DNA of 64,000 nt, from NCBI RefSeq assembly GCF_019139535.1, contig NZ_CP077073.1:939001-1003000 (forward strand), in the 5' to 3' direction. Positions 1 through 64,000 of this stretch are shown one piece after another (positions within the stretch are counted from its first letter, which is position 1; the number at the start of each line of letters is the position of its first letter). The notes under the pieces are model-generated. The model was not told where the DNA came from, did not search any database, and saw nothing but the letters and a program-made list of their open reading frames with translations. A program made the translations under genes and the position numbers. Source of the stretch: Pseudomonas muyukensis (lineage in GTDB: Bacteria > Pseudomonadota > Gammaproteobacteria > Pseudomonadales > Pseudomonadaceae).

Positions 1-1
1 C

Positions 2-1999
2 AATCTGATCAACCGGGTGCTCGGCGTGCGCCACACCCTGGGCGATACCGCCGAGATCGAGCGGGCCATCGACAGCCTGGGCATGAAGGCCGAGCCGCTG
101 GCCGCCGAGGACGATGGCAGCGCCGCTGCGCCCCAGGCCGCCAAGACCCGCTGGTGGCCGCTGGCCTTGTCGGGGGTTGCCGCCATCGCCGCAGAGCTTG
201 CGCACTTCTCTGGCAAGGCCCCGGAGTGGCTGGTGGCCGCGCTGGCCTTGGCCGCGATCATCGGCTGTGGCCTGGGCACCTACAAGAAGGGCTGGATCGC
301 CCTGAAAAACCGCAACCTCAATATCAACGCGCTGATGAGCATCGCCGTGACCGGCGCCGTGCTGATCGGCCAGTGGCCGGAAGCGGCGATGGTGATGGTG
401 CTGTTCACCGTCGCCGAGCTGATCGAGGCGCGCTCGCTGGACCGCGCGCGCAATGCCATTGGCGGGTTGATGCAGCTGGCGCCGGACATGGCCACCGTAC
501 AGCAGGCCGATGGCCAGTGGCGCGAAGTCGATGTGCGCGAGGTGGCCATCGGTGCCCTGGTGCGGGTGCGCCCAGGCGAGCGTATCGGCCTGGACGGCGA
601 GGTGGTCAGTGGCCAGTCCAGCGTCGACCAGGCGCCGATCACCGGCGAAAGCCTGCCAGTGGAGAAAGCCGTGGGCGACAAGCTGTTCGCCGGCACCATC
701 AACCAGGCGGGTTCGCTGGAATACCGTGTCACCGCGGGCGCTGGCCAGTCGACCCTGGCGCGCATCATCAAGGCGGTCGAAGAAGCCCAGGGCGCCCGTG
801 CGCCGACCCAGCGCTTCGTCGACCAGTTCTCGCGCATCTATACCCCGGTGGTGTTCGCCGTGGCCCTGGCGGTAGCGATCATCCCGCCGCTGTTCATGGC
901 CGGTGCCTGGTTCGACTGGATCTACCGGGCCCTGGTGCTGCTGGTGGTGGCCTGCCCGTGCGCGCTGGTGATCTCCACCCCGGTGACCATCGTCAGCGGC
1001 CTGGCCGCGGCGGCGCGCAAGGGCATCCTGATCAAGGGCGGGGTGTACCTGGAAGGCGGTCGCAAGCTGGACTACCTGGCCCTGGACAAGACCGGCACCA
1101 TCACCCACGGCAAGCCGGTGCAGACCGACAGCCAAGTGCTCGACAGGCTGTTCGAAGACCGCGCCCAGGCCCTGGCCGCCAGCCTGGCGGCCCGCTCCGA
1201 CCACCCGGTGTCCGGTGCCATCGCCCTGTTCGCCAAGGACCAGGGGCTGGTCCTGAGCGAAGTCAGCGAATTCGCGGCGCTGGCCGGGCGTGGTGTGCGC
1301 GGTGATATCGACGGTCAGACCTACCACCTGGGCAACCATCGCCTGGTCGAGGAGCTGGGTTTGTGCTCGGCGCAGTTGGAGGCGCAGTTGGACGTGCTGG
1401 AGCGCCAGGGCAAGACCGTGGTGTTGCTGCTCGATCGCAGTGGCCCGCTGGCGCTGTTCGCCGTGGCCGACACGGTCAAGGACAGCAGCCGCGAGGCGAT
1501 AGCCGAGTTGCATGAGTTGGGTATCAAGACGGTCATGCTGACCGGCGACAATCCGCACACCGCCCAGGCGATCGCCGCCCAGGTGGGGATCGACCGCGCC
1601 GAGGGCAACCTGCTGCCGGCGGACAAGCTGGCCAGCATCGAAGCCCTGTACGCCCAGCAGCACCGTGTCGGCATGGTCGGTGACGGCATCAACGACGCGC
1701 CGGCCCTGGCCCGCGCCGAAATCGGCTTCGCCATGGCCGCCGCGGGTACCGACACGGCCATCGAGACCGCCGACGTGGCGTTGATGGACGATGACTTGCG
1801 CAAAATCCCGGCGTTCGTCAGGCTGTCGCGCCAATGTGGGGCGATCCTCACCCAGAACATCGTGCTGGCCCTGGGGATCAAGGCGATTTTCCTGGCGATC
1901 ACCTTCGCGGGCATGGCGACCATGTGGATGGCGGTGTTCGCCGACATGGGGGTGAGCTTGCTGGTGGTGTTCAACGGCCTGCGCCTGCTGCGCAAGTAG
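2..1999 (+). CDS. cadA: Heavy-metal P1B-type ATPase CadA (5' end outside window)
   Basis: Inner-membrane pump that exports divalent soft metals (Zn, Cd, Pb) using ATP. The reading frame is open from the first bases, so the true start and most of the N-terminal metal-binding domain lie upstream. The visible start matches the end of such a domain. Hallmarks follow in order: transmembrane helices; the actuator loop with TGES; the CPC metal-site motif in the membrane (953-961); the phosphorylation motif DKTGT (1085-1099); the HP dipeptide; and the GDGIND hinge near the end. No metal-responsive regulator is next to it within the window; the following LysR gene looks tied to the phosphonate genes instead. 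Substrate choice among Zn, Cd and Pb is inferred from the CPC class. Confidence 0.93.
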
Positions 2000-2039
2000 C
2001 AGGGTAGGCGCGGATCTGTTCAATGCGAGGTTATTCACA

Positions 2040-2909
2040 ATGCTCAGTGCCGAGCTCAAAGCCTTCTACATGGTGGCCCGCCTGGGCAGCGTCACCTTGG
2101 CGGCGAAGAAGCTTGGGCTCAGCCAGCCGACGGTGACCACGCAGATTCGCAACCTTGAGAGCCAGTACAACGTCGAGCTGTTCTATCGGGGTGGTCGGCG
2201 TCTGGTATTGAGCGAGGAGGGTGTGCGCTTGCTGCCGTTGGTCAAGGCGTTGTTGCAGCAGGAGGCGGACATCGAGTTCGAGCTGCGTAACAGCGGCCAG
2301 GCCCAGGGCAGCTTGCGCATCGCTGCCACCGCGCCGTACTACATCCTCGACCTGGTGAAGATCTTCCGCGAGCGTCTGCCCCAGGTGGAGGTGGCGGTGG
2401 AGATTGGCAATTCGCAGCAGGTGTTGCAGATGCTGGAGGATTACCGGGTGGACATCGCGGCCTCTTCGCAGCTGCTTGAGGATGCGCGGTTGGTGCGGCG
2501 AGTGTTGGGGACTGATCCGTTGGTGCTGGCGGTGCATCGCAACCACCCGTTGGCCCAGCGTCAGGCGGTGTCGATCGATGCGCTGGCGGGGCATTGCCTG
2601 CTGATGCGCGAGGCCGGTTCGACCACGCGCAAGCTGACTGAACAGATGATGCAGGAGGCGGGGGTCAAGGCTGGGGCGTTGCTGGAGATTGGCAGCCGGG
2701 AGTCGATTCGCGAGGCGGTTTTGCGCAATATCGGGGTCAGTGTCATTGCCCGGCATGAAGTGCCGCATAACCCGGAGTTACGGGTGTTGGCGTTGGAAAA
2801 TGCGCCGGTGATGCATGAGTATCTGTATTGCCTGAAAGAGCGGCGTCAGGCGCGGTTGCCGGCGGCGTTTCTTGGGGTGGCGCAGGAAGTTGTTGGATCG
2901 CAGTTCTGA
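2040..2909 (+). CDS. LysR-family regulator, aminoethylphosphonate-associated type
   Basis: A 289-residue DNA-binding regulator with an N-terminal winged helix-turn-helix (about residues 1-60, including KKLGLSQPTVTTQIRNLE) and a C-terminal effector-binding domain. A GAGG Shine-Dalgarno at 2027-2030 sits 9 nt before the ATG and supports this start. It begins 40 bp after cadA on the same strand, but is more likely linked to the phosphonate-type importer that starts 1 kb downstream, because a LysR family of this kind accompanies 2-aminoethylphosphonate genes in other bacteria. The 1-kb repeat locus separates regulator and transporter, so they are probably not one transcript. The effector is not visible from sequence. 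Confidence 0.82.
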   Translation: MLSAELKAFYMVARLGSVTLAAKKLGLSQPTVTTQIRNLESQYNVELFYRGGRRLVLSEEGVRLLPLVKALLQQEADIEFELRNSGQAQGSLRIAATAPYYILDLVKIFRERLPQVEVAVEIGNSQQVLQMLEDYRVDIAASSQLLEDARLVRRVLGTDPLVLAVHRNHPLAQRQAVSIDALAGHCLLMREAGSTTRKLTEQMMQEAGVKAGALLEIGSRESIREAVLRNIGVSVIARHEVPHNPELRVLALENAPVMHEYLYCLKERRQARLPAAFLGVAQEVVGSQF

Positions 2910-2955
2910 AAGTACTCTTCTCTTGACCGAAAGCCACAAATAACAACGCAACTTC

Positions 2956-2993
2956 CTTGCTCTTGCTCTTGCTCTTGCTCTTGCTCTTGCTCT
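2956..2993. repeat. Hexanucleotide tract (CTTGCT)x6.3
   Basis: Perfect tandem copies of CTTGCT, which is a rotation of AAGAGC on the other strand. It lies 48 nt outside the left structured arm. It is the mirror-image counterpart of the AAAGCC tract outside the right arm. Confidence 0.95.
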
Positions 2994-3041
2994 GTTTTTG
3001 ATTTTGCTTCTAAGCGCGCGATAGTCCAGGCAACACAAATT

Positions 3042-3299
3042 GCGACTTCAGGAGGCCGAGCGGAGTTCTTGCGTAGTGGGGCGACGGCCATGGATGGCCG
3101 TCGAGCGCTGCGCCCCAGGATGGGGCGTACAGCGCGGTACCCACGGGAGCAAGAACGGAGCGAGGGGACCCCGGAGCGAAGCGTAGGGGCCGGATGAATG
3201 GAGCGAGGATTTTTTGGTTCCTTTTTGATCCTTCAAAAAGGGACCCGCCGTAAGGGCGGAAAGGTGACTATGCGTCGCCATCGCCAATGAATGCGCGTA
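3042..3299 (+). repeat. Left arm of a long inverted structured repeat
   Basis: About 258 nt that match the reverse complement of 3415-3673 along their whole length. Local hairpins: H1 at 3083-3091/3094-3102; H2 at 3105-3116/3122-3135 with a 2-nt bulge and loop aggat; H3 at 3220-3228/3233-3241; H4 at 3245-3249/3255-3259. Each stem is fully paired here and also in the other arm although the bases differ. This is covariation, and it argues for selection on secondary structure. Function unknown; no transposase is nearby. Confidence 0.88.
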
Positions 3300-3322
3300 T
3301 AGCTTTCAAAACTCACGCTCTG

Positions 3323-3388
3323 AAAGTCAAAGTCAAAGTCAAAGTCAAAGTCAAAGTCAAAGTCAAAGTCAAAGTCAAAGTCAAAGTC
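3323..3388. repeat. Hexanucleotide tract (AAAGTC)x11
   Basis: Exactly 11 perfect copies of AAAGTC in the loop between the two inverted arms, about 25 nt from each. Tracts like this are prone to slippage, so copy number may vary between strains. Confidence 0.97.
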
Positions 3389-3414
3389 GGTCGGTGTGTG
3401 TATTTACAGGTGTA

Positions 3415-3673
3415 AGCGCATTCATTGGCTATATCGACGCTTAGTCATCTTTTCGCCCTTACGGCGAGTCACTTTTTGTCAAACGCGACAAAAAGTAACC
3501 AAAAAACGCTGCGCTCCATTCATCCGGCCCTACGCTTCGCTCCGGGTTCCCTCACTCCGGCCTTGCTCCCGGGAGGACCGCGCTGTAGGGCCCATCCTGG
3601 GCCCCAGCGCTTGACGGGCATCCATGCCCGTCACCTCCCTACGCAAGGCCTGCGTTCGGCCTCCTGAAGTCGC
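3415..3673 (-). repeat. Right arm of the long inverted structured repeat
   Basis: Inverted partner of 3042-3299. The same four hairpins are kept: H4 at 3453-3457/3463-3467, H3 at 3471-3480/3487-3496 (10 bp perfect), H2 at 3580-3593/3599-3610, and H1 at 3613-3621/3624-3632. In H2 the inner stem is GGGCCC pairing with GGGCCC, whereas the left arm has CGCCCC with GGGGCG, so pairing survives two double changes. Internal loops such as aggat and the CCGGATGAATGGAGCG segment are the most conserved stretches. Confidence 0.88.
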
Positions 3674-3740
3674 GAAGATACGGGCGGCGCCTGGGCTGGC
3701 GCAGCTGTCGCTCGCTGGGGTTGGCGCTAGCCTCTTGATC

Positions 3741-3792
3741 GCCAAAGCCAAAGCCAAAGCCAAAGCCAAAGCCAAAGCCAAAGCCAAAGCCA
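3741..3792. repeat. Hexanucleotide tract (GCCAAA)x8.7
   Basis: Perfect tandem copies of GCCAAA beginning 67 nt outside the right arm. Together with the tracts at 2956 and 3323 this gives a hexamer-arm-hexamer-arm-hexamer arrangement with related units (AAGAGC, AAAGTC, AAAGCC). Confidence 0.95.
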
Positions 3793-3919
3793 GCGGCTCG
3801 CACTTGCATGGCTAGTACAAAATCCATCAATACAACTATCAGCCGCTTTGGCCTCACCGCCATACAACCGTCTCATAGCCTTCCTAGCATGGCCCCCATC
3901 GCTTCGATGAGGACCGGCC

Positions 3920-4978
3920 ATGAACAACGTCACCCCAGGCGCACAGATGAAAGTGCGTGGTATCCACAAACGCTTCGGCGCCTTCACCGCGCTCAACGAC
4001 GTGTCCCTCGACATCGCCGCCGGCGAACTGGTCTGCCTGCTCGGCCCCTCCGGCTGCGGCAAGACCACCCTGCTGCGCTGCATCGCCGGGCTCGAGCGCC
4101 AGGACCGCGGCACCCTGCACATCGGCGAGCGCGACATCTCCGAACTGCCACCCCAGGCCCGCGACTACGGCATCCTGTTCCAGTCCTACGCGCTGTTCCC
4201 CAACCTCACCGTCGAGGCCAACATCGCCTACGGCCTGACCGGCGACAGCCGCGACGCCGCCCGCCAGCGGGTCGCCGAAATGCTCGAACTGGTCGGCCTT
4301 TCGGGCAGCGAAAAGAAATACCCCGGCCAATTGTCCGGCGGCCAGCAACAACGCGTCGCCCTGGCCCGCGCCCTGGCCCCCAAACCCTCGCTGCTGCTGC
4401 TCGACGAACCGATGTCGGCACTCGACGCCCGGGTGCGCGAGCACCTGTGCACCGAGCTGCGCCAACTGCAGCGCCAGCTCGGCATCACCACCCTGATGGT
4501 TACCCACAACCAGGACGAAGCCATGCTGATGGCCGACCGCATCGCCGTGATGAACAACGGCCAGGTCGAGCAGTACGCCACCCCCCAGGAAATCTACGAC
4601 CAGCCGGCCACGCCGTTCGTCGCCGAGTTCGTCGGCCAAGGCAACTGGCTGCCGTTCCAGCGCAGCGGCGACAGCCATGCCCAGGTCGGCGGCATGCACA
4701 TGCGCCTGGCGAGCAACGCCGGGGGCGCCAGCAGCGGCCGCCTGTTCTGCCGCCCCGAGGCGATCACCGTCAACCCGCTGGTGCACGAGGAAAACCTGTT
4801 CCCGGCCAAAGTCCGCGAAATCACCTTCCTCGGCAACCGCTGCCGCATGAGCTTCGAACTCATGGCCCTGCCGGGCCACGCGCTGCTCGCCGAGCTGGCG
4901 CCGGAGGCCATGCCGCGCCTGGGCTCGCAGGACATCTGGGTGGCGCTGCCGCCGCACAGCCTGCAGGTGTTTGCCTGA
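3920..4978 (+). CDS. phnT: ABC importer ATPase, 2-aminoethylphosphonate type (PhnT)
   Basis: Cytoplasmic ATP-hydrolysing subunit (352 aa) of a binding-protein-dependent importer. Visible motifs: Walker A GPSGCGKTT near residue 42, signature LSGGQQQR, Walker B LLLLDEP, and the switch histidine in VTHNQDEA. A C-terminal regulatory (TOBE-like) region follows from about residue 270. The length and the permease/binding-protein partners fit the PhnT family of aminoethylphosphonate importers; iron or putrescine importers share this fold and are the main alternatives. The ATG is preceded by GAGGAC. The permease begins just past the stop, so the subunits are probably translated together. Confidence 0.82.
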   Translation: MNNVTPGAQMKVRGIHKRFGAFTALNDVSLDIAAGELVCLLGPSGCGKTTLLRCIAGLERQDRGTLHIGERDISELPPQARDYGILFQSYALFPNLTVEANIAYGLTGDSRDAARQRVAEMLELVGLSGSEKKYPGQLSGGQQQRVALARALAPKPSLLLLDEPMSALDARVREHLCTELRQLQRQLGITTLMVTHNQDEAMLMADRIAVMNNGQVEQYATPQEIYDQPATPFVAEFVGQGNWLPFQRSGDSHAQVGGMHMRLASNAGGASSGRLFCRPEAITVNPLVHEENLFPAKVREITFLGNRCRMSFELMALPGHALLAELAPEAMPRLGSQDIWVALPPHSLQVFA

Positions 4979-4979
4979 G

Positions 4980-6704
4980 ATGGCCGCGTCCATGAGCCAG
5001 CCGCTCCCCCAGGCCAAGGCCGCGCCGCGCAACGGGGTCGCCCTGGGTGATCGCCTGTTCGTCGTCGGTGGCAAGAGCCTGCTGCTGATCCTGCTGGTGC
5101 TGGCGGTGCTGCTGCCGCTGCTGGCGATCTTCTGGAAAGGCTTCAGCGCTGAGGCCGGGCAGGGCGGTGGCTTGCCGGCCGCCCGTGAACTGTTCGCCAG
5201 CGCCAACTTCCACTGGCTGCTCGGCAACAGCCTGTCGGTGGCCGGCACCGTCGCGCTCATCGTCGTGCCGCTGGCCTACCTGTTCGCCTATGCCCTGCAA
5301 CGCACGCTGATCCCGGCCAAGGGCCTATGGCGCGGTATTTCGTTGCTGCCGCTGTTGGCACCGTCGATGCTGCCGGCCATCGCCCTGGTCTACCTGTTCG
5401 GCAACCAGGGCCTGCTGCGCGGGCTGCTCAGCGACAACATCTACGGCTTCTGGGGCATCGTCCTCGGCGAGGCCATCTACACCTTCCCCCATGCCTTGAT
5501 GATCCTGCTGTCGGCGCTGTCGCTGGCCGACGCACGGCTGTTCGATGCGGCCTCGAGCATGGGCGCCGGGCCTGCTCGGGCGTTCTTCAGCATCACCTGG
5601 CCAGCCACGCGCCAGGCTGTGTTCGCCGCGTTCTGCCTGGTGTTCACCCTGACCATCACCGACTTCGGCGTGCCGGTGGTGGTGGGTGGCGATTACCAGG
5701 TACTGGCGCTGGAAGCCTACAAGGCGGTGGTCGGCCAGCAGCAGTTTGGCCGCGGCGCGCTGATCGGCATGGTGCTGCTGGTGCCGGCGCTGCTCAGCTT
5801 TGCCGTCGACGCCTGGCTGCGCCGGCGCCAGGGCCAGGGCATGAGTGGCCGCGCCCAGGTGTTCGAGCCTAAGCCGTCGAAGCTGCGCGACAACTGTTTT
5901 CTGGCCATCGTGCTGCTGGTGTGCGCGGTGCTGTTGGTGGTGATCGGCATGGCGGTGTACTCGTCGCTGGTCAAGTTCTGGCCCTACAACCTGTCGCTGT
6001 CGCTCAAGCACTACAGGTTCGACGACACCGCCGGCGGCGGCTGGCTGGCCTACCGCAACAGCGTGACCATGGCCCTGTGCACGGCGCTGATCGGCAGCGT
6101 GGTGATCTTCACCGGCGCCTACCTGATGGAAAAGACCCAGGGCCTGCGCCCGCTCAACCAACTGCTGCGCCTGCTCAGCTTCATCCCCATGGCGGTGCCG
6201 GGCTTGGTGCTGGGCCTGGGCTACGTGTTCTTCTTCAACCTGGCCGGCAACCCGCTGCATGTGTTCTACGGCAGCATGGCGCTGCTGGTGGTGTGCACCA
6301 TCGCCCACTACCTGACCACCGCGCAGATGACCGCCACCACCGCCCTGCGCCAGCTCGACGGCGAGTTCGAAGCCGCCGCGCTGTCGCTCAAGGCGCCGCT
6401 GTACAAGCACTTTGTGCGCGTCACCGTGCCGATCTGCCTGCCGGCGCTGCTGGACATCATCCGCTACCTGTTCGTCTCGGCGATGACCACGGTGTCGGCG
6501 GCGATCTTCCTCTACAGCCCCGACACCATCCTTGCCGCCGTCGCCGTGCTGAACATGGACGATGCCGGCAACGTCGGCGGCGCCGCGGCCATGTCCACCC
6601 TGATCCTGCTCACCAGTGCCGCCGCTTCGTTGGTACTGGCCGGCGCATCACGCGGCCTGCTGCGCCGCTCCCAGGCTTGGCGCCAGCGCGCGCCCGGCCA
6701 CTGA
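4980..6704 (+). CDS. ABC importer permease, fused two-domain type
   Basis: A 574-residue inner-membrane channel protein carrying two permease domains in one chain, each with about six helices and an EAA-type loop that docks the ATPase (near residues 190-220 and 475-505). Fused permeases are usual for iron/thiamine/aminoethylphosphonate importers of this class. The start chosen is the ATG at 4980, 1 bp after the ATPase stop; an in-frame TTG at 4971 would overlap and is less likely. Because both halves are present, no second permease gene is needed, and the binding-protein gene follows 30 bp later. Confidence 0.82.
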   Translation: MAASMSQPLPQAKAAPRNGVALGDRLFVVGGKSLLLILLVLAVLLPLLAIFWKGFSAEAGQGGGLPAARELFASANFHWLLGNSLSVAGTVALIVVPLAYLFAYALQRTLIPAKGLWRGISLLPLLAPSMLPAIALVYLFGNQGLLRGLLSDNIYGFWGIVLGEAIYTFPHALMILLSALSLADARLFDAASSMGAGPARAFFSITWPATRQAVFAAFCLVFTLTITDFGVPVVVGGDYQVLALEAYKAVVGQQQFGRGALIGMVLLVPALLSFAVDAWLRRRQGQGMSGRAQVFEPKPSKLRDNCFLAIVLLVCAVLLVVIGMAVYSSLVKFWPYNLSLSLKHYRFDDTAGGGWLAYRNSVTMALCTALIGSVVIFTGAYLMEKTQGLRPLNQLLRLLSFIPMAVPGLVLGLGYVFFFNLAGNPLHVFYGSMALLVVCTIAHYLTTAQMTATTALRQLDGEFEAAALSLKAPLYKHFVRVTVPICLPALLDIIRYLFVSAMTTVSAAIFLYSPDTILAAVAVLNMDDAGNVGGAAAMSTLILLTSAAASLVLAGASRGLLRRSQAWRQRAPGH

Positions 6705-6734
6705 CCGACTGCCCATACCCATAGGAAACGCACC

Positions 6735-7757
6735 ATGTTCAAGCCCTTCGCACTTGCCGCTGCCGTATCCGCCGTCTTCACCCTGCAAGCTTCGGCTGCC
6801 ACCCAGCTGACCGTCTACACCGCCCTGGAGGCCGAACAGCTCAAGCGCTACCAGCAGGCCTTCGAGAAGGCCAACCCGGACATCGAGATCAAGTGGGTAC
6901 GGGATTCCACCGGCATCATCACCGCCAAGCTTCTGGCCGAAAAAGACCGCCCGCAGGCCGACGTGGTATGGGGCCTGGCGGCTTCCAGCCTGGCCATCCT
7001 CGACCAGAACGGCATGCTTGAAGCCTACGCACCGAAAGACCTGGGCAAGATCTCGGCAAACTACCGCGACGCCGCCAACCCGCCGGCCTGGGTGGGCATG
7101 GACGTATGGGCCGCGACCCTCTGCTTCAACACCGTCGAGGCCGAAAAACAGGGCCTGAGCAAGCCGGTGAGCTGGCAGGACCTGACCAAGCCTGAATACA
7201 AAGGCAAGATCGTCATGCCCAACCCGGCCTCCTCCGGCACTGGTTTCCTCGACGTCAGCGCCTGGCTGCAGACCTTTGGCGAGCCCCAGGGCTGGGCCTA
7301 CATGGATGCGCTGCACCAGAACATCGGCCAGTACGTTCACTCCGGCTCCAAGCCGTGCAAGCTGGCAGCGGCTGGCGAATTCCCGATCGGGATCTCGTTC
7401 GAATACCCGGCGGTGCAGCTCAAGCGCCAGGGCGCGCCGTTGGACATCGTGCTGCCGAAGGAGGGCCTGGGCTGGGAGATCGAGGCCACGGCGCTGATCA
7501 AAGGCTCGCCCAAGACCGACGCGGCCAAGCGCCTGGCCGACTTCTCGGCCAGCCCGGCGGCGATGGAACTGTACAAGGAGAACTTCGCCGTGCTCGCCGC
7601 GCCAGGGATCGCCAAGCCGCAGACCGAGCTGCCGGCCGACTATGAGCAGCGCCTGATCAAGAACGACTTCGCCTGGGCCTCGAAAAACCGTGACCAGATC
7701 CTCAGCGAATGGCGCAAGCGCTATGACGGCAAGTCGGAGAAAGTCGCGCAGCAGTAG
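6735..7757 (+). CDS. phnS: Periplasmic substrate-binding protein of the phosphonate-type importer (PhnS)
   Basis: A 340-residue periplasmic binding protein with a clear Sec signal peptide (about 22 residues, ending ASA-A), followed by TQLTVYTALE, the typical start of iron/phosphonate-type binding proteins. It captures the substrate and delivers it to the upstream permease/ATPase. The set (ATPase, fused permease, binding protein) matches the order of 2-aminoethylphosphonate importers of the PhnS2 class. No phosphonate-degrading genes (phnW, phnX, phnA) are in the window, so the substrate assignment rests on family resemblance. A REP pair follows the stop. Confidence 0.82.
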   Translation: MFKPFALAAAVSAVFTLQASAATQLTVYTALEAEQLKRYQQAFEKANPDIEIKWVRDSTGIITAKLLAEKDRPQADVVWGLAASSLAILDQNGMLEAYAPKDLGKISANYRDAANPPAWVGMDVWAATLCFNTVEAEKQGLSKPVSWQDLTKPEYKGKIVMPNPASSGTGFLDVSAWLQTFGEPQGWAYMDALHQNIGQYVHSGSKPCKLAAAGEFPIGISFEYPAVQLKRQGAPLDIVLPKEGLGWEIEATALIKGSPKTDAAKRLADFSASPAAMELYKENFAVLAAPGIAKPQTELPADYEQRLIKNDFAWASKNRDQILSEWRKRYDGKSEKVAQQ

Positions 7758-7780
7758 GCCCGGCGAGGCCTGCGGCCTCG

Positions 7781-7834
7781 TTCGCCGGCAAGCCGGCTCC
7801 TACCGGTCGCTGTAGGAGCCGGCTTGCCGGCGAA
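7781..7834. repeat. REP inverted pair
   Basis: Two facing REP copies (TTCGCCGGCAAGCCGGCTCC at 7781-7800 and its reverse complement ending at 7834) with a short spacer, placed between the convergent 3' ends of phnS and the GTPase gene. Such pairs can shield mRNA 3' ends and are typical P. putida-group REPs. Confidence 0.9.
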
Positions 7835-7924
7835 CATTCCGTGCCTCAGGAGCATGCCAGTGCTCTGCGACGGCGAAGACATGGGCGGCTATGGTGTGGT
7901 CAGCCACGAACGCATTGGCGCCGT

Positions 7925-9289
7925 CTACAGCTCCTCTACCAGGGCATCCAGCTGCTCCTGGCGCTCGGCCTGGTTGACCTTGGCCCCGGGATTGAGCGTC
8001 GACCACTGCGGATGCGCTCGCGCCTTGCTCAGCGCCTCGGGCAGCTTGCCCTCGCGCCAGCTCGTGGCATCCGGCGCCGCCAGGCGAATGCTGTCCTGCG
8101 CCGCATGCCCACGCCCCTCCAATGCCACCATCAGCTGCTGCTGACGCAGCGCCAACAAGCGCAACACCGTGTCGTCCACGGTCAGCTCACGCTGCCCCTT
8201 GAGCTTGCCCATCAGCCGCGATCCATAGTTGCGCGCGGTCTGCAGCGCGCCGCCGGCAATCGCCCCGGCCAGGGCGGCGGCGCCGAGGGTCAGGCCACCC
8301 ACCAGCAGGTCTACCCCCGCCCCCGCCGCCGCACCTGCGGCCACGCCGCTGCCCAGGCGCACGCCCAGCAGCTTCAAGGTCTCGGGGTTGAACAGGTCAT
8401 CGCCCCAGCGGCCGTCGAGCAACGGCAGGTCACCGGCGTTGGCATCTTCGCGGCGGAAGGCGTAGAGCTTGAGCAGCGCCTCGACGCAGCGCTGCTCGCG
8501 CTGGCGCACGTCCTGACGCAGGGCCTCGATGGCCTGGGCCTCGGCGGCCGGTTCCGCGGCGACGGCGCGCCGGCAGGCGGCGCAGTCGAGCAGCAATTCG
8601 GCGATCAGGCGCTTGCCGCTGTGCTGGCGGGCCAGGCGCTGGGCCTGCTGGTCGTCGATCAGCCGTTGCAGGGCTGGGCGGGCCTCCTCCAGCAGCAGGG
8701 CCAGGCTTTCGTAGAGGCGGCGCTCGCCGTCCTCGGGTGGGGCCACGCTGTCGAACCGCACCAGCGCGTGCAGGCCCAGGCGGGCCAGGGCCTCACGCCA
8801 TTGCGGCTCACGGTGGTGCTGGCTGGCGACGAAGTTGAGCACCGGCAGCAGCGGCTTGCCGCAGCCGGCCAGCACCTGCAGTTCGTCGCGGTACTTGGCC
8901 AGCACCGGCTCCCGGGCGTCGATCACGTACAGGCCGGCGTTGCTCGCCAGCAACTGGCGCAGCACCTTGGCTTCCTGCTCGAAACGCTGGCGCGCCTCGC
9001 TGCCCTGCAGGAAGCGCTCCAGGCGGGCTGGGCCGTCCAGGCGTTCGCCCGGCCGTTCCAGGCGCTCGAGATAGTCGAGCAGGGCGATGGCGTCTTCCAG
9101 GCCCGGGGTGTCGTACAGCTCCAGCAGCGGCTCGCCATCCACCGACAGGCGCGCGCCTTCGACATGGCGGGTGGTGCTGGGGCGGTGCGAGACCTCGCCG
9201 AAGCCGACATCGCGGGTCAGGGTGCGCAGCAGCGAAGTCTTGCCGACATTGGTATGGCCGACCACGGCCAGTTTCAGCGGCTCAGTCAT
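7925..9289 (-). CDS. DUF3482 GTPase, membrane-associated
   Basis: A 454-residue TRAFAC-type GTPase with an Era-like N-terminal domain: P-loop GHTNVGKTS (residues about 11-19), switch-I threonines, and DTPGL at about 60-64. The expected NKxD base-recognition motif is replaced by NFVA (about 152), so guanine specificity is uncertain. A Gly/Ala-rich hydrophobic stretch (about 315-360) could form a membrane hairpin, and a helical DUF3482 region follows. The ATG at 9289 has GGAG 7 nt upstream and is preferred over the ATG at 9295. It overlaps the upstream DUF2868 gene by 8 bp, so the two products probably work together. Function unknown. Confidence 0.85.
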   Translation of the reverse strand: MTEPLKLAVVGHTNVGKTSLLRTLTRDVGFGEVSHRPSTTRHVEGARLSVDGEPLLELYDTPGLEDAIALLDYLERLERPGERLDGPARLERFLQGSEARQRFEQEAKVLRQLLASNAGLYVIDAREPVLAKYRDELQVLAGCGKPLLPVLNFVASQHHREPQWREALARLGLHALVRFDSVAPPEDGERRLYESLALLLEEARPALQRLIDDQQAQRLARQHSGKRLIAELLLDCAACRRAVAAEPAAEAQAIEALRQDVRQREQRCVEALLKLYAFRREDANAGDLPLLDGRWGDDLFNPETLKLLGVRLGSGVAAGAAAGAGVDLLVGGLTLGAAALAGAIAGGALQTARNYGSRLMGKLKGQRELTVDDTVLRLLALRQQQLMVALEGRGHAAQDSIRLAAPDATSWREGKLPEALSKARAHPQWSTLNPGAKVNQAERQEQLDALVEEL

Positions 9290-10673
9290 GGCCATGCTCC
9301 AGCCAGGTCAGGGGCGAGGTGTCGGCGTGGGCCAGGCCGAGGCGGTCGAGCGCTGCGTGCCAGTCGCCCAGGCGCGCGGCGTCCAGGGCCTGGCCAGGCG
9401 CTGCCTGCAACAGCCAGACGCGCGTGGCGCCGGCATTGCGCGCAAGCTCGGCGAGCAGCGCCAGGCTGCCGCGGTCCGGCGAGCGCTGCGGGTCGCAGGC
9501 GATGGCCAGGCGTGCCGGCGGGAAGCGGCCGAGTTGCTCCAGCAGCTTGTTGCGCGATTCGCGGCTGTCGAGCACGCCGGCATCGACCACGCCCTTGGGC
9601 AGGGCCGGGGGCCAGGGGCGCTGGTTATCCAGCTCCAGGCCAACCAGCAGGGCGCCGCTGCTGCCGCTTTCCAGCTGGCCGGCCGCGAAGTGGGGCAATG
9701 CCTCGGGGGCGGCGTCCTGCACGCCGATGCGTTCGCTGCGCGGCATCAGCGCGTCGCGCAGCGGCGCGTAACCGGGCAGGTTGAGGTCCAGGGCCAGGCG
9801 CGCGCGGCCCTGGCGCCAACGCCACAGGCACAACGCGGCCAGCGCCAGGCGCGGCAGCAGGCCGTAGACCAGCACCACGCCGAGCAGCCAGCTGGCCCAG
9901 GCCTGGCGTGCCAGGTCGAGGGCCGGCAGGCTGTCGCCGCTGGCACGGATCATCGCGGCGTCCGGCACGTTGAAACCGAGCAGCGCGGGCAGGGCGCCCA
10001 GGGCCTGGGTCAGGCCAATGAAGGGTTCGGCGGCCAGCAGCGTGGTTTCCCAGACGAAACCGTAGCGCCGCGTCGCCAGCAGTGCCAGGAGCATGCCCAG
10101 GGCGCTGAGCATCGCCAGCAGCCACAGGCCATGCACCAACAGGCCGAGCAGCCAGCGGTTCAGGCGCTGGCGCTGCAGCAACACCAGCAGCGCCGGGGCC
10201 AGTTGCGCGGCCTTGGCGTCGCGGGCGAAGCGCTCGCTCAGCCACAGCCACAAGCGTCCCAGCGGCGCGCCTTGGTCGCCCGCGAAGAGCAAACCCAGCG
10301 CCCAGCCGACCAGCAACAGCAGGTTGACCCCGAGCAGGCTGCCCAGGGCCCAGAACACGTTGACCGGGCGCTGGCCGTCGCCCAAGGCCGCCATGCCGAG
10401 GCCAGCGCCGCTGAGCCCGGCGAACAGCAGCAGGGCCAGCAGCGCCAGGCGCGCGCCCTGTTTCCAGTGTTGCAGCGCCGTGCTCATGCCGTCGCGCTCG
10501 GCCAGCCACAGGGCGCGGGTTTCGATGCGCGTTGCCAGGTCGCCGCCTTGCTGGCGGGCGCGGCGGTTGGCCTCCTGGTCTTCCAGGGGGCCGGCGTGTT
10601 CCTCGCGCAGGCGCACCGCTTCGGTGAGCCAGCGCTTGTCGAGTGGCGTCAGTGCGGTCACAAGCTCTTCCAT
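9282..10673 (-). CDS. DUF2868 membrane protein, partner of the DUF3482 GTPase
   Basis: A 463-residue protein with several predicted inner-membrane helices. Two lie near residues 90-150, and further ones around 190-220 and 280-310, followed by a soluble C-terminal domain. The start taken is MEELVTAL at 10673; an upstream in-frame start would overlap the folA promoter. The last 8 bases overlap the GTPase start, implying coupled translation. The pairing of DUF2868 with a DUF3482 GTPase is conserved in pseudomonads, but no reaction is known. A membrane platform for the GTPase is the simplest reading. Confidence 0.82.
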   Translation of the reverse strand: MEELVTALTPLDKRWLTEAVRLREEHAGPLEDQEANRRARQQGGDLATRIETRALWLAERDGMSTALQHWKQGARLALLALLLFAGLSGAGLGMAALGDGQRPVNVFWALGSLLGVNLLLLVGWALGLLFAGDQGAPLGRLWLWLSERFARDAKAAQLAPALLVLLQRQRLNRWLLGLLVHGLWLLAMLSALGMLLALLATRRYGFVWETTLLAAEPFIGLTQALGALPALLGFNVPDAAMIRASGDSLPALDLARQAWASWLLGVVLVYGLLPRLALAALCLWRWRQGRARLALDLNLPGYAPLRDALMPRSERIGVQDAAPEALPHFAAGQLESGSSGALLVGLELDNQRPWPPALPKGVVDAGVLDSRESRNKLLEQLGRFPPARLAIACDPQRSPDRGSLALLAELARNAGATRVWLLQAAPGQALDAARLGDWHAALDRLGLAHADTSPLTWLEHGHD

Positions 10674-10714
10674 TGCACAGGTCAGGGCGCAAGCATAACC
10701 CACGTGCCCGGTGC

Positions 10715-10720
10715 TATCCT
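10715..10720 (+). promoter_or_regulatory. Possible -10 box placing folA transcription start at its ATG
   Basis: TATCCT ends 7 bp before the folA ATG, and no Shine-Dalgarno is present in the 20 bp before the start. This geometry would give a leaderless mRNA. No good -35 is seen, so this is tentative. Confidence 0.4.
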
Positions 10721-10727
10721 CGCCGGC

Positions 10728-11243
10728 ATGAATACATCACTCCCCCTCAGCCTGATCGCGGCGCTCGCCGAGAACCGTGTGATCGGCATCGACAACTCCA
10801 TGCCCTGGCACCTGCCGGGGGATTTCAAGTACTTCAAGGCCACCACCCTGGGCAAGCCGATCATCATGGGGCGCAAGACCTGGGACTCACTGGGCCGGCC
10901 GCTGCCGGGGCGCTTGAATATCGTGGTCAGCCGCCAGCCGGGGCTGCAGCTCGAAGGCGCCGAGGTGTTCGCCTCGCTGGAGCAGGCGCTGGTACGTGCC
11001 GAGCAGTGGGCGCGGGAGCAGGGTATCGATGAGCTGATGCTGATCGGTGGCGCGCAGCTGTATGCGCAGGCGCTGGAGAAGGGGCTGGTGAGCCGGATGT
11101 ACCTGACCCGGGTGGAGCTGTCGCCGCAGGGGGATGCCTGGTTCCCCGAGTTCGACAACAGCCAGTGGCACCTGGCCTCGAGCGCGGCACAGGCTGAAGA
11201 GGGCAAGCCTGCCTATCACTTCGAGGTCTGGGACAGGGCTTGA
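10728..11243 (+). CDS. folA: Dihydrofolate reductase
   Basis: NADPH-dependent reduction of dihydrofolate to tetrahydrofolate in the cytoplasm, the target of trimethoprim. The 171-residue length is normal. Visible features: the N-terminal strand LSLIAALAENRVIGIDN; the MPWHLPGDF segment with the catalytic aspartate; the NADPH-binding GRKTWDSLGRPLPGR; and IGGAQLYAQAL near residue 110. The gene starts 54 bp from the divergent DUF2868 gene. The start is fixed by the conserved N-terminus, although no ribosome binding site precedes it. Confidence 0.97.
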   Translation: MNTSLPLSLIAALAENRVIGIDNSMPWHLPGDFKYFKATTLGKPIIMGRKTWDSLGRPLPGRLNIVVSRQPGLQLEGAEVFASLEQALVRAEQWAREQGIDELMLIGGAQLYAQALEKGLVSRMYLTRVELSPQGDAWFPEFDNSQWHLASSAAQAEEGKPAYHFEVWDRA

Positions 11244-11282
11244 GGTTGCTGGGGCTGCTGCGCAGCCCTCTGGCGACGCATG

Positions 11283-11346
11283 GCCGCTCCTACAGGGAAT
11301 AATCGGAGCGGCGCAATTAAGCTGTAGGCGCCGGCTTTGCCGGCGA
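11283..11346. repeat. REP-like elements downstream of folA
   Basis: Two degenerate facing REP pieces (GCCGCTCCTACAGGGA and CTGTAGGCGCCGGCTTTGCCGGCGAA) in the gap between the converging folA and tcyP genes. Confidence 0.7.
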
Positions 11347-11354
11347 ATGCGGCC

Positions 11355-12746
11355 TCAGGAATGGTTCAACTCGGCGTGCTCATCGCCGCCCAGCACCTGC
11401 TGGTCGGTCTGTTTGAGCAACTGGCTGGTGACCACGCCAGCGGTCATCGACCCATTCACGTTCAGCGCCGTGCGGCCCATGTCGATCAGCGGTTCCACCG
11501 AGATCAGCAGCGCCACCAGTTCCACCGGCAGGCCCATGGCCGGCAGCACGATCAGCGCGGCGAAGGTGGCGCCGCCACCGACCCCGGCGACGCCGGCCGA
11601 GCTGAGGGTGACGATGGCCACCAAGGTGGCGATCCACAGCGGGTCGAAGGTGTCGATGCCCACCGCCGGGGCGACCATCACCGCCAGCATCGCCGGGTAC
11701 AGGCCGGCGCAGCCGTTCTGGCCGATGGTGGCGCCGAACGAGGCGCTGAAGCTGGCGATCGACTGCGGCACGCCCAGGCGCAGGGTCTGCGCCTCGATGC
11801 TCAGCGGGATGCTGGCAGCGCTGGAGCGGCTGGTGAAGGCGAAGGTCAGCACCGGCCAGACCTTGCGCAAGAAGCGCAGCGGGCTGACCCCGGTCAGCGC
11901 CAGGATCACCCCGTGGACCACGAACATCAGGCCCAGGCCGATGTACGAAACCACCACGAAGCTGCCCAGCTTGAGGATGTCCTCCAGGTTGGAGCTGGCC
12001 ACCACCTTGGTCATCAGTGCCAGCACGCCGTAGGGGGTGAGCTTCATCACCAGGCGCACCAGGCGCATCACCCAGGCCTGCAGCACGTCGATGGCCGCCA
12101 GCGCGCGTTCGCCTTTGTCCTTGTCGTCCTTGATCAGTTGCAAGGCGGCAAGGCCCAGGAACACGGCGAAGATCACCACGCTGATGATCGAGGTCGGCTT
12201 GGCCCGGGCCAGGTCGCCCACCGGGTTGCTCGGCACGAACGACAGCAGCAGCTGCGGGATGTTGAGGTCGGCGACCTTGCCCGCGTAGTCGTTGTGGATG
12301 GCTTGCAGGCGAGCGCTTTCCTGGACGCCAGCCACCAGGCCCTCGGCGCTGAGGCCGAACAGGTTGGTCAGGGCGATGCCGATCAGGGCGGCGATAGCGG
12401 TGGTCAGCAGCAGGGTGCCAATGCTCAGCACGCTGATCCGGCCCAGTGACGAGGCGTTGTGCAGGCGGGTCACGGCGCTGAGGATCGAGGCGAAGATCAG
12501 CGGCATGACGATCATCTGCAGCAGGCCGACGTAGCCGTTGCCGACCAGGTCGAGCCAGGCGATGGTGGCCTTGAGCACCGGGTGGCCCGCGCCGTACAGC
12601 GTGTGCAGGACCAGGCCGAAGAGCACGCCCAGCACCAGGCCGAGCAGGACCTTTTTAGCCAGGCTCCAGTCGGTGCGGCGGGTTTGTGCCAGGCCCAGCA
12701 GCAGGGCCAGGAACGCCAGCAGGTTGAGTGACAGGGGCAGGTTCAT
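11355..12746 (-). CDS. tcyP: L-cystine:H+/Na+ symporter TcyP
   Basis: Inner-membrane secondary carrier of the dicarboxylate/amino acid:cation symporter family. At 463 residues it is near-colinear with E. coli TcyP (YdjN), including [10 protein letters not shown] near the N-terminus, [28 protein letters not shown] and the [16 protein letters not shown] segment. It imports cystine as a sulfur source. The start MNLPLSLN at 12746 matches the family; an in-frame start ten codons upstream is not needed. A palindrome in the upstream region (12866-12885) may be an operator; regulation by the sulfur regulator CysB is a guess from family knowledge. Confidence 0.93.
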
Positions 12747-12865
12747 TGAAGCTCCAGAAAAAGGCAGAAGAGGCATCGCCTCTGTGAGCGATTACGAACG
12801 GAAATGCTAACAGCCTGAAAACAAACGAATTTATACCCAAAAGTAATTTGCATAGTCGTTTATGG

Positions 12866-12885
12866 AATAACGACCTGTCGTTATT
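12866..12885. promoter_or_regulatory. Palindromic operator candidate between tcyP and pchP
   Basis: Perfect 8-bp arms AATAACGA and TCGTTATT separated by CCTG, in the AT-richest part of the 244-bp divergent region. The symmetry suits a dimeric regulator such as a LysR-type protein. It could serve tcyP, pchP or both. Confidence 0.5.
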
Positions 12886-12990
12886 GGCAATCAACATGGC
12901 GTTTGCGGTTGCGTCGGGGTCGGTGTCGAGCGTCTGGCTGTCACGAATCGGGTCTAGGGTTGAGCGGCCACGTCTTTGGGAGAACTGCAC

Positions 12991-14049
12991 ATGATGTCTG
13001 CTCCGAGAATCCTCGCCGCCAGCCTGGCCTTGCTGCTCAGCGCCAACAGCTGGGCGGCCACCGAGCTCAAGCACTGGCCCGCCGAGGCCGCGAAACAGCT
13101 GGATGCGATGATTGCCGCCAATGCCAACCAGGGCAACTATGCGGTGTTCGACATGGACAACACCAGCTACCGCTTCGACCTTGAGGAGGCATTGCTGCCG
13201 TTCATGGAGAACAAGGGCCTGCTGAGCCGCGACAAGCTCGACCCTTCGCTCAAGCTGATGCCGTTCAAGGACACCGCCGAGCACAAGGAGAGCCTGTTCA
13301 GCTACTACAACCGCCTGTGCGAAGTCGACGACATGGTCTGCTACCCGTGGGTGGCCCAGGTGTTCTCCGGTTTCACTCTCGAGGAGCTGAAGGTCCAGGT
13401 CGATGAGCTGATGGCTTCGGGCAAGCCGGTGCCGGCGACCTACTTCGACGGCGACCAGGTCAAGACCACCGAAGTGCAGCCGCCCAAGGTGTTTGCCGGG
13501 CAGACCGAGCTGTACAACAAGCTGATGGAGAACGGCATCGAGGTCTATGTGATCTCGGCGGCGTCCGAAGAGCTGGTGCGCATGGTCGCCGCCGACCCCA
13601 AGTACGGCTACAACGTCAAACCGCAGAACGTCATCGGTGTCAGCCTGCTGCTCAAGGATCGCCAGAGCGGCGCGCTGACCACCGCGCGCAAGCAGATCAG
13701 CGCCGGGCACTACGACCCCAAGGCCAACCAGCGCCTCGAACTGACCCCCTACCTGTGGACCCCGGCGACCTGGATGGCCGGCAAGCAGGCGGCCATCCTC
13801 ACCTACATCGATGAGTGGAAGAAACCGGTGTTGGTGGGTGGCGACACGCCAACCAGCGATGGCTACATGCAGTTCCACGGTGTCGACGTGAGCAAGGGCG
13901 GCATCCACCTGTGGATCAACCGCAAGGCCAAGTACATGGACCAGTTGAACGGCATGATCGCGAAGAACGCGGCGGCGCAGGCCAAGCAAGGCTTGCCGGT
14001 GACGGCGGACAAGAACTGGGTGATCGTCACGCCCGAGCAAATACAGTAA
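12991..14049 (+). CDS. pchP: Periplasmic phosphorylcholine phosphatase
   Basis: Haloacid dehalogenase-fold phosphatase that releases choline and phosphate from phosphorylcholine, acting with phospholipase C in use of host or plant lipids. The 352-residue precursor has a signal peptide of about 22 residues (ending SWA-A). Motif I DMDNT is at residues 54-58 (nucleophile D54), and the C-terminal GDTPTSDGYM supplies the metal-binding aspartates. The protein closely follows P. aeruginosa PA5292 (PchP) to its last residues, VIVTPEQIQ. ATG 12991 is preceded by GGGAGA. It is monocistronic, bounded by a divergent region and a REP plus terminator. Confidence 0.93.
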   Translation: MMSAPRILAASLALLLSANSWAATELKHWPAEAAKQLDAMIAANANQGNYAVFDMDNTSYRFDLEEALLPFMENKGLLSRDKLDPSLKLMPFKDTAEHKESLFSYYNRLCEVDDMVCYPWVAQVFSGFTLEELKVQVDELMASGKPVPATYFDGDQVKTTEVQPPKVFAGQTELYNKLMENGIEVYVISAASEELVRMVAADPKYGYNVKPQNVIGVSLLLKDRQSGALTTARKQISAGHYDPKANQRLELTPYLWTPATWMAGKQAAILTYIDEWKKPVLVGGDTPTSDGYMQFHGVDVSKGGIHLWINRKAKYMDQLNGMIAKNAAAQAKQGLPVTADKNWVIVTPEQIQ

Positions 14050-14063
14050 TCGGTGTTGCTCCC

Positions 14064-14127
14064 TTCGCCGGCAAGCCGGCTCCTACAGGTCATGTGCCGA
14101 CCCTGTAGGAGCCGGCTTGCCGGCGAA
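14064..14127. repeat. REP inverted pair after pchP
   Basis: Facing copies TTCGCCGGCAAGCCGGCTCC and its complement, each extended by CTACAGG/CCTGTAG, separated by 12 bp. Confidence 0.9.
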
Positions 14128-14145
14128 GAGGCCGGTACAGGCAAT

Positions 14146-14177
14146 AAAAAAACCGGCGCACCAGGCGCCGGTTTTTT
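14146..14177. terminator. Bidirectional intrinsic terminator between pchP and ilvD
   Basis: Stem AACCGGCGC/GCGCCGGTT with a 5-nt loop, A-rich on the left and six T on the right, so it can stop transcription from both converging genes. Confidence 0.93.
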
Positions 14178-14192
14178 CATGCCTTCAAAGCC

Positions 14193-16034
14193 TCACAGCC
14201 CCTCGAGCATCGCCTTGTTGCGCACCGCGCCCTTGTCGGCGCTGGTGGCCAGCAGGGCGTAGGCCTTCAGCGCGGTGGTCACCTTGCGTGGGCGTACTTC
14301 GGCTGGCTTCCAGCCCTTCTTGTCCTGCTCGATGCGGCGTGCGGCCAGCTCGTCGTCGCTGACCAGCAGGTTGATCGAGCGGTTGGGGATGTCGATCAGC
14401 ACCTTGTCGCCGTCCTGCACCAGGCCGATGGCGCCGCCTGCGGCCGCTTCCGGCGAGGCGTGGCCAATGGACAGGCCCGAGGTGCCGCCGGAGAAGCGGC
14501 CGTCGGTGAGCAGGGCGCAGGCCTTGCCCAGGCCCTTGGACTTCAGGTACGAGGTCGGGTAGAGCATCTCTTGCATGCCCGGGCCGCCTTTCGGGCCTTC
14601 GTAGCGGATGATCACGATGTCGCCGGCCTTCACTTCGTCGGCGAGGATGCCGCGCACGGCGCTGTCCTGGCTTTCGAAGATCTTCGCGGTGCCTTCGAAC
14701 ACCAGGATCGAGTCGTCGACCCCGGCGGTCTTCACCACGCAACCGTCCAGGGCGATGTTGCCGTACAGCACGGCCAGGCCGCCCTCTTGCGAGTAGGCGT
14801 GCTCGACGCTGCGGATGCAGCCGTTTTCGCGGTCGTCGTCGAGGGTTTCCCAACGGGTCGACTGGCTGAAGGCGGTTTGCGTAGGGATGCCGGCCGGGCC
14901 TGCCTTGAAGAAGGTGTGCACGGCTTCGTCATCGGTCTGGGTGATGTCCCACTTGGCGATGGCCTCTTCCATGCTGCGGCTGTGCACGGTCGGCAGGTCG
15001 GTGTGCAGCAGGCCGCCGCGGGCCAGCGAGCCGAGGATGCTGAAGATGCCGCCAGCGCGGTGCACGTCTTCCATGTGGTACTTCTGGATATTCGGCGCCA
15101 CCTTGCACAGCTGCGGCACCTTGCGCGACAGGCGATCGATGTCGCGCAGGTCGAATGCCACCTCGCCTTCCTGGGCGGCGGCCAGCAGGTGCAGGATGGT
15201 GTTGGTCGAGCCACCCATGGCGATGTCGAGCATCATGGCGTTCTCGAACGCCTTGAAGTTGGCGATGCTGCGCGGCAGCACCGATTCGTCGTTCTCGCCG
15301 TAGTAGCGTTTGCACAGCTCGACGATGGTACGGCCGGCGGTGAGGAACAGCTGCTCGCGATCGGCGTGGGTGGCCAGGGTCGAGCCGTTGCCCGGCAGGG
15401 CGAGACCCAAGGCTTCGGTCAGGCAGTTCATCGAGTTGGCGGTGAACATGCCGGAGCACGAGCCGCAGGTCGGGCAGGCGCTGCGCTCGTACTCGGCGAC
15501 CTTCTCGTCGCTGGCGGTGGAGTCGGCGGCGATGACCATGGCGTCGACCAGGTCCAGGCCATGGCTGGCCAGCTTGGTCTTGCCGGCTTCCATCGGGCCG
15601 CCGGAAACGAAGATCACCGGGATGTTCAGGCGCAGGGCGGCCATCAGCATGCCGGGGGTGATCTTGTCGCAGTTGGAAATGCACACGATGGCGTCGGCGC
15701 AGTGGGCGTTGACCATGTACTCGACGGCGTCGGCGATGATCTCGCGGCTGGGCAGCGAATAGAGCATGCCGTCGTGGCCCATGGCGATGCCGTCGTCCAC
15801 GGCGATGGTGTTGAACTCTTTCGCCACGCCACCGGCGCGTTCGATCTCGCGGGCGACCAACTGGCCCAAGTCCTTCAGGTGCACGTGGCCCGGGACGAAC
15901 TGGGTGAACGAGTTGGCGATGGCGATGATCGGCTTCTTGAAGTCTTCGTCCTTCATCCCGGTGGCGCGCCACAGGGCACGCGCGCCGGCCATGTTGCGGC
16001 CCTGGGTGGAGGTCTTGGAACGATAATCAGGCAT
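14193..16034 (-). CDS. ilvD: Dihydroxy-acid dehydratase
   Basis: Iron-sulfur enzyme of branched-chain amino acid synthesis that dehydrates dihydroxy-isovalerate and dihydroxy-methylvalerate to the keto acids. Full family length (613 aa). It begins [20 protein letters not shown] and contains the cluster and metal motifs [12 protein letters not shown] (near 120) and [15 protein letters not shown] (near 195). The C-terminal swivel domain has [14 protein letters not shown]. The gene stands alone on the minus strand, with a 3' terminator shared with pchP. Confidence 0.97.
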
Positions 16035-16274
16035 GGAGCGCTCCTGGCGGCTTAATCAGGTCACTAATAGGGGAGTGAGCTTCTCTTGTCCTCATGCGCC
16101 GAGGGCCGGTTGCCACAGGCAAGGATGGGCGTCGAAGGACCGCGCGGGATCGCCGCAGGCTCGACCAGAGCTCATAAACCCGCCGGGGATGACTGGCGAT
16201 GAATAGGCCGATTCTACACCGCTGGCGCGGTGAGGGAATGCAGATGTGCAGGCTTGGCGGGGAGTTTGCAGCAG

Positions 16275-16299
16275 GAAAGGGCCGCTCGGCGGCCCTTTT
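16275..16299 (-). terminator. Stem-loop after rlmI
   Basis: Perfect stem AAAGGGCCGC/GCGGCCCTTT around a 3-nt loop, 10 bp downstream of the rlmI stop. On the minus strand only three T follow the stem, so termination may be partial. The opposite strand has a longer T run and could stop read-through. Confidence 0.65.
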
Positions 16300-16308
16300 T
16301 GGCAGGGA

Positions 16309-17505
16309 TCAGCTGTTTGGCAGCAAGCGGCAGGTGATGCTCTTGATGTAGCGGGTCTCGGCGATCGCCGGGTGTACCGGATGGTCCGGGCCCTGGCCGC
16401 CGCGTTCGAGCAACTGCAGGTTGCGGTCCAGGTGGCGGGCGCTGGTCAGCAGGATGTTGTGCAGGTCGTCCTCGGGCAGGTGCATCGAGCACGAGGCGCT
16501 GACCAGGATGCCGTCCTTGTTCAGCATGCGCATGGCCTGTTCGTTGAGGCGGCGGTAGGCCGCTTCGCCGTTTTTCAGGTCTTTCTTGCGCTTGATGAAG
16601 GCGGGTGGGTCGGCAATGATCACGTCGAAGCGCTCCTCGGCGGCCTTCAGCTCGCGCAGGGCCTCGAACACATCGCCTTCGATGCAGGTCAGCTTCTCGC
16701 TGATACCGTTCAGCGCGGCGTTGCGCTCGACGCCGTCCAGGGCGAAGCCCGAGGCATCCACGCAGAACACTTCGCTGGCGCCGAACGCGCCGGCCTGCAC
16801 GCCCCAGCCACCGATGTAGCTGAACAGGTCGAGCACGCGCTTGCCCTTGACGTAGGGGGCCAGGCGCGCGCGGTTCATGCGGTGGTCGTAGAACCAGCCG
16901 GTCTTCTGCCCTTCGCGTACCGGGGCCTCGAACCTGACGCCGTTCTCTTCCAGCGCCACCCAGTCCGGTACTTCGCCGTAGACGGTCTCGACATAGCGCC
17001 CGAGGCCTTCGGCGTCACGGGCGGCGGAGTCGTTCTTGAACAGGATGCCGCTGGGCTTGAGCACCTGGACCAGGGCGGCGATCACCTCGTCCTTGTGCGC
17101 TTCCATGGTGGCCGAGGCCAGTTGCACCACAAGGATGTCGAAGAAGCGGTCGACCACCAGGCCGGGGAGCAGGTCGGAATCGCCGTACACCAGGCGGTAG
17201 CACGGTTTGTCGAACAGGCGCTCGCGCAGCGACAGGGCCACGTTCAGGCGGTGCACCAGCAGCGACTTGTCCAGGGGCAGCTTGGCGTCGCGCGACAGCA
17301 GGCGGGCGCAGATCAGGTTGTTCGGGCTCACGGCCACCACGCCCAGGGGCTTGCCGCTGGCGCTTTCGAGAATGGCCTGCTGGCCGGCCTTCAGGCCCTG
17401 CAGCGGGGTCGCGGCAACGTCTACTTCATTGCTGTAGACCCACAGGTGGCCGGCGCGCAGGCGGCGGTCGGCGTTGGCTTTGAGACGAAGGCTGGGCAGG
17501 GACAT
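16309..17505 (-). CDS. rlmI: 23S rRNA m5C1962 methyltransferase
   Basis: Cytoplasmic SAM-dependent RNA methyltransferase (398 aa). It has an N-terminal PUA-type RNA-binding domain beginning LRLKANADRRLRAGHLWVYSNE, a linker domain, and a Rossmann methyltransferase domain with VLDLFSYIGGWG (motif I), DVIIADPPAF (motif IV) and the catalytic cysteine segment VSASCSMHL. Length and motifs match E. coli RlmI (YccW). The 378-bp region upstream separates it from the divergent HDOD gene. Confidence 0.93.
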   Translation of the reverse strand: MSLPSLRLKANADRRLRAGHLWVYSNEVDVAATPLQGLKAGQQAILESASGKPLGVVAVSPNNLICARLLSRDAKLPLDKSLLVHRLNVALSLRERLFDKPCYRLVYGDSDLLPGLVVDRFFDILVVQLASATMEAHKDEVIAALVQVLKPSGILFKNDSAARDAEGLGRYVETVYGEVPDWVALEENGVRFEAPVREGQKTGWFYDHRMNRARLAPYVKGKRVLDLFSYIGGWGVQAGAFGASEVFCVDASGFALDGVERNAALNGISEKLTCIEGDVFEALRELKAAEERFDVIIADPPAFIKRKKDLKNGEAAYRRLNEQAMRMLNKDGILVSASCSMHLPEDDLHNILLTSARHLDRNLQLLERGGQGPDHPVHPAIAETRYIKSITCRLLPNS

Positions 17506-17595
17506 GACGTCGCTCCGGGAAAAAAGAGCGGGAGTATACCGCGTCGGCCCCGGATTCGCTGTCGCCTGCGACCAAGCGTGAGGTTATCGCTTCAT

Positions 17596-17774
17596 CCTGT
17601 AGGGACCGCTCCTACAGGTCCGGTTGGGCCGGTCAGGAGGTGTATGCGAGCCGCGGGTGAGCGCACTCCATGCGGCGCTGCTGAAACCTGGGGCCGCTGC
17701 GCGCCCCATCGCGACGCATGCTGGCGAACCAGACGCCGCAGTGCATGGCACCGGCCTTGCCGGTGTTCGCCAGC
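17596..17774. repeat. Nested inverted repeats in the rlmI-HDOD gap
   Basis: The 378-bp gap (17506-17883) has no gene. It holds CCTGTAGG/CCTACAGG (17596-17603/17611-17618), then a nested structure: GCTGGCGAAC (17720-17729) pairing with GTTCGCCAGC (17765-17774), which encloses CACCGGC-ctt-GCCGGTG (17749-17765). The pieces resemble decayed REP or BIME elements. Confidence 0.7.
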
Positions 17775-17851
17775 AAGGCTGGCTCCGACAGCGCTAAAGA
17801 AATTCTTGGATCCAACGATCCACTGATAGTTACCCTGCCGGAGTACAGGGT

Positions 17852-17857
17852 TAGAAT
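17852..17857 (+). promoter_or_regulatory. Possible -10 box of the HDOD-mutM operon
   Basis: TAGAAT lies 26 bp before the ATG at 17884, in the only AT-containing patch close to the gene. The -35 (TTACCC at 17830, 16-bp spacing) is weak. Confidence 0.4.
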
Positions 17858-17883
17858 CCCCCGTCCCCAGCGAGAGTGCACGC

Positions 17884-18756
17884 ATGTCCCAGGAACTTAC
17901 CGCCGAACAGATCCAGCAAGCCCTGCAGGGCATTACCATTCCGCCGCAGCCGCAGATCATGGTCGACCTGCAGTTCGAGCAGTACATGCCCGACCCGGAC
18001 CTGGAAACCATCGCCAAGTTGATCGCCCAGGACCCAGGCCTGTCCGGCGCCTTGCTCAAGCTGGTCAATTCGGCGCAGTTCGGCCTGGCGAATAAGATCG
18101 GTTCGATCCAGCGCGCGGTGAACCTGCTGGGTAGCCGTTCGATCATCAACCTGATCAACGCGCAGTCGATCAAGGGCGAGATGAGCGACGAGACCATCGT
18201 TACCCTCAACCCGTTCTGGGACACCGCCCAGGACGTGGCCATGACCTGCCTGACCCTGGCCAAGCGCACCGGCATCCAGGCGGTGGACGAGGCCTACACC
18301 CTGGGCCTGTTCCACGATTGCGGCGTGCCGCTGATGCACAAGCGCTTCCCCAACTACATGGAAGTGCTGGAGGAGTCCTACGCCAAGGCCAGCGATGAAG
18401 TGCGCGTGGTGGACACCGAGAACCGCGTGTTCAACACCAACCATTCGGTGGTCGGCTACTTCACCGCCAAGTCCTGGCGCCTGCCGGAGCACATCAGCGC
18501 GGCCATCGCCAACCACCACAACGCCCTGGCGGTGTTCCGCGACGAGTCCTCACGCAACACCCAGACCCAGCTGAAGAACCTGTTGGCGGTACTGAAGATG
18601 TCCGAGCACATCTGCGCCTCGTACCGGGTCCTGGGCAACCAGAGCGTCGATCACGAATGGAACATGGTCGGCCCGCTGGTGCTGGACTACATTGGCCTGA
18701 CCGAATACGACTTCGAGCAGCTCAAGCAGAACATTCGCGAAATGGGCGGGCACTGA
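17884..18756 (+). CDS. HDOD-domain signalling protein
   Basis: A 290-residue single-domain HDOD protein. These resemble HD phosphohydrolases but usually lack the full metal site, and act in signalling or regulation. The core (residues about 20-215) includes IAQDPGLSGALLKLVNSAQFG and the HDCGVPLMHKRFPNY segment, with SVVGYFTAKSWRLPEHISAAIANHH following. GCGAGAG precedes the ATG. mutM starts 3 bp after the stop, so the two form an operon, although no functional link to DNA repair is known. Confidence 0.85.
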   Translation: MSQELTAEQIQQALQGITIPPQPQIMVDLQFEQYMPDPDLETIAKLIAQDPGLSGALLKLVNSAQFGLANKIGSIQRAVNLLGSRSIINLINAQSIKGEMSDETIVTLNPFWDTAQDVAMTCLTLAKRTGIQAVDEAYTLGLFHDCGVPLMHKRFPNYMEVLEESYAKASDEVRVVDTENRVFNTNHSVVGYFTAKSWRLPEHISAAIANHHNALAVFRDESSRNTQTQLKNLLAVLKMSEHICASYRVLGNQSVDHEWNMVGPLVLDYIGLTEYDFEQLKQNIREMGGH

Positions 18757-18759
18757 ACC

Positions 18760-19572
18760 ATGCCGGAACTACCAGAGGTCGAGACCACCCGGCGCGGTAT
18801 CGCTCCGCACCTGGAAGGCCAGCGGGTCAGCCGCGTGGTGGTGCGCGACCGGCGCCTGCGCTGGCCGATTCCGGAAGACCTCGACGTGCGCCTGTCGGGG
18901 CAGCGGATCGTCAGTGTCGAGCGCCGGGCCAAGTACCTGTTGATCAACGCCGAGGTCGGCACGCTGATCAGCCACCTGGGCATGTCGGGCAACCTGCGCC
19001 TGGTCGAGCTGGGGTTGCCGGCGGCCAAGCACGAGCATGTGGATATCGAGCTGGAGTCGGGGCTGATGCTGCGCTACACCGACCCGCGGCGCTTTGGCGC
19101 CATGCTCTGGAGCCTCGACCCGCTCAACCATGAACTGCTCTTGCGCCTGGGGCCGGAGCCGTTGACCGAGCTGTTCGACGGCGAACGCCTGTTCCAGCTG
19201 TCGCGCGGGCGGTCGATGGCGGTCAAGCCGTTCATCATGGACAACGCGGTGGTGGTGGGGGTGGGCAACATCTACGCCACCGAGGCGTTGTTCGCCGCCG
19301 GTATCGACCCGCGCCGCGAGGCGGGCGGGATTTCCCGGGCGCGTTACCTGAAGCTGGCGATCGAGATCAAGCGCGTGCTGGCGGCGGCCATCGAGCAGGG
19401 CGGCACCACCTTGCGCGACTTCATCGGCGGCGATGGCCAGCCGGGGTATTTCCAGCAGGAGTTGTTCGTGTATGGGCGCGGTGGGCAGCCGTGCAAGCTG
19501 TGCGGCACCGAGCTGCGCGAGGTGAAGCTGGGGCAGCGGGCCAGCGTGTTCTGCCCGAAATGCCAGCGCTAG
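18760..19572 (+). CDS. mutM: Formamidopyrimidine-DNA glycosylase
   Basis: Bifunctional base-excision repair enzyme removing 8-oxoguanine and formamidopyrimidines. The 270-residue product keeps the catalytic N-terminal PELPEVET after the start methionine, the helix-two-turn-helix region, and a C-terminal zinc finger with CKLCGTE and CPKCQR. It immediately follows the HDOD gene. A REP copy lies after the stop. Confidence 0.97.
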
Positions 19573-19609
19573 CGTCAGTACGGAGCCTGCAGGGGCGGCC
19601 TGATGGGAA

Positions 19610-19635
19610 TCTGTAGGAGCCGGCTTGCCGGCGCA
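19610..19635. repeat. Single REP element after mutM
   Basis: One copy of the CTGTAGGAGCCGGCTTGCCGG type between the convergent ends of mutM and ggt. Confidence 0.85.
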
Positions 19636-19647
19636 AGGGCCGAGGGC

Positions 19648-21329
19648 TCAGTAGCCTGTTGCTGACTGCCCCACGCCTCGCGGATCACTGGCCGCCTCCA
19701 CGGTCCCGCCAGCCTTGTCCCAATACAGCACCTGCTGATTTCCATACTGGCGCCCGACATCCTTCAGCCGATACCCGCGCTCTTCAAGTTCGGCCTTCTG
19801 CCGTGCACTGAACGTCCCCGGCTCATGCTCCAGCACATCCGGCAGGTACTGATGGTGATAGCGCGGCGTCGCCGGCCACTCGGCCACTGGCCTGCCTTCG
19901 AGCAGACCCATGACCGATAGCAGCACCATGCTGGGTATGCGGCTGCCGCCAGGGGTGCCGAAGCTGGCGAACTGGCCGGGGCTTTCGATGAAGGTCGGGC
20001 TCATGCTCGACAATGGCCGCTTGCCCGCCGCCACGGCATTCGCCTGGCTGCCCGCCAGCCCGTAGCTGTTGCTGCCGCCAGGATCGGCGGCGAAATCGTC
20101 CATTTCGTTGTTCAGCACCAGGCCGGTGCCGGGCACGCTGAAGGCCGCGCCAAACGGCAGGTTGACCGACAGCGTGGCCGAGACGGCATTGCCCTGGGCG
20201 TCGATCACCGAGAAATGCGTGGTGTGGTCGCCTTCGCGCCAGGCCGGCGAGGGCGGCAGGGCGCTGCTCGGCGTGGCCTGGTGCACCTCGATACTGTCGG
20301 CCAGGCCGGTCAGGTAGTGCCGCGCCAGCAGGCGATTGACCGGATTGCTGACATAGTCCGGGTCGCCCAGCAGGCCGCGGTCGCGGTAGGCGCGGCGCAG
20401 CACCTCGACTACGTAGTGGCTGCGCTGCACCGGCTCGGCACTCTGCCAGGGCAGGCGCTGGAGCATGGCCAGGCTCTGGGCCAGGGCGATGCCGCCGGCC
20501 GAGGGCGGTGGGCTGCTGATCAGCTCGCGCTGCTCGGCCAGTGGGTAGCGCAACGGCTCGCGCCAGGCGCTGCGGTAAGCGGCCAGGTCGTCCAGGGTCC
20601 AGATGCCGCCGGCCTGGCGCACGCCATCGACCAGGCGCTTGGCCAGCGGGCCGCGATAGAAACCGTCGCGACCGTGCTCGGCCATGCGCTGCAGGGTGGT
20701 GGCCAGCTCCGGCTGGCGGATCAGCGTGCCCAGGGCCGGTACGTCATTGCCGGCGAGGAACAGCCGGGCGCTCTCGGCGTCGTCACGCAGGGCGTTCAGG
20801 CGCATGGTGGCGCGGTCGCGGTAGATGCGGTCGACGGCAAAGCCCTGGTTGGCCAGGCGAATGGCCGGGGCCAGGCTGTCCTTGAGCGGCAGCTTGCCGT
20901 GGGTGGCGGCGAGGTCGGCCAGGGCCTGGGGCAGGCCGGGAATGGCGGCCGCCAGCGGGCCGTTGATCGACAGGCCCGGCTGCACCTTGCCGTCCTTGAG
21001 GTACATATCGGCACGCGCAGCGGCGGGCGCGCGCTCGCGCGCGTCGAGGAAGGCATAGCGCGGCGTGTCGCCCGCTTCGCGCAACAGGAAGAAACCGCCG
21101 CCGCCCAGGCCCGAGCCATAGGGCTCGACCACGGCCAGTGCGGCGCTGATGGCCACCGCGGCGTCGAAGGCGTTACCGCCCTGCTGCAGGATGTGCTGCG
21201 CCGCCGCGGTGGCTTCGTGGTGCGGGCTGGCGATCGCCGAGCGGCCCGGGCCTGCGGCCAGGGCACCGCTGGCCAGCAGCGCCAGGACGGCGCCGAGGGC
21301 TACGCGGCGTATTGCGGCGACGAACGGCA

Positions 21330-21330
<1 letters not shown>
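19648..21330 (-). CDS. ggt: Periplasmic gamma-glutamyltransferase
   Basis: A 560-residue N-terminal nucleophile hydrolase that cleaves gamma-glutamyl bonds, for example in glutathione. It has a signal peptide (first about 25 residues, ending ALA-A). The precursor self-cleaves before a threonine in DHTTHFSVID. GSGLGGGGFFLL, TLSVNLPFGAAF and the PLSSMSPT substrate loop are all present. Its ATG overlaps the ferredoxin stop by one base (TGATG), so it is probably translated by coupling from that small upstream gene. Confidence 0.95.
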
Positions 21331-21617
<287 letters not shown>

Positions 21618-21689
21618 TCAAAGCGATGGGGGCAATTGTGCCGGATTCGCGCCCGCAGTGCACGCGGGCGCGACATCCTGCCCCGTGGC

Positions 21690-22280
<591 letters not shown>

Positions 22281-23879
22281 TCATGCGCGTGCTGCCAGGC
22301 GGCCGATCAGCGCGTCACTGAGCCGCGCGGCCAGGGCATACACCGATAATTGCGGGTTGGCGCCGATGCTGGTGGGGAACAGCGAACCATCGTGGATCGA
22401 CAGGTTTTCCAGCTGGTGGTGGCGGCCGAGGCTGTCGCACACGGCCTGGCGCGGGTCTTCGCCGAGGGCGCAGCCGCCCATCACATGGGCGCTGCCCAGG
22501 CGCATGCGCAACAGTTGCAGGGGCAACTGGTCGATCATCACCTGGGCTTGCCCGAGCGTGTCGACATAGCGGGCGTCGCCGTGCACCGGCAACACCCTGC
22601 GGGCACCGGCGGCGAACTGGATCTGCGCCATGCTGTGCCAGGCGCGACGCAAACCGTCGCGCAGGTAGTCGGTCACCGGGTAGTCGAGCACGGGCGAGCC
22701 GTCGCCGCGCAGTTCCACCTGGCCGCCGGGGCTGTCGGGGTGGAAGCCGTCGCGCAGCAGCGCCAGCATCACATGGGTGTGGGGCAGCTCGGCCATGCGC
22801 AGGGCGTTGTCCTGGCCATGGCCGCCCAGCAGGGTGCTGGCCAGCGCCGGGTGCAGCGGCGGCACCTCGAGCTTGTAGCCGACCGGACCGGTGACGCCCG
22901 CCTGCCATTGGAACTGGTCGCTGTAGATCGACTGCGGGGCGCCGTAGTAAGGGTCGATGCGTGCCCCGAACTGCGCGGCGCTGAAATTGACCAGGTGCAG
23001 GAAGGTGCGTTTGCCCAGGCGCTGGTGCGGGTCTGGCGCCTGGGAGCGCAGCAGCAAGGCCGGGCTGTTGATGCCGCCGCCGGCCAGCACGTAGTGGCGG
23101 GCACGCACGCGCACCTGGCGGCCGCTGGGCTGGATGCCCTGGGCGTCGAGGGCCTGGCATTGCAGGTGGTCGATGCGCTGGCCGTCGTGGCTGAAACGTT
23201 CGGCGCGGGCCAGGTAGAGCAGCGCGCCGCCGTTGTCCAGGGTGGCGGGGATGCTGGTCACCAGCATCGACTGCTTGGCGTTGACCGGGCAGCCCATGCC
23301 GCAATAACCCAGGTTCCAGCAGCCGCGCACATTGCGCGGGATCACCGCCCAGCGATGGCCGAGGGCCTCGCAGCCACGGCGCAGCACGTCGTTGTTGGCG
23401 TTCGGCGGCAGCGCCCAGGGGCTGATGCCCAGGCGTTGCTCCATGCGCGCGAACCAGGGTGCCATGGTGGCACTGTCGAGGCCTTCGACTGCGTGTTCCC
23501 GGGCCCAGTGCTCCAGGGTCTGGGGTGGGGTGCGAAAGCTCGAGGTCCAGTTGACCAGGGTGGTGCCGCCCACCGCCCGGCCCTGGAGGATGGTGATGGC
23601 GCCATCCTTGCTCAGGCGCCCGAGGCCTTCCTGGTAGAGGTCGGCGTAGGCCTGGTTTTCCAGCAGGTGGAAGTCGCTGCTGGTTTTCAGCGGGCCTTCC
23701 TCGATCAGCAGCACCTTCAGCCCGGCGGCGCTGAGCAGCTCGGCAGTGGTGGCGCCGCCCGCGCCGCTGCCGATCACGGCGACGTCGGCCTCGAGGGTCT
23801 GGTCCTGCTCCAGGCGTGAACCGTCATGGGTGATCCAGCCTCGTTCGAGGCCTTGGCGAAACGGGTCTGGCACGGGCAT
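22281..23879 (-). CDS. laoA: Long-chain alcohol dehydrogenase, GMC flavoprotein LaoA
   Basis: A 532-residue GMC-family oxidoreductase predicted to oxidise long-chain alcohols to aldehydes with FAD. FAD binding is shown by VAVIGSGAGGATTAELL (about 33-49). A cysteine-rich segment CWNLGYCGMGC lies near 185. The C-terminal HVMGGCALG and SLFPTSIGANPQLSVYAL are typical. It has no signal peptide of its own. The order laoC-laoB-laoA with a divergent TetR gene is the same as P. aeruginosa PA0366-PA0364/PA0367, where this system oxidises alcohols from alkane and SDS breakdown. Assignment rests on synteny and family. Confidence 0.85.
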   Translation of the reverse strand: MPVPDPFRQGLERGWITHDGSRLEQDQTLEADVAVIGSGAGGATTAELLSAAGLKVLLIEEGPLKTSSDFHLLENQAYADLYQEGLGRLSKDGAITILQGRAVGGTTLVNWTSSFRTPPQTLEHWAREHAVEGLDSATMAPWFARMEQRLGISPWALPPNANNDVLRRGCEALGHRWAVIPRNVRGCWNLGYCGMGCPVNAKQSMLVTSIPATLDNGGALLYLARAERFSHDGQRIDHLQCQALDAQGIQPSGRQVRVRARHYVLAGGGINSPALLLRSQAPDPHQRLGKRTFLHLVNFSAAQFGARIDPYYGAPQSIYSDQFQWQAGVTGPVGYKLEVPPLHPALASTLLGGHGQDNALRMAELPHTHVMLALLRDGFHPDSPGGQVELRGDGSPVLDYPVTDYLRDGLRRAWHSMAQIQFAAGARRVLPVHGDARYVDTLGQAQVMIDQLPLQLLRMRLGSAHVMGGCALGEDPRQAVCDSLGRHHQLENLSIHDGSLFPTSIGANPQLSVYALAARLSDALIGRLAARA

Positions 23880-23929
23880 GGGCTTCTCTCTGGCAGCTAT
23901 CGGGTGGTTGAAACCATGGGCGCGATGAG

Positions 23930-24415
23930 TCAGATCCTGGGTGGCCCGGGGTAGCCGCAGGCCGCCCAGGCTTCGGGGCGCTCGTACCAGGCCATCAACA
24001 GCAATTGCAGCAACGACGCATGTCCCTGGCGCAGCAGGTCCAGTGAACTGTCGCGCCAGCGTTGCAGAAACGCCTCGACCTGCGTGGCGTCAGCGCTTGC
24101 CCAACTGCCCCAGACCCCGGTCAACGGCCCGCGGGTCAGGGGCAGGCTCAGCACATCGAACAATTGCCGGCTGAGCTTGAGCATGGCCGGCGACAGTGCT
24201 GCCAGCTTGTGGTCGAGGCTATGCAGCACCAGCTCGGGGGCTGCCTGGGTGCCGGCCAGCACCACCGGGATCAACGCCCGCAGCAGCGCCAGGTCGTCCT
24301 CGCGCAGCGCGTGGTAGCCGCTCGCGGGCGTCTGCTGGGCGCACCCGAGCAGGCTGGTGGCGCCCAGGAACAGCGTGGCGCCCATGCCCAGGCGCAGCAG
24401 CTCGCGGCGCTGCAT
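23930..24415 (-). CDS. laoB: LaoB, small Tat-exported lipoprotein-like partner of LaoA
   Basis: A 161-residue protein. The N-terminus has a twin arginine (R3-R4 in MQRRELLRLG), a hydrophobic stretch, and a lipobox-like LLGC with C25, so it may be exported by Tat and lipidated. The mature part is helical, rich in Leu and Trp. LaoB is required with LaoA in P. aeruginosa. Small subunits with twin-arginine signals accompany other GMC dehydrogenases and carry the flavoprotein through the membrane; that role is inferred here. The start overlaps the laoC stop by one base (TGATG). Confidence 0.8.
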   Translation of the reverse strand: MQRRELLRLGMGATLFLGATSLLGCAQQTPASGYHALREDDLALLRALIPVVLAGTQAAPELVLHSLDHKLAALSPAMLKLSRQLFDVLSLPLTRGPLTGVWGSWASADATQVEAFLQRWRDSSLDLLRQGHASLLQLLLMAWYERPEAWAACGYPGPPRI

Positions 24416-25845
24416 CAGCGGATGAACAGCTTGTAGACCAGGCGTTGCAAGGCCTTGCCATAGGGTGGGTAGATCAGCCGGGCCGCATTGATGCGCTGCT
24501 TGGCCAGCACCGCCTTGGCCTTGCTGAAGGTCAGGAAACCCTCGTGGCCATGGTAGTGGCCCATACCCGACGGGCCGATGCCGCCGAACGGCAGGTCGTC
24601 CTGGGCCACGTGCAACAGGGTGTCGTTGAGGCACACCCCGCCGGAGTGGGTGTCGCGCAGCACCCGCGCCTGCTCGGCGCGGTCGTAGCCGAAGTAGTAC
24701 AGGGCCAACGGCCGCGGGCGCTGGTTGATGTAGGCCAGCGCCTGGTCGAGGCTGTCGTAGGGCACCAGCGGCAGCAGCGGGCCGAAGATCTCCTCGTGCA
24801 TCACCTGCATGTCGTCGTTCACCTCAAGCAGCAGGTGTGGCGGCAGGCAGCGGCCCTGGCGGGGCTCGTCGGGGTACAGGTCGAGCACCTGGGCGCCGCG
24901 GGCGCGGGCGTCGGCCAGCAGGTGCTCGAGGCGCTGCAACTGGCGTGGGTTGATGATGCGGGTGTAGTCAGGGTTGTCGGTAACCCGCGGGAACTGCCGG
25001 CGCACGGCGCGCTGGTAGGCCTCGGCGAAGGCGCCCAGGCGGTTGCGCGGCACCAGCACGTAGTCGGGGGCGACGCAGGTCTGCCCAGCGTTGAGGTGCT
25101 TGCCGAAGGCGATGCGTTCGGCGGCGGTGTCCAGGGGCACCTGCTGCGAGACGATGGCCGGCGACTTGCCGCCCAGCTCGAGGGTCACCGGGGTGAGGTT
25201 GTGCGCCGCGGCCTGCATGACATGGCGGCCCACGCCGGTGGCGCCGGTGAACAGCAGGTGGTCGAAGGGCAGGCGCGAGAAAGCCTGGCCCACCTCCACC
25301 TCGCCCAGCACCACGCTGACCAGGTCGGCGGGGAACACCCGCTCGAGCAACGCCTTGAGCAGCAGGCCGGTGGCCGGGGTGGCCTCGCTGAGCTTGAGCA
25401 TCACCCGGTTGCCGGCGGCCAGGGCGCCGGTCAGCGGGCCGATGGCGAGAAACAGCGGGTAGTTCCACGGCACGATCACCCCCACCACCCCCAGCGGCTG
25501 GTACAGCACCTTGGCGCTGGCCGGCTGGAACGCCAGGCCCGCGCGCCGCCGTGATGGTCGCATCCAGCGCTGCAGGTGGCGCTCGGCATGGCGCAGGCCC
25601 TGCACCGAGGGCAGCAGTTCGGCGATCAGGGTCTCGTCGCGGCTGCGCCCGGAAAAGTCGCTGTCGATGGCCGCGATCAGCGCTTGCTGCTCATTCACCA
25701 GGGCTTCGCGCAGGCTTTTCAACCACTGCCGGCGTTGCGCGGCCGGCGGCATGGGGTTGTCGACGAACGCCTGGCGCTGGGCGGCGAACATCGCCTCCAG
25801 CCCGAGGTCGGATGCAACAGGAGGTGGGGTGGTGATCGAGGTCAT
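24415..25845 (-). CDS. laoC: Aldehyde dehydrogenase LaoC (coniferyl aldehyde dehydrogenase family)
   Basis: A 476-residue NAD(P)-dependent aldehyde dehydrogenase, expected to turn the LaoA product into a fatty acid. The catalytic cysteine is in GQTCVAPDY, and the general base glutamate in LELGGKSP. PWNYPLFLAIGPL and the C-terminal FGGIGPSGMGHYHG are family features. Databases often label this family coniferyl aldehyde dehydrogenase (CalB), so aromatic aldehydes remain an alternative. The start MTSITTPP at 25845 is chosen because upstream codons run into the promoter region. First gene of the operon, divergent from laoR. Confidence 0.85.
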   Translation of the reverse strand: MTSITTPPPVASDLGLEAMFAAQRQAFVDNPMPPAAQRRQWLKSLREALVNEQQALIAAIDSDFSGRSRDETLIAELLPSVQGLRHAERHLQRWMRPSRRRAGLAFQPASAKVLYQPLGVVGVIVPWNYPLFLAIGPLTGALAAGNRVMLKLSEATPATGLLLKALLERVFPADLVSVVLGEVEVGQAFSRLPFDHLLFTGATGVGRHVMQAAAHNLTPVTLELGGKSPAIVSQQVPLDTAAERIAFGKHLNAGQTCVAPDYVLVPRNRLGAFAEAYQRAVRRQFPRVTDNPDYTRIINPRQLQRLEHLLADARARGAQVLDLYPDEPRQGRCLPPHLLLEVNDDMQVMHEEIFGPLLPLVPYDSLDQALAYINQRPRPLALYYFGYDRAEQARVLRDTHSGGVCLNDTLLHVAQDDLPFGGIGPSGMGHYHGHEGFLTFSKAKAVLAKQRINAARLIYPPYGKALQRLVYKLFIR

Positions 25846-26015
25846 GGCGCGGACACCCGTGGCTGGAAGTGAATAGAGCCTATACTCTAATTCTTTCCAG
25901 GGAGAGTGTTTTTTCTGCCAGATCAACGGACATTCGTGCAGCCCGGCCCTGACGTTACCGGGCAATAGCCCGTAAGATGCCCCATCACTTGAACGCCCGG
26001 AGACTGGAGCTGAGC

Positions 26016-26681
26016 ATGGCCCCGCGCATGAAGACCCGAGAGCGCATCGTGCAGAACAGCCTGGAGCTGTTCAACCAGCAGGGCGAGCGCAGTGTCAGTA
26101 CCAACCACATTGCCGCGCACATGGAAATTTCGCCCGGCAACCTGTACTACCACTTCCCCAACAAGCAGGCGATCATCGCCTTGCTGTTCAGCCAGTACGA
26201 AGAGCTGGTCGACAGTTTTTTGCGCCCGCCCCAGGGCCGCGTCGCCACCGTCGAGGACAAGCGTTTCTACCTCAAGGCGCTGCTGGCGGCGATGTGGAAC
26301 TACCGTTTCCTGCACCGCGACCTCGAGCACCTGCTCGACAGCGACCCAGAGCTGGCCGCCCGCTACCGGCGCTTCTCGCGGCGCTGCCTGCAGCAGGGCC
26401 AGGCGATCTACCGTGGTTTCGTCGAGGCCGGGATCCTGGCCATGGAGGCTGCGCAGATCGAATCGCTGACCATCAATGCCTGGATCGTGCTGACCTCCTG
26501 GGTGCGTTTTCTCAGCACCACCCGCGAGCATAGCGCGCACCTGGGCGAGGAAGCGTTCAAACGCGGCGTGTACCAGGTGCTGGTGCTGGAGCTGGGGTTT
26601 GTCACCCCGGCCTCGCGCGGTGCGGTGGATGCCCTGTGCGACGAGTTCCACGTTCCCTTCAACCAGGCCCTGGAGCACTAG
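26016..26681 (+). CDS. laoR: TetR-family repressor LaoR
   Basis: A 221-residue regulator. The N-terminal helix-turn-helix (about 8-55) reads TRERIVQNSLELFNQQG, then HMEISPGNLYYHFPNKQ. The C-terminal helical domain would bind the inducer, probably a long-chain acyl compound. Divergent from laoC with 170 bp between starts, as in P. aeruginosa, where LaoR represses laoABC. The short dyad ACTCT...AGAGT around 25881-25907 is one candidate operator, but weak. The ATG at 26016 follows CTGGAGCTGAGC. The sulfurtransferase gene follows by 34 bp. Confidence 0.85.
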   Translation: MAPRMKTRERIVQNSLELFNQQGERSVSTNHIAAHMEISPGNLYYHFPNKQAIIALLFSQYEELVDSFLRPPQGRVATVEDKRFYLKALLAAMWNYRFLHRDLEHLLDSDPELAARYRRFSRRCLQQGQAIYRGFVEAGILAMEAAQIESLTINAWIVLTSWVRFLSTTREHSAHLGEEAFKRGVYQVLVLELGFVTPASRGAVDALCDEFHVPFNQALEH

Positions 26682-26715
26682 CCAGGGCCATCGAGCCACC
26701 TGTCAGGAGATTGTC

Positions 26716-27570
26716 ATGCCCCTTGCGCAACTGATCACCCCGCAGCAACTGGCCGAGCGCCTGGACGCGCCCGGCCTGGTGATCCTCGATTGTCGCTTTG
26801 CCCTGGAAGATGTCGACTACGGCCAACGCAGCTATGCCCAAGGGCATATCGCCGGGGCGCACTTCGCCGACCTGGAACGCGACCTGAGCGGGCCGGTGGT
26901 CAAGGGCCGCACCGGGCGGCACCCGTTGCCAGACCCGCACCGGCTGGTCGAGCGCCTGCGCGAGTGGGGGCTGGACGACGACAGCCAGGTGGTGCTCTAC
27001 GACGACGGCCCAGGGGCTTATGCCGCCCGTGCCTGGTGGTTGCTGGCCTGGTTGGGCAAGCGCAGCGCGGTGTTCATCCTCGATGGCGGGCTCAAGGCCT
27101 GGCATGCCGCGCACCTGCCGCTGAGCCTCGACCCGCCGCCACGGCGCGAGGGCACGTTCAGCGGTGAGCCAGACATGAAACTGTTGGTCGACGCCGAGCA
27201 CCTGGCCAAGCGCCTGGGCGACCCGGCGCTGACCTTGATCGATGCCCGCGGGCTGCCGCGTTTTCGTGGCGAGGTGGAGCCAATCGACCCGGTGGCTGGG
27301 CATATTCCGGGGGCGCAGTGCGCGGCGTTTACCGACAACCTCGGTGCCGACGGGCGCTTCCTGCCGGCCGTGCAACTCAAGCAGCGTTTTGCCGAAAAAC
27401 TGGGCGATCGCTCGCCGGAGCAGCTGGTGGCCTACTGCGGCTCGGGCGTGACCGCTTGCCACAACCTGTTCGCCCTGGCGCTGGCGGGCTATCCGTTGGG
27501 GCGGCTGTACGCAGGTTCCTGGAGCGAGTGGATCAATGAGCCGCAACACCCCGTGGCGACCGGCGACTGA
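26716..27570 (+). CDS. sseA: Sulfurtransferase, mercaptopyruvate/thiosulfate type
   Basis: A 284-residue cytoplasmic tandem-rhodanese enzyme. The N-terminal inactive domain (about 8-135) has aspartate in place of the cysteine (LYDDGPG); the C-terminal domain carries the persulfide cysteine C241 in CGSGVTA. That loop is typical of 3-mercaptopyruvate sulfurtransferases, although thiosulfate use cannot be excluded. AGGAG precedes the ATG by 7 nt. It follows laoR closely and may be co-transcribed with it. Confidence 0.85.
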   Translation: MPLAQLITPQQLAERLDAPGLVILDCRFALEDVDYGQRSYAQGHIAGAHFADLERDLSGPVVKGRTGRHPLPDPHRLVERLREWGLDDDSQVVLYDDGPGAYAARAWWLLAWLGKRSAVFILDGGLKAWHAAHLPLSLDPPPRREGTFSGEPDMKLLVDAEHLAKRLGDPALTLIDARGLPRFRGEVEPIDPVAGHIPGAQCAAFTDNLGADGRFLPAVQLKQRFAEKLGDRSPEQLVAYCGSGVTACHNLFALALAGYPLGRLYAGSWSEWINEPQHPVATGD

Positions 27571-27579
27571 CCTGGACCT

Positions 27580-27650
27580 GTAGGAGCCTTGCTGGCGATG
27601 CAAGGCGCAGCCTTGCCAGCAGGCCCATTCACCAGCAAGGCTGGCTGCTG
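27580..27650. repeat. Degenerate REP-like dyad
   Basis: CCTTGCTGGCGATGCAAGG and CCAGCAAGGCTGGC form overlapping partial dyads in the convergent gap between sseA and the yheT homologue. They probably act as a 3' end structure. Confidence 0.5.
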
Positions 27651-27655
27651 CAGAG

Positions 27656-28648
27656 TCACCGCCCCTGCAGCAGCCACTGTGGAATCCGTCGTTCCAGGTA
27701 ATACCCCGGGTTACGCAGGCTGCCGTCCACGAAGCCAACGTGGCCACCCCGGCTGTGCAGTTCGAACTGCGTCCCTGTGGCCAGCTCATTGGCACTCGGC
27801 AGGCTGTGGCCGAACACGAATGGATCGTCGCTGGCGTGGATGATCAGCGTCGGCGTGCGGTTTTCGCCCAGGTAATAGCGGCTTGAGGCCCGCCGGTAGT
27901 AATCGTGGGCGTCGTTGAAACCATTGAGCGGCGCAGTGACTCGCCCGTCGAAATCCCAGAACGTGCGCAGGTTGCGCAGCGAGCCAAGGCGTTCGAGCGC
28001 GGCCAGCCCTTCGTGGTGGCCCTGGTCGCGAAAAAGCCGCTGCTTGTTGTGCACGTAGCCACGCATCTCGCGCATGAAATGCGCCTGGTAGACCTTCGAG
28101 AAACCCTGGCCGATGCGGTCGGCGCACTGGTCCAGGCGAAACGGCACCGACACTGCCACCGCCGCCTCCAGCAAGCTGGCCGAGCCACTTTCCCCCAGGT
28201 ACTTGAGCAGTACGTTGCCGCCCAGCGAGTAACCCACTGCATACAGCGGCGCCAGCGGTCGCTGGGCGCGCAGGTGCCGGAGGGTCTCGGCCAGGTCTTC
28301 GCTGGCGCCGGAGTGGTAGCTGCGTGGCAGCAGGTTGGGCTCGCCCGAGCACCCGCGCCAGTTCAGCGCGACGCTGGCCCAGCCGTGCGCCTGCAGCGCT
28401 TGCTGCAAGCCTTTGACGTAGGGCGAGTGGGATGAGCCGGTCAGGCCGTGCAGTACCAGCACCAGCGGTGCGTCAGGCCGGTGCGGGCCGTGCCAGTCGA
28501 GGTCGAGGAAGTCGCCGTCAGCCAGCCACAGGCGTTCGCGTTGGCGTGGCAGGTCGGGGAGTTTGCGCCACAGTGGCCCCCACAAGGTTTGCAGGTGGGG
28601 GTTGGACAGGCCGGTGGCCGGGCGGAAGGTGGCGCTGAGGCTGGACAT
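27656..28648 (-). CDS. yheT: YheT-family alpha/beta hydrolase
   Basis: A 330-residue cytoplasmic serine hydrolase of the YheT/EMB8 group. The nucleophile S141 is in GYSLGGN, the oxyanion region is LVLHGLTGSS, and the C-terminal HSRGGHVGF supplies the histidine. It begins NPHLQTLWGPL like its relatives. The natural substrate is not known; esterase activity is inferred. It lies 59 bp after the M16 pair on the same strand and may be transcribed with it. Confidence 0.87.
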   Translation of the reverse strand: MSSLSATFRPATGLSNPHLQTLWGPLWRKLPDLPRQRERLWLADGDFLDLDWHGPHRPDAPLVLVLHGLTGSSHSPYVKGLQQALQAHGWASVALNWRGCSGEPNLLPRSYHSGASEDLAETLRHLRAQRPLAPLYAVGYSLGGNVLLKYLGESGSASLLEAAVAVSVPFRLDQCADRIGQGFSKVYQAHFMREMRGYVHNKQRLFRDQGHHEGLAALERLGSLRNLRTFWDFDGRVTAPLNGFNDAHDYYRRASSRYYLGENRTPTLIIHASDDPFVFGHSLPSANELATGTQFELHSRGGHVGFVDGSLRNPGYYLERRIPQWLLQGR

Positions 28649-28707
28649 GCTGGGGGCTCGTGTTGTGCCCGCCTAGAGTGCCATGAAACAGCGCCACTGT
28701 ACCTGCG

Positions 28708-30087
28708 CTATTGGTCGGCTGTCGGCAAAGGCGGCAGGGGGGCCTGGTCCTGCGAGGGCCCGGTACTCACCGCGACGATGGCCTCGAGGTCAAGATGGCG
28801 CAATGCGTGGCGAACCTCTTGTGCCGTGAGGCGGGTGAGGTTGTCGACGTACGTGGACAGATGGTCATCCGCCAAGCCCTGGCGCCCCATCTGGGCCAGC
28901 AACTGGGCCAGCGACTGGTTGCGAGCGACCTCGCGCAATCGCTGGCCGGCCAGTTGCTGGCGGGCCAGAACCAGTTCCGACTGGGTTGGGCCGTCGACGA
29001 TGAATTGCCTGAGCACATCGGTCACCAGCGTTTGGGACGCGTCGTTGTAGCGCGCGTCGATCTCCCACTCGATGGCCAGTATTCCGCCGGCCTGCAAGGG
29101 AACCAAGGTGGACCGCACATCGTAGGTCAGCCCGCGCTGCTGACGCAGCACTTGCATCAACCGTGACTCGAGCCCGACGCCAAGCACCTGGTTGGCCAGC
29201 ACAAGGGCGGGATAGCCTGGCGCGTCCGGCAACAGCGGCAAGGGCAACGCCAGCAGCACGGTGTTACTGATGCCGGCTTGTTCCACGTGGATGATTTCCG
29301 CCTCTGGTGCCGGCAATGGCTCGGCATCGACTGCCGCCCAGCCTTGTGGCAGGGCCCGACAGATACGCTCGGCCAGGGCCTCGGCCTGGGGCCTGGACAG
29401 GTCGCCAACCAGCGAGATCTGCAGGTTGGTGGCGCTGTAGGCTCGTTTGTGGAAGGTCCTGACCGCGTCGCCTGTCACCGCCTCAAGCCCTGCTTGCGTG
29501 GCGCCCATGGCGTGGGCGTAGGGGTGGCCCTTGAACAGGTGCTGGAAGGTTTCGTGGCGAATACGCGGTCGCGGCGATGCATCTTGCCCAGCCTGCGCTG
29601 TCGAAACCTGGCGCCTGATACGCTCCACGGCCGCGTCGCTCAACGCCGGTTGCGCCACCATCGCGATCAGCAGGTCGACCGCTGGCGCCAGCACCTCGCG
29701 GTCGGCCAGGCTGCGCAGGCTCACGCTTGCATATTCGGCGCGCAGCCGCTTTTCGACGTTGACGCCAAGGCTATCGAGGCGCTCGTTGAACTGCTGGGCA
29801 TCCATTGCCTGGGTACCTTCGTCCAGGGTGTAGAGCGTCAGTGCGGCCAGCCCCGGGGTGTCGCCATCCTGTGTCCGACCTGCCTTGAAATCCAGCACCA
29901 GGTCGACCAGCGCAAGCTCATGGCTCGGCACGAACCTGACGGCTGTCCCTGTCTCGGTGTGCCAGTGCTGTACGTGCTTGCTGAGCTGTTCGGTCTGGTT
30001 CAGGTCAAGGCCGTGGGTCGAGCTGAACTGCTCGGGGATCAGGCCCGCGCCGGCCTGGGTCGGTTCGCTGCGAGTGGCGTCATGCAT
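28708..30087 (-). CDS. M16 peptidase, non-catalytic subunit (cytoplasmic pair)
   Basis: A 459-residue M16-fold protein. The zinc-binding HxxEH is missing; the matching place reads ALTLYTLDEG. The substrate-gripping C-terminal QQRGLTYDVRS is kept, as in the partner subunits of heterodimeric bacterial M16 proteases. No signal peptide. Its ATG overlaps the stop of the catalytic subunit by 8 bp. It would form a closed chamber with the upstream product and degrade or trim a small peptide. The target is unknown. Confidence 0.85.
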   Translation of the reverse strand: MHDATRSEPTQAGAGLIPEQFSSTHGLDLNQTEQLSKHVQHWHTETGTAVRFVPSHELALVDLVLDFKAGRTQDGDTPGLAALTLYTLDEGTQAMDAQQFNERLDSLGVNVEKRLRAEYASVSLRSLADREVLAPAVDLLIAMVAQPALSDAAVERIRRQVSTAQAGQDASPRPRIRHETFQHLFKGHPYAHAMGATQAGLEAVTGDAVRTFHKRAYSATNLQISLVGDLSRPQAEALAERICRALPQGWAAVDAEPLPAPEAEIIHVEQAGISNTVLLALPLPLLPDAPGYPALVLANQVLGVGLESRLMQVLRQQRGLTYDVRSTLVPLQAGGILAIEWEIDARYNDASQTLVTDVLRQFIVDGPTQSELVLARQQLAGQRLREVARNQSLAQLLAQMGRQGLADDHLSTYVDNLTRLTAQEVRHALRHLDLEAIVAVSTGPSQDQAPLPPLPTADQ

Positions 30088-31381
30088 GGGCGTGCTCCTT
30101 GCGTTGCAGGTAAGTGATGGTCATGCGCTCGGGGGTTAGCCAGGTTTTCGCAGCCGCTTGCAACTGCTCGGCGCTGATGTGTTCGACCAAGTGTTTTTCC
30201 TGGCCCAGCCGTTGTGGGTCAAACCCGCTGGCGGCGGCTTCGCCAATGACCTGTGCCTGTTTCTCGATGTCGTCGCCGGTGAAGGCCTGCTGGGCGAGCA
30301 GGCGAATCCGTGCGCGCTTGAGTTCCTGCGCTGTGGGAGGGCTTTCCTGCAACAGGGCGATCTGCTCCAGTACCCGCTGGCCGGCGGCATGCACGCTGGT
30401 TCCAGGCGAGGTATAGGCAGTCAGGGTCCATAGACCGTCACCGCGACTCAGATGGTCGTACTGCGCACGCACGCCCAGCAATTGCTCTTGCTCGGTGACC
30501 AGTCGGCGGATCAGGCGCGAACTGTTGCCTTCGGCCAGCAAATGGCAGATCAGCCGCAGTGCGTGGGCCTGCTCAGGGACTGTGGCGGTCGTCAGGCTGG
30601 CGGTGTTGAAGCTGATCAACAGGCCATTGCGCAGGCCCGGTTGGGTCAGCGTCTGCTCGCGGGGGGAGAGTACGGCGGGTGTTCCAGGGCGAACCACGGG
30701 CGGCATCGGCTGCGCCGGGATGGCATTGAAATGGCGCAACACCATGCTTTTCAATCGCGCCAAGGTGGTGTCGCCGACCACCACCAGGGTTGCGTTGTTC
30801 GGCCGGTACCATTGGCGATGCCAGGCGCGGATGGCGTGCGTGGTCATTTGCGCAAGGTCTTCGCGGTGGCCGATCACAGGGGTCGCATAGGGGCTGGTGC
30901 CATGGGCCAGGGTCAGATGACGTTCGTACGCCAAGCCCAAAGGCGAGTTGTCGACCTGGGAGCGCCGTTCGGCCATGACCACGGCCAGCTCACGGGTAAA
31001 GGGCTCTTCGCCCAGTGTCGCGCTGGCCATGGCGTCGGCCATGGCTTCCAGGGCAACCTCCAGGCGTGAGGCGGGCAGGGTCGCGGGGAAGTAGGTGGCG
31101 TCGTGGCTGGTATAGGCGCCGGATGTACCACCCAGGCGGCTGATCAGGCGCGAATACTGGCCGGGGGCGAGTTTGCTGCTGCCTTCGAACATCATGTGTT
31201 CCAGCAGGTGAGAGAGCCCGGACTGGCCGTTGGGTTCATGGCTGGCGCCCACGTGATACCACAATTGGGCGCAGGCCAGCGGGGCGCGATGGTCCTCGCG
31301 CAGGTACACCGTAAGGCCGTTGTCGAGGGTGAAGTGCTGCAGCGCTGACGTGGCAGCCGCTGGCGGAGAAAGGGCGGGCAT
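30080..31381 (-). CDS. M16 peptidase, zinc catalytic subunit (cytoplasmic pair)
   Basis: A 433-residue metallopeptidase with inverted zinc motif HLLEH (GLSHLLEHMMFEGS, near residue 60) and a downstream glutamate in VMAERRSQVD. It lacks a signal peptide, unlike its paralogue at 33568-34923, which suggests cytoplasmic action. Strong similarity to that paralogue over DNGL.V.LREDHRAP and WY.PNNATLVVVGD suggests duplication. The pair lies 98 bp downstream of rsmD. Peptide maturation (as for PqqF/PqqG) or peptide clearance are both possible. Confidence 0.87.
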   Translation of the reverse strand: MPALSPPAAATSALQHFTLDNGLTVYLREDHRAPLACAQLWYHVGASHEPNGQSGLSHLLEHMMFEGSSKLAPGQYSRLISRLGGTSGAYTSHDATYFPATLPASRLEVALEAMADAMASATLGEEPFTRELAVVMAERRSQVDNSPLGLAYERHLTLAHGTSPYATPVIGHREDLAQMTTHAIRAWHRQWYRPNNATLVVVGDTTLARLKSMVLRHFNAIPAQPMPPVVRPGTPAVLSPREQTLTQPGLRNGLLISFNTASLTTATVPEQAHALRLICHLLAEGNSSRLIRRLVTEQEQLLGVRAQYDHLSRGDGLWTLTAYTSPGTSVHAAGQRVLEQIALLQESPPTAQELKRARIRLLAQQAFTGDDIEKQAQVIGEAAASGFDPQRLGQEKHLVEHISAEQLQAAAKTWLTPERMTITYLQRKEHAHA

Positions 31382-31479
31382 GGCGTGAGTTGCTCCGTTG
31401 AGGCGATATGCCGGAGCAGTGTCATGCTGCTGAGCTGCCCGCCTGCGTTACATATGTCTGCAGGCGGGGAGTTTGTGCC

Positions 31480-32082
31480 TTAGCCGCGTTGCCACAGGGC
31501 GTAATGCACCTGCCCGGTCTTTTTCTCGCGGTGCAGGCGCCAGTTGCCCGGCATCGGCAGCGAGGAAGGGGACGCCTCGCTTTCGGTGTAGATCCACGCC
31601 TGCTCGCGCAGCCACTGGCCTTGTTCCAGCAGGTTGCAGGTGTTGGCCAGCAGGTCCTGGTGGAACGGCGGGTCGAGGAACACCACGTCGAACTGCTGCT
31701 TGGTCAGGCCTTGCAGGTAACGCAGGGCGTCGCTGTGCAGGATCTGCCCGCGCGGGCAGCGCAGCAGCTCCAGGTTGTGCTTGAGGTTGGCGATGGCCGC
31801 TGGGTTGCTGTCCAGCGCCACGGCGTCTTGCGCGCCGCGCGACAACGCCTCGAGCACCAGTGCGCCGCTGCCGGTGAAGGCATCGAGCACCCGGGCGCCC
31901 TCGATGTAGGGCGCCAGCCAGTTGAACAGGGTCTCGCGCACGCGGTCGGGGGTCGGGCGCAGGCCTTCGCCTTCCGGCACGGCCAGGCGGCGGCTGCGCC
32001 ACTCGCCGGCGATGATGCGCAGCTGGCCGGGGCCCTTGCTGGCGCCCGGGGCCGGGCGCGCGGTGGGGGTGGATCTTGGCAT
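31480..32082 (-). CDS. rsmD: 16S rRNA m2G966 methyltransferase
   Basis: A 200-residue SAM-dependent methyltransferase that modifies G966 of 16S rRNA during 30S assembly. It has GEWRSRRL near the N-terminus, RPTPDRVRETLFNWL, motif I DAFTGSGALVLEALSRGA, and catalytic DPPF. The ATG overlaps the upstream M16 stop by one base (TAATG), so it is the third gene of that operon. An inverted repeat CCCGCCTGC/GCAGGCGGG (31438-31446/31460-31468) follows the stop. Confidence 0.95.
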   Translation of the reverse strand: MPRSTPTARPAPGASKGPGQLRIIAGEWRSRRLAVPEGEGLRPTPDRVRETLFNWLAPYIEGARVLDAFTGSGALVLEALSRGAQDAVALDSNPAAIANLKHNLELLRCPRGQILHSDALRYLQGLTKQQFDVVFLDPPFHQDLLANTCNLLEQGQWLREQAWIYTESEASPSSLPMPGNWRLHREKKTGQVHYALWQRG

Positions 32083-33575
32083 TAGTGCTCCGGTACGCCG
32101 AGCGGCTGCTCGGCGGGTTTGTCAGTGGGGGCCGGCAGCGGCTGTTGCGCCACCTTCGGGCCGACGGTGACGATCACCAGCTGGTCCGCCGCGAGGTGCT
32201 TGTTCATCGCGGCCTTGACCTGCTCGACGGTCAGCGCCTGGGACTGTTGCATGAAATCTTCCAGCCAGCTCAGCGGCAAGTTGTAGAAACCGATCGCGCC
32301 CAGTTGGCCGACGATGCTGGCGTTGCTGGCATTGGACAGCGGGAAGCTGCCGGCCAGTTCGCGCTTGGCGTCGTCCAGTTCCTGTTGCGTGGGGCCGTTC
32401 TTCAGGTACTCGGCGAGGATGTCCTGGACCAGCTTGAGCGTGCCTTCGCTGAGCTCGGCGCGGGTCTGCAGGTTGATCATGAACGGGCCGCGCACCTGCA
32501 TCGGGCTGAATACCGAGTATACGCCGTAGGTCAGGCCGCGCTTCTCGCGCACTTCGCTCATCAGCCGGGTGCCGAAGGCGCCGCCGCCGAGGATCTGGTT
32601 GCCCAGCGACAGGGCGGCCCAGTCCGGGTCGTTACGGTCGATGCCCAGCTCGGCCAGCATCAGGTGGGTCTGCTTGGACGGGAAGTCGATGTGGGTCACC
32701 CCCGGCTTGGGCTCGACCGGCTGCTCGGGCTTGGCCAGGGCCTGGCCCTTGGGCAGGCCGGCGGAAACCTGGGCGGCGATGGCCTCGGCCTCGGTGCGGC
32801 TCAGATCGCCGACCAGGGCGATCACCGCGTTGCCAGCGGTGTAGGCCTTGGCGTGGAAGGCGCGCAGTTGCTCCAGGGTGATGCCGGGGATGGTCTGCGC
32901 GGTGCCGTCGCTGGGGTGGGCGTAGGGGTGGCTGGCATAGAGGTTGGCGAACAGCGTCTTGCCGGCGATCTTGCCCGGGTTCTGCTTCTCGTACTCGAAG
33001 CCGGCGAGCATCTGGTTCTTGATGCGCTTGAGGGCGTCCTCGGGGAAGCTCGGCTTGCCGACCACCTCGGTGAACAACCTGAGCGCCGGCTCGCGCTTGT
33101 CGGCAACGCTGAGGCTGCGCAGCGAGGCCACGGCCATGTCGCGGTAGGAGCCGTTGCCGAAGTCGGCGCCCAGGCCTTCGAAGCCCTCGGCGATGGCGGT
33201 CACGTCCTTGCCGGTCACGCCCTCGTTGAGCATGGCGTTGGTCAGGGCGGCCAGGCCCGGGACGCTGCCGTCCTGGCTGCTGCCGGCGGCGAAGGTCAGG
33301 CGCAGGTCGAACATCGGCAGCTCGCGGGCTTCGACGAACAGGACGCGGGCGCCTTCGGCGGTGGTCCAGTGCTGGATGTCCAGCTGACGGCGGCTAGGCG
33401 CCTTGCCGTCGAGCTCGGCCAGCGACTGCAAGGTATTGGCCGGGCGGGCGGCGGTGTCCGGCTTGGCGGCGTTGTCGGATTGGGCCGGGCGGGCCAGCAG
33501 TACGGCAACGGCCACCACCAGCACGATGATCGCCAGGCCGAACAGGGTGTAGCGCGGTGCGCTGCGATCACTCAT
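32082..33575 (-). CDS. M16 peptidase, non-catalytic subunit (envelope pair)
   Basis: A 497-residue M16-fold protein anchored by one N-terminal membrane helix (about residues 10-30). The HxxEH motif is replaced (ALTNAMLNEG), while REKRGLTYGVYS is retained, the normal pattern for the partner subunit. The start MSDRSAPRY overlaps the catalytic subunit gene by 8 bp (ATGAGTGA). Proline- and alanine-rich C-terminus. It is expected to act in the periplasm with the product of the upstream gene. Confidence 0.87.
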   Translation of the reverse strand: MSDRSAPRYTLFGLAIIVLVVAVAVLLARPAQSDNAAKPDTAARPANTLQSLAELDGKAPSRRQLDIQHWTTAEGARVLFVEARELPMFDLRLTFAAGSSQDGSVPGLAALTNAMLNEGVTGKDVTAIAEGFEGLGADFGNGSYRDMAVASLRSLSVADKREPALRLFTEVVGKPSFPEDALKRIKNQMLAGFEYEKQNPGKIAGKTLFANLYASHPYAHPSDGTAQTIPGITLEQLRAFHAKAYTAGNAVIALVGDLSRTEAEAIAAQVSAGLPKGQALAKPEQPVEPKPGVTHIDFPSKQTHLMLAELGIDRNDPDWAALSLGNQILGGGAFGTRLMSEVREKRGLTYGVYSVFSPMQVRGPFMINLQTRAELSEGTLKLVQDILAEYLKNGPTQQELDDAKRELAGSFPLSNASNASIVGQLGAIGFYNLPLSWLEDFMQQSQALTVEQVKAAMNKHLAADQLVIVTVGPKVAQQPLPAPTDKPAEQPLGVPEH

Positions 33576-34923
33576 GAGCGGACTCCTCGGGCAGTACATG
33601 GGCAACGCTCAGGCGTTCGCGGGTGAAGTAGGTGCGGGCGGCGGCCTGGATGTCCTGCGGGGTGACGCGCTTGAGGTCGTCGAGCTCGCTGTCGATCAGT
33701 TTCCAGGACAGGCCGACGGTTTCCAGCTGGCCGATGGTGGTGGCCTGGCTGCTGATGGAGTCGCGGTCATAGACCAGGCCGGCGATCACCTGGGCGCGTA
33801 CGCGCTCGAGTTCTTCGGCACTGGGCGGGGTGGTCTTGAGTTCGTCGAGCAGTTGCCAGACGCCTTTCTCGACCTCGGCCAGGGTCTTGTGCTTTTGCAC
33901 ATTGGGCGTGGCCGAGATCAGGAACAGGCTGTCGCCGCGGGTGAAGGCGTCGTAGCTGGACGAGGCGCCGGCCACCAGCTCCTGGCCGCGCTCCAGGCGG
34001 GCCGGCATGCGGGCGCTGTAGCCGCCGTCGAGCAAGGCCGAGATCAGCCGCAGGGCGTTGACGCTGCGCGGGTCCTTGGCGGTGGCCAGGGCCGGGACGT
34101 TGAAACCGTAGATCAGGCTGGGCAGTTGCGTGCGCAGGTGCAGGGTCAACTGGCGCTGGCCGGGCTCGGCCAGCTCCAGCGGCAGTTTGCTCGGCGGCAC
34201 GGCACGCTTGGGGATGGGGCCGAAGTACTTCTGCGCCAGGGCTTTGACTTCGTCGGGCTTGACGTCGCCGACCACCACCAGGGTGGCGTTGTTCGGCGCG
34301 TACCAGGATTCGTACCAGTGCCGCAGCTCCTCGACCTTCATGCGCTCGAGGTCGGCCATCCAGCCGATGGTCGGGGTGTGGTAGCCGCTGGCCGGGTAGG
34401 CCATGGCGCGGAACAGCTCGAAGGCCTTGGCGCTGGGCTGGTCGTCGGTACGCAGGCGACGCTCTTCCTTGATCACCTCGATTTCCCGGCTGAACTCATC
34501 GGCCGGCAGGCGCAGGCTGGCCAGGCGATCGGCCTCGAGCTCGAAGGCCACCGGCAGGCGGTCGCGGGCCAGCACCTGGTAATAGGCGGTGTAGTCGTCG
34601 CTGGTGAAGGCGTTTTCCTCGGCGCCGAGGTCGCGCAGGATGCGCGAGGCCTCGCCGGGGCCAACCTTGGCGCTGCCCTTGAACATCATGTGCTCGAGGG
34701 CGTGGGACAGGCCGGTCTGGCCCGGTGTCTCGTAGCTGGAGCCGACCTTGTACCAGATCTGCGAAACCACCACCGGGGCGCGGTGATCCTCGCGCACGAC
34801 CACCTTCAGGCCGTTGTCGAGGATGAATTCGTGGGTGGGTTGCACATCGGCGGCCAAGGCCGCGAGCGGCAGGCACAACGTGCCGAGCAACAGGCCTGCG
34901 GCGCGGCGGGCTAGAGCATTCAT
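33568..34923 (-). CDS. M16 peptidase, zinc catalytic subunit (envelope pair)
   Basis: A 451-residue secreted metallopeptidase. The signal peptide (about 24 residues, ending ALA-A) is followed by the M16 core with the zinc motif HALEH (GLSHALEHMMFKGS) and the third ligand in VIKEERRLRTD. The start MNALARR at 34923 is chosen because it begins the signal peptide; the frame continues upstream without conserved content. First gene of the operon M16-M16-rsmD, divergent from ftsY with 234 bp between. Substrate unknown. Confidence 0.9.
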   Translation of the reverse strand: MNALARRAAGLLLGTLCLPLAALAADVQPTHEFILDNGLKVVVREDHRAPVVVSQIWYKVGSSYETPGQTGLSHALEHMMFKGSAKVGPGEASRILRDLGAEENAFTSDDYTAYYQVLARDRLPVAFELEADRLASLRLPADEFSREIEVIKEERRLRTDDQPSAKAFELFRAMAYPASGYHTPTIGWMADLERMKVEELRHWYESWYAPNNATLVVVGDVKPDEVKALAQKYFGPIPKRAVPPSKLPLELAEPGQRQLTLHLRTQLPSLIYGFNVPALATAKDPRSVNALRLISALLDGGYSARMPARLERGQELVAGASSSYDAFTRGDSLFLISATPNVQKHKTLAEVEKGVWQLLDELKTTPPSAEELERVRAQVIAGLVYDRDSISSQATTIGQLETVGLSWKLIDSELDDLKRVTPQDIQAAARTYFTRERLSVAHVLPEESAHE

Positions 34924-35157
34924 ACGGTGTTTAACCTGTTCGGCGGCCCGCTTGGGTTTAGCGTCGGCGGGCCAGGAGGTGCTAGGATACTGATCCGGTT
35001 GCCTGGCGACCATGCCTGTCGCCGTTCTGGCCCGCAGGCCCTTACGACAAAACGTTGCGCATGAACCAGATGGCTCCACGGTAGTCTGTTCTGCGTGACT
35101 CGAGAATTCCCGATGCGCCGCTGCTGGCCCATCGCTACCCTGAGATAGCCGTCTTCC

Positions 35158-36723
35158 ATGTTTGGTTCCAACGACGACAAAAAAGCGCCGGCCGAGGCTG
35201 GCGAGAAGAAAGGCCTGTTCAGCTGGTTTCGCAAGAAGCCGCAGCCCACTGTCGCCGAACAGCCGCAAGCCCCTGAACCGCAGGCCGTAGAGCCGACGGC
35301 GCCGGTCGAGCCGGTTGCCGCGGCCGAACCGCCTGCCCCGCTCGAGCCGGTTGCGCCAGTGGCCCCGGTGGTCGAGGCGCCCGCGCCCGAGGCGGTGGCG
35401 TCCGTGCCTTCGCTGGCCCAGGCGGCAGATCCTGTCGTGCAGGTGCAAGCCGTCGAGCCGCAGGCCCAAGAGCCCGTCCAGCCCGCTCTGGTCGAGCCTG
35501 AGCCGACTCCGCCAGCCCCAGCCCCAGCCCCGGAGCAGGCGCCTGCCGCGCCGGTCAGCAACCTGGTTCTGCCGGTTGCCGAAGAGCCGGTGGCGCTGGT
35601 CCCTGATCTTGAGCCCAAGGCGCCGCCGGCCATTGCGCAACGTCCGACAGTCGAGCCGGAGGTAGTCGAGGCCGCCGTGCTGGCGCCAGTGGTAGTCGAA
35701 CCCGTCATGGCCGCCGTTTCAGCGGAACCAGCACCGGAACCGGAACCAGCACCGGAGCCAGAGCCGACCCCCGTCGCCACCGAACAGGCCAAGCCTGGCT
35801 TCTTCGCCCGCCTCAAGCAGGGCCTGTCGAAGACCAGCGCCAGCATCGGCGAAGGCATGGCCAGCCTGTTCCTGGGCAAGAAAGTCATCGACGACGACCT
35901 GCTCGACGAGATCGAGACCCGCCTGCTCACCGCCGACGTTGGCGTCGAGGCCACCTCGACCATCGTCCAGAACCTCACGCAGAAGGTCGCCCGCAAACAG
36001 TTGGCCGACGCCGACGCGCTGTACAAGTCGCTGCAGGACGAACTGGCCGCGCTGCTGCGCCCGGTCGAGCAGCCGCTGAAGATCGAGGCGCAGAACAAGC
36101 CCTACGTGATCCTCGTGGTCGGCGTGAACGGTGCCGGCAAGACCACCACCATCGGCAAGCTGGCCAAAAAGCTGCAGCTCGAAGGCAAGAAGGTCATGCT
36201 CGCCGCCGGTGACACCTTCCGCGCTGCCGCGGTGGAGCAGTTGCAGGTGTGGGGCGAGCGCAACCAGATCCCGGTGATCGCCCAGCACACCGGTGCCGAC
36301 TCGGCCTCGGTGATCTTCGACGCCGTGCAGGCCGCCAAGGCCCGTAACGTCGATGTGCTGATCGCCGACACCGCCGGGCGCCTGCACACCAAGGACAACC
36401 TGATGGAAGAACTGAAGAAGGTTCGGCGGGTCATGGGCAAGCTGGACGCCGAGGCGCCGCACGAGGTGCTGCTGGTGCTCGACGCCGGTACCGGGCAGAA
36501 CGCCATCAGCCAGGCCAAGTACTTCAACCAGAGCGTCGAGCTGACCGGCCTGGCCCTGACCAAGCTGGACGGCACGGCCAAGGGCGGGGTGATCTTCGCC
36601 CTGGCCAAGCAGTTCAATATCCCGATCCGCTTCATCGGTGTGGGCGAAGGCATCGACGACCTGCGCACCTTCGAGGCCGAACCTTTCGTCAAGGCGCTGT
36701 TCGCCGAGCGGGAACCTTCATGA
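35158..36723 (+). CDS. ftsY: Signal recognition particle receptor FtsY
   Basis: GTPase that docks SRP-ribosome complexes at the inner membrane. At 521 residues it is long because of a Pro/Ala/Glu-rich acidic N-terminal A domain (about 20-220) after a basic start with KKGLFSWFRKK. The NG domain follows: GVNGAGKTTTIGKLA (P-loop), DTAGRLHT, and TKLDGTAKGG. The last codons overlap the ftsE ATG by 4 bp (ATGA). First gene of ftsY-ftsE-ftsX. Confidence 0.97.
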   Translation: MFGSNDDKKAPAEAGEKKGLFSWFRKKPQPTVAEQPQAPEPQAVEPTAPVEPVAAAEPPAPLEPVAPVAPVVEAPAPEAVASVPSLAQAADPVVQVQAVEPQAQEPVQPALVEPEPTPPAPAPAPEQAPAAPVSNLVLPVAEEPVALVPDLEPKAPPAIAQRPTVEPEVVEAAVLAPVVVEPVMAAVSAEPAPEPEPAPEPEPTPVATEQAKPGFFARLKQGLSKTSASIGEGMASLFLGKKVIDDDLLDEIETRLLTADVGVEATSTIVQNLTQKVARKQLADADALYKSLQDELAALLRPVEQPLKIEAQNKPYVILVVGVNGAGKTTTIGKLAKKLQLEGKKVMLAAGDTFRAAAVEQLQVWGERNQIPVIAQHTGADSASVIFDAVQAAKARNVDVLIADTAGRLHTKDNLMEELKKVRRVMGKLDAEAPHEVLLVLDAGTGQNAISQAKYFNQSVELTGLALTKLDGTAKGGVIFALAKQFNIPIRFIGVGEGIDDLRTFEAEPFVKALFAEREPS

Positions 36724-37391
36724 TCCGATTCGAACAGGTAGCCAAGCGCTATCCCAACGGCCATGTCGGCCTGCACGAACTGAGCTTCCGGGCGCGTCGT
36801 GGCGAGTTCCTGTTCGTCACCGGCCATTCCGGCGCCGGCAAGAGCACCTTGCTGCGCCTGCTGCTGGCCATGGAGCGCCCGACCAGCGGCAAGCTGCTGC
36901 TGGCCGGCCAGGACCTGGGGCAGATCAGCAACGCGCAGATTCCATTCCTGCGCCGGCAGATCGGCGTGGTGTTCCAGAACCACCAACTGCTGTTCGACCG
37001 CACCGTGTTCAACAACATCGCCCTGCCGCTGCAGATCCTCGGCCTGTCCAAGGCCGAGATCGCCAAGCGGGTGGACTCGGCACTGGAGCGTGTGTCGCTG
37101 AGCGACAAGGGCGAGCTGTTCCCGGCCGACCTGTCCACCGGCCAGCAGCAGCGCGTCGGCATCGCCCGCGCGATCGTCCACCAGCCCGCCTTGCTACTGG
37201 CCGACGAACCCACCGGTAACCTCGACCCGCGCCTGGCCGCGGAGATCATGGGCGTGTTCGAGGACATCAACCGCCTCGGCACCACGGTGCTGATCGCCAG
37301 CCACGACCTGGCGCTGATCGCGCGCATGCGCCACCGCATGCTGACGCTGCAACGCGGCCGCTTGATCGGCGATGGGGAGGCCGGGCAATGA
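36720..37391 (+). CDS. ftsE: Cell division ABC-type ATPase FtsE
   Basis: Cytoplasmic ATPase (223 aa) that with FtsX controls activation of septal peptidoglycan hydrolases at the division ring. Walker A is GHSGAGKST, the signature is LSTGQQQRVG, and Walker B LLADEPTGNLD. Both gene ends overlap neighbours by 4 bp (ATGA with ftsY upstream and ftsX downstream), indicating coupled translation and matched amounts. Confidence 0.97.
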   Translation: MIRFEQVAKRYPNGHVGLHELSFRARRGEFLFVTGHSGAGKSTLLRLLLAMERPTSGKLLLAGQDLGQISNAQIPFLRRQIGVVFQNHQLLFDRTVFNNIALPLQILGLSKAEIAKRVDSALERVSLSDKGELFPADLSTGQQQRVGIARAIVHQPALLLADEPTGNLDPRLAAEIMGVFEDINRLGTTVLIASHDLALIARMRHRMLTLQRGRLIGDGEAGQ

Positions 37392-38416
37392 GCACTACAC
37401 GTACACCAAAGGTTTCCGAGCGCGTCGCGCCGAAAGCCGCCGATCCGCAGCCGTCGAAGAAAAAGCGTGGCGATCACGATGACGATGGTCCGGACTTTCG
37501 CAGCCTCCTGCACGCCTGGCTGGAAAGCCATCGTGCCAGCCTCGCCGACAGCTTGCGCCGTCTGGGCAAGCAGCCGATCGGCAGTTTCTTCACCTGCCTG
37601 GTGATGGCCGTGGCGCTGAGCATGCCCATGGGCCTGTCGCTGCTGCTCAAGAACGTCGAGAAGCTTGGCGGCTCGTGGCAGCGCGCGGCGCAGATTTCGC
37701 TGTATCTCAAGCTCGATGCCAGCAGCCGCGATGGCGAGGCCCTGCGCGACGAGATCAAGGGCATGCCGGGGGTTGCCGAGGCCCAGTACATCAGTCGCGA
37801 GCAGGCGCTGGAAGAGTTTCAGCAGCAGTCCGGGCTGGGTGAAGCCCTGCGCGAGCTGCCGGACAACCCGCTGCCCGGCGTGGTGGTGGTGACCCCGACC
37901 GAGGTCGACAAGCCAGCCTTGGAAGCCCTGCGCCAGCGCCTTTCGGAGCTGCCGCGGGTGGAAGCGGCGCAATTGGACCTGGTGTGGGTCGAGCGCCTGG
38001 CGGCGATCCTCAAGCTCGGTGACCGTTTCGTCTTCGGTCTGGCGGTGATGTTGATTTCCGCACTGCTGTTAGTAATTGGTAACACTATTCGTCTACATAT
38101 TGAAAACCGCCGCGTCGAGATCGAAGTGATCAAGCTGGTGGGTGGCACCGACAGCTACGTACGCCGGCCGTTCCTCTACATGGGCGCGCTGTACGGCCTG
38201 GGTGCCGGTGTGCTGGCCTGGGGCATCCTGGCGTTCGGCCTGAACTGGCTCAACGACGCGGTAGTCGGGCTTTCGGGCCTGTACGGCAGTGATTTTGCCC
38301 TGGGCGGTGTTCCCGCTGCGGATGGTCTTTCGCTCTTGATCGGGGCGGTGCTGTTGGGGTATATCGGTGCATGGATCGCAGTGGCTCGCCACCTGAACGA
38401 GCTGGCGCCGCGATAA
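37388..38416 (+). CDS. ftsX: Cell division membrane protein FtsX
   Basis: Inner-membrane partner of FtsE (342 aa). It has a long charged cytoplasmic N-terminus (about 75 residues with KKKRGDHDDDG), the first helix near 75-95, a periplasmic domain to about 215, and three further helices. It transmits ATP-driven movement to periplasmic activators of amidases. The 110-bp gap to rpoH holds the rpoH promoter. Confidence 0.95.
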   Translation: MSTTRTPKVSERVAPKAADPQPSKKKRGDHDDDGPDFRSLLHAWLESHRASLADSLRRLGKQPIGSFFTCLVMAVALSMPMGLSLLLKNVEKLGGSWQRAAQISLYLKLDASSRDGEALRDEIKGMPGVAEAQYISREQALEEFQQQSGLGEALRELPDNPLPGVVVVTPTEVDKPALEALRQRLSELPRVEAAQLDLVWVERLAAILKLGDRFVFGLAVMLISALLLVIGNTIRLHIENRRVEIEVIKLVGGTDSYVRRPFLYMGALYGLGAGVLAWGILAFGLNWLNDAVVGLSGLYGSDFALGGVPAADGLSLLIGAVLLGYIGAWIAVARHLNELAPR

Positions 38417-38452
38417 TGTTTTGTGGCCAGTATTGACAAAATTTTCATTTTG

Positions 38453-38479
38453 GAACTTGTACAAGGGTTCCTTGTCTAT
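38453..38479 (+). promoter_or_regulatory. Sigma-E/AlgU-type promoter of rpoH
   Basis: GAACTT at 38453-38458, a 16-bp spacer, then TCTAT at 38475-38479 closely match the envelope-stress sigma consensus. The start point would lie near 38486, giving a leader of about 41 nt with GGAGG at 38515-38519. AlgU/sigma-24 control of rpoH is known in pseudomonads. TTGACA at 38433-38438 may serve a separate sigma-70 promoter, but its -10 is poor. Confidence 0.7.
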
Positions 38480-38526
38480 GCTGGCAGTGCCCAAAAGGCA
38501 TGAGTCTGTAAGCCGGAGGTACTTGA

Positions 38527-39381
38527 ATGACCAATTCGTTGCAACCTGCCTATGCCCTGGTTCCCGGTGCAAACCTGGAAGCCTATGTGCACACGGTCAA
38601 CAGCATTCCGTTGCTGACCCCGGAGCAGGAGCGTGAACTGGCCGAGCGTCTCTACTACGAGCAGGATCTTGAGGCCGCTCGGCAAATGGTGATGGCCCAC
38701 CTGCGTTTCGTTGTCCACATCGCCCGTAGCTATGCAGGCTACGGGCTGGCCCAGGCCGACCTGATCCAGGAAGGCAACGTTGGCCTGATGAAAGCGGTAA
38801 AGCGCTTCAACCCGGAAATGGGCGTGCGTCTGGTGTCCTTCGCGGTGCACTGGATCAAGGCCGAGATCCACGAGTTCATCCTGCGCAACTGGCGCATCGT
38901 CAAGGTGGCTACCACCAAGGCCCAGCGCAAGTTGTTCTTCAACCTGCGCAGCCAGAAGAAGCGCCTGGCCTGGTTGAACAATGACGAAGTGCATCGCGTG
39001 GCCGAAAGCCTCGGCGTCGAGCCCCGTGAAGTGCGCGAGATGGAAAGCCGTCTGAGCGGGCACGACATGGCCTTCGACCCGGCGGCGGAAGCCGACGACG
39101 ACAGTGCCTTCCAGTCGCCTGCGCATTACCTGGAAGACCATCGCTACGACCCGGCCGTGCAGCTGGAAGACGCTGACTGGAGCGACAACTCCACCAGCAA
39201 CCTGCATGAAGCCCTGCAAGGCCTGGATGATCGCAGCCGTGACATCCTCTACCAGCGTTGGCTGGCCGAGGAGAAGGCCACCTTGCATGAGCTGGCCGAG
39301 AAGTACAGCGTGTCGGCGGAGCGTATTCGCCAGCTCGAGAAGAACGCGATGAACAAGGTCAAGGCATTGATCACGATCTGA
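38527..39381 (+). CDS. rpoH: Heat-shock sigma factor RpoH
   Basis: Alternative sigma factor (sigma-32, 284 aa) that directs RNA polymerase to heat-shock genes. Conserved region 2 is seen ([21 protein letters not shown]), then the RpoH box QRKLFFNLR near residue 135, which is specific to this subfamily, and region 4 with [16 protein letters not shown] strong GGAGG lies 7 nt before the ATG. Transcription from the sigma-E-like promoter would tie it to envelope stress. A strong terminator follows. Confidence 0.97.
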
Positions 39382-39400
39382 TCGACGCCTGGCTGGTACG

Positions 39401-39435
39401 AAAAGGCCGCTTGCCTCCTGGGCAAGCGGCCTTTT
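39401..39435 (+). terminator. Intrinsic terminator of rpoH
   Basis: Perfect stem AAAAGGCCGCTTGCC/GGCAAGCGGCCTTTT around a short loop, 20 bp after the stop. It is A/T-flanked on both sides and so could act both ways. Confidence 0.93.
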
Positions 39436-39454
39436 CATTGGTGTTGTCTGCGCT

Positions 39455-39530
39455 GGCCTCTTCGCCGGCAAGGCCGGCTCCTACAGGTATCGCGCCCCCT
39501 GTAGGAGCCGGCCTTGCCGGCGAAGAGGCC
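39455..39530. repeat. Perfect 33-bp REP inverted repeat
   Basis: Arms 39455-39487 and 39498-39530 are exact reverse complements over 33 bp with a 10-bp loop, built around GGAGCCGG and CTTGCCGG. The lack of any mismatch suggests recent origin or correction. Confidence 0.95.
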
Positions 39531-39542
39531 AGTACACAAAAC

Positions 39543-40253
39543 TCAAAGTTTGCGCGAAGCATCCAGCTGCATCAGATAGCTCGGCCCGCCCAGCTGGCTC
39601 ATCTGCCGGCGGATCCAGCCGGCGCGGCTGGCCACATAGGCGCTGGGGCGGCTGGCGCTCCACTTGATCGGGCTCGGCAGCACCGCGGCCAACTGTGCGG
39701 CCTGTTGTCGCGTCAACCGGCTGGCATCCACGCCGAAGTGATAACGCGCCGCGGCCTGGGCACCGAACACGCCCTTGCCCCATTCGGCACTGTTCAGATA
39801 CACCTCGAGTATCCGCTCCTTCGACCAGAACAGCTCGATCAGTGCGGTGAACCAGGCTTCCAGCCCCTTGCGCAGCCAGCTGCGCCCAGACCACAGGAAC
39901 AGGTTCTTGGCCACTTGCTGGGTGAGCGTGCTGGCGCCGCGTACCTTGCCGCCACGCTCGTTGTAGGCCAGTGCCGCCTGGATTGCCGGAATGTCGAAGC
40001 CCCAGTGGTTGGCGAACTTCTGGTCTTCGCCGGCGATCACCGCCACCTTCAGTTCATCGGAGATGTCTGCCCAGGGTGTCCAGTCGCGTTGCAGGTCGAT
40101 CGGCTCACCACTGCCCCAGGATTGCACCTTGCGCTCGACCATCAGCGCCGTGCCGGGCGGCGGCACCCAGCGCAGCACCAGCACCACGACAATGCTGGCA
40201 GCGGCGAACCAGAGCAGGGCGCGGGCAAGGCGACGGAGAAGGGATGACAGCAT
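39543..40253 (-). CDS. mtgA: Monofunctional peptidoglycan glycosyltransferase
   Basis: Inner-membrane enzyme that polymerises lipid II into glycan strands without a transpeptidase domain. 236 residues: one N-terminal helix (about 10-30), then a GT51 domain with the catalytic glutamate in GEDQKFANHWGFD, GGSTLTQQ-like GASTLTQQVAKNLF, and ERILEVYLNSAEWG. The start MLSSLLRRL at 40253 is preferred since codons upstream overlap the divergent promoter region. Convergent with rpoH; a REP lies between. Confidence 0.95.
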   Translation of the reverse strand: MLSSLLRRLARALLWFAAASIVVVLVLRWVPPPGTALMVERKVQSWGSGEPIDLQRDWTPWADISDELKVAVIAGEDQKFANHWGFDIPAIQAALAYNERGGKVRGASTLTQQVAKNLFLWSGRSWLRKGLEAWFTALIELFWSKERILEVYLNSAEWGKGVFGAQAAARYHFGVDASRLTRQQAAQLAAVLPSPIKWSASRPSAYVASRAGWIRRQMSQLGGPSYLMQLDASRKL

Positions 40254-40317
40254 GGTGATGGCTTGGCCGGACGGTAGGAACCGGCCATTATACAGACCCC
40301 TCTCGAGGAGTCGTCCC

Positions 40318-40689
40318 ATGCTTCGCAGCTTCCTGATGCTCGCCGCGTTCTTCGGCTTTACCGGCGTCGCGCTTGGCGCCTTCGCCGCCCATGGCTTGAA
40401 AAACCGGCTCAGCGCCGACTACCTGGCGATCTTCCATACCGGCGTCACTTACCAGCTGGTGCATGCCCTGGCGATTTTCGGCGTGGCGCTGCTGGCGGCG
40501 CATTTGCCCGGACGCCTGGTCGGCTGGGCCGGTGGTCTGTTCGCGCTGGGCATCCTGCTGTTCTCCGGTAGCCTCTACGTGCTGACCCTCAGCGGCTTGG
40601 GCAAGCTCGGCATGATCACCCCACTGGGTGGCTTGTGCTTCCTCGCCGGCTGGCTGTGCCTGGGCCTGGCCGCCTGGCGCCTGGGCTGA
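40318..40689 (+). CDS. DUF423 membrane protein (YgdD family)
   Basis: A 123-residue inner-membrane protein with four helices and the family-specific AAFFGFTGVALGAFAAHGLK at the N-terminus and TPLGG near the C-terminus. CGAGGAG precedes the ATG. Function unknown; conserved next to mtgA and thiS in pseudomonads. Confidence 0.88.
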   Translation: MLRSFLMLAAFFGFTGVALGAFAAHGLKNRLSADYLAIFHTGVTYQLVHALAIFGVALLAAHLPGRLVGWAGGLFALGILLFSGSLYVLTLSGLGKLGMITPLGGLCFLAGWLCLGLAAWRLG

Positions 40690-40729
40690 CCGAACGGTCC
40701 ACAATCGCGACTAATGGCGCGCGCCGCCC

Positions 40730-40759
40730 TTGGGTTGCGGGGTGGATCGGGGCTAGAAT
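40730..40759 (+). promoter_or_regulatory. Probable sigma-70 promoter of thiS-thiG-trmB
   Basis: TTGGGT at 40730-40735 and TAGAAT at 40754-40759 with an 18-bp spacer, 32 bp before the thiS ATG. No thiamine riboswitch fits in the 30-nt leader. Confidence 0.5.
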
Positions 40760-40791
40760 GCGGGCCCCAAAGAACAATGGTGGCCGTGCGC

Positions 40792-40992
40792 ATGCTCATT
40801 CAACTGAACGGTGAACCTTACGAATTGCCCGCGGGCGAAAGCGTCGCGGCCCTGCTCGGCCGGCTGGAGCTGGCCGGCCGCCGGGTGGCGGTGGAACTGA
40901 ACCTGGACATCGTGCCGCGCAGCCAGCACGAGAGCACGTCATTGCGCGAGGGCGACCAGGTTGAAGTGGTTCACGCCATTGGCGGTGGTTGA
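40792..40992 (+). CDS. thiS: Sulfur carrier protein ThiS
   Basis: A 66-residue ubiquitin-like protein that carries sulfur as a C-terminal thiocarboxylate for thiazole synthesis in thiamine formation. It ends in the required Gly-Gly (VVHAIGGG). The ATG at 40792 gives the normal MLIQLNGE start; an ATG five codons earlier is also possible. thiG follows by 53 bp. Confidence 0.95.
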
Positions 40993-41045
40993 GCGCGTCC
41001 CGCCGTTTCATCCAAAAGCCCCGTAACCTTTGCAGAGGAACATCG

Positions 41046-41858
41046 ATGAGCAACGTTCGAAGCGACAAGCCTTTCGTCCTGGCCGGGCGCACGTTCCAGT
41101 CGCGCCTGCTGGTCGGCACCGGCAAGTACCGTGACATGGACGAAACCCGCCTGGCCACCGAGGCCTCGGGTGCCGAGATCGTCACCGTAGCCGTGCGTCG
41201 CACCAACCTCGGCCAGAATGCGGGCGAGCCGAACCTGCTCGATGTGCTGTCGCCCGACAAGTACACCATCCTGCCGAACACCGCGGGCTGCTTCGATGCA
41301 GTCGAGGCGGTACGCACCTGCCGCCTGGCCCGTGAGCTGCTCGATGGCTACAAGTCCCACGAGAGCCGGACGCTGGTGAAGCTGGAAGTGCTGGCTGACC
41401 AGAAAACCCTGTTCCCCAACGTGATCGAAACCCTCAAGGCCGCCGAGGTGCTGGTCAAGGACGGTTTCGACGTGATGGTCTACACCAGCGATGACCCGAT
41501 CATTGCCCGCCAGCTGGCCGAAGCCGGCTGCATCGCGGTCATGCCGCTGGCCGGCCTGATCGGTACCGGCCTGGGTATCTGCAACCCGTACAACCTGCAG
41601 ATCATCCTGGAAGAATCCAAGGTGCCGGTGTTGGTCGATGCCGGCGTGGGTACCGCCTCCGACGCCACCATCGCCATGGAGATGGGCTGCGAGGCGGTGT
41701 TGATGAACTCGGCCATTGCCCACGCCCAGCAGCCGGTGCTGATGGCCGAGGCCATGAAACACGCCATCGTCGCCGGTCGCATGGCGTATCTCGCCGGGCG
41801 CATGCCGAAGAAACTCTATGCCAGCGCGTCTTCGCCGCTGGAAGGTCTGATCAAGTAA
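41046..41858 (+). CDS. thiG: Thiazole synthase ThiG
   Basis: A 270-residue TIM-barrel enzyme that forms the thiazole phosphate ring of thiamine from deoxyxylulose phosphate, dehydroglycine and ThiS-thiocarboxylate. The LVKLEVL segment has the Schiff-base lysine; [24 protein letters not shown] and the phosphate-binding region are present. GAGGAA precedes the ATG 41046, and [10 protein letters not shown] matches relatives. It works with ThiS immediately upstream. Confidence 0.97.
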
Positions 41859-41867
41859 GAGCCCCTG

Positions 41868-42590
41868 ATGACTGAATCGCAAGAAACGCCGATCACCGAA
41901 GACGGCGAAGCCCGCCCGCACCGCCGCATCAAGAGCTTCGTGATGCGCGCCGGGCGCATGACCGAAGGCCAGCAACGGGGCCTGGACCAGGGCGGCCCGC
42001 AGTTCATCCTGCCGCTGGCCGACAGCCCGGTGGACTACGACCAGGTGTTTGGCCGTTCGGCGCCGCGCACCCTGGAGATCGGCTTCGGCATGGGCCACTC
42101 GCTGCTGGAAATGGCGGCGGCCTCGCCGGAGCTGGACTTCATCGGTGTCGAAGTGCACCGCCCAGGTGTTGGCGCGCTGCTCAACGGCGTGCTCACTCAG
42201 GGCCTGAAGAACCTGCGGGTGTACGACTGCGACGCCATCGAGGTGCTCAACCGCTGTGTGGCCGACAACAGCCTCGACCGCCTGATGCTGTTCTTCCCGG
42301 ATCCATGGCACAAGGCGCGTCACCACAAACGCCGGATCGTTCAGCTGGAGTTCGCCGAGCTGGTGCGCCGCAAACTCAAGCCCGGTGGCGTGTTTCACAT
42401 GGCGACCGACTGGGAGCCCTATGCCGAATACATGCTGGAAGTGATGAGCGCAGCGCCCGGCTATCGCAACCAGGCGGCTGATGGCGCCTATGTACCGCGC
42501 CCTGAAGAGCGCCCGATCACCAAGTTCGAGCGCCGTGGTGAGCGCCTTGGGCATGGGGTGTGGGACTTGAAGTTCGAGAAGGTGAGCTGA
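41868..42590 (+). CDS. trmB: tRNA (guanine-N7-)-methyltransferase
   Basis: A 240-residue SAM enzyme that makes m7G46 in tRNA variable loops. Motif I is [15 protein letters not shown], the [12 protein letters not shown] segment follows, and the family-typical [15 protein letters not shown] marks the active site. It starts 9 bp after thiG and ends with its own strong terminator, so it closes the operon. Confidence 0.97.
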
Positions 42591-42613
42591 GCCTGGGTTG
42601 CCTGACCGCAAAC

Positions 42614-42645
42614 AAAAAAACCGCCTTGTGAAAGGCGGTTTTTTT
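42614..42645 (+). terminator. Intrinsic terminator after trmB
   Basis: AAAAAAACCGCCTT-gtg-AAAGGCGGTTTTTTT, with A and T runs on both sides, 23 bp after the stop. Confidence 0.95.
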
Positions 42646-42960
42646 ATGCGGGCTTCGGGTTACGAATCCTCAGCCTGCGCGTTTCAAGCGTCACTGGAGA
42701 CCACCCACAAACGCGATACTAGGAGTACTTGTGGAGTGCGTCAATCACGGAAATATTAGGCATCAAGTGTGACTGAGCAGGTAACAGCCTTGAACCTTTC
42801 GCTGTCGTAAGATTGCCCCGCTCTCATGGGGGAATCTCCAGTGGCGGGCCGGGAAACGAATTCGTTCTGTTGTCTCGGCCCCTTCGACGCGGCCTACGAA
42901 CCGCGCCGGCAGGGTTTCGAAGGGCCATCTACCCGGCCACTTCACTGGAGACCACCCCAC
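42646..42960 (+). other. Structured leader-like region of an uncharacterised transcription unit
   Basis: No convincing gene. Hairpin AGATTGCCCC/GGGGGAATCT (42810-42819/42829-42838, one mismatch). GGCCC at 42877-42881 can pair either with GGGCC upstream (42846-42850) or, as part of GGCCCCTTCGA (42877-42887), with TCGAAGGGCC (42917-42926), so two folds exclude each other. A self-complementary AACGAATTCGTT sits at 42855-42866. No clear sigma-70 promoter was found; TAAGAT at 42808-42813 is one possible -10. Confidence 0.5.
42691..42957 (+). repeat. 16-bp exact direct repeat flanking the structured region
   Basis: TCACTGGAGACCACCC occurs at 42691-42706 and again at 42942-42957, 251 bp apart. The second copy contains the GGAG that serves the ATG at 42961; the first copy has no start codon after it. 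Confidence 0.85.
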
Positions 42961-43122
42961 ATGATCTCCGAAGGTGTCGAAGTGCCGGTTAGACGCTGGA
43001 AGAATGGCCCAGCCAACACGGAGGCCAAGGCATATGAAGCGTTTGCTGAATACGCTGAGCCGCGTTTGGAAGCTCATTCGGATCCTGATCGTTTTCAGGA
43101 CCGTCAGGGACTTCCTGCGTGA
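42961..43122 (+). CDS. Small ORF (53 aa) overlapping a second small ORF
   Basis: Opens with MISEGVEVPVRRW and ends RQGLPA. GGAG at 42947-42950 lies 10 nt before the ATG. The product is charged, with no membrane segment or known domain. It overlaps the 36-residue ORF below in another frame for 89 bp, so its translation could govern that one. It may be a leader peptide, or not a gene at all. Confidence 0.35.
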   Translation: MISEGVEVPVRRWKNGPANTEAKAYEAFAEYAEPRLEAHSDPDRFQDRQGLPA

Positions 43123-43143
43123 TCACTTCGACGATGCCCGATA
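43034..43143 (+). CDS. Small amphipathic cationic peptide ORF (36 aa)
   Basis: MKRLLNTLSRVWKLIRI... ending FLRDHFDDAR. There are nine basic and four clearly acidic residues, with hydrophobic residues spaced as in an amphipathic helix and a small hydrophobic core LIRILIVF. A strong GGAGG at 43020-43024 lies 9 nt before the ATG, and a terminator follows the stop by 18 bp. Size, charge and the overlapping upstream ORF recall type I toxin genes such as hok/mok, but no antisense RNA has been identified and no homologue is recognised. Confidence 0.4.
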
Positions 43144-43161
43144 AGAGGTTAGTCGGGTGAG

Positions 43162-43191
43162 AAGCCGCCCTGGCCCGCCAGGGCGGCTTTT
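43162..43191 (+). terminator. Intrinsic terminator of the small-ORF unit
   Basis: Perfect 12-bp stem AAGCCGCCCTGG/CCAGGGCGGCTT with loop CCCG and a short T run. It closes the unit between trmB and the protease gene. Confidence 0.93.
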
Positions 43192-43200
43192 AGCAAGTGC

Positions 43201-43228
43201 TCAACCCTGTTGATCCGCCACCACACCC
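43201..43228 (-). pseudogene. Remnant of the 3' end of the DUF3392 gene
   Basis: On the minus strand it reads MGVVADQQG then stop, against IGVVADRRG then stop at the end of the intact gene (44802-45128). At DNA level 43200-43228 and 44801-44829 agree at 24 of 29 positions. This looks like a relic left when the block carrying the protease gene became placed between the small-ORF unit and DUF3392. Confidence 0.65.
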
Positions 43229-43365
43229 ATTCGAATCCTCCTGAAAATCAGGCCTGTGTTCTTGTCCGGCCTTTGCGCAGGTAGCACATGTTATGCACTG
43301 GTCGTCCACGCGCTGTGTGAGCCTTCTGGTCCGGGTATTCAAGCCTGAAAGACAGGAAACTCACC

Positions 43366-44754
43366 ATGCATGTCACACCTTGTTCCGCGTCCACACCAGG
43401 TGCACTGCTTAGCGTTGCCACGCTATGCATGGTCGCGTTCGGCTGTGAAGCGTCGGCACCGCCAGGGAGCGGTATCAACCTCTCTGGCATGGCGATGTAC
43501 GAGCGCACGACCAAAAACTTTGCACCGAACTTCGCGCTGCGCCAAGTCGCGCAGAGCACGGCATTTCTGATCGACAGCGGCAACGATGCAGCACCCGCTT
43601 TGCTAGTGGGTAGCGGACATGCACTGGAGGACAGCGCCGACATCGTCGAGGCAGAGTTGCCTGGGGTGGGGCATATCAGTTTCCCGGGTGTTGCCGGGAG
43701 GCATTTCTCCGTCGCTCGGGTGCGTTACGCCTCGCGTCGGGGCCTGGATTTCGCCATCCTCGAACTGTCCCAGACCCAGGGGGCACTCAAGGCGCTTGGG
43801 GTTGCGCCCTTGGCCTTGGCTGGACGCAAGGCCGTCGGGGGTGAAGCGGTTATCGCCGCGCCACGACTGAGTGACAGCCGTCTCGGTGTCGCCAGTTGGC
43901 CGGAACAGGACCTGCCGTGGATCGACATGAAGACTGGCGATGGTGTCGTGTACCGCCATCTGTTGAGGGTGGAGGGTGCAAGCCTGCAGCCGGGTGACTC
44001 TGGCAGTCCGGTGCTGGATGCAACGCATCGTGTCTTGGCAATCTTCCACAGCACCTTGCCTGGTGCCGGCCATGCTTCGGACCTGAGCTTCCTTCCGGCC
44101 TGCCTGACGCAGGGGCGCTTCAATGCTCAGGGCTGCGGGTTGGACAATGCCTTCAACGTGCTGGTGGAAAAAGACGATGACAGCCGCCTGATCTACAAGC
44201 AGTCCGTTCAGGCACCTATCGTCATCGATTCACCCGTGTACTCTACGACGCCCTTCTATCAGGCCAAGCTTGCGCAATGGCCGGAGCAATGTGAGCAAGC
44301 GGATGGATACGGCGTGCAGCAAGTCTCGGGTGATGCGCTGAATCTTTCTGCGACGGGCTTGATCCTGGCGCCGGCGAATCCAACGGTACTGGCGTTGTGC
44401 TTATGGGGGCGCGGGGCCGATGGACCCGAGCCTGCCAACCGCAATGCCGTGGCGTTGCCAGTGCTGGTACACCCGCCGGGGCCCGCAGCACAACCGCAGA
44501 TGAGCGTCAGCGCACCCTACCAGGATGCATTCGGTCGCAGGGCCTACCGGATCAATGTGCCGTCAAGGCACATCCTGTTCCAGCGCGTGGAGTTCAAGCT
44601 GGGGCCCTGGCACAGTACCGCCTGTGCAGATCCCCGTGGCTACGGCGATTTGAGCAGCAAGATCATCGTCCGCCAAGACAGCCGCTTGTGTGCCGTGGGC
44701 ATCGATCACGCCGGGCAGCGTTCAGTAGCGGTGGAGGCCAGGCTGCGCCCCTGA
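43366..44754 (+). CDS. Secreted trypsin-like serine protease, uncharacterised
   Basis: A 462-residue exported protein. The N-terminus is a signal sequence (hydrophobic LLSVATLCMVAFGC, cleavage likely near CEASA; the Cys is a poor lipobox). The triad is recognisable: H85 in VGSGHALED, D128 in GLDFAILEL, and S212 in LQPGDSGSPVLD, with spacing close to trypsin. The C-terminal half (about 270-462) has several cysteines and looks like an all-beta domain of unknown role. AGGAAA precedes the ATG. No immunity or secretion partner lies beside it. The gene seems inserted: a relic of DUF3392 lies before it and the intact gene after it. Confidence 0.75.
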   Translation: MHVTPCSASTPGALLSVATLCMVAFGCEASAPPGSGINLSGMAMYERTTKNFAPNFALRQVAQSTAFLIDSGNDAAPALLVGSGHALEDSADIVEAELPGVGHISFPGVAGRHFSVARVRYASRRGLDFAILELSQTQGALKALGVAPLALAGRKAVGGEAVIAAPRLSDSRLGVASWPEQDLPWIDMKTGDGVVYRHLLRVEGASLQPGDSGSPVLDATHRVLAIFHSTLPGAGHASDLSFLPACLTQGRFNAQGCGLDNAFNVLVEKDDDSRLIYKQSVQAPIVIDSPVYSTTPFYQAKLAQWPEQCEQADGYGVQQVSGDALNLSATGLILAPANPTVLALCLWGRGADGPEPANRNAVALPVLVHPPGPAAQPQMSVSAPYQDAFGRRAYRINVPSRHILFQRVEFKLGPWHSTACADPRGYGDLSSKIIVRQDSRLCAVGIDHAGQRSVAVEARLRP

Positions 44755-44763
44755 GCTCGAACA

Positions 44764-44791
44764 GTGCGCGGGTACTTTGCGGCCCGCGCAC
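44764..44791. terminator. Inverted repeat between convergent protease and DUF3392 genes
   Basis: Perfect 9-bp arms GTGCGCGGG/CCCGCGCAC with a 10-nt loop, no T run on either side. It could stabilise 3' ends more than terminate. Confidence 0.55.
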
Positions 44792-44801
44792 GCTTGCAGG
44801 C

Positions 44802-45128
44802 TCAACCCCGTCGATCAGCCACCACGCCGATCAGTACCAGCACCACCAGCAGCACCGGTGCCAGCGCATAGTTGTTGAACTGCCCCAGCCCCTTGACGAT
44901 CCACGGCGTTGCGTAGATCAGCGCCGCGCCGCTGCCGATCATCACCAGCAAGGCCATGAACGGCACCCGCAAGGCGCCGGCCAGGCCGCCCAGGCGGCCT
45001 TCCACCCAGCCCTTGATATCGGTGCCGAACAGCACCAGCAGGCAGCCCACCAGGGCTAGCGAGATCTCCGACAAATTGCTGCGGCTCCAGCGGGAAACGG
45101 TCGAGAGCAGGTCAAGTACCAGGTCCAT
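44802..45128 (-). CDS. DUF3392 membrane protein
   Basis: A 108-residue inner-membrane protein with about three helices (25-40, 55-75, 88-103) and the family-typical FGTDIKGWVE loop. Function unknown. It lies 9 bp downstream of hemW, the last gene of the long minus-strand cluster. Its 3' end is partly duplicated at 43201-43228. Confidence 0.85.
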   Translation of the reverse strand: MDLVLDLLSTVSRWSRSNLSEISLALVGCLLVLFGTDIKGWVEGRLGGLAGALRVPFMALLVMIGSGAALIYATPWIVKGLGQFNNYALAPVLLVVLVLIGVVADRRG

Positions 45129-45137
45129 GGGTCATCC

Positions 45138-46316
45138 TTAATTCAAGAAGTACTGCAGCAGGTCGTTGAGGAACAGCTGGCCGCGCGGCGTGGCCGCCAA
45201 TCGATCCGGTTCGACCCGCAAAAGGCCTTTTTGTTCGGCTTCACGGCGGGCTTCGGCCAGTTGTGCAAGAGGCAGGCCGGTACGCAGGTTGAACAGTTCG
45301 GCCTCCACTCCGTCGGTGAGGCGCAGGGCGTTCATCAGGAACTCGAAGGGTAGCTCTTCGGCGGGCAGCAGCTTTTCCCCGGCCTTGAACGGCTTGGCCG
45401 GGTTCAGGTAGTCCTTGGGCAGGCGGGTCTTCCAGGTGCGCAGGATGCGTCCGTCCGGGAACGACAGCTTGCCATGGGCGCCTGCACCGATGCCGATGAA
45501 GTCGCCGAAGCGCCAGTAGTTCAGGTTGTGCCGCGCGGCACGACCGGCCTGAGCGTAGGCCGAGACTTCATATTGGCGGTAACCGTGGTCGGCCATCAGC
45601 GCCTGGCCCGCTTCCTGGATATCCCAGAGGATGTCGTCCTCGGGCAGCTCCGGCGGCTGGTTCCAGAACACCGTGTTGGGTTCTACCGTCAGCTGGTACC
45701 AGGACAGGTGCGTCGGCGCCAGTTCGATGGCCTGGCGTAGGTCGCCCAAGGCGTCGTCGAGCGACTGGTCTGGCAAACCGTGCATCAGGTCCATGTTGAA
45801 GTTGTCGAAGCCTGCCGCGCGGGCCATATCGGCGGCGCGCACCGCTTCGGCGCCATTGTGGATGCGCCCGAGCTTCTCAAGCTTGGCGGGCTGGAAGCTC
45901 TGCACGCCGATGGACAGGCGGTTGATGCCGGTCTGGCGGTAGGCCTTGAACTTCTCCTGCTCGAAGGTGCCCGGGTTGGCCTCGAGGGTGATCTCGATGT
46001 CCGGGGCGAACGGGATGCGTTGCTCGACTCCGCGCAGCAGGCGCCCCAGCGCATCGGCGCTGAACAGACTGGGGGTGCCGCCGCCGAAGAAGATCGTGCT
46101 GATGGCGCGGCCCTGGACGGCCGGCAGCTCCTGGTCGAGATCGGCGAGCAGGGCGTCGATGTACTCGGCTTCTGGCAGGGTCGGGCCGGCCTGGTGCGAG
46201 TTGAAGTCGCAGTACGGGCATTTGCGCACGCACCAGGGGATATGGATATACAGCGACAGCGGCGGGAGCTCGGGAAGGACCAGGCCCGCCGGCTGCAAGG
46301 ACAGCTTTTCGGTCAT
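45138..46316 (-). CDS. hemW: Radical SAM heme chaperone HemW
   Basis: A 392-residue radical SAM protein that binds a [4Fe-4S] cluster through CVRKCPYC (near residue 30) and is thought to deliver heme to respiratory enzymes. It is related to HemN but lacks features for coproporphyrinogen oxidation, so older labels as HemN-like oxidase are misleading. The [10 protein letters not shown] motif and C-terminal HemN domain are present. The start at 46316 overlaps rdgB by 4 bp (ATGA). Confidence 0.95.
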
Positions 46317-46909
46317 GCTAGGCCCAGACGTTGACGCAGCAGGGCCATGGCGCGGGCGCGGTGGCTGAGCTGGTTCTTTTCGAGCGGGGCGAGGTCGGCG
46401 CTGGAGCACTTGCGCTCCGGCACCCAGAACAGCGGGTCGTAGCCGAAGCCGTGTTCGCCGCTGGCCTCGAACAGGATGCTGCCATGCCACAAGCCTTCGC
46501 AGAGGATCGGCAGCGGATCGTCGGCATGCCGCACCAGGGCCAGCACGCAGACGAACTGCGCGCCGCGCTGGTCTGCAGGCACGTCCTTGAGGGCTTCGAG
46601 CAGCTTGGCGTTGTTCGCCGCGTCGCCCTTGCCGTCGGCGTAGCGCGCCGAGTAGATGCCCGGCGCGCCGCCGAGGAAGTCCACTGCCAGGCCCGAATCG
46701 TCGGCCAGCGCCGGCAAGCCGGAGATGCGCGCGGCGTTGCGGGCCTTGAGGATGGCGTTCTCGACGAACGACAGGCCGGTCTCCTCCGGCTCTACCTGGC
46801 TGAATTCGCCGATCGAACGCAGCTGCACGGACTCGCCGAGCATGGCCTGCAGTTCCTTGAGTTTGCCGGCGTTGTGGCTGGCCAATACGAGTTGCTGGAA
46901 ATTCATCAT
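46313..46909 (-). CDS. rdgB: Non-canonical purine NTP pyrophosphatase (RdgB/HAM1)
   Basis: Hydrolyses ITP, dITP and XTP to keep deaminated purines out of nucleic acids. 198 residues with [14 protein letters not shown] at the N-terminus, the catalytic LADDSGL (about 69-75) and SHRARAM near the end. Two ATGs in tandem (46909, 46906) are possible; the first gives an ATGA overlap with the DUF4426 gene. Confidence 0.95.
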
Positions 46910-47340
46910 TCGCCTGGGAACACTTCCTGGTTGAAGCTGAGTGTGTGGCTGACGCCGCCGGATTCGATATTGAGGTCGAAGGTGACGGTCTCGGCCTGGT
47001 CGATCTTGAACTGGGCGATATAGTAAACCGCGCCTTGGTCGGTGATCTGTTTGAACGACAGCGGGTTGCTGCGCCCGGTAAGGTCCTTCACGGTGCCGCT
47101 GACCACCGCCATGGCCGGCTTGCCAGCCTTGAGCACGGCGATGTTGAGCACGCCCTGGTTCTTGCTGCGGGTAAGGCCCGTGGCTGCGGCGATCTCCGGT
47201 TGCAGCATGCTCGAGGTGAAGGCGCTGTAGTGCACCGTCACGTCGCCGAAGTCCTGCTTGCGCTCGGGCCTGGCGGCATCGGCAGCCAGTACCGGCAAGG
47301 CCAGGCACAGGCTGATCAGAAACAGTGCTAGTCGACGCAT
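46906..47340 (-). CDS. DUF4426 secreted protein
   Basis: A 144-residue protein with a signal peptide (about 20 residues, ending VLA-A), followed by a beta-rich domain ([23 protein letters not shown]). Located between metW and rdgB, as in other pseudomonads. Function unknown. The start MRRLALF at 47340 begins the signal peptide. Confidence 0.87.
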
Positions 47341-47365
47341 GATCGCATTCCTCCGTTCGCGAGGG

Positions 47366-47986
47366 TCAGACCGCGAGCTGGTGCTCCTGCAGGCCCGGGC
47401 TGCTGACCCGATAGATACCGATTTCACCTAGAAGATTAGGCCAAAGCCGGCCGCCCAACCCATTACGGTGCAGGCGGTCGACGGCCAGGCGGTCGAGCAC
47501 CTTGGCGTGGCGCTCATGGCACAGGTTCTCGAAGTCTTCGAAGGTGCAGAAGTGGATGTTCGGGGTGTTGTACCAGGTATACGGCATGAAGTCCGATACC
47601 GGCATGCGACCCTTGGTCGCCAGGTACCAGCGGCAGCGCCAGTGGCCGAAGTTGGGGAAGGTGATGATGCACTGGCGGCCTACACGCAGCATCTCGTCGA
47701 GGATCCGGTCGGGGTATTCCACGGCCTGCAGGGCCTGGGTCATGACCACCACGTCGAAGCTGTTGCTGGCGAAGTTGCCCAGGCCCTTGTCGAGGTCCTG
47801 TTCGATGACGTTGACGCCCTTGGCCACGCACGCGGCGATGTTGTCGGCGTCGATTTCCAGGCCATAGCCGGTGACGTTCTTGCGCTCGCGCAGCGAGGCC
47901 AGCAGTTCGCCGTTGCCGCAACCGAGGTCGAGTACCCGGCTGCCGGCGGGGATCCAGTCTTGGATGATTTCCAGGTCGGCTCTCAT
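47366..47986 (-). CDS. metW: Methionine biosynthesis protein MetW
   Basis: A 206-residue methyltransferase-fold protein with motif I VLDLGCGNGELLASL. It pairs with MetX in the first step of methionine synthesis in proteobacteria, where it appears to support MetX activity; its own substrate is unknown. It begins 7 bp after metX on the same strand. Confidence 0.93.
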   Translation of the reverse strand: MRADLEIIQDWIPAGSRVLDLGCGNGELLASLRERKNVTGYGLEIDADNIAACVAKGVNVIEQDLDKGLGNFASNSFDVVVMTQALQAVEYPDRILDEMLRVGRQCIITFPNFGHWRCRWYLATKGRMPVSDFMPYTWYNTPNIHFCTFEDFENLCHERHAKVLDRLAVDRLHRNGLGGRLWPNLLGEIGIYRVSSPGLQEHQLAV

Positions 47987-47993
47987 GGGGTCC

Positions 47994-49133
47994 TCAGACA
48001 GCGATGCGGTTCATGTAGTTGGCGAAGCCCTGCATGTAGCGGGGCGTCGGGATGAGGAAGGCGTCGTGGCCGTAGGGCGAGTCGATGTCCAGGTAGCAGA
48101 CGTTCTTGCGCGCGGCCATCAGGGCGTCGACGATCTCCCGCGAACGGGCCGGCGAGAAGCGCCAGTCGGTGGTGAACGACATGATGCAGTAGTCCGCCTT
48201 GACGTGCGCCAGGGTGGCCGCCAGGTCGCCGCCATGGGCCGCGGCCGGGTCGTAGTAGTCCAGCGCCTTGGTCATCAGCAGGTAGGTGTTGGCGTCGAAA
48301 CGCCCGGAGAACTCCTCGCCCTGGTAGCGCAGGTAGCTCTCGACCTGGAACTCGACGCTGTGGAAGTCGTAGTTGAGCTTGTCGCTCTTGAGCTCGCGGC
48401 CGAATTTCTCGCCCATCGAGTCGTCCGACAGGTAGGTGATGTGGCCGACCATGCGCGCCAGCATCAGGCCGCGCTTGGGGACCACGCCCTGGTCCTGGAA
48501 CGAGCCGCCGTGGAATTCGGGGTCGGTGAGGATGGCCTGGCGCGCCACTTCGTTGAAGGCGATGTTCTGAGCCGACAGCTTGGGCGCCGAGGCGATGTCC
48601 ACGCAGTGGCGCACCCGGTCGGGGTAGGTGATGGTCCATTGCAATGCCTGCATGCCGCCAAGGCTGCCGCCGACGATGGCGGCCCAGGTCTGGACGCCTA
48701 GGCGATCGGCCAGGCGCGCCTGGCTGTGTACCCAGTCTTCCACGGTCAGTACCGGGAAGTCGGCGCCGTAGGGCTTGCCAGTGGCCGGGTTGAGGCTGCT
48801 GGGGCCGGTGCTGCCGTTGCAGCCGCCGAGGTTGTTCAGGCTGACCACGAAGAACCGGTTGGTGTCGATTGGCTTGCCGGGGCCGATGCAGCTGTCCCAC
48901 CAGCCCGGCTTGCGGTCGCTGGCGGCATGATAGCCGGCGGCATGGTGGTGGCCGGACAACGCGTGGCAGATAAGCACGGCGTTGCTGGCGCTGGCGTTCA
49001 GCTGGCCATAGGTTTCGTAGATGAGTTCGTAGCTGGCCAGGGCGCGGCCACAGGCCAGGGCCAGCGGTTCATCGAACCGGGCGACTTGCGGTGTTACCAG
49101 ACCGACGGAATCTTCGGGAAGGACAGTGGACAT
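47994..49133 (-). CDS. metX: Homoserine O-acyltransferase MetX (succinyl type in pseudomonads)
   Basis: A 379-residue alpha/beta-hydrolase-fold acyltransferase with the nucleophile S157 in VGGSLGGM, a conserved [13 protein letters not shown], and the C-terminal SPYGHDAF histidine. It activates homoserine for methionine synthesis. Family members in Pseudomonas use succinyl-CoA despite the acetyltransferase label common in databases; this is known for relatives, not proven here. Operon with metW, DUF4426, rdgB and hemW. Confidence 0.95.
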
Positions 49134-49181
49134 CGACCCTGCTCACGCTTGACGGAGGCGTAAGTCTAAAGAGCGCTACCA

Positions 49182-49209
49182 CCAGCGGCAAGCAAAGGCT
49201 TGCCGCTGG
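49182..49209. other. Perfect 11-bp hairpin between yggT and metX
   Basis: CCAGCGGCAAG/CTTGCCGCTGG with a 6-nt loop. No T run on the minus strand, so it is more likely a processing or stability element (or attenuator) for metX than a strong terminator. Confidence 0.6.
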
Positions 49210-49233
49210 AAGTGTCGATGTGCCGGGGGCGGA

Positions 49234-49824
49234 TCAGATCATCCGCCACAGCTCCTGCGGCATGCCGGCGTAGGCGGCCAGCTGCGGCATGAGGAACGAC
49301 TGGATCACCTGGATGGCGATGAAGGCGAAGATCGGCGAGATGTCCATGCCGCCGAGGTTCGGCACCAGGCGCCGGAAGGGTGCCAGCACCGGCTCGCTGA
49401 TCTGGTAGGCCAGCTCGGCCGCTGGGTTGTGGCTGTTCGGTGCGACCCAGGAGACGATCACCATGACGATCATCGCCACCCAGAAAATCTTCAGGAACAG
49501 CGAAGTGATGCCCAGGATCGACCACATCAGCAGGTGCAGGATGTCGCCGAAAGTGCCGTAGGTGACCATCAGCACGAAGGCCATCAACAGCGCCTGGATG
49601 ATGATCGACAGCAGCAGCGACGAGGTGTCCAGGCCGGCGATGCTGGGGATCACCCGGCGCAGCGGCTTGAGCAGCGGCTGGGTGGCGCGCACGGCGAACT
49701 GGCTGAGCGGGTTGTAGAAGTCGGCCTTGACCAGTTGCAGCACGAAGCGCAGCAGGACGATCACCAGGTACAGGCTGACCAAGGTTTGCACCACGAAGAT
49801 CGCGGCGCCGGACAGTGCATTCAT
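49234..49824 (-). CDS. yggT: YggT-family membrane protein
   Basis: A 196-residue inner-membrane protein with two YggT repeats, each with two helices and the pattern NPLSQFAVRATQPLLKPLRRVIP and its C-terminal counterpart (NPAAELAY...PVLAPFRRLVPN). Linked to cell division or K+ uptake in some bacteria, but not defined here. 10 bp downstream of proC. Confidence 0.9.
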   Translation of the reverse strand: MNALSGAAIFVVQTLVSLYLVIVLLRFVLQLVKADFYNPLSQFAVRATQPLLKPLRRVIPSIAGLDTSSLLLSIIIQALLMAFVLMVTYGTFGDILHLLMWSILGITSLFLKIFWVAMIVMVIVSWVAPNSHNPAAELAYQISEPVLAPFRRLVPNLGGMDISPIFAFIAIQVIQSFLMPQLAAYAGMPQELWRMI

Positions 49825-49834
49825 CAAAGGCTCC

Positions 49835-50653
49835 TTATTTGCCCAGTTGTTCGGCCAGCTCGGCGGAACGGGTTGCCGCGGCTTGCAGTGCCTGCTCGAC
49901 GATCGCTTCGAAGCCGCTGGCCTGGAAGGACTTGATCGCCGCCTCGGTGGTGCCGGCCGGCGAGGTGACGCGGCGGCGCAGTTCGGCGGCGTCGACATCG
50001 CTGGCTACCGCCATGCGCGCGGCGCCCAGGGCGGTTTGCAGGGTGAGTTGCGAGGCGGTTTCGCGTGGCAGGCCGAGTTTCTCGCCGGCGGCGGTCATGG
50101 CTTCGATCAGCAGGAAGAAGTACGCCGGGCCGCTGCCGGAAACGGCGGTGACGGCGTCCAGTTGCTGTTCCTGTTGCAGCCACAGTGCGGTGCCCACCGC
50201 GGACAACAGTTGCTCGGCTTGCTGGCGTTGTGCGGCGGACACTTGCTCGGTTGCATAGAGGCCGCTGACCCCTTGGCGCAACAACGCCGGGGTGTTGGGC
50301 ATGCAGCGCACCAGCGGGACCTGGCCCAGCCAGGCCTGCAGGCTGGCGCAGGTGATGCCGGCGGCAATCGAGACGATCAGTTGGCCGGGTTTCAGGTTGG
50401 GCTTGAGCGTTTCGCAGACCGCCTTCATCACCTGCGGCTTGACCGCGAGGACGATCACATCCACGCCGTCGATGGCCTGGGCGTTGCTTTCGAAGGCTGC
50501 GATGCCGTGTTCGGCCTGGATCCGCGCGCGGGTCTCGGCACCCGGGTCGCTGGCGCGAATCTGCGCGGCGTCCAGGCCCTGGGCACGCAGGCCGCCGATC
50601 AGGCTGGCGGCCATGTTGCCGGCGCCGATAAAGGCAATACGAGTCTTGCTCAT
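49835..50653 (-). CDS. proC: Pyrroline-5-carboxylate reductase
   Basis: Last step of proline synthesis, using NAD(P)H. 272 residues with a Rossmann start IAFIGAGNMAASLIGGL and the C-terminal dimer helix segment ASPAGTTEAAIKSFQ that forms the active site. It follows yggS by 38 bp and precedes yggT in the usual cluster. Confidence 0.97.
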   Translation of the reverse strand: MSKTRIAFIGAGNMAASLIGGLRAQGLDAAQIRASDPGAETRARIQAEHGIAAFESNAQAIDGVDVIVLAVKPQVMKAVCETLKPNLKPGQLIVSIAAGITCASLQAWLGQVPLVRCMPNTPALLRQGVSGLYATEQVSAAQRQQAEQLLSAVGTALWLQQEQQLDAVTAVSGSGPAYFFLLIEAMTAAGEKLGLPRETASQLTLQTALGAARMAVASDVDAAELRRRVTSPAGTTEAAIKSFQASGFEAIVEQALQAAATRSAELAEQLGK

Positions 50654-50691
50654 GTCAGGTCCTTGAGGGAAAGAGTGAGTTAAGCATGGAT

Positions 50692-51378
50692 TCAGGCCTG
50701 GCCGTAGTCGCGGGCACCGAACAGGGCGGTGCCGATGCGGACCCAGGTCGCCCCTTGGGCGATGGCGGCTTCCAGGTCATGGCTCATGCCCATCGACAGG
50801 GTGTCCAGGCCAAGGCCCAGTTGCTCCTGGAGCTGGCGCAGGGTGGCGAAGGCGGCCTCTTGTTCGGCGCGCTCCTCGGTCGGTTCCGGGATCGCCATCA
50901 GCCCGCGCAGGCGCAGGCCGGGCAGGGCATTCACGGCCTGCGCCAGGGCCGGCAACTCGGCTGGAGCGCAACCGGACTTGCTGTCCTCGCCACTGACATT
51001 CACCTGCAGGCAGATGTTCAGCGGCGCCAGGCCGGCGGGGCGCTGCTCGCTGAGGCGTTGGGCGATCTTCAGGCGGTCCACGGAATGTACCCAGTCGAAA
51101 TGCTCGGCGATGGCCTTGGTCTTGTTCGACTGAATGGGGCCGATGAAGTGCCAGATCAAGGGCAGGTCGGAAAGTGCCTGTTGTTTGGTCAGGGCTTCCT
51201 GAAGGTAATTCTCACCTACATCGCGCAGGCCGGCGGCGTAGGCCTCGCGGATGGCGCTGGCAGGCTTGGTCTTGCTCACCGCCAGCAGCTGGACGCTGGC
51301 GGGATCGCGCCCGGCGGCCCTGGCCGCGCTGTCGATGCGGCGGGCAATGGCGCAAATGTTGTCTGCTAGGGTGGACAT
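50692..51378 (-). CDS. yggS: PLP homeostasis protein YggS
   Basis: A 228-residue single-domain TIM-barrel protein that binds pyridoxal phosphate on K36 (LLAVSKTKP) and buffers PLP and amino acid pools without known catalysis. IGPIQSNKTKAI and SMGMSHDLEAAI contact the cofactor. First gene of the minus-strand cluster, divergent from pilT with 65 bp between. Confidence 0.95.
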   Translation of the reverse strand: MSTLADNICAIARRIDSAARAAGRDPASVQLLAVSKTKPASAIREAYAAGLRDVGENYLQEALTKQQALSDLPLIWHFIGPIQSNKTKAIAEHFDWVHSVDRLKIAQRLSEQRPAGLAPLNICLQVNVSGEDSKSGCAPAELPALAQAVNALPGLRLRGLMAIPEPTEERAEQEAAFATLRQLQEQLGLGLDTLSMGMSHDLEAAIAQGATWVRIGTALFGARDYGQA

Positions 51379-51443
51379 GGTTGGTCGCCGACGGCTTTGG
51401 GGTCTGCGGCATTCTACCTGCTTGCTCGTCGTTGGGGAGTCTC

Positions 51444-52433
51444 ATGGATGTGACCGAGCTGCTGGGCCAGGCCCGGGCGGCGGGTGCCAGCGACCTGCAC
51501 CTGGCCGTGGGGGAGCGGCCGTTGCTGCGCCTGGAGGGTGTGTTGCAGCGGCTGGCGCTTGCGCCGTTGACCGCGCTGGTGCTGGAGCAAGGCATGGCCG
51601 CGTTGCTCGACGACGACCAGCGCCGGCAATGGCTGGCGGCAGACGAACTGGACCTGGCGGTGAGCCTGCCTGGGCTGGGGCGCTTTCGGCTGAACCTGTT
51701 TCGTCAGTGCAATGGGCTGGGCGCCAGCGTGCGCTTGATCCCGGCGCAGGTGCCGAATCTCGAGGCGCTGGAGCTGGTGGATGTTTTTGCAGCTATCAGC
51801 CGCTGTCGTGATGGCCTGGTGCTGGTGAGCGGGCCGACCGGCAGCGGCAAGTCCAGCACATTGGCGGCGCTGGTCGACCGCCTCAACCGCGACCATGCGC
51901 TGCACATCGTCACCCTCGAAGACCCGATCGAAGTGATCCACAGCGGCCAACGCAGCCTGGTCAATCAGCGCGAGATCGGGCGTCACAGCCGCGACTTCGC
52001 CCAGGGCCTGCGCAGTGCCCTGCGCCAGGATCCGGATGTGATCATGGTTGGTGAACTGCGTGACCTGGAGAGCATCCGCCTGGCGCTGCGGGCAGCGGAA
52101 ACCGGGCATCTGGTGCTGGCCACCGTGCATACACGCTCGGCGGTGAACAGCATCGACCGGCTGGTGGAGGTGTTCGCGCCGCAAGAGAAACCATTGGTGC
52201 GCGCGATGCTCGCCGAATCGCTACGCCTGGTGGTCGCGCAGGTGCTGGTCAGGCGTCGCGGTGGCGGGCGTGTGGCGGCGCGTGAGGTGCTGGTGGCGAC
52301 GCCTGCGGTGCGCAATTTGATCCGCGAGGGACGGATGGCGCAGCTCTACTCGTTGATGCAGGCGGGCGGGGCGGTCGGGATGCGGACGATGGAGGCGGCG
52401 ATGCAGGCGCTGAAGGCCCAAGGTGTGCTGTAG
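51444..52433 (+). CDS. pilT: Type IV pilus retraction ATPase PilT
   Basis: Cytoplasmic hexameric ATPase that depolymerises pili. 329 residues: an N-terminal PAS-like domain, Walker A GPTGSGKSSTLA (near 138), Asp box TLEDPIE, Walker B and His box GELRDLESIRLALRAAETGHLVLATVHT. It is 15 residues shorter than typical PilT (about 344) and lacks the usual C-terminal tail, so a paralogue role is possible. The position next to yggS matches the P. aeruginosa pilT locus. Confidence 0.88.
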   Translation: MDVTELLGQARAAGASDLHLAVGERPLLRLEGVLQRLALAPLTALVLEQGMAALLDDDQRRQWLAADELDLAVSLPGLGRFRLNLFRQCNGLGASVRLIPAQVPNLEALELVDVFAAISRCRDGLVLVSGPTGSGKSSTLAALVDRLNRDHALHIVTLEDPIEVIHSGQRSLVNQREIGRHSRDFAQGLRSALRQDPDVIMVGELRDLESIRLALRAAETGHLVLATVHTRSAVNSIDRLVEVFAPQEKPLVRAMLAESLRLVVAQVLVRRRGGGRVAAREVLVATPAVRNLIREGRMAQLYSLMQAGGAVGMRTMEAAMQALKAQGVL

Positions 52434-52482
52434 GCGGCAACACCCAGGCGTGCCTGCTTCGCCAGCAGCAGGGGGCTTGGGC

Positions 52483-53127
52483 TTAGCGTTTGGCCAGGCG
52501 CAGCGCCTGCTGCTCTTTGGGCAGCACGCGCTTGGCCACCACGTAGTGCTTCTGCCAGTAGGGTTTTTCCAGGCTGTCGATGCTTACCCGCTTGCCGGTG
52601 CGCGGGGCGTGGATGAAGCGGTCGTTGCCCAGGTAGATGGCCACATGGTTGACCCGGCGGCTCTTGATGTTGAAGAAGATCAGGTCGCCCGGCTTGAGGT
52701 CGCCCTTGGCCACCTTCACCCCCTGGCCCTGGGCCATGGCGTTGGAGGTGCGCGGCAGGTCGACATCGGCCACGTCGTTGAAGGCGTACTTGACCAGGCC
52801 GCTGCAGTCGAAACCTTTCTTCGGGCTGCTGCCGCCCCAGCGGTAGGGGGTGCCGAGCACGTTCACCGCGCGGCTGAGCACCTCACTGCTCTGCTTGGGC
52901 GACATCGCCACGGCCTGCAGGCCCACGGCCTGTTGCTTGGCGGCGTTGCCTGGGCGGGCGCGCAGGGTGGTGGTGCGGTATTGAACCGGGGCGCGTTTCA
53001 CCGTGGCATCGGCATTGGCCGTGTAACCGGTGAAACCGCTGGGGAGTCGTTGCTCACGGTTGGTGGCGTGGGCGGCCAGGGGCAATAAAAGGCAGAGGGT
53101 CAGCCATGTCTTGAAGAAAGGTGGCAT
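52483..53127 (-). CDS. Periplasmic NlpC/P60 (C40) cell-wall peptidase
   Basis: A 214-residue protein with a signal peptide (about 21 residues, ending HA-T). The C-terminal NlpC/P60 domain (about 85-195) has the catalytic Cys in FDCSGLV, His in VNHVAIYLG, and a third residue in FIHAPRTG. It likely cuts peptide cross-links in peptidoglycan. The region 25-80 is low-complexity linker. Single gene, convergent with pilT. Confidence 0.9.
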   Translation of the reverse strand: MPPFFKTWLTLCLLLPLAAHATNREQRLPSGFTGYTANADATVKRAPVQYRTTTLRARPGNAAKQQAVGLQAVAMSPKQSSEVLSRAVNVLGTPYRWGGSSPKKGFDCSGLVKYAFNDVADVDLPRTSNAMAQGQGVKVAKGDLKPGDLIFFNIKSRRVNHVAIYLGNDRFIHAPRTGKRVSIDSLEKPYWQKHYVVAKRVLPKEQQALRLAKR

Positions 53128-53284
53128 AGATGAAGCTCTTATAGGTGTTGGCGCGCAACTTTATAACAGCTTTTTGATCAAATTCTGATCCGTTGGTCGC
53201 TCGGCCACGTACCATATGTCGGGTCAACACGGAAAAGTCACATTTTCCGTTAGAAAATTTTCGGCTAACCCACGAGGGCTTCGA

Positions 53285-53710
53285 ATGAATGGTTATCAAC
53301 AGGGTGTGCCTGCGCACGACACCCACAGCAAGGTCCTCGGCTACCTGCTCTGGATCTTCGGCTTCACCGGTTCGCACCGGTTCTACTATGGCAAACCCGT
53401 TACCGGGACGATCTGGTTCTTCACCTTTGGCCTGCTCGGCATCGGCTGGCTGATCGACCTGTTCCTGATCCCGTCGATGGACCGCGAGGCGGACGTGCGC
53501 TTTGAGTCCGGTGGGGTGGACTACAACCTGGCGTGGATCTTCCTGACCTTCCTGGGCATCTTCGGCGTGCACCGCCTGTACCAGGGCAAATGGATCAGCG
53601 CGTTGATCTACCTGTTCACCGGTGGCCTGTTCCTGCTGGGGGTGCTGTATGACTTCTGGACCCTGAACCGGCAGATTTCCGAGGTCAACCTCGCCCGTCG
53701 GCGGGTATGA
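53285..53710 (+). CDS. TM2-domain membrane protein
   Basis: A 141-residue protein with two TM2 domains: the first GYLLWIFGFTGSHRFYYGKPVTGTIW..., the second WIFLTFLGIFGVHRLYQGKW. Four helices in all. Such proteins are uncharacterised. ACGAGGG precedes the ATG. It is followed at once by a terminator shared with the SPOR gene. Confidence 0.87.
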   Translation: MNGYQQGVPAHDTHSKVLGYLLWIFGFTGSHRFYYGKPVTGTIWFFTFGLLGIGWLIDLFLIPSMDREADVRFESGGVDYNLAWIFLTFLGIFGVHRLYQGKWISALIYLFTGGLFLLGVLYDFWTLNRQISEVNLARRRV

Positions 53711-53747
53711 AAAAAGGCCTTGTCGCGGTGTGCGGCAAGGCCTTTTT
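53710..53747. terminator. Bidirectional intrinsic terminator
   Basis: AAAAAAGGCCTTG/CAAGGCCTTTTT around a 13-nt loop, between the convergent TM2 and SPOR genes. Confidence 0.93.
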
Positions 53748-53749
53748 CG

Positions 53750-54451
53750 TTATTGGCGGCGTTGTTGCAGCAGCAGGTTGCTGAAGCCTGCCCCGGCCAG
53801 TTGCTTCTGCGCCACGGTCAGCTGTTCGCGGTTGCTGAACGGGCCGACCATCACGCGGTACCAGGTCTCTTCCTTGACCGTCCCCGACTCCACCTTCACC
53901 GCCTGGCCGAGCAGGATGATCTGTGCGCGGACCTTGTCGGCGTCCGCCTGCTTGCGGAACGAGCCGGCCTGCAGGAAGAACTGGGTGGTGGCCGCCGGCT
54001 TGATCACCGGTGGTGCCGGTGGCGGTGTCTGCCCCAGCAGCGCGGCCTGGGCACGGGCGGTATCGATCTTCGCCGCCTCCGCCGGGGTGACCGGCGTGCT
54101 CGGCACCGGTGGTTGCGCCGGCACCGGCGGGGTCTTCTCCGGCACGGCCTCGGGCGGCACGATCACCTCCGACTCCGGCAGCAGGGTGTAGAAGTCGTAC
54201 TTCGGCTTCACCGGCTGCTGGGGTGTCGGCGTGGTGGTCTTGCTGGTCTCGGCGACTCGCTCCGGCTTCTGCTGTTCGGGCTTGGCGCGCTTGATATCGC
54301 CGCCGCCGGGTTCGAGCTTCATCAGGAACACGATAAAGGCGCCCACGGTCAGGCCGACCGCCAGCCACACCCAGCCGGGGATCGGCTGCTTGGCGGGTGG
54401 CTGGTGGCGGCTGGCGCCGCGCTTGGGCGCGGGTTTTTTCTTTGCAGCCAA
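53750..54451 (-). CDS. SPOR-domain protein, FtsN-like
   Basis: A 233-residue bitopic inner-membrane protein. It has a basic cytoplasmic start (MAAKKKPAPKRG), one helix (about 27-45), a long Pro/Thr-rich periplasmic linker, and a C-terminal SPOR domain (about 155-230; FFLQAGSFRKQADADKVRAQ) that binds denuded septal glycan. The layout resembles FtsN, but the essential FtsN helices cannot be confirmed. It lies 1 bp after argS. Confidence 0.88.
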   Translation of the reverse strand: MAAKKKPAPKRGASRHQPPAKQPIPGWVWLAVGLTVGAFIVFLMKLEPGGGDIKRAKPEQQKPERVAETSKTTTPTPQQPVKPKYDFYTLLPESEVIVPPEAVPEKTPPVPAQPPVPSTPVTPAEAAKIDTARAQAALLGQTPPPAPPVIKPAATTQFFLQAGSFRKQADADKVRAQIILLGQAVKVESGTVKEETWYRVMVGPFSNREQLTVAQKQLAGAGFSNLLLQQRRQ

Positions 54452-54452
54452 C

Positions 54453-56189
54453 TTACATGCGCTCCAGGGTTTCCAGGCCGAGCAGCTCCAGGCCCTGCTT
54501 GAGGGTGCGGCCGGTCAGGGCGGCCAGGCGCAGGCGGCTCTGCTGCTGTTCGGCGGTATCGGCGGAGAGGATCGGGCAGTTCTCGTAGAAGCTTGAGAAC
54601 AGGCCGGCGAGGTCGTACAGGTAGCTGCACAGTACGTGCGGGGTGCCCTTGTCGGCAACGTTGTTGAGGATTTCGCCGAACTGCGCCAGGCGCGCGGCCA
54701 GGTCCTGCTCATGGGCCGCCTGCAGGACGATTGCGCCGTCCACCTCGTCGAAACCCTTGCCCAGCTTGCGGAACACACCGGCCACGCGGGTGTAGGCATA
54801 GAGCAGGTAGGGCGCGGTGTTGCCTTCGAAGTTGAGCATCAGTTCGAAATTGAAGCTGTAGTCGCTGGTGCGGTGCTTGGACAGGTCGGCGTACTTGACC
54901 GCGCCGATACCGACCACCTCGCCGATGTGGCGCAGTTCGTCCTCGCCCAGCGAGGGGTTCTTTTCCTTGACCAGCGCGTAGGCGCGGTCCTTGGCTTCGC
55001 TGAGCAGGTCGATGAGCTTGACGGTGCCGCCATCGCGGGTCTTGAACGGACGGCCGTCGGCGCCGTTCATGGTGCCGAAGCCCATGTGCTCCATTTTCAT
55101 CGGGTGGCCGACGAAGCCGGCACGGCGGGCCACTTCGAACACCTGGTTGAAGTGCAGGGCCTGGCGCTGGTCGACGAAGTACAGGGCGCGATCAGCGTGC
55201 AGCGTGTTGCTGCGGTAGCGTACCGCGGCCAGGTCGGTGGTGGCGTACAGGTAGCCGCCGTCGGCCTTCTGCACGATCACCGGCAAAGGCTCGCCTTCGC
55301 TGTTCTTGAATTCGTCGAGGAACACGCACTGGGCGCCCTGGTCCTCGACCAGCAGGCCCTTGGCCTTGAGGTCGGCGACCACGTTGGCCAGGTCGGCGTT
55401 GTAGGCGCTCTCGCCCATCACGTCAGCCATGGTCAGCTTGACGTTGAGCAGCTCGTAGGTCTTCTGGCAGTGCGACAGCGAGATGTCCTTGAAGCGCGTC
55501 CACAGGGCCATGCACTCAGGGTCGCCGGCCTGCAGCTTGACCACCAGGCCGCGGGCGCGGGTGGCGAACGCCTCGGACTCGTCGAAGCGCTTCTTCGCGG
55601 CGCGGTAGAAGTTCTCCAGATCCGACAGTTCGTCGCTGGTGATCGGGTTCTCTTCCAGGTACGCCAGCAGCATGCCGAACTGGGTACCCCAGTCGCCGAC
55701 GTGGTTCTGGCGGATGACGTCGTCGCCGAGGAACTCCAGCACCCGCGCGACGCTGTCGCCGATGATGGTCGAGCGCAGGTGGCCGACGTGCATCTCCTTG
55801 GCCAGGTTCGGCGCCGACATGTCGATGACGACTTTCTCGGCCGGGCCGGCCTTGCGCACACCCAGTTGGGCATCGGCCAGGGCGGCGTCGAGGCGCTGAG
55901 CCAGGGCGGCGGTGTTCTGGAAGAAGTTCAGAAAGCCAGGGCCGGCGATCTCGACCTTGCTGATGTCGGCGCTGGCGGGCAGGGCGGCGATCAGCTTTTC
56001 AGCCAGGTCGCGTGGCTTCATGCCGGCCGGCTTGGCCAGCATCATGGCGATGTTGCTGGCGAAGTCGCCGTGGGTCTTGTCCCGGGCGTTTTCCACCTGG
56101 ATCGCCGGCGTCAGCCCGTCAGGCAGCACACCGTCGGCGACGAGTTGGGTGAGGGCTTGCTGGATCAGCTGGCGAATGGTGTCTTTCAT
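54453..56189 (-). CDS. argS: Arginyl-tRNA synthetase
   Basis: Class I synthetase charging tRNA-Arg, 578 residues. It shows the N-terminal additional domain, [13 protein letters not shown] (HIGH motif) near 130, and a C-terminal anticodon domain beginning near 460. The start MKDTIRQL at 56189 agrees with relatives; AGAACC precedes it. The SPOR gene follows with 1-bp spacing. Confidence 0.97.
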
Positions 56190-56314
56190 GGGGTTCTCTT
56201 TTCGACCGCAAGCGCGGTGGAGCGCTTCGATGCGCAGGTGGAAAAACTGGGCATTATCCGTTGCCGGGGGCGGGTTGCCAACCTTTTGGCCGGTATCGCT
56301 GGTCAGGCGTGGGG

Positions 56315-56357
56315 GCGGGCTTGCCCCGCGATGGGCTCGATCGCGGGGCAAGCCCGC
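56315..56357. repeat. REP-type 17-bp inverted repeat
   Basis: GCGGGCTTGCCCCGCGA (56315-56331) and its exact reverse complement (56341-56357), loop 9 nt. A different REP subclass from the others in the window, just after the priA stop. Confidence 0.9.
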
Positions 56358-56365
56358 TCAATCGC

Positions 56366-58585
56366 TCAATACAGGTCGACCGGGTCGACATCCAGCGACC
56401 AGCGTACCTGGCGCCCCGATGGCATCTGCTCCAACACTAGCAACCAGGCGCTGATCAGTCGATGCAAGGGGCCCCGGGCATTGGCCTGGAGCAATAGTTG
56501 CGCGCGGAATCGGCCCGCCCGTCGCTCCATCGGCGCGGGCACCGGGCCCAGCAGCTCGATACCGTGCAGGCCTTGCTCGCGCAGCAGGCGCTCGGCGGCG
56601 CTGCACGCCTCGTCGAGGAAGCTTTCTGCCTGGCCCGGCATGTGCGCATCGGCGCGCAGCAGGGTCAGGTGGGCGAACGGTGGCAGGCCGGCGGCGCGGC
56701 GTTCGCTCAGGGCCTGCTCGGCGAAGGCGAAGTAGCCCTGCTCGGTGAGTTGCACCAGCAGCGGATGGTCGGCCAGGTGGGTCTGTACGATCACCTTGCC
56801 AGGCTCCTCGGCCCGCCCAGCGCGGCCGGCCACCTGGACGATCAACTGGGCCATGCGCTCGCTGGCGCGGAAGTCGCCGGAGAACAACCCGCCGTCGGCA
56901 TCGAGGATGGCCACCAGGGTCACCCGGGGGAAGTGATGCCCCTTGGCCAGCATCTGGGTGCCGACCAGGATGCTCGGCTGGCCGCGCTGGATGGTGCTGA
57001 ACAGCTGGTGCATGGCGTCCTTGCGCGAGGTGCTGTCGCGGTCCACGCGCAGGATCGGGTAGTCGGGGAACAGCACCTTGAGGCGCTCTTCGGCGCGCTC
57101 GGTGCCAGCACCCACCGGGCGCAGGTCGACATGGGCGCACTGCGGGCACTGCAGTGGCAGGCGCTCGTCGTAGCCGCAATGGTGGCAGCGCAGCACGCCC
57201 GAGCGTTGGTGCACGGTCATGCGCGCGTCGCAGCGCGGGCACTCCGACAGCCAGCCGCAGTCATGGCACAGCAGGGTCGGGGCGAAGCCACGGCGGTTGA
57301 GGAACACCAGCACCTGCTGGCCAGCCTCCAGGGTCTGGCGGATGGCCTGTTGCAACGGGCCGCTGATGCCGCTGTCCAGCGGCAGGCTGCGCACATCCAG
57401 GCGCAGGAAGCGCGGCGGCTTGGCACCACCGGCGCGCTGGGTCATGCGCAGCAGGCCGTAGCGGCCGCTGTGGGCGTTGTGCAGGCTCTCCAGCGACGGC
57501 GTGGCCGAGCCCAGCAGGATCGGCACGTTCTCCTGGTGCGCGCGTACCACCGCCAGGTCGCGGGCATGGTAGCGCAGGCCTTCCTGCTGCTTGTAGGAGC
57601 CGTCGTGCTCCTCGTCGATGATGATCAGCCCGGGGTTTTTCATCGGCGTGAACAATGCCGAGCGGGTGCCGATGATGATGTCGGCCTCGCCATCGCGGGC
57701 CGCCAGCCAGGCGTCCAGGCGTTCGCGGTCGCTCACTGCCGAATGCAGCAGGGCGATGCGGGCGTTGAAGCGTTGTTCGAAGCGCTGCAGGGTCTGCGGG
57801 CCGAGGTTGATCTCGGGAATCAGAATCAATGCCTGCTTGCCGGCCTCGAGGGTCTCGCGGATCAGTTGCAGGTAGACCTCGGTCTTGCCGCTGCCGGTGA
57901 CGCCGGCCAGCAAATAGGCATGGAAGCCGCCGAAGCCCGCGCGCACGGCCTCGAAGGCGGCGCGTTGCTCCTCGTTGAGCGGCAGCTCCGGCTGGGCCAG
58001 CCAATGTTCGTGGCGTGCTGCCGGCAGGTGGCGGCGTACTTCGACCTGCACCAGTTCCTTGGCCAGCAGCAGGTCGAGGCTGTCCTTGTTCAGGCCAAGC
58101 TTGCCCAGCAGCGCGTGGGCAACACCGTGGGGGTGCTGCGACAGGGTCTTGAGCGCTTCGCGCTGGCGTGGCGCCCGGGTGATGCGAGGGTCTTCCAGGC
58201 GCGCGCCGCCGGCAACGTGCCAGAAGCGCTCCTGGCGGGCCTCGGCCGGCTCGCCCTGGCGTAGCAGCGTCGGCAGCGCCCAGCTGAGGGTGTCGCCGAG
58301 GCTGTGCTGGTAGTACTGGGCGGTCCACAGGCACAGCCTGAACAACGCCGGCGGTAGCGGCGAGACCGGGTCGAGCAGGGCGCTGGCAGGCTTGAGCTTG
58401 TCGGCCGGCACTTCGCTTTTGTCGGCGACCTCCACCAGCACCCCGATCATCTCGCGTCGACCGAATGGCACGCGGATGCGCATGCCAGGGGTCAGCGCCT
58501 GGCGTGCCATGCTCGCAGTGGCCCGGTAGTCGAACAGGCGACGCAGGGGCGAGGGCAGGGCAAGGCGCAGGATGACGTCGGACAC
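56366..58585 (-). CDS. priA: Primosomal replication restart helicase PriA
   Basis: ATP-dependent 3'-5' DNA helicase that reloads replication forks, 739 residues from the GTG at 58585 (MSDVILRLALPSPLRRLFDY), which agrees with family starts; a GTG nine codons upstream is less likely. Walker A GVTGSGKTEVYL, DEEHD, and four zinc-binding cysteine pairs (CHDCGWLSECPRC, CHHCGY, CPQC) are all present. Divergent from rpmE. Confidence 0.95.
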   Translation of the reverse strand: MSDVILRLALPSPLRRLFDYRATASMARQALTPGMRIRVPFGRREMIGVLVEVADKSEVPADKLKPASALLDPVSPLPPALFRLCLWTAQYYQHSLGDTLSWALPTLLRQGEPAEARQERFWHVAGGARLEDPRITRAPRQREALKTLSQHPHGVAHALLGKLGLNKDSLDLLLAKELVQVEVRRHLPAARHEHWLAQPELPLNEEQRAAFEAVRAGFGGFHAYLLAGVTGSGKTEVYLQLIRETLEAGKQALILIPEINLGPQTLQRFEQRFNARIALLHSAVSDRERLDAWLAARDGEADIIIGTRSALFTPMKNPGLIIIDEEHDGSYKQQEGLRYHARDLAVVRAHQENVPILLGSATPSLESLHNAHSGRYGLLRMTQRAGGAKPPRFLRLDVRSLPLDSGISGPLQQAIRQTLEAGQQVLVFLNRRGFAPTLLCHDCGWLSECPRCDARMTVHQRSGVLRCHHCGYDERLPLQCPQCAHVDLRPVGAGTERAEERLKVLFPDYPILRVDRDSTSRKDAMHQLFSTIQRGQPSILVGTQMLAKGHHFPRVTLVAILDADGGLFSGDFRASERMAQLIVQVAGRAGRAEEPGKVIVQTHLADHPLLVQLTEQGYFAFAEQALSERRAAGLPPFAHLTLLRADAHMPGQAESFLDEACSAAERLLREQGLHGIELLGPVPAPMERRAGRFRAQLLLQANARGPLHRLISAWLLVLEQMPSGRQVRWSLDVDPVDLY

Positions 58586-58656
58586 GCGGAAGGTCTCTGG
58601 AGGGCGTTTCACAAATCAGGCGAGCCTAGCAGACGACAGCCGGTGCAAGCGACAAC

Positions 58657-58684
58657 TTGCGCTGGCCCTGCGCTCTGGTATTAT
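58657..58684 (+). promoter_or_regulatory. Promoter of rpmE
   Basis: TTGCGC at 58657-58662, a 16-bp spacer, and TATTAT at 58679-58684. The leader to the ATG would be about 63 nt. Confidence 0.6.
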
Positions 58685-58754
58685 TCGCCGCCTAATTACG
58701 TGCGGTATTCAACAATAGGTGTTGGGTGGCGGCACGCAGCTCGAGGAAGTGACC

Positions 58755-58970
58755 ATGAAAGCAGATATTCATCCGAACTACGAAGCGGTTGCAGTCACCT
58801 GCAGCTGCGGCAACAAATTCGAAACCCGTTCGACCCTGGGTAGCACCCTGGCGATCGACGTTTGCAACCTGTGCCACCCGTTCTACACCGGTAAGCAGAA
58901 AGTCCTGGACACCGGTGGTCGCGTACAGAAGTTCGCCGATCGCTTCGGTATGTTCGGTACCAAGAAGTAA
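58755..58970 (+). CDS. rpmE: 50S ribosomal protein L31, zinc form
   Basis: A 71-residue ribosomal protein of the C+ type: cysteines at 16, 18, 37 and 40 (CSCG, CNLC) would bind zinc. GAGGAAGTGACC precedes the ATG. A terminator hairpin lies 45 bp after the stop, inside the next coding sequence. Confidence 0.97.
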
Positions 58971-58972
58971 TC

Positions 58973-59788
58973 ATGCGCATGGCGAATCTCTCGAGGTTCG
59001 CGCTGTTGCAAAAGAAGGCGCCCCTGGTGGGCGCCTTTTTTGTGGGCGCGATCTGGCATTTTCCAGCCTTGGCGTTCTGTCCGCTGCCCGAGCAGGCGCA
59101 GCAGGTGGCGGTGCGCACTGTGGTCGATGGCGACACCCTGCGCCTGGTCGATGGCCGCAGCGTGCGGCTGATCGGTATCAATGCCCCGGAGATCGGCCGC
59201 AAGGGGCGGACCAGCGAAGCCTATGCCGAGGCGGCCAAGCGGCGCCTGCAAGCCTTGGTAAGGGCCAACGACGGACGGGTCGGGCTGGTGCTGGGGGCTG
59301 AGCCCAAGGACAAGTACGGGCGCACCCTGGCGCACATCTATGGCCGTACTGGCGACAATTTCGAAGCACAACTGCTCAGCGAAGGCCTGGGCTATCGGGT
59401 TGCCATCGCGCCCAACGTCAGCCTGTCGCGCTGCCAGCAGCAAGCCGAGCAGGTGGCGCGCAAGGCGGCCGCCGGGCTTTGGCGACAGTCGCCGGTGCTG
59501 CGCGCGGGGGATATCCGCCAGTCCGGCTTTGCGGTCATCGCCGGCAAAGTCACGGGTATCGAGCGCAATCGTGGCGGTACCTGGCTGGAGCTCGACGACA
59601 GCCTGGTGCTGCAGGTACCCGCTCGTCTGCAACGCAGCTTCCCTGCCAGCTTCTTCGCTAACCTCAAGGGACGCCAGGTCGAGGCGCGCGGCTGGGTGCT
59701 GGATCGTTCCCGCAAAGGCGGGCTCAAGCCCGGGCAGCGACGCTGGCTGTTGCCATTGACCGATCCGAGCATGGTGGAGCCTAAATAG
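58973..59788 (+). CDS. Secreted thermonuclease-family (SNase) protein
   Basis: A 271-residue exported protein. The N-terminus has LQKKAPLVGAFFVGAIWHFPALA as a signal peptide, and the staphylococcal-nuclease fold (about 45-165) shows VDGDTLRL, GINAPEIG and DKYGRTLAHIY, which hold the Ca2+ and catalytic residues. The C-terminal 90 residues form a second, unassigned domain. The ATG is 2 bp after rpmE. An intrinsic terminator (59015-59041) is encoded within the signal peptide, so most rpmE transcripts may stop before the nuclease. A GTG at 59042 could be a start with a shortened signal. Confidence 0.85.
   Translation: MRMANLSRFALLQKKAPLVGAFFVGAIWHFPALAFCPLPEQAQQVAVRTVVDGDTLRLVDGRSVRLIGINAPEIGRKGRTSEAYAEAAKRRLQALVRANDGRVGLVLGAEPKDKYGRTLAHIYGRTGDNFEAQLLSEGLGYRVAIAPNVSLSRCQQQAEQVARKAAAGLWRQSPVLRAGDIRQSGFAVIAGKVTGIERNRGGTWLELDDSLVLQVPARLQRSFPASFFANLKGRQVEARGWVLDRSRKGGLKPGQRRWLLPLTDPSMVEPK
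59015..59041 (+). terminator. rpmE terminator inside the nuclease signal-peptide codons
   Basis: AAGGCGCCC/GGGCGCCTT with a 5-nt loop and six T. Perfect form, in the expected place for rpmE, but within the next reading frame. Confidence 0.9.
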
Positions 59789-59963
59789 TTGTAGACAGTT
59801 TGCTATTGGATTGTACACACTGGGCCCGGTAAGCCCCGTGGGTTATAGCGTAAAGTCGTAGGCCAGAGGCCTTGACACCGAGTGACCGGGCAGTCTTGTC
59901 GCCCCCCGGCTCTTTGCGTATCCTCGGCGGTCCGTCAGAACAGTAAATAGCGGAATGCCCATC

Positions 59964-61232
59964 ATGTCAGACCTGAAAACCGCCGCTCTCGAATACCATG
60001 CTCAGCCTCGTCCGGGGAAACTGAGCGTCGAGCTCTCCAAGCCCACCGCCACCGCCCGCGACCTCGCCCTGGCCTACAGCCCAGGCGTCGCCGAACCCGT
60101 GCGCGAGATCGGTCGTGATCCAGAGCTGGCCTACAAATACACCGGCAAGGGCAACCTGGTCGCGGTGATTTCCGATGGCACCGCCATCCTCGGTCTGGGT
60201 GACCTCGGCCCGCTGGCCTCCAAGCCAGTGATGGAAGGCAAGGGTGTTCTGTTCAAGCGTTTCGCCGGTATCGACGTGTTCGACATCGAAGTCGAGTCCG
60301 AGAGCCCGCAGGCTTTCATTGACACCGTGCGCCGCATTTCCATCACCTTCGGTGGCATCAACCTCGAAGACATCAAGGCGCCAGAGTGCTTCGAGATCGA
60401 GCGCACCCTGATCGAGCAGTGCGACATCCCGGTATTCCACGATGACCAGCACGGTACCGCCATCGTCACCGCGGCCGGCATGATCAACGCCCTGGAAATC
60501 GCCGGCAAGAAGCTCGAAGAAGCGAAGATCGTCTGCCTGGGCGCCGGCGCCGCGGCCATCTCCTGCATGAAGCTGCTGGTGAGCATGGGTGCCAAGGTCG
60601 AGAACATCTTCATGATCGACCGCAGCGGCGTGATCCACGCTGGCCGTGACGACCTGAACCAGTACAAGGCCCAGTTCGCCCACGCCACCGACAAGCGCAC
60701 CCTGGCCGACGCCCTCGACGGCGCCGATGTGTTCGTCGGCCTGTCCGGCCCGAACCTGCTGAGCCCGGAAGGCCTGAAGTCGATGGCGGCCAACCCGATC
60801 GTGTTCGCCTGCTCGAACCCTGATCCGGAAATCAAGCCAGAGCTGGCCCACGCCACTCGCAGCGACGTGATCATGGCCACCGGTCGTTCCGACTACCCGA
60901 ACCAGGTCAACAACGTGCTGGGCTTCCCGTTCATCTTCCGTGGTGCCCTGGACGTTCGCGCCAAGCGCATCAACGAAGAAATGAAGATTGCCGCCGCCAT
61001 CGCCCTGAAGGACCTGGCCAAGCAGCCGGTGCCGAAGGAAGTGTGCGAGGCCTACGGTGTACAGGCCCTGGAATTCGGCCGTGAATACATCATTCCGAAG
61101 CCGCTGGACGCACGTCTGATCACCGTGGTTTCCGATGCCGTGGCCAAGGCCGCCATCGAATCCGGCGTGGCTACCCTGCCTTATCCGAAGCACTACCCGC
61201 TGAAAAGCGTGGATGACGTGTTCAACGGCTGA
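59964..61232 (+). CDS. maeB: NADP-type malic enzyme, short form
   Basis: Oxidative decarboxylation of malate to pyruvate, 422 residues. [39 protein letters not shown] and the cofactor fold [16 protein letters not shown] are clear. It lacks the C-terminal phosphotransacetylase-like half of E. coli MaeB (about 760 aa), as other Pseudomonas enzymes do. ATG 59964 ([12 protein letters not shown]) is preferred over one three codons earlier. The 175-bp upstream gap holds no clear promoter. Confidence 0.95.
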
Positions 61233-61250
61233 TGCCGTTGTAGCGACATG

Positions 61251-61284
61251 AAAAAGCCCCGGCTCGCAAGAGCCGGGGCTTTTT
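61251..61284. terminator. Bidirectional terminator of maeB and ponA
   Basis: AAAAAGCCCCGGCTC/GAGCCGGGGCTTTTT with a 4-nt loop, 18 bp after maeB. Confidence 0.93.
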
Positions 61285-61312
61285 GTTTGCCGATGTCCGG
61301 CTGGCGCGGTCC

Positions 61313-61349
61313 CTTGTAGGCGCGGCCTTGCCGAGGCCGCTCCTGCACG
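61313..61349. repeat. Degenerate REP element
   Basis: CTTGTAGGCGCGGCCTTGCC-like copy followed by AGGCCGCTCCTGCA, between maeB and the end of ponA. Confidence 0.6.
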
Positions 61350-61359
61350 GACGGTGTGT

Positions 61360-63813
61360 TTAGAACAGGTCCATCGGCGCCGCTTCATCCGCCGGCAGCG
61401 GGCTGCCTGGTGCCGCGCCATTGCCCAGTTCGTCCACCGAAGGCGGCGAATCCTCGGCCTTGAACAGCTCGAAGTAGGCATTCGGCGTGCTCGGGGTGGC
61501 GGCGCGGCCGCTCACTGGATCAACGCGCAGGCTGAGAATGCCCTCGGGCTCGGCAGGCGCATGCTCGGGCATGCCCTTGAGGGCGGCGCCCATGAAACTC
61601 ATCCAGATCGGCAGGGCCACGGTGCCGCCGTACTCGCGGCGGCCCAGGGTTTCCGGCTGGTCGAAGCCGACCCATACGGTGGTGACGTAGTCGGCGTTGT
61701 AACCGGAGAACCAGGCGTCCTTGGACTCGTTGGTGGTGCCGGTCTTGCCTGCCAGGTCGGTACGGCCCAGGGCCAGTGCCCGGCGGCCGGTACCGCGCTT
61801 GATCACATCCTGCAGCATGCTGGTGAGGATGTACGCGGTGCGCCCGTCGATGATCTGCTCGGCCACTGCCGGCGCCTGCGGCGCAGCCGCGACCTGGCCA
61901 TAGGCCGATGGCGCCTCGCCGGGTACCGGGGCGACGCTGATCGGCTGCTCGGGCGCGGCGAGACCGGCCTGGTCCTGGCTGCCCTGGGGCACGCGCGCCG
62001 GGTTGGCGGTGAACAGCGTCTCGCCGTTGCGGCTGTCGATGCGCTCGATCAGGTAGGGGTTGATCTTGTAGCCGCCGTTGGCGAAGGCGCTCCAGCCGGT
62101 GGCGATCTCCATTGGCGTCAGCGTCGCGGTGCCCAGTGCCAGCGACAGGTTGCGCGGCAGGTCTTGCTTGTTGAAGCCGAACTTGGCGATGTAGTCGATG
62201 GTGCGGTCCACGCCCATGGCTTGCAGCAGGCGGATCGACACCAGGTTACGTGACTTGTACAGCGCCTCGCGCATGCGGATCGGGCCGAGGAAGGTGTTGG
62301 TGTCGTTCTTCGGACGCCAGACCTTGTCCAGGTATTCGTCGACGAACACGATCGGTGCGTCGTTGACCAGGCTGGCGGCGGTGTAGCCGTTGTCCAGGGC
62401 AGCGCTATAGACGAAAGGCTTGAAGCTCGAGCCCGGCTGGCGCTTGGCCTGCATGGCACGGTTGTAGTTGCTCTGCTCGAACGAGAAGCCGCCGACCAGG
62501 GCGCGGATGGCGCCATCGCGGGGGTCGAGGGTGACCAGTGCGCTCTGCGCGCCCGGCACCTGGCTGAACTTGAGCGTGCCGTCCTCCAGGCGCTGCAGGC
62601 GCACCAGGTCGCCGACCTGGGCGACATCGGCCGGGGCTTGCGGCGCGCGGCCCTGGGCGTTGTTGTTGAGGTACGGCCGGGCCCACTTCATGGTGTCCCA
62701 GGCCACGGTCTCTTCCAGGCCGGCGCGGGTCATCACCTTCAGGCCGGTCTTCTCGACCTGGGTGACGATCGCCGGCTCCAGGCCGCCGAGGGTGCGTTGC
62801 TTGCCCAGGTCCTGCAGCCAGGCGGCGCGGGTCTTGCCTGGGAAGCGCGCTTCCGGGCCACGGTAGCCGTGGCGCTCGTCGTATACGCTAAGGCCGTTGA
62901 GCACAGCGTTGTTGGCCATTTGCTGGGTGGCGCTGGGCACCGTGGTGGTGACGCGGAAACCTTCGGTATAGGCGTCGCTGCCGTAGCGGCCGACCATCTC
63001 GGCGCGGGCCATCTCGGCCACGTAGGGGGCGCTCACTTCCGGGGTCGGCACGTGGTAGCTGGCGTTCAGTGGCTCGGCCAGGGCGGCCTGGTAACTGGCC
63101 TCGTCGATCTTGCCGAGCTTGTACATGCGCCCGAGGATCCAGTCGCGGCGCTCCTTGGCACGCACCGGGTTGGCCAGCGGGTTGAAGCGCGACGGCGCCT
63201 TCGGCAGGCCGGCGATCATGGCCATCTGCGCCAGGCTGACATCGCGGATCGACTTGCCGTAGTACACCTGCGCCGCGGCATCGATGCCGTAGGCGCGGTT
63301 ACCCAGGTAGATCTTGTTGACGTACAGCTCGAGGATCTCGTCCTTGGTCAGCTCGCGCTCGATCTGCAGGGCCAGGAGGATCTCGTTGGTCTTGCGCGAA
63401 AAGCTGCGTTCGCTGGTCAGGAAGAAGTTCTTCGCCACCTGCATGGTGATGGTGCTGCCGCCGGTCTGGATATGCCCGGACTTGAGCAGCTGCGACGCGG
63501 CGCGCATCAGGCTGCTGGGGTCGACGCCGTAGTGGTTGAGGAAATTGTCGTCCTCGGCAGACAGAAGCGCCTGGATGAACTGTGGGGGAATTTCCTGGAA
63601 CTTGATGGGCGAGCGGCGCATTTCGCCGAACTCGGCGATCAGCTTGCCGTCGCTGCTGTAGACCCTCAGGGGGATTTGCAACTGGACGCTTCTGAGTGCG
63701 TCGACCGAGGGCAGGCTGGGACTAAGATACAGAAACGCACCGCTCACACCGAGTACGAGCGCGCAGATGACTGCGACGAAAGACCACCAGAAGAACTTCA
63801 GCAGGCGTATCAA
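61360..63813 (-). CDS. ponA: Penicillin-binding protein 1A
   Basis: Bifunctional inner-membrane enzyme that polymerises and cross-links peptidoglycan. 817 residues: a membrane helix (about 8-30); a GT51 domain with catalytic glutamate in SAEDDNFLNHYGVD and GGSTITMQVAKNFF; an OB-like insertion; and a transpeptidase domain with SxxK in QPGSSFKPF, SRN in KSRNLVS and KTGTT. Pro/Ala-rich linkers occur near 640-680 and at the C-terminus. Divergent from probable pilM, the conserved layout in gamma-proteobacteria. Confidence 0.97.
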   Translation of the reverse strand: MIRLLKFFWWSFVAVICALVLGVSGAFLYLSPSLPSVDALRSVQLQIPLRVYSSDGKLIAEFGEMRRSPIKFQEIPPQFIQALLSAEDDNFLNHYGVDPSSLMRAASQLLKSGHIQTGGSTITMQVAKNFFLTSERSFSRKTNEILLALQIERELTKDEILELYVNKIYLGNRAYGIDAAAQVYYGKSIRDVSLAQMAMIAGLPKAPSRFNPLANPVRAKERRDWILGRMYKLGKIDEASYQAALAEPLNASYHVPTPEVSAPYVAEMARAEMVGRYGSDAYTEGFRVTTTVPSATQQMANNAVLNGLSVYDERHGYRGPEARFPGKTRAAWLQDLGKQRTLGGLEPAIVTQVEKTGLKVMTRAGLEETVAWDTMKWARPYLNNNAQGRAPQAPADVAQVGDLVRLQRLEDGTLKFSQVPGAQSALVTLDPRDGAIRALVGGFSFEQSNYNRAMQAKRQPGSSFKPFVYSAALDNGYTAASLVNDAPIVFVDEYLDKVWRPKNDTNTFLGPIRMREALYKSRNLVSIRLLQAMGVDRTIDYIAKFGFNKQDLPRNLSLALGTATLTPMEIATGWSAFANGGYKINPYLIERIDSRNGETLFTANPARVPQGSQDQAGLAAPEQPISVAPVPGEAPSAYGQVAAAPQAPAVAEQIIDGRTAYILTSMLQDVIKRGTGRRALALGRTDLAGKTGTTNESKDAWFSGYNADYVTTVWVGFDQPETLGRREYGGTVALPIWMSFMGAALKGMPEHAPAEPEGILSLRVDPVSGRAATPSTPNAYFELFKAEDSPPSVDELGNGAAPGSPLPADEAAPMDLF

Positions 63814-63983
63814 GGCTTTGGGGTGTCCTGGTTGAGGAGTGGAGGGCGCGAGGGGCCGGCGGACGGGAAAATTCGCTGGGCATTATAAGCATTTTTCGCC
63901 CCGCCGGGTGACCGCCCGGGGCGGCGCGGCGACCGCCTGCAGCGCAATGGCACGGGCTGCGCACGACAGGGAAGTGACAGTCA

Positions 63984-64000
63984 TGCTTGGAGACTTTGGC
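63984..64000 (+). CDS. pilM: Start of probable pilM (truncated by window end)
   Basis: Only MLGDF and part of the next codon are visible, preceded by GGGAAGTGACAGTC. The assignment rests on position: pilM is divergent from ponA in pseudomonads. Not verifiable from the few bases. Confidence 0.5.

Follow-up and report, generated by a model that had tools for sequence, protein, structure and literature searches.

Layout of the Locus

The window analyzed in this study is a 64,000-nt stretch of the Pseudomonas muyukensis genome, which consists of a single contig of 5.53 Mb (referred to here as G000). Two arms in inverted orientation (Table 1) lie between an ORF ending at position 2909 and an ORF starting at position 3920, whose translations read as a LysR-type protein and an ABC transporter, respectively. 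As claimed in a preliminary description of this pair (locus L040 here), the arms of about 258 nt align from end to end, and each contains the four hairpin sequences given there; their identity is approximately 83%. Neither arm of the pair is overlapped by an ORF of at least 100 aa.

A scan of positions 2880–3900 with a simple sigma-70 consensus, applied to this locus alone, revealed no promoter-like site. A simple terminator scan of the locus identified three terminator-like sites, compared with 1.8 expected, only on the strands opposite the arms; opposite each arm, H4 with a T run after it resembles a terminator. A plain small RNA (sRNA) gene was considered and rejected, as neither a promoter-like site nor a sense terminator was found here. 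Elsewhere in the window (63541–63834), Rfam asponA, an antisense RNA to ponA, was matched at 142.9 bits, which is an ordinary occurrence.

Table 1. Features of the paired element in the window (positions are those of the window)
Feature	Position	Strand	Basis
Arm A (A-type), 258-nt structured repeat	3042–3299	+	One of 40 full-length genome copies; fold
Arm B (B-type), 259-nt structured repeat, inverted	3415–3673	-	Repeat search; RNA folding
Arm A TwoAYGGAY-like domain, P0 around H1 and H2	3056–3165	+	RF01731 match at 3078–3141, 42.6 bits
Arm A closing helix P0, two G.A/A.G motifs	About 3056–3080 with 3139–3165	+	Covariation
Arm A hairpin H1, loop ATGGAT (CATGGATG)	3083–3102	+	Covariation, loop table
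Arm A hairpin H2, loop AGGAT (CAGGATG), bulged	3104–3135	+	Covariation, loop table
Arm A small hairpin between H2 and H3, CCCC/GGGG	3169–3189, approximate	+	Alignment helix 8
Arm A hairpin H3, GGTTCCTTTTTGA/TCAAAAAGGGACC	3216–3245	+	Covariation
Arm A hairpin H4, CCGCC-GTAAG-GGCGG; terminator-like on opposite strand	3245–3259	+	Covariation, terminator scan
Arm B hairpin H1, loop ATGGAT	3613–3632	-	Hairpin sequence read
Arm B hairpin H2, loop AGGAT	3580–3611	-	RF01731 match at 3576–3635, 41.4 bits
Arm B hairpin H3	3467–3500	-	Hairpin sequence read
Arm B hairpin H4; terminator-like on opposite strand	3453–3467	-	Terminator scan
Left tandem tract (CTTGCT)n, 6.3 copies	2956–2993	.	TRF
Core tandem tract (AAAGTC)n, 11 copies	3323–3388	.	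TRF
Right tandem tract (AAAGCC)n	3744–3791	.	TRF
5′ flank of arm A, GCTTCTAAGCGCGCGATAG..CAGGC..AATT; common to most A-type arms, L047 deviates	3003–3041	+	By eye, flanks of 20 pairs
5′ flank of arm B; common to B-type arms, short or long form	3674–3742	-	By eye, flanks of 20 pairs

Copies, Pairs, and Tandem Tracts in the Genome

A search of the P. muyukensis genome with arm A found 46 places, comprising 40 full-length arms and six fragments (40 of 55 candidates scored). Likewise, 40 arms were identified by the Rfam TwoAYGGAY model (RF01731), which at E ≤ 0.01 had no further match in the 150 of 239 candidates that were scored, and by R1, a model of P0, H1, and H2 (150 of 5648 candidates scored). 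These arms form 20 inverted pairs, always of an A-type arm with a B-type arm, and all 20 pairs share with REPINs the inverted pair as unit. The inverted layout reported for the window is present there, and genome-wide it occurs in two orientations, with 11 convergent and nine divergent pairs, whose orders look like circular permutations of one arrangement. A remnant of a third arm is found at three loci (L048, L051, and L053).

The pairs are intergenic according to a crude ORF call in which ORFs outside the element were scored; by the same call a flanking gene is directed into the element at 17 of 20 loci, and the orientation relative to the flanking genes is variable. When ORFs of at least 100 aa overlapping an arm by at least 30 nt were considered, four of 20 loci (L040, L041, L054, and L042) were free of them, and those elsewhere are mostly short or antisense to a called gene. 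At L053, a 228-aa ORF of gene-like composition may extend 102 nt into an arm.

The preliminary description also noted bracketing hexamer tracts, which proved to be general: TRF detected arrays to the left of 18, inside 19, and to the right of all 20 pairs (the one to the right of L059 being weak), with period 6 as the commonest (39 of 57 sites). As a control, 11 arrays were found in 52 kb of these loci away from the elements. Of the 11 convergent pairs in P. muyukensis, 10 have the unit (AAAGTC)n in their core according to TRF. The units of the outer tracts vary among loci L040–L060, with periods from 3 to 11, many of them G/T- or C/A-rich and some telomere-like, and they vary between orthologous loci of this genome and a nearer relative (G109) as well.

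Fold and Covariation of the Arms

An alignment (A2) of 61 arms was compiled from the two window arms and 59 arms of 35 loci in other genomes of the genus; eight of 67 arms (both arms of L074, L075, L078, and L081) were left out as their apical part differs. With a 50-pair structure, 93.0% of cells are paired in these 61 arms. The covariation score, which is drawn from related sequences and not from independent events, is 0.436, compared with 0.154 for shuffled alignments (0 of 500 shuffles as high) and 0.052–0.084 for slid helices. The slid control flatters the fold because the structure came from the same alignment, and the gap is still large. The compensatory double changes first described between the two window arms are real and extend to 40 of 50 pairs. 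RNA folding of the window arms gave z-scores of −5.8 and −6.7 relative to shuffled sequences, a stability that none of 200 shuffles reached.

The data strongly support selection on a fold, as had been proposed for the four hairpins. The fold is larger than in that proposal, which missed P0, a long closing helix; a further small hairpin stands in the H2–H3 interval. P0 encloses H1 and H2 to give a three-way junction and holds two symmetric G.A/A.G motifs, one at columns 24–150/26–148 (56 of 61 arms each) and one at columns 35–139/37–137 (48 and 42 of 61 arms). In the 61 arms, 148 cells hold G-U and 27 hold A-C, or 73 and 24 without H3; in a set of non-Pseudomonas matches (see below) the numbers are 46 and 23. 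These counts again come from related sequences, and the excess suggests that the arm's own strand is favored as the folding strand.

Distribution and Pairing in Other Genomes

A DNA search with arm A found the repeat in 105 of 119 genomes of the genus (six candidates scored per genome), and R1 in 102 of 119 (30 candidates scored each), some of which had contributed to R1. The outcome that would have spoken against a conserved fold, namely a lack of further copies or changes that break the stems as often as they preserve them, did not occur. R1 was built from 39 arms, after six more arms (with another module, or from L077) and a further 16 that included many near-duplicates were dropped from the alignment. 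Named Pseudomonas records, for example P. kilonensis, carry the same kind of element.

At the class level, R1 was found in 10 of 143 genomes, P. muyukensis included (25 candidates scored per genome). In five genomes of other families the stem sequences are quite different, and the covariation of 47 matches is 0.796 compared with at most 0.094 for slid helices, in an alignment that was fitted to R1 and includes one overlapping pair of loci. By eye, an H3-like hairpin (e.g., TTTTTTGGTGACTTTTTG...CAAAAAGTTACTCGC) follows the arms of G217, G257, G140, G256, and L275, and none follows those of L273, L276, L277, L122, L143, L171, L173, L115, and L180. A pattern scan checked with R1 included, among the matches listed, Stenotrophomonas, Xanthomonas, Luteimonas, Marinobacter, Saccharospirillum, Alteromonas, and one Ruminiclostridium record.

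Pairing is common outside P. muyukensis. In other genomes of the genus an opposite-strand partner is present at 33 of 40 fetched loci (16 convergent and 17 divergent), a rate that applies to this sample, chosen from arm A matches; at L066, L070, L082, and L083 the partner is merely a piece of 51–86 nt. Two of the seven loci lacking a partner reach a contig end. In the five genomes of other families, R1 identified a partner within 900 nt at 13 of 29 loci (an overlapping pair of loci included), nine divergent and four convergent, and no such close partner at the other 16. In one of these genomes (G217), blastn added partners at about 100 nt (at most 120 nt) for L280 and L289 and at 1.15 kb for L307; six of its seven fetched loci are close divergent pairs, again with two arm types. 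A gene between the arms as driver of the element was considered and rejected: none was noticed in the cores inspected, and ORFs were called at two non-Pseudomonas loci.

Relation to TwoAYGGAY and Other Known Elements

All 40 arms of P. muyukensis match the Rfam family TwoAYGGAY (RF01731) at 36.6–46.9 bits, and six of them exceed its gathering cut-off of 43 bits; the window arms (Table 1) fall narrowly below it. At other loci the scores reach 53.7 bits, with seven arms in four of 16 scanned loci above the cut-off. The claim that the element resembles none with a name is not supported for the H1–H2 part; for the whole paired element with its tracts, no other Rfam family was matched with any weight. 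Rfam clan CL00106 groups CsrA-binding RNAs. TwoAYGGAY is listed in a table of candidates as "probably" an RNA and probably not cis-regulatory (PMC2864571), and the available part of a paper of 2014 predicts that it binds CsrA and describes a stem with two tandem G.A motifs (PMC4333381). The core of the element therefore corresponds to a known motif with a published CsrA prediction. Like TwoAYGGAY, the arms have two hairpins with GGA terminal loops, ATGGAT and AGGAT in both window arms, and we read the G.A/A.G motifs of P0 as probably the two tandem G.A motifs of that stem.

Different from TwoAYGGAY, the arms continue through the small hairpin, H3, and H4, and they are repeated, arranged in inverted pairs, and set in tandem tracts, none of which is mentioned for RF01731 in the accessible parts of these sources. 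In open-licence papers, through several searches that were narrow, no account was found of a 258-nt arm with H3/H4, of its inverted pairs, of the variable tracts, or of similar pairs in other gammaproteobacterial families. The R0–R200 repeats of P. fluorescens are likewise intergenic Pseudomonas repeats, some with inverted repeats, whereas no such multi-helix fold or RsmA site is described for them in the available part of that study (PMC2718517). Compared by description, R178 (101 bp) or R200 (320 bp) could overlap the element.

RsmX/RsmY/RsmZ and CsrB/CsrC are dedicated sRNA genes, whereas the element consists of dozens of dispersed repeats, with no promoter found in the scan of the window locus. 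Similar to the arms, these sRNAs contain multiple GGA-in-loop sites for RsmA/CsrA, as described in the accessible text of PMC4333381.

Conserved GGA Loops and Candidate RsmA/CsrA Sites

GGA is present in both the H1 and H2 loops of 56 of the 61 aligned arms despite changes in the stems, in settings such as CATGGATG, CAGGGATG, CAAGGATG, CAGGACG, CAGGATG, or GCAGGAGC. Among the non-Pseudomonas matches it occurs in 46 of 47 at each loop, under a model that itself favors GGA. The RsmA/RsmE consensus is given as (A/U)CANGGANG(U/A) in the available part of PMC4353343, and the CsrA SELEX consensus as RUACARGGAUGU in that of PMC7652899. In both window arms, H1 (CATGGATG) carries the core CANGGANG and H2 (CAGGATG) is without the N after CA; in each hairpin the outer A/U position is C or G. 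The two GGA motifs are 19–26 nt apart in the 56 arms, and CsrA bridges sites 10–63 nt apart with an optimum above 18 nt (PMC7652899, accessible text), which suits one RsmA/CsrA dimer on both sites. Three CsrA-family genes were identified in the P. muyukensis genome, and at least one in each of eight genomes tested.

We favor, as slightly more likely than not, the reading that these elements are REPIN-like inverted pairs whose arms encode a predicted docking RNA for the RsmA/CsrA dimer. Each arm would encode a structured RNA on its own sense strand, in which the P0-closed three-way junction would present two loops, each an RsmA/RsmE (CsrA)-like site of the form CA(N)GGA(N)G, followed by H3 and H4, and one RsmA/CsrA dimer may hold both sites. 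Because the arms are inverted, a transcript from either side would carry one arm in sense, and a read-through or 3′-UTR transcript would thereby gain an RsmA docking module; the loci together may act as a dispersed reservoir for titration. As in REPINs, the unit of inheritance would be the inverted pair rather than one arm, and the likeness of copies within a genome may be kept by gene conversion or turnover. The lack of a sigma-70 promoter in the scan of the window locus counts against a docking RNA, as do the 16 of 29 non-Pseudomonas loci without a close partner. In addition, if a whole pair were transcribed, its 83% identical arms could base-pair with one another, which would mask the loops.

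Arms With Another Apical Module

The five aligned arms outside the 56 are without GGA loops. Judged by eye, L074, L075, and L078 bear another apical module on the same scaffold in both arms and L081 does so in its right arm; the apical part of the left arm of L081 is missing. The loci L074, L075, L078, L081, L098, L099, L101, and L103 have the same H3/H4 and an apical module often with GCGYAGC-like loops. To judge from these sequences, the replaced modules may represent domains swapped on a shared scaffold. At E ≤ 0.01, no Rfam family was matched on the module-swapped arms, and R1 gave no match at E ≤ 1e-4 in two genomes (G024 and G025; 30 candidates scored each), though CsrA genes are present in both. 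One genome (G089) contains GGA-less arms in L099 plus six GGA-type matches. C4 antisense RNA and c4-a1b1, which are typical of P4-like satellite phages, were matched near swapped arms at L101 (567–754) and L103 (1716–1912), with c4-a1b1 below the cut-off in L103.

Since GGA-less arms are kept in some species, the GGA loops seem not to be required for persistence of the element, and this is the strongest fact against the docking-RNA reading. The retention of H3/H4 in arms without the GGA module would also fit a role in transcription insulation or 3′-end processing, in which H3 and H4 would stop or stabilize transcripts entering from either side and RsmA would be uninvolved. The position of the loci between genes and the terminator-like H4 with its T run opposite each window arm are consistent with such a role, which we nevertheless consider unlikely, given that terminator matches are barely above chance, that the orientation to flanking genes varies, and that the conserved GGA loops and P0 would be left unexplained.

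History, Recombination, and Insertions

The two genes that flank the window locus are adjacent to each other in at least 14 of the 38 relatives searched. The gap between these genes is 32–175 nt in 13 of them, compared with about 930 nt in P. muyukensis, and 395 nt, mostly N, in G007. No arm was found by blastn in the five of the 13 short gaps that were examined. Element-free orthologous sites indicate that the element was gained here or lost in the relatives, and the readable ones are too diverged to define a target-site duplication. A plasmid- or phage-borne element was considered and rejected: no match to a phage was found, and the single plasmid match spans 60 bases.

For nine of the 20 loci, including the window locus, both flanks were found together at a single locus of the nearer relative G109, with the element present and with flank identity of about 87–97%. 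Eight of these nine loci were used for a comparison of orthologues (L059 was omitted, as its G109 arm is interrupted), in which 15 of 16 arms resemble a paralogue in the P. muyukensis genome more closely than their G109 orthologue, a pattern of concerted evolution. At two of 20 loci, L049 (with L237/L239) and L051 (with L240/L241), the flanks are split across two G109 element loci. These may be rearrangement breakpoints at repeats, as expected from recombination between copies; one-sided flank matches may reflect the extent of the fetched G109 stretches.

Two kinds of insert were observed in G109. A 1.45-kb insert lies in the H4 loop of B-type arms (L251, positions 1402–2847; also L233, L237, and L243), with CGT on both sides and an extra A in one copy, and the translations of its two ORFs resemble an IS3-type orfA/orfB pair. 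The H4 hairpin of A-type arms (L231, L237, L246, and L248) holds a MITE-like insert of about 0.2 kb, which has the ends AGCCCTTTCAAGG and part of the target on both sides. Two unrelated elements seem to use H4 as a landing site.

Recombination between arms, evident in the 15 of 16 arms closer to a paralogue, and the long perfect palindromes of some stems would be expected if covariation were neutral, with template-switch (quasipalindrome) mutation and gene conversion keeping palindromes paired and the fold unselected. This explanation appears very improbable to us because it accounts neither for the conserved loops and the G.A/A.G motifs of P0, nor for the G-U excess over A-C, nor for the recurrence of this junction in families whose stems differ in sequence.

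The element-free sites in relatives would fit a reading at the DNA level only, that of a large REPIN-like pair forming single-stranded DNA hairpins handled by transposase or replication enzymes, with the GGA loops marking recognition by that enzyme and not by RsmA. REPINs are RAYT-associated and intergenic, have the inverted pair of REP doublets as their replicative unit, and occur in many copies that are alike within a genome (PMC3116915, in its accessible part). This precedent, the inverted pair as unit at all 20 loci of P. muyukensis and commonly elsewhere, and the two alternative pair orientations are in line with the DNA-level reading; the persistence of arms with replaced apical modules, where the scaffold seemingly survives without RsmA sites, keeps it alive. 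Different from REPINs, the element has arms of about 250 nt instead of a short REP, a multi-helix fold, conserved loops, and two pair orientations. The arms are several times longer than REPs of 20–40 bp (PMC3733652, available text), the cores inspected are short with no enzyme gene noticed in them, the nine loci in place in G109 at its level of flank identity argue for slow movement, and the loop conservation fits a known RNA-binding protein. We regard an exclusively DNA-level element as rather unlikely. It could also be that a selfish pair has its RNA tied to a global RNA-binding protein, in which case the DNA-level and docking-RNA readings would both be true.

Implications

A broader and more doubtful proposal, which we put forward tentatively, is that these repeats are an ancient gammaproteobacterial class of paired RNA repeats, with an inverted pair of unequal TwoAYGGAY-type arms, convergent or divergent, as its conserved unit. 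Such pairs would form a distributed RsmA/CsrA reservoir that reads intergenic transcription from either side, and would additionally reshape chromosomes as hubs of recombination.

In Gammaproteobacteria, the Csr/Rsm system acts as a global switch whose buffering is attributed to a few dedicated sRNAs. If the dozens of dispersed arms carry RsmA sites as well, intergenic transcription and the copy number of the repeat, which varies among species, would influence how many binding sites a cell contains. Multi-mapping short reads are often dropped, and such repeats may therefore have been overlooked. If true, the docking-RNA reading would give a role to TwoAYGGAY, a long-uncharacterized family with no function assigned in Rfam, and would reveal a repeat family in which selection keeps the inverted pair and the RNA fold, not the sequence.
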